The position numbers were made by a program, and so were the translations under genes. The notes below the pieces were generated by a model that was not told the DNA's origin, did not search any database, and saw nothing but the letters and a program-made list of their open reading frames with translations. Shown here in pieces: positions 1-20,300 of a stretch of 20,300 nt of DNA (the stretch's first letter is position 1; each line of letters starts with the position of its first letter). Source of the DNA: a virus; the IMG/VR virus record IMGVR_UViG_3300042691_028576, positions 1 through 20,300 of that record, one strand, 5' to 3'.

Positions 1-732
1 TTAGGGTGGACAGAACAATGCAAGGATGGTTCTAAAATGGGTGTTGGTATGCCGGAATATTTACTACTTTTCAGAAAGCCACAAAGCGATACAACTAACG
101 CTTACGCAGACATTCCCGTTGTTAAGCAGAAGAAAGAATATAAAAAAGGCGAATGGATTAACCCTGAAGGGTATTCCCGCGCCCGTTGGCAAATGGATGC
201 ACATGGTTTTGCAAGAAGCAACGGTAACAGATTATTGACTCCTGAAGAAGTTTCCCAACTTGACCATGACAAAATTTTTCAATGGTATAAAAACTTTTCA
301 TTAAATGAGGTTTACGACTTTGAACACCATGTTAAATTAGCTGAAACACTCGAAGTGAAAGGGAAACTGCCATCAAGTTTTATGCTTTTACAACCTCAAA
401 GCTGGTCAGATGAGGTTTGGACAGATATAACAAGAATGCTTACTTTGAACGGCTCACAATGGAGTAAAGGAAAAGAAATGCACCTTTGCCCTATGCAGTT
501 TGACATTGCTGATCGGGTTATTGAACAAATGAGCAATCCCGGGGATGTTGTTTACGACCCTTTCGCTGGACTTTTTACCGTTCCTTATCGTGCTATTTTA
601 AAAGGTAGAAAAGGAATTGGCCACGAGCTTAACCCATCGTATTTTTTGGATGGAGTTTCTTATTGTAGGGCAGCGGAAGAAAAAGTAAAACAACCCTCTT
701 TATTTGACCTTTTTGATTTAGAAAATAATTAA
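1..732 (+). CDS. Phage DNA methyltransferase (N4/N6 family), 5'-truncated by window edge
   Basis: This is the C-terminal part of an amino-methyltransferase that would methylate adenine or cytosine in phage DNA using S-adenosylmethionine. The frame is open to base 1, so the ATG at 37 is internal and the gene starts outside the window. Near nt 475-630 the protein reads HLCPMQFDIADRVIEQ and then DPFAGLFTVPYRA, which is the family's AdoMet-binding motif I (usually DPFxGxGT; here the second glycine is replaced). In the beta class the catalytic motif IV (DPPY or SPPW) lies before motif I, so it should sit upstream of base 1 and cannot be checked. The stretch EGYSRARWQMDAHGF is typical of phage methylases of this kind. 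Sequence specificity cannot be read. It is followed 22 bp later by dnaN. The family call is firm; whether the enzyme is active is unknown. Confidence 0.85.
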   Translation, partial: LGWTEQCKDGSKMGVGMPEYLLLFRKPQSDTTNAYADIPVVKQKKEYKKGEWINPEGYSRARWQMDAHGFARSNGNRLLTPEEVSQLDHDKIFQWYKNFSLNEVYDFEHHVKLAETLEVKGKLPSSFMLLQPQSWSDEVWTDITRMLTLNGSQWSKGKEMHLCPMQFDIADRVIEQMSNPGDVVYDPFAGLFTVPYRAILKGRKGIGHELNPSYFLDGVSYCRAAEEKVKQPSLFDLFDLENN

Positions 733-754
733 CAACCAAACACCTATTAATAAA

Positions 755-1888
755 ATGAAAACTTTTAAAATCAACTCAAAAGAATTATCGAGTAAATTAA
801 CTCAAGTCGTTGGAATTATTAACCCAACAAACACAATGCCCGTTTTGGAAAATGTATTATTTCAATGCATCGATAACAGCAAAATGCTTTTAACAGCATC
901 GGATTTGGAAAGCACGCTCACCATCGAATCGAAAGCGGAATTTAAAGAGGCGTTCGAGTTTTTAACACCGGGTAAAATTTTACTCGATATTGTGAAAACA
1001 TTTTCGGATCAATCCCTAACATTTGAAGTAAAAGATAAAGGCGTTTTGGAAATTTCATCAACAAACGGAACCTACGAACTCACGCACTACGATTCCAAGG
1101 AATTTCCAACGATGCCAATTATCGAAAATTCATCGACTTTTGAAATCGATTCCGAAGTGCTTACCGACAGCCTTAGCAAAACGATGAATTCCTTAGCTGT
1201 TGATGAATTACGACCAACGCTAACAGGGGTATTGGTCCAAATGTTTGATGGACAAGTGAATTTCGTTTCTACCGACGGGAATAAACTCGTTTATATTCAA
1301 AATGAAGTGCAAAACTCAAAAGAGGGGATTGAGTTTATTTTACCCAAAAAACCCGCTTCAATCCTAAATCAATTCGCATCAACTTACGATGAGGTTGTAA
1401 CCGTTGTTTACAATAATACAAACGCATCATTCAGAATGAATGGTTTGGAATTGGTTTGCCGTTTAATCGATGGTAAGTACCCGAATTACAAAGTGGTTAT
1501 TCCTCCTAACGAAAAGGAATTGGTTATTTATAGAAAAAACCTTATTCAATCGATTGTCCGCATCGTAAAATTTGCCAACAAAACATCGAATCAAATTGCT
1601 TTGCGTGTTGTTATGGGTGAGCTTCATGTTGCAGCCGAAAACATCGAGTACAGCAACCGAGGTGTAGAAAGATTGGATTGTTCTTGGAGTGAAAAAGAGG
1701 ACTTTGAAATCGGATTTAACGGCCGTTTCTTACTCGAAATCCTAAAACTAATCCCGAGTACCGACGTGTTAATCAAACTGTCAACCGAGCAACGTGCGGC
1801 CTTAATTTACCCAATTGAAAACGGAGCGCCAAACGAAAAACACCTTAGTTTGGTTATGCCAGTATTGTTAACCAAAACCCAAAAATAA
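755..1888 (+). CDS. dnaN: DNA polymerase III beta subunit (sliding clamp)
   Basis: This encodes the ring-shaped processivity factor that holds a replicative DNA polymerase on its template and also recruits other repair and replication proteins. The 377-aa product has full family length (about 365-380), so it should carry all three repeated clamp folds, roughly residues 1-125, 130-250 and 255-370. Recognisable stretches are NPTNTMPVLENVLF near the N-terminus, LTASDLESTL, and DELRPTLTGVLVQM in the second domain. The C-terminus reads SLVMPVLLTKTQK; cellular clamps usually end at MPM/MPV plus two or three residues, so there is a short tail here. No clamp loader or polymerase is visible nearby, so the phage clamp probably works with host or distant phage proteins. 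It lies in the same direction as the methyltransferase, 22 bp downstream, and is likely cotranscribed. Confidence 0.96.
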   Translation: MKTFKINSKELSSKLTQVVGIINPTNTMPVLENVLFQCIDNSKMLLTASDLESTLTIESKAEFKEAFEFLTPGKILLDIVKTFSDQSLTFEVKDKGVLEISSTNGTYELTHYDSKEFPTMPIIENSSTFEIDSEVLTDSLSKTMNSLAVDELRPTLTGVLVQMFDGQVNFVSTDGNKLVYIQNEVQNSKEGIEFILPKKPASILNQFASTYDEVVTVVYNNTNASFRMNGLELVCRLIDGKYPNYKVVIPPNEKELVIYRKNLIQSIVRIVKFANKTSNQIALRVVMGELHVAAENIEYSNRGVERLDCSWSEKEDFEIGFNGRFLLEILKLIPSTDVLIKLSTEQRAALIYPIENGAPNEKHLSLVMPVLLTKTQK

Positions 1889-1911
1889 GTATTAATCAAA
1901 AATCAAATTTT

Positions 1912-2073
1912 ATGGCACAATATGTAAAAGGCGTACAAACGTCAGTTGTTGAAGAAGACTATTTTGTCGAAGCCGATGAATTGACCTAAGGCAAAACGGT
2001 TATCGTTGTCGAAGTTGATAACATCATTGAAGAAGAAAAGATTTACGAGTTTTTAGCAAAGTTAAAAGCGTAA
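1912..2073 (+). pseudogene. Small ORF interrupted by in-frame TAA
   Basis: From the ATG at 1912 the frame reads 25 codons (MAQYVKGVQTSVVEEDYF and onward), meets a TAA at 1987-1989, then continues in the same frame for 27 more codons (GKTVIVVEVDNIIEEEKIYE and onward) to a TAA at 2071. Both halves have similar charged and hydrophobic composition and together make one plausible 53-codon protein. The second half has no ATG of its own. A single C-to-T change in a CAA codon, or G-to-T in GAA, would explain the stop. It could be a decayed gene, a sequencing error, a true 25-aa gene, or a readthrough site. I do not recognise the protein. It lies between dnaN and a terminator. Confidence 0.5.
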
Positions 2074-2087
2074 AGGTGTGTTTAATC

Positions 2088-2119
2088 AAACAGGGTTAAT
2101 TCATTTTGACCCTGTTTTT
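2088..2119 (+). terminator. Rho-independent terminator after the methyltransferase-dnaN unit
   Basis: A perfect 9-bp inverted repeat, AAACAGGGT at 2088-2096 and ACCCTGTTT at 2109-2117, encloses a 12-nt loop and runs into a T5 tract (2115-2119). It sits 14 bp after the end of the interrupted ORF, so it would end transcripts coming from the methyltransferase and dnaN. Confidence 0.7.
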
Positions 2120-2134
2120 AAATCAAAATCAATC

Positions 2135-2377
2135 ATGGCTAAAAAGGCATTCAAAAGCAAAAAAACGCAATACAACGAGCTTATTCAATTGTTAGACAGG
2201 TATAAAAAGTTTATGCCTTTTTGCCCTGAATATTGTATTGAAAAGCTATGTACTGAAATGGTGAAATTAACTCGTAGAATTGAATATTTATCGACCCTCG
2301 ATGACATTCAAATAAAAGGCAAATTTGAGTACAGCATCGAGGTAGCGAATAGCAAAATGAATAGCGTAACCAATTAA
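2135..2377 (+). CDS. Hypothetical 80-aa basic protein
   Basis: I do not recognise this protein. It starts MAKKAFKSKKTQYNELIQLL and is lysine-rich at the N-terminus, with a central CPEYCIEKLC cluster of three cysteines (residues 30-36) and a predicted helical middle. A longer reading from the ATG at 2078 would add 19 residues, but that stretch is the terminator hairpin itself, so the start at 2135 is preferred. The upstream sequence is A-rich (AAATCAAAATCAATC), as is common before starts in Bacteroidota. The next gene begins 10 bp downstream, suggesting cotranscription. Confidence 0.6.
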   Translation: MAKKAFKSKKTQYNELIQLLDRYKKFMPFCPEYCIEKLCTEMVKLTRRIEYLSTLDDIQIKGKFEYSIEVANSKMNSVTN

Positions 2378-2387
2378 ACCCAGCCCA

Positions 2388-2549
2388 ATGCCAAAGAAAG
2401 TACCGCCTTTAGTTTACCCGTTCACTTACGAAGAGTGGTTAGCGGATCCGAGTACCAAGAAGAAACTCAAAATCATTAAAAAGATATGCGAGCGATGGCG
2501 AAAAGAAGACGCTAACGGTAAGCAGTTGACTTTGGATTTAAAAATTTAA
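2388..2549 (+). CDS. Hypothetical 53-aa basic protein
   Basis: A short ORF from ATG 2388 to TAA 2547-2549, starting MPKKVPPLVYPFTYEEWLAD and continuing with a lysine-rich helix (KKKLKIIKKICERW). The PFTYEEWLAD stretch resembles an ordinary folded segment rather than random translation, and the ORF follows the previous gene by only 10 bp. No function can be assigned. A small DNA- or RNA-binding role is possible from the charge but is not shown. Confidence 0.5.
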   Translation: MPKKVPPLVYPFTYEEWLADPSTKKKLKIIKKICERWRKEDANGKQLTLDLKI

Positions 2550-2559
2550 CCCGATGTTT

Positions 2560-2568
2560 GGGGGGGGG
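2560..2568. repeat. Homopolymer tract of nine G
   Basis: Nine consecutive G residues in an AT-rich intergenic stretch between two genes. They fall inside a 9-codon frame including the stop (ATG at 2554, TTT, three GGG codons, then ATT GAA CCC TAA). Such tracts are prone to slippage in replication and sequencing, so the length may vary or be misread. Confidence 0.9.
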
Positions 2569-2624
2569 ATTGAACCCTAAAAAAACCATAAGAAAAAACG
2601 AGTTTAAACTTAAAAAATAGGAAA

Positions 2625-3524
2625 ATGAAAAACGTACATATTTTACCAACGGATAAGCCGAGTAGGTTGTATAGCTGTTTTGGTAAATTAGGAATTAGAG
2701 ATTATTTCACAACAAGAGAGGATTTACAGGTGACTAATCAACACGTCTACATCACTTCCGAGGATGAGATTAAAGAGGGGGATTGGTTTACTAGAGATGG
2801 TTCAATTCATAAATGTTTTAGAGTTCATGAAGCAGAGATTGAATTTTTAACTTCAATTGATTCTGTTTATTGTGGTGCAAATACATTTTGGAAGAAAGAA
2901 TTTTGTAAAAAAATCATCCTCACAACCGACCCAGACCTCATAGCCGATGGTGTCCAAGAAATCCCCGACGAGTTTTTGGAATATTTGGTAAAGAATCCAA
3001 GTTGTGAGTGGGTGGAGGTTGAATGTTCTTTTATGTCTAATCAATTAAATAAACCAGCTTCTAAAATTTACAAAATCATCATTCCAGAAGAAGAACCTAA
3101 ACAAAGACTTGAAAAGTATTCTGAAAGATTTAACAACAAAGAAAATGAAATTGTAGAAGGCGTGTTCAATCCTGAAAATTGGGGTAAAAGATTAGTTAAA
3201 GAAGAGCCTAAACAAGAATGTTGCCAAGATGTAAGTGGTTTTTATTTAGGAACAACTTGTCCTAAATGTAATACACCATTCAGAAGTGTTATTCAAGAAC
3301 CAAACCAAAAAACGGTTGACCAACAAAAACAACAAACAGCGGTGGAGTGGTTGCGGGATGAGTTAGAAAGTAAATTTGGATTTGTTTTTTCAAATAATAT
3401 TTTAGATAAAGCCAACGAAATGTTTGAAAAGCAGATTGTGGGGGCGCATTTGGATGGGCAATCTTTAGTTAGCTGTAAAGACGAGTTTGCCGAACAATAC
3501 TACAACGAAATGTATAAACAATGA
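2625..3524 (+). CDS. Modular hypothetical phage protein with zinc-ribbon-like motif
   Basis: This 299-aa protein belongs, by its opening (MKNVHILPTDKPSRLY) and the segment ITSEDEIKEGDWF, to a type of hypothetical protein that I associate with flavobacterial phages; no function is known to me. Three parts can be seen. Residues 1-155 form a compact mixed domain that includes KKIILTTDPDLIADGVQEIP. Residues 155-235 are a charged, lysine/glutamate-rich linker carrying CC (199-200) and CPKC (212-215), a possible Zn-binding ribbon. Residues 236-299 begin TAVEWLRDELESKFGF, a helical module that recurs at the C-terminus of such proteins. The gene overlaps the next by ATGA (3521-3524), so the two are translationally coupled. 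The linker looks like a place where domains are exchanged. Confidence 0.75.
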   Translation: MKNVHILPTDKPSRLYSCFGKLGIRDYFTTREDLQVTNQHVYITSEDEIKEGDWFTRDGSIHKCFRVHEAEIEFLTSIDSVYCGANTFWKKEFCKKIILTTDPDLIADGVQEIPDEFLEYLVKNPSCEWVEVECSFMSNQLNKPASKIYKIIIPEEEPKQRLEKYSERFNNKENEIVEGVFNPENWGKRLVKEEPKQECCQDVSGFYLGTTCPKCNTPFRSVIQEPNQKTVDQQKQQTAVEWLRDELESKFGFVFSNNILDKANEMFEKQIVGAHLDGQSLVSCKDEFAEQYYNEMYKQ

Positions 3525-3781
3525 AAGCAATAAAACAAGCGCAGTTAAGGGAAATCTTAGACGCTTATAACCGAGAGGAAATAAGCTATTCTCGCATGAA
3601 TGAAATGTTAAACGAGTTGGCCGATAAGTTTGCGGTTGGGTTTTCTTTGTGGAAAGAGGCTAATACCGTACAGGACGATAACGGCATGTATTACAGCGAA
3701 AGCAGAATTCAAGTATCGCGTAAGAACCCCGTAGATATTGACCAATTAATGATAATCTATAAAAAGCAAAACGGATTATGA
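3521..3781 (+). CDS. Hypothetical 86-aa protein
   Basis: I do not recognise this protein. The N-terminal half (residues 5-35, AQLREILDAYNREEISYSRM and onward) is predicted to be helical and charged, and the rest mixes strand and helix. No Cys/His cluster, signal peptide or membrane segment is visible. It overlaps the upstream gene and the downstream gene by ATGA at both ends, so the three genes form a tightly coupled unit and are probably all real. Confidence 0.7.
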   Translation: MKAIKQAQLREILDAYNREEISYSRMNEMLNELADKFAVGFSLWKEANTVQDDNGMYYSESRIQVSRKNPVDIDQLMIIYKKQNGL

Positions 3782-3957
3782 AAGCAGTGTACTTCCAAAC
3801 CCCTAGCATCAAACCGGAATATTGCGAAATGGGTATAATAATCGCAATAGACCCTGATTTCATTTACTATAGTAATCAACCTTGTAAAATTCTAATTTCA
3901 GAAGTGAAAATCATTTCTCCTGAAAATGTTGAGTATGATGAAAAAAGTAATTTGTAA
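3778..3957 (+). CDS. Hypothetical 59-aa protein
   Basis: A short ORF starting at ATG 3778, which overlaps the stop of the upstream gene (ATGA), and ending at TAA 3955. It reads MKAVYFQTPSIKPEYCEMGI and then a beta-rich stretch (IIIAIDPDFIYYSN, CKILISEVKII). The ATGA coupling and compact composition support translation. No function can be given. Confidence 0.6.
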   Translation: MKAVYFQTPSIKPEYCEMGIIIAIDPDFIYYSNQPCKILISEVKIISPENVEYDEKSNL

Positions 3958-3968
3958 CGAGTAAAAAA

Positions 3969-4448
3969 ATGAAAAACCTATTTAAATCCCTATTCCCGTG
4001 CTTTTTCCCAAAGAAAAGCAATACCGAAAGTTTGCCACAATATTCCGCAGCAACCGCAAACGCTCAAAATGTAATTAACTCGATTTTCTTCCTGGAGCGA
4101 CTTAATTCGTATCGGGAATTATTGGCATTAAAAAGCCTTGAATTGTGCAAAAATCAAAAGATATACGACATGTGTTATAGTCATGTTTTGCACATGGAAA
4201 AATCCGGAAATGCAAACCACGACAACCAATTTGAAAGGCACGACTACATTAATTGGCTATTTTGTAAACAAGTCGATAACAGGGAATGCGTGGCAAAAGG
4301 GTATTCATCACCTCAAGCATACCTAAACGCTTTTTTAAATTCACCAAAGCATAAAGATGCGTTGATCAACCCAAACATGACCCATGCCTGTATCGTGTTT
4401 TCCTACGATAAAAAATACCTTATGGTTTTTTTGTATGAGTTGAAATAA
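3969..4448 (+). CDS. CAP (SCP/PR-1-like) domain protein
   Basis: This 159-aa protein looks like a small CAP superfamily domain, usually an extracytoplasmic module whose biochemical role varies. Seen features: LERLNSYRELLALKSLELC at residues 42-60 (the family's first helix, LNxxR type); MCYSHVLHMEKSGNANHD at 68-85, matching the helix and histidines after it; NRECVAKGYSSPQAY at 104-118 in place of the usual GENIA-G-S; and FLNSPKHKDALINP at 122-135, matching the SPxHr-nil motif. It finishes with two strands. The N-terminus (MKNLFKSLFPCFFPKK) is short and basic-hydrophobic, suggesting weak membrane attachment or a poor signal, but not a clear lipobox. CAP proteins are uncommon in phage replication regions; a role at the cell envelope or host interaction is inference. 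Family call is moderate because motifs are divergent. Confidence 0.7.
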   Translation: MKNLFKSLFPCFFPKKSNTESLPQYSAATANAQNVINSIFFLERLNSYRELLALKSLELCKNQKIYDMCYSHVLHMEKSGNANHDNQFERHDYINWLFCKQVDNRECVAKGYSSPQAYLNAFLNSPKHKDALINPNMTHACIVFSYDKKYLMVFLYELK

Positions 4449-4485
4449 ATTTTGATTTCGATAAAAAAACCGATTAAAAAAAGCT

Positions 4486-4513
4486 TTAGATTAAATCTAA
4501 TTCACTATATTTG
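4486..4513 (+). promoter_or_regulatory. Candidate promoter with palindromic operator-like site
   Basis: TATATTTG at 4506-4513 matches the Bacteroidota -7 consensus TAnnTTTG exactly. Directly upstream, TTAGATT (4486-4492), A, AATCTAA (4494-4500) is a perfect 7-bp inverted repeat located between where the -33 and -7 elements would lie. No good -33 TTTG is present. The ATG at 4518 follows by only 4 bp, so transcripts would be leaderless or start inside the coding region unless a later start is used. The palindrome suits a dimeric repressor or activator. Confidence 0.5.
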
Positions 4514-4517
4514 TTAC

Positions 4518-4985
4518 ATGGAAAAACCTAAGCAAATAGCGATTGAAAAGCCTGTTTTTTACCTTGGAATCGACCCCGACGTATCAAAGTCAGGGGTTTG
4601 CCTTTGGGATTCAAAAAGCAAAGTAATTCAAGAGCTAACTTGCATGACTTTTCCCGTTTTACTCGACTTTTTAATGTCACTAAAATTGCACCATGCAACC
4701 AAGTTAAAAGTCGTTATTGAAGCGGGCTGGTTAAACAAGTCGAATTGGCATTCTAAATTTAATGCATCACACGCTTTTAACGCAAAGATTGGTGAACGCA
4801 CTGGAGCCAATTTTGAAGTAGGCAAAAAGCTATTTGAAATGTGCGAGCATTACGGGATTGATGCAATTTTGGCAAAGCCTAAAAGGTCAAAAATCAATGC
4901 TAAGGATTTTTCTAAAATAACCAAATATACGAAGCGGACCAATCAAGAAATGCGAGACGCTTGTATGATGGTTTTTGGATTTTAA
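4518..4985 (+). CDS. RuvC-like Holliday junction resolvase / RNase H-fold nuclease
   Basis: This 155-aa protein is a likely metal-dependent endonuclease that cuts branched DNA during phage recombination or before packaging. The RNase H-fold signature is visible: YLGIDPDVSKSG (Asp19) on the first strand, VVIEAGWLNK (Glu68) on the fourth, and a C-terminal QEMRDACMMVFG helix with Asp147. Length fits RuvC-type enzymes (150-170 aa). A TTG at 4452 in frame would add 22 residues, but that segment contains the promoter and palindrome and encodes a lysine-rich run, so ATG 4518 is preferred. It could alternatively be another RNase H-like phage nuclease; the exact substrate is not shown. Downstream lies the tRNA fragment. 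Confidence 0.8.
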   Translation: MEKPKQIAIEKPVFYLGIDPDVSKSGVCLWDSKSKVIQELTCMTFPVLLDFLMSLKLHHATKLKVVIEAGWLNKSNWHSKFNASHAFNAKIGERTGANFEVGKKLFEMCEHYGIDAILAKPKRSKINAKDFSKITKYTKRTNQEMRDACMMVFGF

Positions 4986-5014
4986 ACACTAACTTAAAAT
5001 TATAAAATTATGCA

Positions 5015-5056
5015 AATCTAAAGTTGAGGTCACAGGTTCGAGTCCTGTCCTCTCCA
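5015..5056 (+). other. tRNA 3'-end fragment, candidate phage attachment core (attP)
   Basis: Bases 5032-5048 form a complete T-arm: ACAGG, loop TTCGAGT, CCTGT. They are followed by CCTCTCC (5049-5055), an acceptor 3' strand, and A at 5056 as discriminator. Upstream AGGTC (5027-5031) fits a five-base variable loop and AGTTG (5022-5026) an anticodon-stem 3' strand. No matching 5' half (GGAGAGG, D-arm) occurs before it, so this is not a functional tRNA. Tyrosine integrases commonly use tRNA 3' ends as att cores, which is the simplest reading. By position the anticodon would be TCT (arginine), but position 33 is A rather than T, so that identity is weak. No integrase is in the window. Confidence 0.7.
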
Positions 5057-5062
5057 CAAAAA

Positions 5063-5134
5063 AAGCCGATAATAGCAAGGCTTGCCCGTGATTGTTGTGC
5101 TGTAAAGCAATCACGGGCGAACGGCTAAAAAAAA
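5063..5134. promoter_or_regulatory. Structured element with two competing stems
   Basis: GCCCGTGATTG (5084-5094) and CAATCACGGGC (5108-5118) form a perfect 11-bp hairpin with a 13-nt loop. Next to it, AAGCC (5063-5067) can pair with GGCTT (5079-5083), giving a second hairpin that abuts the first. Alternatively AGCCG (5064-5068) can pair with CGGCT (5122-5126), enclosing the large hairpin. The two arrangements exclude each other. A-tracts flank both sides, so on the minus strand the outer stem is followed by T7 and could act as a terminator. On the plus strand it ends 22 bp before a winged-helix gene and could act as an attenuator or small RNA. Confidence 0.65.
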
Positions 5135-5156
5135 GACCAAAACTAAATCAATTAAA

Positions 5157-5525
5157 ATGCTGAAATCACAAGGGCAAAAGGTATATGTAAACGGGGTTGA
5201 AACCCGAAACGCTGAATTGATCGGATTAGCTTATTTAGACATGCTTTCAAGTGCTGGGATAAACGAATCTGAGAAAAACAGGCTAACCGAGGTTTTTTTA
5301 AAACATTTGCTCACTAAAAACCTACGATTAACCCCTGAAAGAGAAAAGATGCTATCAATCCTTTTATCAATGGACCAGCCCAATCCTGTTACTTTTTCTG
5401 AATTAGTAATGCAGCAAGGAATTTGCCGTGCAACCTCTTACAATTTCATAAAATTATCAATCGAGGCGGGAATAATTGAAATTGCTTCTGCAAAATACTA
5501 TTTCAACACTAACCTAAATTTATAA
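5157..5525 (+). CDS. Small winged-helix DNA-binding protein
   Basis: This 122-aa protein most likely binds DNA and may regulate early or middle phage genes. The C-terminal half (about residues 58-115) reads LTPEREKMLSILLSM, PVTFSELVMQQGICRATSYN, FIKLSIEAGIIEI and YYFN, which follows the helix-turn-helix plus wing layout of MarR/Fur-type winged helices: helix 1, helices 2-3 with ICRATSYNFIK as recognition helix, then a two-strand wing. The N-terminal 55 residues are a helical region that could dimerise. A palindromic site lies upstream of the RuvC-like gene, and a bistable hairpin precedes this gene; a link to either is inference. The winged-helix call is from pattern only. Confidence 0.6.
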   Translation: MLKSQGQKVYVNGVETRNAELIGLAYLDMLSSAGINESEKNRLTEVFLKHLLTKNLRLTPEREKMLSILLSMDQPNPVTFSELVMQQGICRATSYNFIKLSIEAGIIEIASAKYYFNTNLNL

Positions 5526-5527
5526 AG

Positions 5528-5908
5528 ATGAAAACAATTTACAACACGTTTATTCGTGTAACATCGCAGGAGCAATGCGATAGGCTCAAACAAGTTTGTA
5601 TTGATAATAGGTTGCAGATTTGGGATTTTTCTGAATCATTTGATTTTGAGGGGGTCAATTCAGAGCCTGTTTTTACGTGTTGTTCAGATGGTGATTTTGC
5701 TATTTACAACGACTACGAATTGACAGGCGAAACCCAAGTAACCGAAGCCGAATGGATGCAACTGCTTGTCGAAGAAAAAAACAATCCTACTATTTTTGAT
5801 ATTCAACAACGCATCAACAAAGCCCTCGAATACCTTGAATCCTTTAAAGATTGCGACCAAAACAAGCGTTTAATAAATTTACTACGACATGGTAAAATTA
5901 TAGATTGA
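5528..5908 (+). CDS. Hypothetical 126-aa phage protein
   Basis: I do not recognise a function. The first ~85 residues (MKTIYNTFIRVTSQEQCDRL, then a stretch with EPVFTCCSDGDFAIYNDYEL and TEAEWMQLL) look like a small mixed alpha/beta domain found in flavobacterial phage hypotheticals. The last 35 residues are a charged helix (IQQRINKALEYLESFKDCDQ). It starts 2 bp after the previous stop, so it is cotranscribed and probably coupled with the winged-helix gene. It ends with tandem stops TGA TAA. Confidence 0.7.
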   Translation: MKTIYNTFIRVTSQEQCDRLKQVCIDNRLQIWDFSESFDFEGVNSEPVFTCCSDGDFAIYNDYELTGETQVTEAEWMQLLVEEKNNPTIFDIQQRINKALEYLESFKDCDQNKRLINLLRHGKIID

Positions 5909-5948
5909 TAAAAAGCATAACCGAATTCAAAAATAAACCCGAAAAACA

Positions 5949-6413
5949 ATGAACAAAACAATAATTATCGGTAATATAGGCAATGATGCTGAAGTTAGAA
6001 CACTCGACAGCGGAACTATTGCTATTTCATTTTCCGTTGGGGTTTCAGAATCCTACGTAAACAAACAAGGTGAAAAGGTTAGTAATACAACATGGTTTAA
6101 TTGCACAAAATGGGTGCAACCGGGTCAATCCACCAAAATAGCCGAATACCTAACCAAAGGTAACAAAGTAGCCGTTGAGGGTAAAATAACCGCACGGGGA
6201 TTCATTAAAGGGGATAACACCGCGGGCGCTTCGCTTGAACTTAATGTGCGGGAAATTGAATTAGTAGGGTCAAAACAAACCACAGCAACACCCGAAGTCT
6301 CAAATAATGCTTATAACACAGGTACACCAGCACCCGAGCAATTTACACCTTTCACGGGTAATTTTAACCCGATGCAAGATGAAGATGGTTCCGATGGGTT
6401 GCCTTTTAATTAA
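5949..6413 (+). CDS. ssb: Single-stranded DNA-binding protein
   Basis: This protein coats single-stranded DNA during phage replication and recombination and recruits partner proteins through its tail. Residues 1-107 are a clear OB fold (MNKTIIIGNIGNDAEVRTLD, ISFSVGVSESYVN, TTWFNCTKW, IAEYLTKGNKVAVEGKI, ASLELNVREIELVG). Residues 108-145 are a flexible Thr/Pro/Asn-rich linker. The end, DGSDGLPFN, is the acidic tip that binds partners in bacterial SSBs, with one extra residue after the usual terminal Phe. At 154 aa it is of normal length. It lies 40 bp after the hypothetical gene, in the DNA-metabolism part of the map. Confidence 0.95.
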   Translation: MNKTIIIGNIGNDAEVRTLDSGTIAISFSVGVSESYVNKQGEKVSNTTWFNCTKWVQPGQSTKIAEYLTKGNKVAVEGKITARGFIKGDNTAGASLELNVREIELVGSKQTTATPEVSNNAYNTGTPAPEQFTPFTGNFNPMQDEDGSDGLPFN

Positions 6414-6477
6414 GGGTTTTCAGTAATCCCGAAAAAAGAAAACTGATAGAATTAGAACTAACTTTAAAAAAACAACT

Positions 6478-6666
6478 ATGAACGTCTTATATATCACATT
6501 TGGGATAATATACGCTTTTTCAATATCCTTTGTTATCCATTCGCTTATAAAAGCACCCGACTATTACGATTACTACGGGATTGACCCAAGCGACCCAAAC
6601 GAATTGATTATTGTTGATGAATATTTGTACAATATCGAGGTAGTTAACCCCGATGTTTTAAGTTGA
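6478..6666 (+). CDS. Small single-pass membrane protein
   Basis: A 62-aa ORF with one hydrophobic segment (residues 4-25, LYITFGIIYAFSISFVIHSL) followed by an acidic, tyrosine-rich tail (DYYDYYGIDPSDPNELIIVD). The N-terminus has no positive charge before the membrane segment, so a N-out, C-in topology is likely. It lies between ssb and the terminase genes. No family is recognised; a holin or anti-restriction role would be guesswork. Confidence 0.6.
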   Translation: MNVLYITFGIIYAFSISFVIHSLIKAPDYYDYYGIDPSDPNELIIVDEYLYNIEVVNPDVLS

Positions 6667-6689
6667 TATACAAACCCTTGGAAAATCGC

Positions 6690-6697
6690 TACCTTTG
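6690..6697 (+). promoter_or_regulatory. Possible -7 box upstream of terminase genes
   Basis: TACCTTTG matches TAnnTTTG and lies 16 bp before the ATG of the small terminase gene. There is no well-spaced -33 TTTG; only GTTG at 6662-6665. It could start the packaging operon, but the motif is short and may be chance. Confidence 0.3.
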
Positions 6698-6713
6698 CTA
6701 AAATAGTATAGTT

Positions 6714-7358
6714 ATGCAGTGTAAAAATAAGATAACGGGATTGACTAAAAAACAAGAAGCCTTTTGTCAGGCTTTTGTTCGTTTGGGGGATAAAAGCGCG
6801 GCTTATCGTGAGGCTTATTCAACTAAAAACATGAAGCCTGAAGTTATTTGGGTAAAAGCGAATGAAGTGGCTAAAGTCGGTAAAGTTTTGGTAAGGATTG
6901 AGCAATTACAGCAACAAGTGGCCAAAGTGGCCAAGGAAAAGCTAAACATCGATGCAGAGGAAATGTTAAGACACCTCAACATTTTAAGAAACGCACGTAT
7001 TGATGAATACGTTGAATACAAAATGATTAGAACGGGTGAAACCGATGAAAATGGCAACCCTGTATTAATCCCAAAGCTATTTTTCAAACCGTTCGACCAA
7101 TTGACCGAGGAGCAATTAATGTGCATCGAATCTATAAAACAGAATCGATACGGGGAAATCGAATTAAAGCTACACGGCAAAGAATGGACGATTGAAAAAA
7201 TCAATAAACATATCGGATTTTACGAAAAAGACAACAAGCAAAAACAGCCTGAGCAACAACACTACGACACCTCAAACCTCACGGAACAGGAACGCAAAGC
7301 CTTGTTTGAAGCCAGTATGAAGTTACGACCGATTGAGGCGGGGGAAAAGAAAGAGTAA
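6714..7358 (+). CDS. terS: Terminase small subunit
   Basis: This subunit recognises the phage DNA packaging site and regulates the large terminase. Residues 8-60 (GLTKKQEAFCQAFVRLGDKS, AAYREAYSTKNM, then KANEVAKVGKVLVRIEQL) match the N-terminal helix-turn-helix domain of the Terminase_2 (XtmA) family. A helical segment to ~75 and IDAEEMLRHLNILRNARIDEY follow as the oligomerisation region, and the C-terminus is a charged tail that would contact the large subunit. Length 214 aa is slightly above the usual 140-190. The large subunit follows after one small gene, as expected for a packaging operon. Confidence 0.88.
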   Translation: MQCKNKITGLTKKQEAFCQAFVRLGDKSAAYREAYSTKNMKPEVIWVKANEVAKVGKVLVRIEQLQQQVAKVAKEKLNIDAEEMLRHLNILRNARIDEYVEYKMIRTGETDENGNPVLIPKLFFKPFDQLTEEQLMCIESIKQNRYGEIELKLHGKEWTIEKINKHIGFYEKDNKQKQPEQQHYDTSNLTEQERKALFEASMKLRPIEAGEKKE

Positions 7359-7379
7359 AAAATTAAAATACATTTTAAA

Positions 7380-7595
7380 ATGAAACACTTTGTAGTTATT
7401 CAAATGACAATTGAAAAAGAAGAAATTGTCGGAAATAGTAAAAATACTATTATGCGAAATATAGTAAGGCAAATCAAAGCAGAAACCAAGGAAAATGCTA
7501 TTGGTAAATTTGTCATTAATACAAAACACATTAAAGCAATTAATAAATTAGAGATTGAATGCTATGATTTGTCGGAGTTGAAGTCGGTCGATTAA
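7380..7595 (+). CDS. Hypothetical 71-aa protein between the terminase genes
   Basis: A small ORF 21 bp after the small terminase gene, starting MKHFVVIQMTIEKEEIVGNS. The pattern is a beta strand, a basic helix (KNTIMRNIVRQIKAETKEN), two strands, and an acidic end. Composition is protein-like and spacing fits one operon. I do not recognise a family and no function can be assigned. Confidence 0.6.
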   Translation: MKHFVVIQMTIEKEEIVGNSKNTIMRNIVRQIKAETKENAIGKFVINTKHIKAINKLEIECYDLSELKSVD

Positions 7596-7634
7596 TTCTC
7601 ACTAACGTTTTTAAGATAAGCGAAGGTATACCAA

Positions 7635-9089
7635 ATGATAACCCCCGAGTTAATAACACAAATTCAACGCGAACAAAGTCAATCGAGATACTACGACTTT
7701 GTTCGTTTGTTTTGGCACGTTATTATCCCAGAGGAGCCTGTTTGGGGATGGCACATTGAATACCTTTGCGATGAATTGCAGAAACTACTGCCTTATCTAA
7801 AAGAACGTAAACCAAAGCCTTACGACCTTATCATAAACGTTCCTCCCGGCACATCGAAAAGTACAATCGTTACGATTATGTTTCATCCTTGGTTATGGGC
7901 AAACGACCCTACATTACGCATCATTTCCAATTCTTATTCCGCATCGGTTTCCGAAGAACATTCGAGTAAGAGCCGGGATATTATCCAATCAGAGTTGTAC
8001 CGTAAACTATTCCTAGAAGTCGAAATAAGAAAAGATAAAAATACCATTGTATCGTACGAAAACACCGAAAAAGGGGCGCGATACACCACTTCTACGGGCG
8101 GGGCGATTACAGGAAAGCACGGGCATTTGATTTTGAACGATGACCCATTGAATCCAAAACAGGCATCGTCTAACGCTGATCGTAAAACAGCAAACGAGCA
8201 CACAAAGACGCTTTCCTCCCGTAAAATTGATAAAGCTAACACCATCACCATCACCATCATGCAACGATTGCACGAAAATGATGTTACGGGGTACATTCTT
8301 TCTAAAAAGTCCGATAAGATAAAGCATATTTGTTTGCCAGCGGAGGTATCCGATAAAGTCAAACCAGCGGAATTAAAAGAAAGATACATCGATGGTTTAC
8401 TTGACCCGATACGATTAAATCGGAGTGTTTTAGCTGAATCCAAGTCCGATTTAGGTTCCTACGGCTATTCCAATCAATTCGAGCAATCCGCAGCACCCGA
8501 TGGCGGTGGTAAATTGAAAAAAGAATGGTTTGAAATTATCGATTGGAAGCCCGAATACAATTCAATTGTTTGGCACACGGCCATCGATTCCGCTTATTCC
8601 GAAAGCATGGATAACGACGAGAGTTCTTTTTTGCAGTTTGGGGAATACAACAACGAAATCATTATTAGAAACCAAGAATCAGTTTATAAGGAGTTCCCGG
8701 AATTGGTAAAGCATACCAAGTCTTATCCATACATCCACGGATATACCGATCAATCAAAAATTTATGTTGAGCCAAAGGCATCGGGGAAATCATTGGTACA
8801 ACAAGTAAAACGCGACACAAAAATGAATATCTTTGAAGACGTTCCCCCGTTTAAGGATAAAGTCGCAAGAGTTGATGACATTTCACCAATTTGCGAGGCT
8901 AAACGGGTGAAACTAATTTCAGGTTCTTGGAATGATGACTTTTTAGACCAGTTGGCCGCTTTCCCTAATTCATCACAGGATGGTAAAGTTGATACGCTGG
9001 TAATTGCCATAAACAATTCATCATTCCGTAAAAAAACAACCAAAACATCAAAAACATCTGACAAAGAATTGAAATCAATTAACTATTAA
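7635..9089 (+). CDS. terL: Terminase large subunit
   Basis: This is the packaging motor: an ATPase that pumps DNA into the procapsid and a nuclease that cuts concatemers. In the ATPase domain the Walker A loop is VPPGTSKST (residues 69-77), the Walker B strand LILNDDP (165-171) and the coupling motif ITITIMQRLHEND (204-216). The C-terminal RNase H-like nuclease domain shows HTAIDSAYS (Asp318), IYVEPKASG (Glu379) and DGKVDTLVIAI (Asp453), a full set of acidic residues. At 484 aa it has normal length. The serine in GTSKST replaces the usual glycine of Walker A, as in other phage terminases. The ATG at 7635 is chosen because the preceding sequence is non-coding and the N-terminal helix is complete. 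The portal gene follows 14 bp downstream. Confidence 0.96.
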   Translation: MITPELITQIQREQSQSRYYDFVRLFWHVIIPEEPVWGWHIEYLCDELQKLLPYLKERKPKPYDLIINVPPGTSKSTIVTIMFHPWLWANDPTLRIISNSYSASVSEEHSSKSRDIIQSELYRKLFLEVEIRKDKNTIVSYENTEKGARYTTSTGGAITGKHGHLILNDDPLNPKQASSNADRKTANEHTKTLSSRKIDKANTITITIMQRLHENDVTGYILSKKSDKIKHICLPAEVSDKVKPAELKERYIDGLLDPIRLNRSVLAESKSDLGSYGYSNQFEQSAAPDGGGKLKKEWFEIIDWKPEYNSIVWHTAIDSAYSESMDNDESSFLQFGEYNNEIIIRNQESVYKEFPELVKHTKSYPYIHGYTDQSKIYVEPKASGKSLVQQVKRDTKMNIFEDVPPFKDKVARVDDISPICEAKRVKLISGSWNDDFLDQLAAFPNSSQDGKVDTLVIAINNSSFRKKTTKTSKTSDKELKSINY

Positions 9090-9103
9090 ACATCATTTGA
9101 AAA

Positions 9104-10540
9104 ATGAAAAAAAACGAAATAACCGTTTTACTCGAAACCGATTTTGGTAGCGCGGTTTCAAAGTTAAAAACCCAAAACACCGAGCGAATCGAGAAAATAC
9201 CCGATTACCAAAGGGAGTACAACGACAACGAACGCGAGAGCCGTGAAAGCCAAATAGGTAAAATCCAAAAGGATAAAATGGTGCCTGACACCCAAAGCGG
9301 CCAAAGTAAATTAGTCCGAGTTGTAAAAGTTCCAATTGCCTTTGCAAAGAAAATCGTCCGTACCGCAACGGCTTTTGAAGTCGGGAAAGCCCCTACGCTT
9401 ATCCCATCGGTAAACAACAATCTATCGAAGTTGATTCAAGTTATTTGGAAAAACAACCGCTTGGATTATGCGATTCAGAAAATGATTGAGGTTAAAAAAA
9501 TCGAAACCCAATCCGCTATCGAGTTTTATATTCAGTCAGTCGAAAAAATGGGATTTTTCAAAAGAATCCTTAACAGCCTAAGACTTACTTCACAGGTAAA
9601 CACAATCGCATCCAAAGTCTTAAAAAACAAGGATGGCGCAATGTACCCTTACTTCGATTCATCGGGTAATATGATTGCTTTCATGTGGGTGTACGATTAT
9701 GATTCAGGTTCCAAGAAAACAACGTATTACGAGGTTTGGGATGCTAGTAAAAAGTACATATACAAACTCGAATCGTCATCATACACCTTTGTTAGCGCAA
9801 GGCCTCACGGCTTCGACCGCATCCCTATTGTGTACGTTTCACAGGATTATCCCGAGTGGTTTGAGGTGAAAGAATTGATTGACCGCTTCGAGGTTTCGCT
9901 TAGTAAGTTAGGAAGTTCAAACGATTACTTTGCGCACCCGATATTGGCAACATTTGGTCAAGTGGAATCTATGCCCGGGATGCACGACAGCGGAAAAGTT
10001 ATCAATTTCCCGATAAATTACGATGAAAGCGACCCATCGAAATACAATCACGGACATGCTGAATTTTTAACAGCGGACAGCGATAACACTTCCAAGAAAT
10101 TGGAATTAGATACCCTTTACAAATTGATTCATTCCGTAAGTTCGACACCCGATTTGTCGTTTGAAAACGTAAAAGGGATAGGCAGTTTATCAACAGCAAC
10201 CGTTCGACTTATGTTTATTGAGGCAATTATAAAAGCAACGGCCAATGAGGTGGATAATCGAACAATGATTGAACGAATGCTTAATATCATCATTTCGGGA
10301 ATTGTAACGACTACAAACGTAGCTTTGAGACCCGAAAGCGAAATGCTATACTACGATGTTAAGTTCAATTCGATTATTCCAGCGGACTTCAAAGAAATGG
10401 TTGATTGGGTAGTACAGCTAAAAGAAAAAGGAATGCTATCGACCGAAAGTTCTTTATCGATGTTGGATTTGGTAGACGTTGCATCGGAATTAGAAAAGAT
10501 TAAAACGGAGCGGGAACAACAACCGCCAGCGAATGTTTAA
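9104..10540 (+). CDS. Portal protein (SPP1 gp6-type)
   Basis: This forms the ring at one capsid vertex through which DNA enters and to which the tail attaches. Clear portal segments include VVKVPIAFAKKIVRTATAFE (residues 73-92), FDRIPIVYVSQDYPEWFEVK, then ELIDRFEVSLSKLGSSNDYF, the helix region that lines the ring, and SFENVKGIGSLSTATVRLMF. The C-terminus is a helical barrel-like segment (NRTMIERMLNIIISGIV) with a hydrophilic tail. Length 478 aa fits the family. It is placed directly after terL, the standard order. No protease gene follows. Confidence 0.9.
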   Translation: MKKNEITVLLETDFGSAVSKLKTQNTERIEKIPDYQREYNDNERESRESQIGKIQKDKMVPDTQSGQSKLVRVVKVPIAFAKKIVRTATAFEVGKAPTLIPSVNNNLSKLIQVIWKNNRLDYAIQKMIEVKKIETQSAIEFYIQSVEKMGFFKRILNSLRLTSQVNTIASKVLKNKDGAMYPYFDSSGNMIAFMWVYDYDSGSKKTTYYEVWDASKKYIYKLESSSYTFVSARPHGFDRIPIVYVSQDYPEWFEVKELIDRFEVSLSKLGSSNDYFAHPILATFGQVESMPGMHDSGKVINFPINYDESDPSKYNHGHAEFLTADSDNTSKKLELDTLYKLIHSVSSTPDLSFENVKGIGSLSTATVRLMFIEAIIKATANEVDNRTMIERMLNIIISGIVTTTNVALRPESEMLYYDVKFNSIIPADFKEMVDWVVQLKEKGMLSTESSLSMLDLVDVASELEKIKTEREQQPPANV

Positions 10541-10566
10541 TTGAATGTTAACCTAAAACAAGAACA

Positions 10567-11136
10567 ATGAAAAAACTGATTTATTTATTCGACAAATTTT
10601 TAAAACTAAAAAGGCACTTGCACGGGCTTTCTTTGCCAGCGACTTTGATTATTTTAACGTTTATGCTTTCTACCAACACTATGCAATTCAATGAAATTGG
10701 GGTTGTAGGTGTTACCGTTTTTTCCTTTATCTGGGCTTTTATTGCTGGTTTTGCGGTAGAAGCCTACCAAGCTATCGTTAAAGGTGCAAACCGTACCAAA
10801 AAGGAAATGACAGGCGCAAAATGGGATATTGCTACCGTTGTCATAGGATGGGGAATTGGTTTGGTTTTGTACTATCTTTTCGGGTTCCGATACTTTTCAG
10901 GTTTATTGCTTTTAGTAATTTGTATCGTTTTGGAGGTTTACAGATTGATTAAAAAAAAGGTGCGACTAAAAAGGCTACAACCGCAAATCAATGAAGTAAT
11001 AGAATCGCATCAAAAATTGATTGACGAGTATAATTTAATCCGTGAAAAGAAATCTAATTTAAGTGCATCCCAGCGACAAGAAGTAATCGTAAAAGTGAAT
11101 ACGTTAATCGCTTCAGGGCATATTAATTTGGATTAG
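10567..11136 (+). CDS. Multi-pass membrane protein, holin-like
   Basis: This 189-aa protein has four hydrophobic segments at about residues 22-36, 44-66, 87-106 and 109-126, a basic N-terminus (KKLIYLFDKFLKLKRH), and a hydrophilic C-terminal helix (INEVIESHQKLIDEYNLIRE) of about 60 residues. The pattern fits a phage holin or a superinfection-exclusion protein, but no family signature is recognised. It sits between the portal gene and a HAD phosphatase gene, whose start lies 2 bp after its stop (TAG), so the two are cotranscribed and probably coupled. A terminator follows the pair. Confidence 0.75.
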   Translation: MKKLIYLFDKFLKLKRHLHGLSLPATLIILTFMLSTNTMQFNEIGVVGVTVFSFIWAFIAGFAVEAYQAIVKGANRTKKEMTGAKWDIATVVIGWGIGLVLYYLFGFRYFSGLLLLVICIVLEVYRLIKKKVRLKRLQPQINEVIESHQKLIDEYNLIREKKSNLSASQRQEVIVKVNTLIASGHINLD

Positions 11137-11138
11137 CA

Positions 11139-11561
11139 ATGATTATCTCAGTTGATTTCGATGGAACTTGTGTAACGAACGAATTTCCAAAAATAGGTAA
11201 AGATATAGGGGCTATTCCTGTGTTAAAAGATTTAGTGAAAAGTGGTCATAAATTGATATTGTTTACCATGCGTAGCGATATTGTAAATCCAATTAGTGAG
11301 GATAAAGAAATACACCTTGAAAGTGGCGACTATTTAACCGATGCCGTGAATTGGTTTAAAGAAAATGAAATACCCCTTTATGGTACACAAACCAATCCAA
11401 CGCAGCACAATTGGACTAAAAGCCCAAAGGCTTACGCGCAAGTTTACATTGACGATGCCGCACTTGGTTGTCCATTAATTTACAACCCGCTTATTTCTAA
11501 ACGTCCTTTTGTAAATTGGGATGAAATAAGGAAGTATTTTGAGGCTTTAGATGTTTTATAA
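11139..11561 (+). CDS. HAD-superfamily phosphatase
   Basis: This is a small cytoplasmic phosphatase. Motif I is VDFDGT (Asp6 nucleophile, Asp8 acid/base), motif II LFTMRS (Thr43) and motif IV YIDDAALG (Asp105, Asp106), which bind the metal. A basic residue at about 95-97 (KSPKAYA) could serve as motif III. At 140 aa there is no room for a large cap domain. Similar short HAD proteins occur in Bacteroidota phages; the substrate is unknown (nucleotide 5'- or polynucleotide 3'-phosphate would be guesses). It begins 2 bp after the membrane-protein gene. Confidence 0.85.
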   Translation: MIISVDFDGTCVTNEFPKIGKDIGAIPVLKDLVKSGHKLILFTMRSDIVNPISEDKEIHLESGDYLTDAVNWFKENEIPLYGTQTNPTQHNWTKSPKAYAQVYIDDAALGCPLIYNPLISKRPFVNWDEIRKYFEALDVL

Positions 11562-11596
11562 AACCATTTTCTCAACATCAGGAAAAAGGTAAACTT

Positions 11597-11624
11597 AAAC
11601 CGCTTTTAACCAAGCGGTTTTTTT
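11597..11624 (+). terminator. Rho-independent terminator after the HAD gene
   Basis: AAACCGCTT (11597-11605) and AAGCGGTTT (11612-11620) form a 9-bp stem with a 6-nt loop, followed by T7 counting the stem end. It closes the terL-portal-HAD transcript. Confidence 0.85.
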
Positions 11625-11674
11625 ATTGCCTATTATTTTTATTTAGACTGAATAAGAATAACAAATTTTTCTTA

Positions 11675-11682
11675 TACATTTG
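11675..11682 (+). promoter_or_regulatory. Promoter -7 box for the capsid operon
   Basis: TACATTTG is an exact TAnnTTTG match in AT-rich sequence between the terminator at 11597-11624 and the scaffold ATG at 11719. It lies in the short self-complementary string TACATTTGTA. No clear -33 element is seen. Its position right after a terminator supports a new transcript for the capsid genes, with a leader of about 30 nt. Confidence 0.55.
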
Positions 11683-11718
11683 TACTCTAATCAATTATTA
11701 ACTTAATCATTTTTACTT

Positions 11719-12381
11719 ATGCCAGTAGAAAAAAAACAAGTGATTGCGAGAATTAAAGCCAAATGGCCTAATTTGAATCTTTCACAAACAAGGTTAGACG
11801 CTATTGCGGATAAACTTGCAAAGTTACCAGCGGATGGAGCGGACGACGCGGCTATTGATGTTGTTTTGGACGCTCAAAATGATGTTTTAGCTTTTGAGGA
11901 AATCGCAAAGATGGACGATAGAAATCGGACGTTACAAGCGGAAGTCGAAAAGCTAAAAGGAAACCCAAACCCACCAACACCCCCAACACCGCCAAACCCA
12001 CCGACACCGCCAAAAGGTGATGAAACTGCCGAGATGCTTAAAAAGATTCTCGAAGCAAACCAAGCCTTAGCGGAAAAAGTCGAGAATTTGGAAAAGGGGA
12101 AAATCGTTGAATCTAAGCAAAACACTTTAAAGGAATTGTTTGCAAAGTCAGATGTTTTCAAATCCTTGAAGCCTGAGCAAATCGCAATTTTTCAAAAATC
12201 TATCGATTTGGATTCAGAAACGCCATTGGATGAACAAGTGAAAAGTCTTGAAGTAACGGCTCAGGACTTAATCCAAACAGCGAAAGACGTTGAGGGTTAT
12301 GCCCCTCCAGCGGGCGGTGGTGGTAAACCGACTGAGGCAGATGCTAAAATGGTTGAGGATATAGTTGCCAAAATCATGTAA
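11719..12381 (+). CDS. Scaffold-like capsid assembly protein
   Basis: This 220-aa protein lies directly before the decoration and major capsid genes, the usual place of a scaffolding protein, which templates procapsid assembly and is then lost. Residues 1-80 are helical (IARIKAKWPNLNLSQTRLDA, IDVVLDAQNDVLAFEEIAKM). Residues 82-99 are a Pro/Thr/Asn-rich spacer (NPNPPTPPTPPNPPTPPK). Residues 102-135 are a coiled-coil candidate (MLKKILEANQALAEKVENLE). Residues 135-200 are acidic helices, then a PPAGGGGKP linker and a short amphipathic C-terminal helix, which could bind the coat protein. No protease motif is visible. The scaffold role is inferred from position and composition. Confidence 0.65.
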   Translation: MPVEKKQVIARIKAKWPNLNLSQTRLDAIADKLAKLPADGADDAAIDVVLDAQNDVLAFEEIAKMDDRNRTLQAEVEKLKGNPNPPTPPTPPNPPTPPKGDETAEMLKKILEANQALAEKVENLEKGKIVESKQNTLKELFAKSDVFKSLKPEQIAIFQKSIDLDSETPLDEQVKSLEVTAQDLIQTAKDVEGYAPPAGGGGKPTEADAKMVEDIVAKIM

Positions 12382-12411
12382 AAAAAGTTTAACTAAAATC
12401 TGAAATCAAAA

Positions 12412-12798
12412 ATGAATTTATCTAATTCAAGTCAACAGATTGATACTTCAATGGATAGCGTAGTTATCCGTAAAGTTGACCACGACATCCCCGCAGGAAA
12501 AGCCTTGGATGTAACGGGTATTAGTGATGAAGTATTGAAAGCCGGGCGGGTTATCATTGAAGAAACCGCTACCGGAAAATTAAAGCCTTTGGCTATTAGC
12601 TCAGGGTCTTATGCAAGTTTGCCAGCAAACCATACCTTTAAAGGTATTTTGATTGCTACGGTACTCACTTCACGACCAGCGGCAGCCGTAATGATTGCCG
12701 GATGTGTGAATGAAGAAGCCGCTGTAAATTACGGTTTACCTACTTATGGTAGCACGATCAAAACCGGGTTATCCCGTATTATTTTCACTAAAGACTAA
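12412..12798 (+). CDS. Head decoration/stabilisation protein
   Basis: This 128-aa protein resembles phage lambda gpD-type decoration proteins, trimers that clamp onto the expanded capsid. Seen are AGRVIIEETATGKLKPL, FKGILIATVLTSRPAA and VMIAGCVNEEAAVNYGLPTY, a beta-rich arrangement ending with the ANxxA-like pattern of this family. The N-terminus (MNLSNSSQQIDTSMDSVVIRK) is polar and could be the disordered capsid-binding arm. It is 12 bp upstream of the gpE-type coat gene, the same order as lambda D-E. Confidence rests on position plus pattern. Confidence 0.78.
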   Translation: MNLSNSSQQIDTSMDSVVIRKVDHDIPAGKALDVTGISDEVLKAGRVIIEETATGKLKPLAISSGSYASLPANHTFKGILIATVLTSRPAAAVMIAGCVNEEAAVNYGLPTYGSTIKTGLSRIIFTKD

Positions 12799-12810
12799 AA
12801 ATTTTGAATC

Positions 12811-14100
12811 ATGGAAAAAAGTTTATTTGTACAATTTGTAAATAAGTACTTCAAGATTTTCGGTCAGAAAATTAGCGAAAGAATCAACGGCCAAGAATTG
12901 GCTCAGATGTATTACCATGCTACGGCATTGGTTCCTGAATTTACCCCAACGTTAAAATGGGGTTCACTAAGCGTAAACGGTACAACCGTGGCTGCGGACA
13001 TTGTGGCAATGGATTCAAGTTTACCTTTGAAAAAACGCGACTCTATCCGAAAAGCGGATGGGGATATTCCTAAAACGGGTATGAAATTGTATTTGAATGA
13101 AAATACAATGAATGAAATTCGTACCATGCAAGCGATGGGGGTTGAAGAATCGTTAATCGTTCAAAAATTGTTTGGGGATTTAACTAAATGTGCTACGGGT
13201 GTAAAAGAGCGTATGGAATACTTGTTTTTACAAGCTATTTCAAGCGGTATTATTGAAATCCCAACGGATGAATCACCCGGATTGGCAGTGCGTGCCGACT
13301 TTGGATATCCAGCTACCAACAAGTTTCAAGCTACCGTTGCCCCCTGGTCCGAAACAACTGCCGACCCTTGCGCGGACATCGAGAATGTTTTGGAACGTGC
13401 TTCATCCCGAGGCGTTGCATTGCGTTACCTTTGGATGGATAAGCAAACTTGGAATTTATTTAAGGCAAATGAAAAAGTGCGCCAATCTTACGCATTCCAT
13501 GTTGGTTTCTCGGGTCAAAACGCTCCTAATGTTCAATCCGTTGAAAAGGCCAATGAGTGGCTTTTATCAGCTTACGGGCTTACCCTTGTAGTTGTTGACC
13601 GTTATGTGAACGTTGAGAAAGATGGTAAACAAAAATCAGTTAAACCTTGGTTAGACCATTCCGTAGTATTTACGAAATCTAACGTTGTTGGCCGTTTGCA
13701 GTGGACTACCGTAGTTGAGTTGGCATTCCCTGTTAAACAAGTGGATTATGCCGTAGTAGACAATTACATTTTATTGTCTAAGTATTCGACCAACGACCCT
13801 GTACGTGAGTACTCAAGTTCACAGGCTATGGCTATTCCTGTTATCGATGACATTGACCAAATCTATATTTTAGATTCAGGAACGTTGGTTAACGATGACG
13901 CGCAAACCGAGGGCAATACTACATTCAGCTACAAAGATGTAAGTTATACCAAGGCTTCTGTAATTACCGCTATCAATTTGGCTTACAATTCTACAACCAA
14001 GGCTAAAGCGGGCGACACAGACGCGAAGTTGAATAAAGCCATCAACGCAATGGATGACGCTCAGGTAGCTATATTTGAGGCTAATATCGTTGCATCGTAG
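12811..14100 (+). CDS. Major capsid protein (lambda gpE-type)
   Basis: This is the coat protein with the HK97 fold. It is 429 aa, longer than lambda gpE (341). Visible features: a helical start; MKLYLNENTMNEIRTM (residues 91-106); MEYLFLQAISSGIIEI (135-150, long spine helix region); ASSRGVALRYLWMDKQTWNL (197-216); YGLTLVVVDRYVN (255-267); and the terminal strand VREYSSSQAMAIPVIDDIDQ (331-350), typical of the gpE family end. Residues 356-429 are an added domain (see findings). The gene ends with three TAG codons in a row. It lies after the decoration gene. Confidence 0.9.
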   Translation: MEKSLFVQFVNKYFKIFGQKISERINGQELAQMYYHATALVPEFTPTLKWGSLSVNGTTVAADIVAMDSSLPLKKRDSIRKADGDIPKTGMKLYLNENTMNEIRTMQAMGVEESLIVQKLFGDLTKCATGVKERMEYLFLQAISSGIIEIPTDESPGLAVRADFGYPATNKFQATVAPWSETTADPCADIENVLERASSRGVALRYLWMDKQTWNLFKANEKVRQSYAFHVGFSGQNAPNVQSVEKANEWLLSAYGLTLVVVDRYVNVEKDGKQKSVKPWLDHSVVFTKSNVVGRLQWTTVVELAFPVKQVDYAVVDNYILLSKYSTNDPVREYSSSQAMAIPVIDDIDQIYILDSGTLVNDDAQTEGNTTFSYKDVSYTKASVITAINLAYNSTTKAKAGDTDAKLNKAINAMDDAQVAIFEANIVAS

Positions 14101-14106
14101 TAGTAG
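14098..14106 (+). other. Triple tandem TAG stop at the end of the capsid gene
   Basis: The capsid reading frame ends TCG TAG TAG TAG; the next in-frame stop is TAA at 14122. No other gene in the window ends with three stops. Confidence 0.95.
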
Positions 14107-14133
14107 GTTATTAATTTGAAATAACGCTGTATA

Positions 14134-14727
14134 ATGCTATCACAACAAAGCATAGATTCACTTAAAAGCCGAATCGGTTTTGGAAAACCTTTGGAAGAAT
14201 CATTCCCCTTTGATTTGGGGGATGATTTGACCATTGGCACTTCGGGCTTAACCGTTGCCTTTTTTCATTCGTTAGCGACAGTTGAAAATTTACACGCTTG
14301 TTTGCCACAGGTGTATGAATTGGAAACCGACAAAGAGGCGTTTGAAAACTACTTGGACAATTTGAGAATCCAAGCCGTAACGAACTCGATTAACGAGCTT
14401 GTTTACTCAAACAAAGGGTACAACCCCGATAGTGATTACAATGATTTAGTAATGAAAAACATTTCCGTTTTCGATTCTGTAATTGGCTACCAATTAGCCT
14501 GTTTACTACTTGAAACGTTTATGGTTACAAATCGAAGTAACATTCACGAACGTAACGCAAAGTTATCAATTGCTAATTTGAAATTAGAGGTGAACGGATG
14601 GCGTAATGAGCAAGGAATATTGGTTCAGGCTGGACTTGGAACGCACTTGAAAAAAGCGCAATTAAAAGCCTCTCGAAAACTATTCCCTCTCACTCACATC
14701 ATTCAAAACGCTTCGGATAAGTGGTAA
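14134..14727 (+). CDS. Putative head-tail connector protein
   Basis: This 197-aa, mostly helical protein follows the capsid gene in the position of head completion proteins, which seal the portal and join the tail. Segments such as ENYLDNLRIQAVTNSINELV, FDSVIGYQLACLLLETFMVT and RSNIHERNAKLSIANLKLEV fit a helical bundle. I do not recognise a named family with certainty. A short dyad (GTTATT/AATAAC, 14107-14125) lies upstream but is probably too weak to matter. Confidence 0.65.
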   Translation: MLSQQSIDSLKSRIGFGKPLEESFPFDLGDDLTIGTSGLTVAFFHSLATVENLHACLPQVYELETDKEAFENYLDNLRIQAVTNSINELVYSNKGYNPDSDYNDLVMKNISVFDSVIGYQLACLLLETFMVTNRSNIHERNAKLSIANLKLEVNGWRNEQGILVQAGLGTHLKKAQLKASRKLFPLTHIIQNASDKW

Positions 14728-14745
14728 AATAATCAGAAAAAAAAC

Positions 14746-15297
14746 ATGGCTTCAACAAACCATAACACGTATAACAAGATAGGAATTGACCACAAAATAG
14801 GGTTAATTCAAGATGTTTTGTTTAAGAATCTAAACCTTTTGGACGTGGATTTTTACGGACGTGTTGAGCGTGTTTTTTCAAAAGATTTAAGGGGCAATGT
14901 TGCAGAGGTGTATGTAAACGGGAAAGAGAGAAAAGAAGTTTACTACAACGATGCAAAAGCAAAAGGAGGGAATGTTTTCTTTATTGCTTCGGAAAATTCA
15001 CCAGCTGTAAACAACAATCCTGTTGAATTTCAAAACGAAGTAAGAATTGTTTTCATGTTGAATTTAAAGCACCTTTACCCTAACGAATCATTGCGAATGG
15101 ATAGCGAAATACAGGCGAAAGTTTCAAATATATTAAAACGCACCGGCTATGCAGAAATAACCGGAATTACAACCGGGATAGAATCGGTTATGAATGGTTT
15201 TTCGATTGATTACATCAGAAAACTGAATCAACAACCTTTTCATATATTCTCGGTTAACATCACAATTAAGTATAATTTTAATTCAAAAAACTGCTAA
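14746..15297 (+). CDS. Putative tail terminator / neck protein
   Basis: This 183-aa protein lies just before the tail tube gene, where tail terminator or tail completion proteins are normally encoded. It has an N-terminal helix (KIGLIQDVLFKNLNLL), a strand-rich core (AEVYVNGKERKEVYYND, NEVRIVFMLNLKHLY), a helix (MDSEIQAKVSNILKR) and a C-terminal strand pair (FSIDYIRKLNQQPFHIFSVN, then ITIKYNFN). That alternating order resembles tail terminator folds. The assignment is by position and pattern only. Confidence 0.6.
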   Translation: MASTNHNTYNKIGIDHKIGLIQDVLFKNLNLLDVDFYGRVERVFSKDLRGNVAEVYVNGKERKEVYYNDAKAKGGNVFFIASENSPAVNNNPVEFQNEVRIVFMLNLKHLYPNESLRMDSEIQAKVSNILKRTGYAEITGITTGIESVMNGFSIDYIRKLNQQPFHIFSVNITIKYNFNSKNC

Positions 15298-15300
15298 ATA

Positions 15301-16185
15301 ATGAGCAACCATATTTTAGAATGCGGAAATCAAGATGAAGTCGGATTCCGCAATACAGGTGCCAAAGAGCAATGCCTTGAGGGTTCGGTTTATCGTCATG
15401 CGGTTAGCGTAGTTTCACAAGAATTTGCAACGGCTGCCGAAGCAAAAGAATTGGACAACTGGAAAGCCGCGCGAGACGCTAAGACGTTATTCCCTCTTTT
15501 TGAGGTTGACGAATTGGCCAACGCAAACACCGAGGACACCCTCAAAGAATTGCGCCAACGCCAAATCGTAACGGCCAACGGTAAAAAAATCCAAACGTAT
15601 AACGCATTCATTTCATTATGTTCGCATTATGCGTTAAAATCGTTCCATAACAAAAAGGTTCGTTTATACGGGTTTACCGATAAACAAGAAATCCTTGGAG
15701 TTTCCCCCGATGGAACAAAAGTACGCGGTCAATTAGTGACTTTGAAAGTAGGGCGTCGTATTGATGCCTTAGCGGATAACCCAGCCTATACCCCTGTTAC
15801 AATTGAGTACGCGGACCACAACGAGTTTGAGGATAATGGTGTAATTTTGCGACCCGATTGGAGTCACATTGAGCTTGATGGTATTTTCGATGTGAAAATC
15901 CAACAAGTTTCAGCAACGGCCTCACAAATCAAATTCCGTGTATTGGTAGGATGTGGAGCGGGTAACGAGCCTGTTACAACGTTGGCTTCGGGCGACGTTG
16001 TTTTGAAAAACGCATCAGGCGCTACCCAATCCCCTACTTTTGTTAGTGCGGATTCTGAGGGTGTGTACACCCTTAACGGGTCAAGTTTTGCTAATGGTTT
16101 TACCCTTTCTTTAAACGGTGTAGTTAGCAAGCCCGAGGCTTCTTACGAGGCCGTTGCCGCTTTGACTATTTCAGGAATTTCTTAA
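15301..16185 (+). CDS. Major tail (tube) protein with C-terminal Ig-like domain
   Basis: This protein stacks as rings to form the tail tube. Residues 1-195 form the tube-protein core (beta-rich, with VRLYGFTDKQEILGVSPDGT, GQLVTLKVGRRIDALADNPA and EDNGVILRPDWSHI). Residues 198-294 form a separate domain beginning FDVKIQQVSA and including VVLKNASGATQSPTFVS, GVYTLNG and FTLSLNGVV, ending in a hydrophobic strand; this alternating-strand pattern fits an Ig-like add-on that decorates tail surfaces. Length (294 aa) is higher than a bare tube protein because of that domain. It is 3 bp after the neck gene and is followed by a 65-aa ORF, then a terminator. The tube call rests on position and pattern. 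Confidence 0.75.
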   Translation: MSNHILECGNQDEVGFRNTGAKEQCLEGSVYRHAVSVVSQEFATAAEAKELDNWKAARDAKTLFPLFEVDELANANTEDTLKELRQRQIVTANGKKIQTYNAFISLCSHYALKSFHNKKVRLYGFTDKQEILGVSPDGTKVRGQLVTLKVGRRIDALADNPAYTPVTIEYADHNEFEDNGVILRPDWSHIELDGIFDVKIQQVSATASQIKFRVLVGCGAGNEPVTTLASGDVVLKNASGATQSPTFVSADSEGVYTLNGSSFANGFTLSLNGVVSKPEASYEAVAALTISGIS

Positions 16186-16198
16186 TACCTTTTTAGTC

Positions 16199-16396
16199 AT
16201 GGCAAAAAAAGCGAAAACCTATCAAAACGACTACGGTACTATTGAATTTCAAGAAAAATTCAATATGACTTTTGATCAGTTCAAATCCGTTTATGAAGAA
16301 ACGCATATCTTTTGTAACTTTCACCCTAAAGAGCGTGAAGTCGAAATGAAAAAAGCGTTTTCTGTTGCAACAGGAAAAGAAACTGAAAAAGAGTAG
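16199..16396 (+). CDS. Hypothetical 65-aa protein after the tail tube gene
   Basis: A small ORF starting MAKKAKTYQNDYGTIEFQEK, 13 bp after the tube gene, with a helix (TFDQFKSVYEETHIF) and a charged C-terminus. Position after the tube gene suggests a tail assembly chaperone, but the length is far below the usual and no slippery-site fusion partner is seen, since a terminator follows. It ends with a single TAG. Confidence 0.6.
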   Translation: MAKKAKTYQNDYGTIEFQEKFNMTFDQFKSVYEETHIFCNFHPKEREVEMKKAFSVATGKETEKE

Positions 16397-16462
16397 TCAA
16401 TCCAAAAAAAAATCAAGTCCAACGGCTTGAGCGCACAATCGTAAGTTGAGCGTCTTTATTGT

Positions 16463-16505
16463 AAAGCACTATCGGTATCGTAGTTGATAAGATAGTGCTT
16501 TTTTT
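16463..16505 (+). terminator. Rho-independent terminator inside the tail gene cluster
   Basis: AAAGCACTATC (16463-16473) and GATAGTGCTTT (16491-16501) form a perfect 11-bp stem with a 17-nt loop, followed by a T-run (16499-16505). It separates the abundant tube-protein transcript from the genes leading to the tape measure. Upstream, TTGAGCG occurs twice (around 16427 and 16446) as a short direct repeat. Confidence 0.85.
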
Positions 16506-16527
16506 ATAAAACCAAAACTAAAAAGCG

Positions 16528-16986
16528 ATGGGGGTTATTGAAAACCATTTATCGAACGTTCAAAGGAATCTAAATGCATTGGCAATTGAAAAAATTATTT
16601 TTGATTTCCTAAAATCAATTCAATCCCATTTAGCCAAAACCAATGCCGAACGATTAAACAACAAAAGTCAAGATGTTTTCGGGGATCCTATTGGTTTTTA
16701 CTCCCGTGCAACAGAAATTATAACCCTTGGACAAAAAAAAGCGGGCGAGCCTTACGATATGAAAGACACGGGCGAATTTCTTTCAAAGTTTTACGCCAGC
16801 GTTTCAAAAGGCATCATTACATTTGGTTCTACCGACCCGAAAACCGACGATATTTTGGATAACCCAAACCTTTTGAGTGCCGATTTATTTGGACTTACCG
16901 ACGGTGAATTGAAAGACGTTATCAATCAAAGGCTATTACCCTACTTTTTAAAGCAAGTTGAAAATACATTAACCCAAAATAACTAA
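16528..16986 (+). CDS. Hypothetical 152-aa tail-region protein
   Basis: I do not recognise a named family with confidence. The first 40 residues are a helix (NVQRNLNALAIEKIIFDFLK). Then come PIGFYSRATEIITLGQKKAG and YDMKDTGEFLSKFYASVSKG, a strand segment (ITFGSTDPKTDDILDN), LSADLFGLTDGELKDVINQR and a final helix. The GSTDPK and SADLFGLTD segments recur in Bacteroidota phage proteins near the tail genes. It could be a neck or tail completion protein. It ends 2 bp before the next gene, so they are coupled. Confidence 0.65.
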   Translation: MGVIENHLSNVQRNLNALAIEKIIFDFLKSIQSHLAKTNAERLNNKSQDVFGDPIGFYSRATEIITLGQKKAGEPYDMKDTGEFLSKFYASVSKGIITFGSTDPKTDDILDNPNLLSADLFGLTDGELKDVINQRLLPYFLKQVENTLTQNN

Positions 16987-16988
16987 AC

Positions 16989-17591
16989 ATGATTTACGAT
17001 AAACTACGAACGCTTCCAAAAGTAGTTCAAGAAGAAATAAGCAATACAGGTGATTTGCATTTGTTGACCGATGACCCGCAAACCCCTATTGAAATTTTAA
17101 CCGAGGTTTGGGAAAAATTGTGCGATGAATTTAATGCCCGATTCAATGACAAATCCGATAAAGAGGTGTTTGAAATTTATAAGCATATTGAATTTGAAAT
17201 GGTCAAACATGATTTAGTCAAAATGTGTGTTGAATTTTTGCGATTTAATTGGAGTGATGAGGTTGCAAAGATTTTAGCCCAAAACGGTTTTAAAGTGATC
17301 AACGATGAAAAGCTTTTTGAAAACCTAACCCGCATCGAGGGTCAGGCTAACGGTATTCTTTTACGGGTGAAACTACTTGAAGATAAACTGCCAAAAAAAA
17401 CCAACGAAAGCGAAAAAACAACGGTTATCGATGCCGCTATGGCTTACATGGCTATTTTGAATCTATCTTTTGACCCCAACACAATATCGGTCGAGGCTTT
17501 TCATGCGATGGAAAAACAGGTAAAGCAAAAGATTGAACAAGCCAAAAAAAGTATCGAGCAATCGAAAAGTAAATTAGGAACTAAAAAGTAA
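16989..17591 (+). CDS. Hypothetical 200-aa helical protein upstream of the tape measure
   Basis: This mostly helical protein lies 6 bp before the tape measure gene, a place normally held by tail assembly chaperones, which coat the tape measure during tail assembly. Segments are IEILTEVWEKLCDEFNARFN, FEMVKHDLVKMCVEFLRFNW, LFENLTRIEGQANGILLRVK and a basic C-terminal helix (MEKQVKQKIEQAKKSIEQSK). The charged coiled-coil end suits binding to a coiled partner. The chaperone role is inferred from position; no frameshift arrangement was seen. Confidence 0.6.
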   Translation: MIYDKLRTLPKVVQEEISNTGDLHLLTDDPQTPIEILTEVWEKLCDEFNARFNDKSDKEVFEIYKHIEFEMVKHDLVKMCVEFLRFNWSDEVAKILAQNGFKVINDEKLFENLTRIEGQANGILLRVKLLEDKLPKKTNESEKTTVIDAAMAYMAILNLSFDPNTISVEAFHAMEKQVKQKIEQAKKSIEQSKSKLGTKK

Positions 17592-17597
17592 AGCAAT

Positions 17598-20300
17598 ATG
17601 GCATCAGGAGCAATTCAACGTAGGCAGATTATTGAAGACGAGGCTTTGAAATGGGGGGCGGATTACGCTAATGAGGTAGCAAAAGCCGTTCAAGCCAATA
17701 AAGAGGTATTGGACAGCCTTATAAAACTAAACGAGGCAAACCAAAAGGTTAAACGTGCCGAAAACCGAACGGAATTTCTAAAACAGCAACAGGATTTAAA
17801 GTTAGCCTATCAAGAAACTACCAACGCTTTGAATGCGCAATTAACAGCGGAAAAGAATGCGGAAAAGGTAAGACAGGAATCTTTAAATACGGCCAAAAAA
17901 GAACTTGACGTTGAATCAAAAAGGGAATCGGTAAAAAAGCGTAATACCCAGCTCACAATTCAGGAAAGAGTACAAAACGAAGTCAATAACCGTGCTTTAA
18001 AGCAACAGGCGCGCGAATCTTTGGGGCTTGTTGGTGCTTACGAAAAACTTAATCGTAGACGTACCGAGGCGCAAAAACGACTTGCGGATTTATTGGCCGC
18101 TGAAAACAAAAATACAACCGCTATAAAAAGAGCGCAAAGGGAGTACGATATTTTGAATGCGAAAGTTTTAAAAGTTGATCGTGCCGTTGGTATTTATACA
18201 AAAAATATAGGAAACTACCAATCGGTTTGGAGGCGTTCCGGTGCCGTGCTTTCTAATTTGGCAGGAGCATTTGGGTTAGCCTCAGGCGTTTTCCTTTTCG
18301 CTCAATTAACCACAAATATTTTCAATACAACTAAAGAAATTCAATCTTTGGATTTGGCTTTGAAAAACGTTTCAAAAACAAATGAAAAGTTTATTGAAAA
18401 TCAAATTTTCTTGTCAAATTTAGCAGAACAATATGGGCTTGAATTAAAATCATTAACAAGGACGTATAGCCAATTTTATATTTCGGCAGTCGATAAAATT
18501 TCAGAGGGAGAAATCAGAGAGATATTTACAAACATCTCAAAGTCCGCTTCCGCTATGGGTTTAACCGTTGAACAACAAGAGGGGGCTTTCTTGGCGCTTA
18601 CCCAAATGATGAGTAAAGGCACGGTTCAAGCTGAAGAATTAAGAGGCCAATTAGGGGAGCGATTACCGGGTGCTTTTGGAATCATGGCTAAAGCAATTGG
18701 AGTTACAGAGCAGGAACTTAATAAAATGCTCAAAAATGGCGAGGTTTTGGCAGCCGAAGTCTTACCCGCCTTTTCCCGTGAATTAGTAAAAGCATATAGT
18801 GCAGACACCATAGACAGAATTGAAACTTTGACAGCCAAACAAAACAGGCTTTCTAATTCTTGGACAGAAATGGTTCGTAATATGAATGAAAACGACACCA
18901 ACGGATTGAATAAATTCTTTTCATTTATTCTCGATGGTGCAAACCTTGTTATTTCAAAACTCAACGAACTTACTTCGAGTAGCAAACAAGTAGAAGAAGC
19001 CTTTATAGATTCAGGAAAAAGTATTGGTTCAAGGAGGTTTGCCCAACAATTTAACAACCTTATAGGGGATGAAAATTTAAGCGAATCCGACCGAAAAAAG
19101 ATTTTAAATCGATTGTCTCAAATTCGTGAAATTTTAAAAACATATAACGACCCTTCAATTGTGGCCGAAAGAGACGAATTACTAAAAAAATTAGGCACCG
19201 GGCCATTAGTTGATGTTGTAGAAAGCATTCAGGCTAACGCTCGTAAAAATTTAAACATTGCAAAGCAAAATGTAATTAATTTAAACAAAGAAATTGCCAA
19301 AGCTAAAGAGAATGAGTTTGCTTACGTGTTTAGCACTGGCAAAAACATCGATATGCTTTTTGAGGAAAGGAGGGAACAAGTCAAAGAGGTTGCTATAAAC
19401 GCTCAAATAATAAAAGAGGGTTACGAAAAGATAGCGGCCGCATCCAGACAAAACAAACCTGAATCACCCGGATTAACCAAAGAACAACTCGAAAAAGAAC
19501 GCAAAGCCCGCGAAAAAGCTATACAGGATTATATCGATATGCTTAAAAAGCGTAATCAAGATGAATTCGAGTTAAACCGTTTTCGCTTGGAGCGCGAAAT
19601 CTATTATAACCAGCTTATTGTTGACGATGAAGAAGCGGCAATTGACGATCGCGTAAACGCTTATTTGCAAGTCCAACAACTGCAAAAAGGGTTATTGGAT
19701 AATGAATTGCTTTTCAATCGAAAGTCAATCGCTTTAAACAATGAAACGCTCAAAACCATGAGCAAAGAGCGAATTGATGCAACCGTTGGGGCGGCCAATC
19801 AAGAAGCCGAAGCGTTTTTAAGGAGCGGTAAAATTGTAAAAGATGCTACCAATGAGCAAATATTACTTTATGAAAACTACGCTTTAAACATTCAAAAAAT
19901 CAACGATAAAACCGAAAACGATAAGCAGAAACTTATTGATGCTGAGGTTAAAATATTTCAAGATGGTTTAAAGCGTCAATTGCTTTTACAGGACACTGCG
20001 TTAAACGAAGAAATCGAAAAGGAAAACGATTTATACCGATTAGCACTTGAGGCAGCCGCCAACAACAACGAAGCAATCGAACAAGCCGAAATCGACCACC
20101 AAGAACGCTTATTTAATATCAAAAAGGTTTATTCTTTGAAAGCCTTGGATTTACAAATAAACGAACTTGAAAACCTTATAAAAACCAACGATTCAAAAGA
20201 CGAATCGGAACGTATTTCTACCGAGGAACGCGAAAGGCTTGTTAATGAATTGGCACGATTAAGAGCCGAAAAGAATGCCGTGGATGCAATCGAGTACCAA
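17598..20300 (+). CDS. Tail tape measure protein, 3'-truncated by window edge
   Basis: This protein sets the tail length and is ejected first during infection. The frame from ATG 17598 is open for 901 codons to the window end. Residues ~25-190 are coiled coil (KLNEANQKVKRAENRTEFLK, LAYQETTNALNAQLTAEKN). Residues ~216-240 are a hydrophobic segment (LAGAFGLASGVFLFAQL). Residues ~330-400 match the tape measure N-terminal domain (ELRGQLGERLPGAFGIMAKA, IGVTEQELNKMLKNGEVL, AAEVLPAFSREL). Beyond ~560 come long charged coiled coils. A tape measure of over 900 aa points to a long non-contractile or contractile tail; no sheath is seen, so siphovirus-like is more likely. The C-terminus is outside the window. 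Confidence 0.93.
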   Translation, partial: MASGAIQRRQIIEDEALKWGADYANEVAKAVQANKEVLDSLIKLNEANQKVKRAENRTEFLKQQQDLKLAYQETTNALNAQLTAEKNAEKVRQESLNTAKKELDVESKRESVKKRNTQLTIQERVQNEVNNRALKQQARESLGLVGAYEKLNRRRTEAQKRLADLLAAENKNTTAIKRAQREYDILNAKVLKVDRAVGIYTKNIGNYQSVWRRSGAVLSNLAGAFGLASGVFLFAQLTTNIFNTTKEIQSLDLALKNVSKTNEKFIENQIFLSNLAEQYGLELKSLTRTYSQFYISAVDKISEGEIREIFTNISKSASAMGLTVEQQEGAFLALTQMMSKGTVQAEELRGQLGERLPGAFGIMAKAIGVTEQELNKMLKNGEVLAAEVLPAFSRELVKAYSADTIDRIETLTAKQNRLSNSWTEMVRNMNENDTNGLNKFFSFILDGANLVISKLNELTSSSKQVEEAFIDSGKSIGSRRFAQQFNNLIGDENLSESDRKKILNRLSQIREILKTYNDPSIVAERDELLKKLGTGPLVDVVESIQANARKNLNIAKQNVINLNKEIAKAKENEFAYVFSTGKNIDMLFEERREQVKEVAINAQIIKEGYEKIAAASRQNKPESPGLTKEQLEKERKAREKAIQDYIDMLKKRNQDEFELNRFRLEREIYYNQLIVDDEEAAIDDRVNAYLQVQQLQKGLLDNELLFNRKSIALNNETLKTMSKERIDATVGAANQEAEAFLRSGKIVKDATNEQILLYENYALNIQKINDKTENDKQKLIDAEVKIFQDGLKRQLLLQDTALNEEIEKENDLYRLALEAAANNNEAIEQAEIDHQERLFNIKKVYSLKALDLQINELENLIKTNDSKDESERISTEERERLVNELARLRAEKNAVDAIEYQ

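Follow-up and report, generated by a model that had tools for sequence, protein, structure and literature searches.

A tRNA 3' half followed by a stable predicted hairpin between two phage genes: a possible intercistronic mRNA structure

Gene context of the element

The whole stretch of DNA analysed here, hereafter the window, comes from IMG/VR, where it forms a linear and probably partial virus record of 20,300 bases. It encodes a phage Dam-type methylase, a beta clamp, a RuvC-like resolvase, an SSB, a terminase, a portal protein and a major capsid protein, all located on the + strand, as are all assigned genes of the window, and its right end is occupied by an open tape-measure-like frame. 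Since the best terminase matches among phage records were mostly phages of Croceibacter, Cellulophaga and Chryseobacterium, the phage host is probably a member of the Bacteroidota. The early region of the phage also carries a CAP-domain gene (cysteine-rich secretory protein family; 3969-4448), and a run of nine G residues is present at 2560-2568 in this genome of 38% GC.

The element under study spans positions 5063-5134, between a RuvC-like gene and a putative winged-helix gene, and its end lies 22 nt before the start codon of the latter (ATG 5157), as originally predicted. The locus comprises the following features:

4521-4985, + strand: RuvC-like Holliday junction resolvase gene, the upstream neighbour (PHROG 1770, E 1.6e-18)
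4986-5021, + strand: leader-like stretch acactaacttaaaattataaaatt, then ATG CAA ATC TAA (5010-5021), from sequence
5027-5056, + strand: 3' half of a tRNA gene, from sequence identity and an Rfam clan match
5027-5031, + strand: variable loop AGGTC
5032-5048, + strand: T arm ACAGG/TTCGAGT/CCTGT
5049-5055, + strand: acceptor 3' strand CCTCTCC
5056, + strand: discriminator A
5058-5064, + strand: A-run (U7 on the minus strand), from sequence
5063-5068, + strand: shared strand AAGCCG, with partners at 5079-5083 or 5122-5126
5079-5083, + strand: GGCTT, partner in state A (-28.5 kcal/mol)
5084-5118, + strand: main hairpin with a perfect 11-bp stem (13 bp when one G-U is counted), from stem search and fold
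5122-5126, + strand: CGGCT, partner in state B (-29.8 kcal/mol)
5127-5134, + strand: A8 on the 3' side of the stem, no rightward intrinsic terminator, from sequence
5157-5525, + strand: winged-helix-like protein of 122 aa that includes a Fur-like DNA-binding segment (match to Pfam FUR at E 0.02, below the cut-off)

The RuvC-like ORF, which could alternatively start at ATG 4518, has homologues in 57 viral loci. A flavobacterial-type -7 box, TATATTTG, is situated just 5' of this gene, at 4506; in the interval separating the gene from the winged-helix gene, the + strand has no match to TAnnTTTG, the flavobacterial consensus (PMC9723704). At the sensitivity used, searches of viral contigs, GTDB genome contigs and GenBank phage records returned no homologue of the 5157-5525 protein. 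The small protein encoded by the gene that follows (5528-5908) has an N-terminus, MKTIYNTF, that is conserved in four other viral contigs.

A tRNA 3' half upstream of the hairpin

The sequence adjoining the element had been labelled a tRNA fragment, and this label is correct: the T arm and the acceptor 3' strand are recognisable as the 3' half of a tRNA. A phage tRNA gene carried by two viral contigs, L003 and L004, which are near-identical to each other across the tRNA region, shares 28 identical nucleotides with the window (5032-5059). In the predicted fold, the T arm pairs with a probability of 0.99, and the Rfam tRNA/tmRNA clan matches the 3' end only (E 7.8e-07, given as a truncated piece). 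The T arm, the variable loop and the acceptor 3' strand of a functional tRNA are thus present, and a complete cloverleaf with a paired acceptor stem and an anticodon is absent. ARAGORN reported no tRNA, the expected 5' acceptor strand, GGAGAGG, has no exact copy on the + strand of the window, and no copy with one mismatch was found on that strand near the fragment.

Two other tRNA-related identities were rejected. A match to tmRNA (ssrA) reached 20.2 bits, compared with a gathering score of 47, and was confined to the 3' tRNA-like end; a permuted or split tRNA was discarded because a 5' acceptor strand was found close to the fragment on neither side. A literature search for truncated phage tRNAs gave nothing.

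Aberrant tRNA-like phage genes were encountered in other viral contigs, at L003:3659-4042 (minus strand), L117:120-265, L145:190-290 and L020:12338-12406. ARAGORN missed those of L003, L117 and L020, the three on which it was run, while the L003 gene (both copies) and the L020 gene reached the Rfam tRNA threshold. As judged by eye, the L117 gene has a D arm of the Leu type, its T arm is intact, and its anticodon/variable region is longer by roughly 65 nt.

Directly upstream of the tRNA half, the leader-like stretch acactaacttaaaattataaaattATGCAAATCTAA opens a frame of only three codons. It resembles sequences found ahead of other phage genes in the window, for example aacactaacctaaatttataaag before 5528 and gaactaactttaaaaaaacaact before 6478, and it is possible that 4986-5021 represents the 5' remnant of a lost gene.

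A perfect hairpin flanked by two exclusive pairings

Every sequence detail of the original prediction was borne out. The arms of the 11-bp perfect hairpin, GCCCGTGATTG (5084-5094) and CAATCACGGGC (5108-5118), are fully complementary, and the computed fold lengthens the stem to 13 bp by adding a U-G and a U-A pair. The 72-nt element (5063-5134) folds at -29.8 kcal/mol, with a z-score of -5.6 and none of 200 shuffles equally stable. The main hairpin pairs with a probability of 1.0 in all contexts folded, whether the flanks adopt state A or state B. Perfect stems of at least 11 bp with at least 6 G/C occur once in the window and in none of 40 whole-window shuffles; without regard to composition, three perfect stems of at least 11 bp were observed, as against a mean of 0.175 in shuffles. 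Among 72-nt regions on the + strand of the window, the element is the second most stable. The first, at 14161-14257 (-30.6 kcal/mol), is located at the start of the 14134-14727 gene.

On the coding strand, the stem is followed by A8 (5127-5134) rather than by a U-run, and a terminator scan allowing loops of up to 8 nt listed no rightward intrinsic terminator at the element. Elsewhere on the + strand, an intergenic 11-bp hairpin followed by a T-run (16463-16501) looks like a normal intrinsic terminator, unlike the hairpin at 5084.

The central claim of the original prediction, that one strand can pair with two partners, holds at the level of base complementarity: AAGCC (5063-5067) complements GGCTT (5079-5083), giving state A, and AGCCG (5064-5068) complements CGGCT (5122-5126), giving state B. 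In constrained folds these mutually exclusive states are nearly isoenergetic, at -28.5 kcal/mol (A) and -29.8 kcal/mol (B). Their computed balance shifts with the amount of flank included, the probabilities of A and B being 0.07 and 0.87 for the 72-mer, 0.50 and 0.44 for 4986-5156, and 0.81 and 0.16 for 4986-5220. Nascent RNA is predicted to fold into A first (P = 1.0 when ending at 5118 and 0.995 at 5124) and to favour B later (0.85 at 5130). An overlapping alternative 5-mer pair arose in 0.04% of flank shuffles, in a test designed after the motif had been seen. On these predictions, two RNA states are plausible.

In the same models, the A/B switch is without visible output, because neither state contains a rightward terminator and the leader and start codon of the next gene are equally accessible in both (0.71 in A and 0.67 in B for the leader; 0.34 and 0.31 for the start codon). 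Two exclusive folds of similar energy do exist, but the step from these to an attenuator, riboswitch or regulatory small RNA is unsupported: the U-run is lacking, access to the translation start is unchanged, and no family in an Rfam 15 search of the region reached its gathering score. The element looks more like an ordinary stable hairpin than like a switch. The loop complement that had been pointed out, AGCA (5074-5077) and TGCT (5098-5101), is indeed present, but as a loop-loop contact it is at chance level, being matched in 16% of loop shuffles. The geometry of such a contact would also be awkward, as no linker separates the two abutting helices.

Search for relatives of the element

The collections searched yielded no homologue of the element. 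An exact search for the stem in viral contigs gave one match in an unrelated setting, an inverted repeat with identical 11-bp arms and a longer, different loop (L085:2192-2238). A gapped search for the flanking pairs yielded 116 stretches, and the hairpin layout appeared in none of the loci screened. The likeness of L192 and L199/L234 to the element was attributed, by eye, to an open frame running through the same letters, and these loci were rejected as relatives. The loci retrieved as relatives of TerL (80 kept), RuvC (57) and the 5528 protein (4) likewise lacked the element, and the search for a winged-helix relative in them found none.

A truncated tRNA gene with a constitutive hairpin as the favoured reading

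We favour, tentatively and somewhat short of calling it probable, the interpretation that the locus is a truncated phage tRNA gene whose downstream hairpin is now a constitutive intercistronic mRNA structure. A deletion would have removed the 5' half of the tRNA and fused the 3' half to the leader-like stretch behind the RuvC-like gene; a single junction of this kind, between the start of a lost gene and the tRNA 3' half, appears to be the simplest history. The hairpin would then be transcribed within a rightward message comprising the RuvC-like gene, the element, the winged-helix gene, the 5528 gene and the SSB gene. There, like other stable intercistronic hairpins, it could constitutively mark or protect an RNA end in the stretch that separates the RuvC and winged-helix cistrons, and no switching driven by a ligand or a protein would be involved.

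This interpretation is preferred because the hairpin forms fully regardless of state and is far more stable than its shuffles, because the 28 nt shared with the L003/L004 tRNA gene coincide with the lack of an exact GGAGAGG on the + strand, and because the leader and start codon of the next gene are equally open in A and B. The arrangement of transcription signals, with all assigned genes on one strand and a -7 box before the RuvC-like gene and none before the winged-helix gene, argues in the same direction. So does a parallel order in L137, seen among the 23 distinct phage tRNA genes present in the fetched loci: there a 12-bp hairpin begins 8 nt after a tRNA-like gene and leads on to A8, a short spacer and an ATG.

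Several observations count against it. The data searched contain no homologue of the element; the 5-bp alternative pairings are rarer in flank shuffles than an incidental origin would lead one to expect; a hairpin with so perfect a stem inside a decaying region suggests selection; and a perfect stem of this kind is missing from the 80 nt next to most of the other phage tRNA genes checked, so that the order in L137 is a parallel and not a rule. If this ordinary reading is right, the locus illustrates the decay of a tRNA gene in a phage and shows how a stable hairpin between cistrons can pass for a riboswitch.

Alternative explanations

The element might instead be a DNA operator, an 11-bp inverted repeat with a 13-bp spacer located 38 bp before ATG 5157 and bound by the winged-helix protein in autoregulation, with the RNA fold being incidental. 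The perfect arms of the repeat and its position directly 5' of a gene whose putative winged-helix product has a Fur-like segment for DNA binding are consistent with this proposal. We nevertheless consider it unlikely, as a flavobacterial-type promoter is lacking on the + strand between the two genes, an operator would leave the flanking 5-bp pairings unexplained, and typical wHTH operators are shorter than 11-bp arms with a 13-bp spacer.

Halves of tRNA genes also raise the question of phage integration, given that tRNA 3' halves are classic attP cores. Lysogeny linked to tRNAs has been described (PMC10865867), and a comparable tRNA-like 3' end, also without annotation, is present in Enterococcus phages phiFL1-3. 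The tRNA half would accordingly be the attachment site for a host tRNA gene ending in CACAGGTTCGAGTCCTGTCCTCTCCAC, and the inverted repeats would be recombination or accessory sites. This reading is quite unlikely: no integrase is found among the assigned genes of the window, in a scan that took in some of its small ORFs, although the record is partial and an integrase may lie elsewhere in the genome; the neighbours are the RuvC-like and winged-helix genes, and the site lies between the RuvC-like and SSB genes; and the exact 27-nt 3' end occurs in 0 genomes of a GTDB collection of 84,980 species, which may not include the host.

Read on the minus strand, the locus could act as an intrinsic terminator of leftward transcription, or could encode a short antisense RNA that starts just past the TAGTTTTG box (5145-5138) and ends in U7 (5064-5058). 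On that strand the pairing of state B places CGGCU directly before U7, in a fold predicted at -24.9 kcal/mol, and a match to TAnnTTTG is present at 5145. However, the box at 5145 is one of 22 on the minus strand of the window and has no TTTG partner at -33; no minus-strand gene is recognised here; and the small hairpin adjoining U7 amounts to just -4.0 kcal/mol and is unlisted in the terminator scan (loops up to 8 nt). We regard a minus-strand element as decidedly unlikely.

A regulated two-state RNA, whether attenuator, riboswitch or protein-sensing leader, in which A/B switching controls the winged-helix or downstream genes, seems very unlikely. Exclusive states within 1.3 kcal/mol of each other, a predicted co-transcriptional order of A before B and the scarcity of overlapping 5-mers in flank shuffles fit such a switch. 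Against this, the states differ in neither a rightward U-run nor access to the start codon, no Rfam family, homologue or sensor-like domain was recognised, and the loop-loop match is at chance level; beyond the pairing itself, the proposal has no positive support. More remote still is a phage-specific two-state RNA in which the T-arm/acceptor 3' piece would act as a processing or protein-recognition module and the A/B switch would set the expression of the downstream operon, from the winged-helix gene to the SSB gene; were the switch real, a piece of a tRNA would have been reused in a regulatory RNA not described before. We also rejected a short inverted-repeat transposon flanked by A7/A8 target duplications, its ends being only 5 bp long, with no relatives and no support.

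Comparison with known systems

The window shares with tRNA-overlapping attP sites a tRNA 3' half within a phage genome, and differs from them in having no integrase nearby and no host tRNA with the same 3' end in the GTDB representatives searched. As in transcription attenuators and riboswitches, a single strand has two exclusive partners, whereas a terminator/antiterminator or ribosome-site output, an Rfam match and a recognised sensor are missing. The GC-rich stem-loop recalls that of intrinsic (Rho-independent) terminators, and the minus-strand reading also supplies their U-run; the coding strand has A8 instead of U after the stem.

A phage tRNA gene with a hairpin behind it in an operon, as in L137 (2950-3260), likewise combines a tRNA sequence, a GC-rich perfect hairpin within about 30 nt, an A-run and then the next gene's start. 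The window differs in keeping only the 3' half of the tRNA and in flanking its stem with two extra 5-bp alternative pairings. Finally, while the role proposed for the window hairpin derives from sequence analysis, it has in common with the stable intercistronic mRNA hairpins of phage and bacterial operons, which serve in the protection or processing of RNA ends, a long perfect stem, genes on the same strand and a downstream region free of a U-run.
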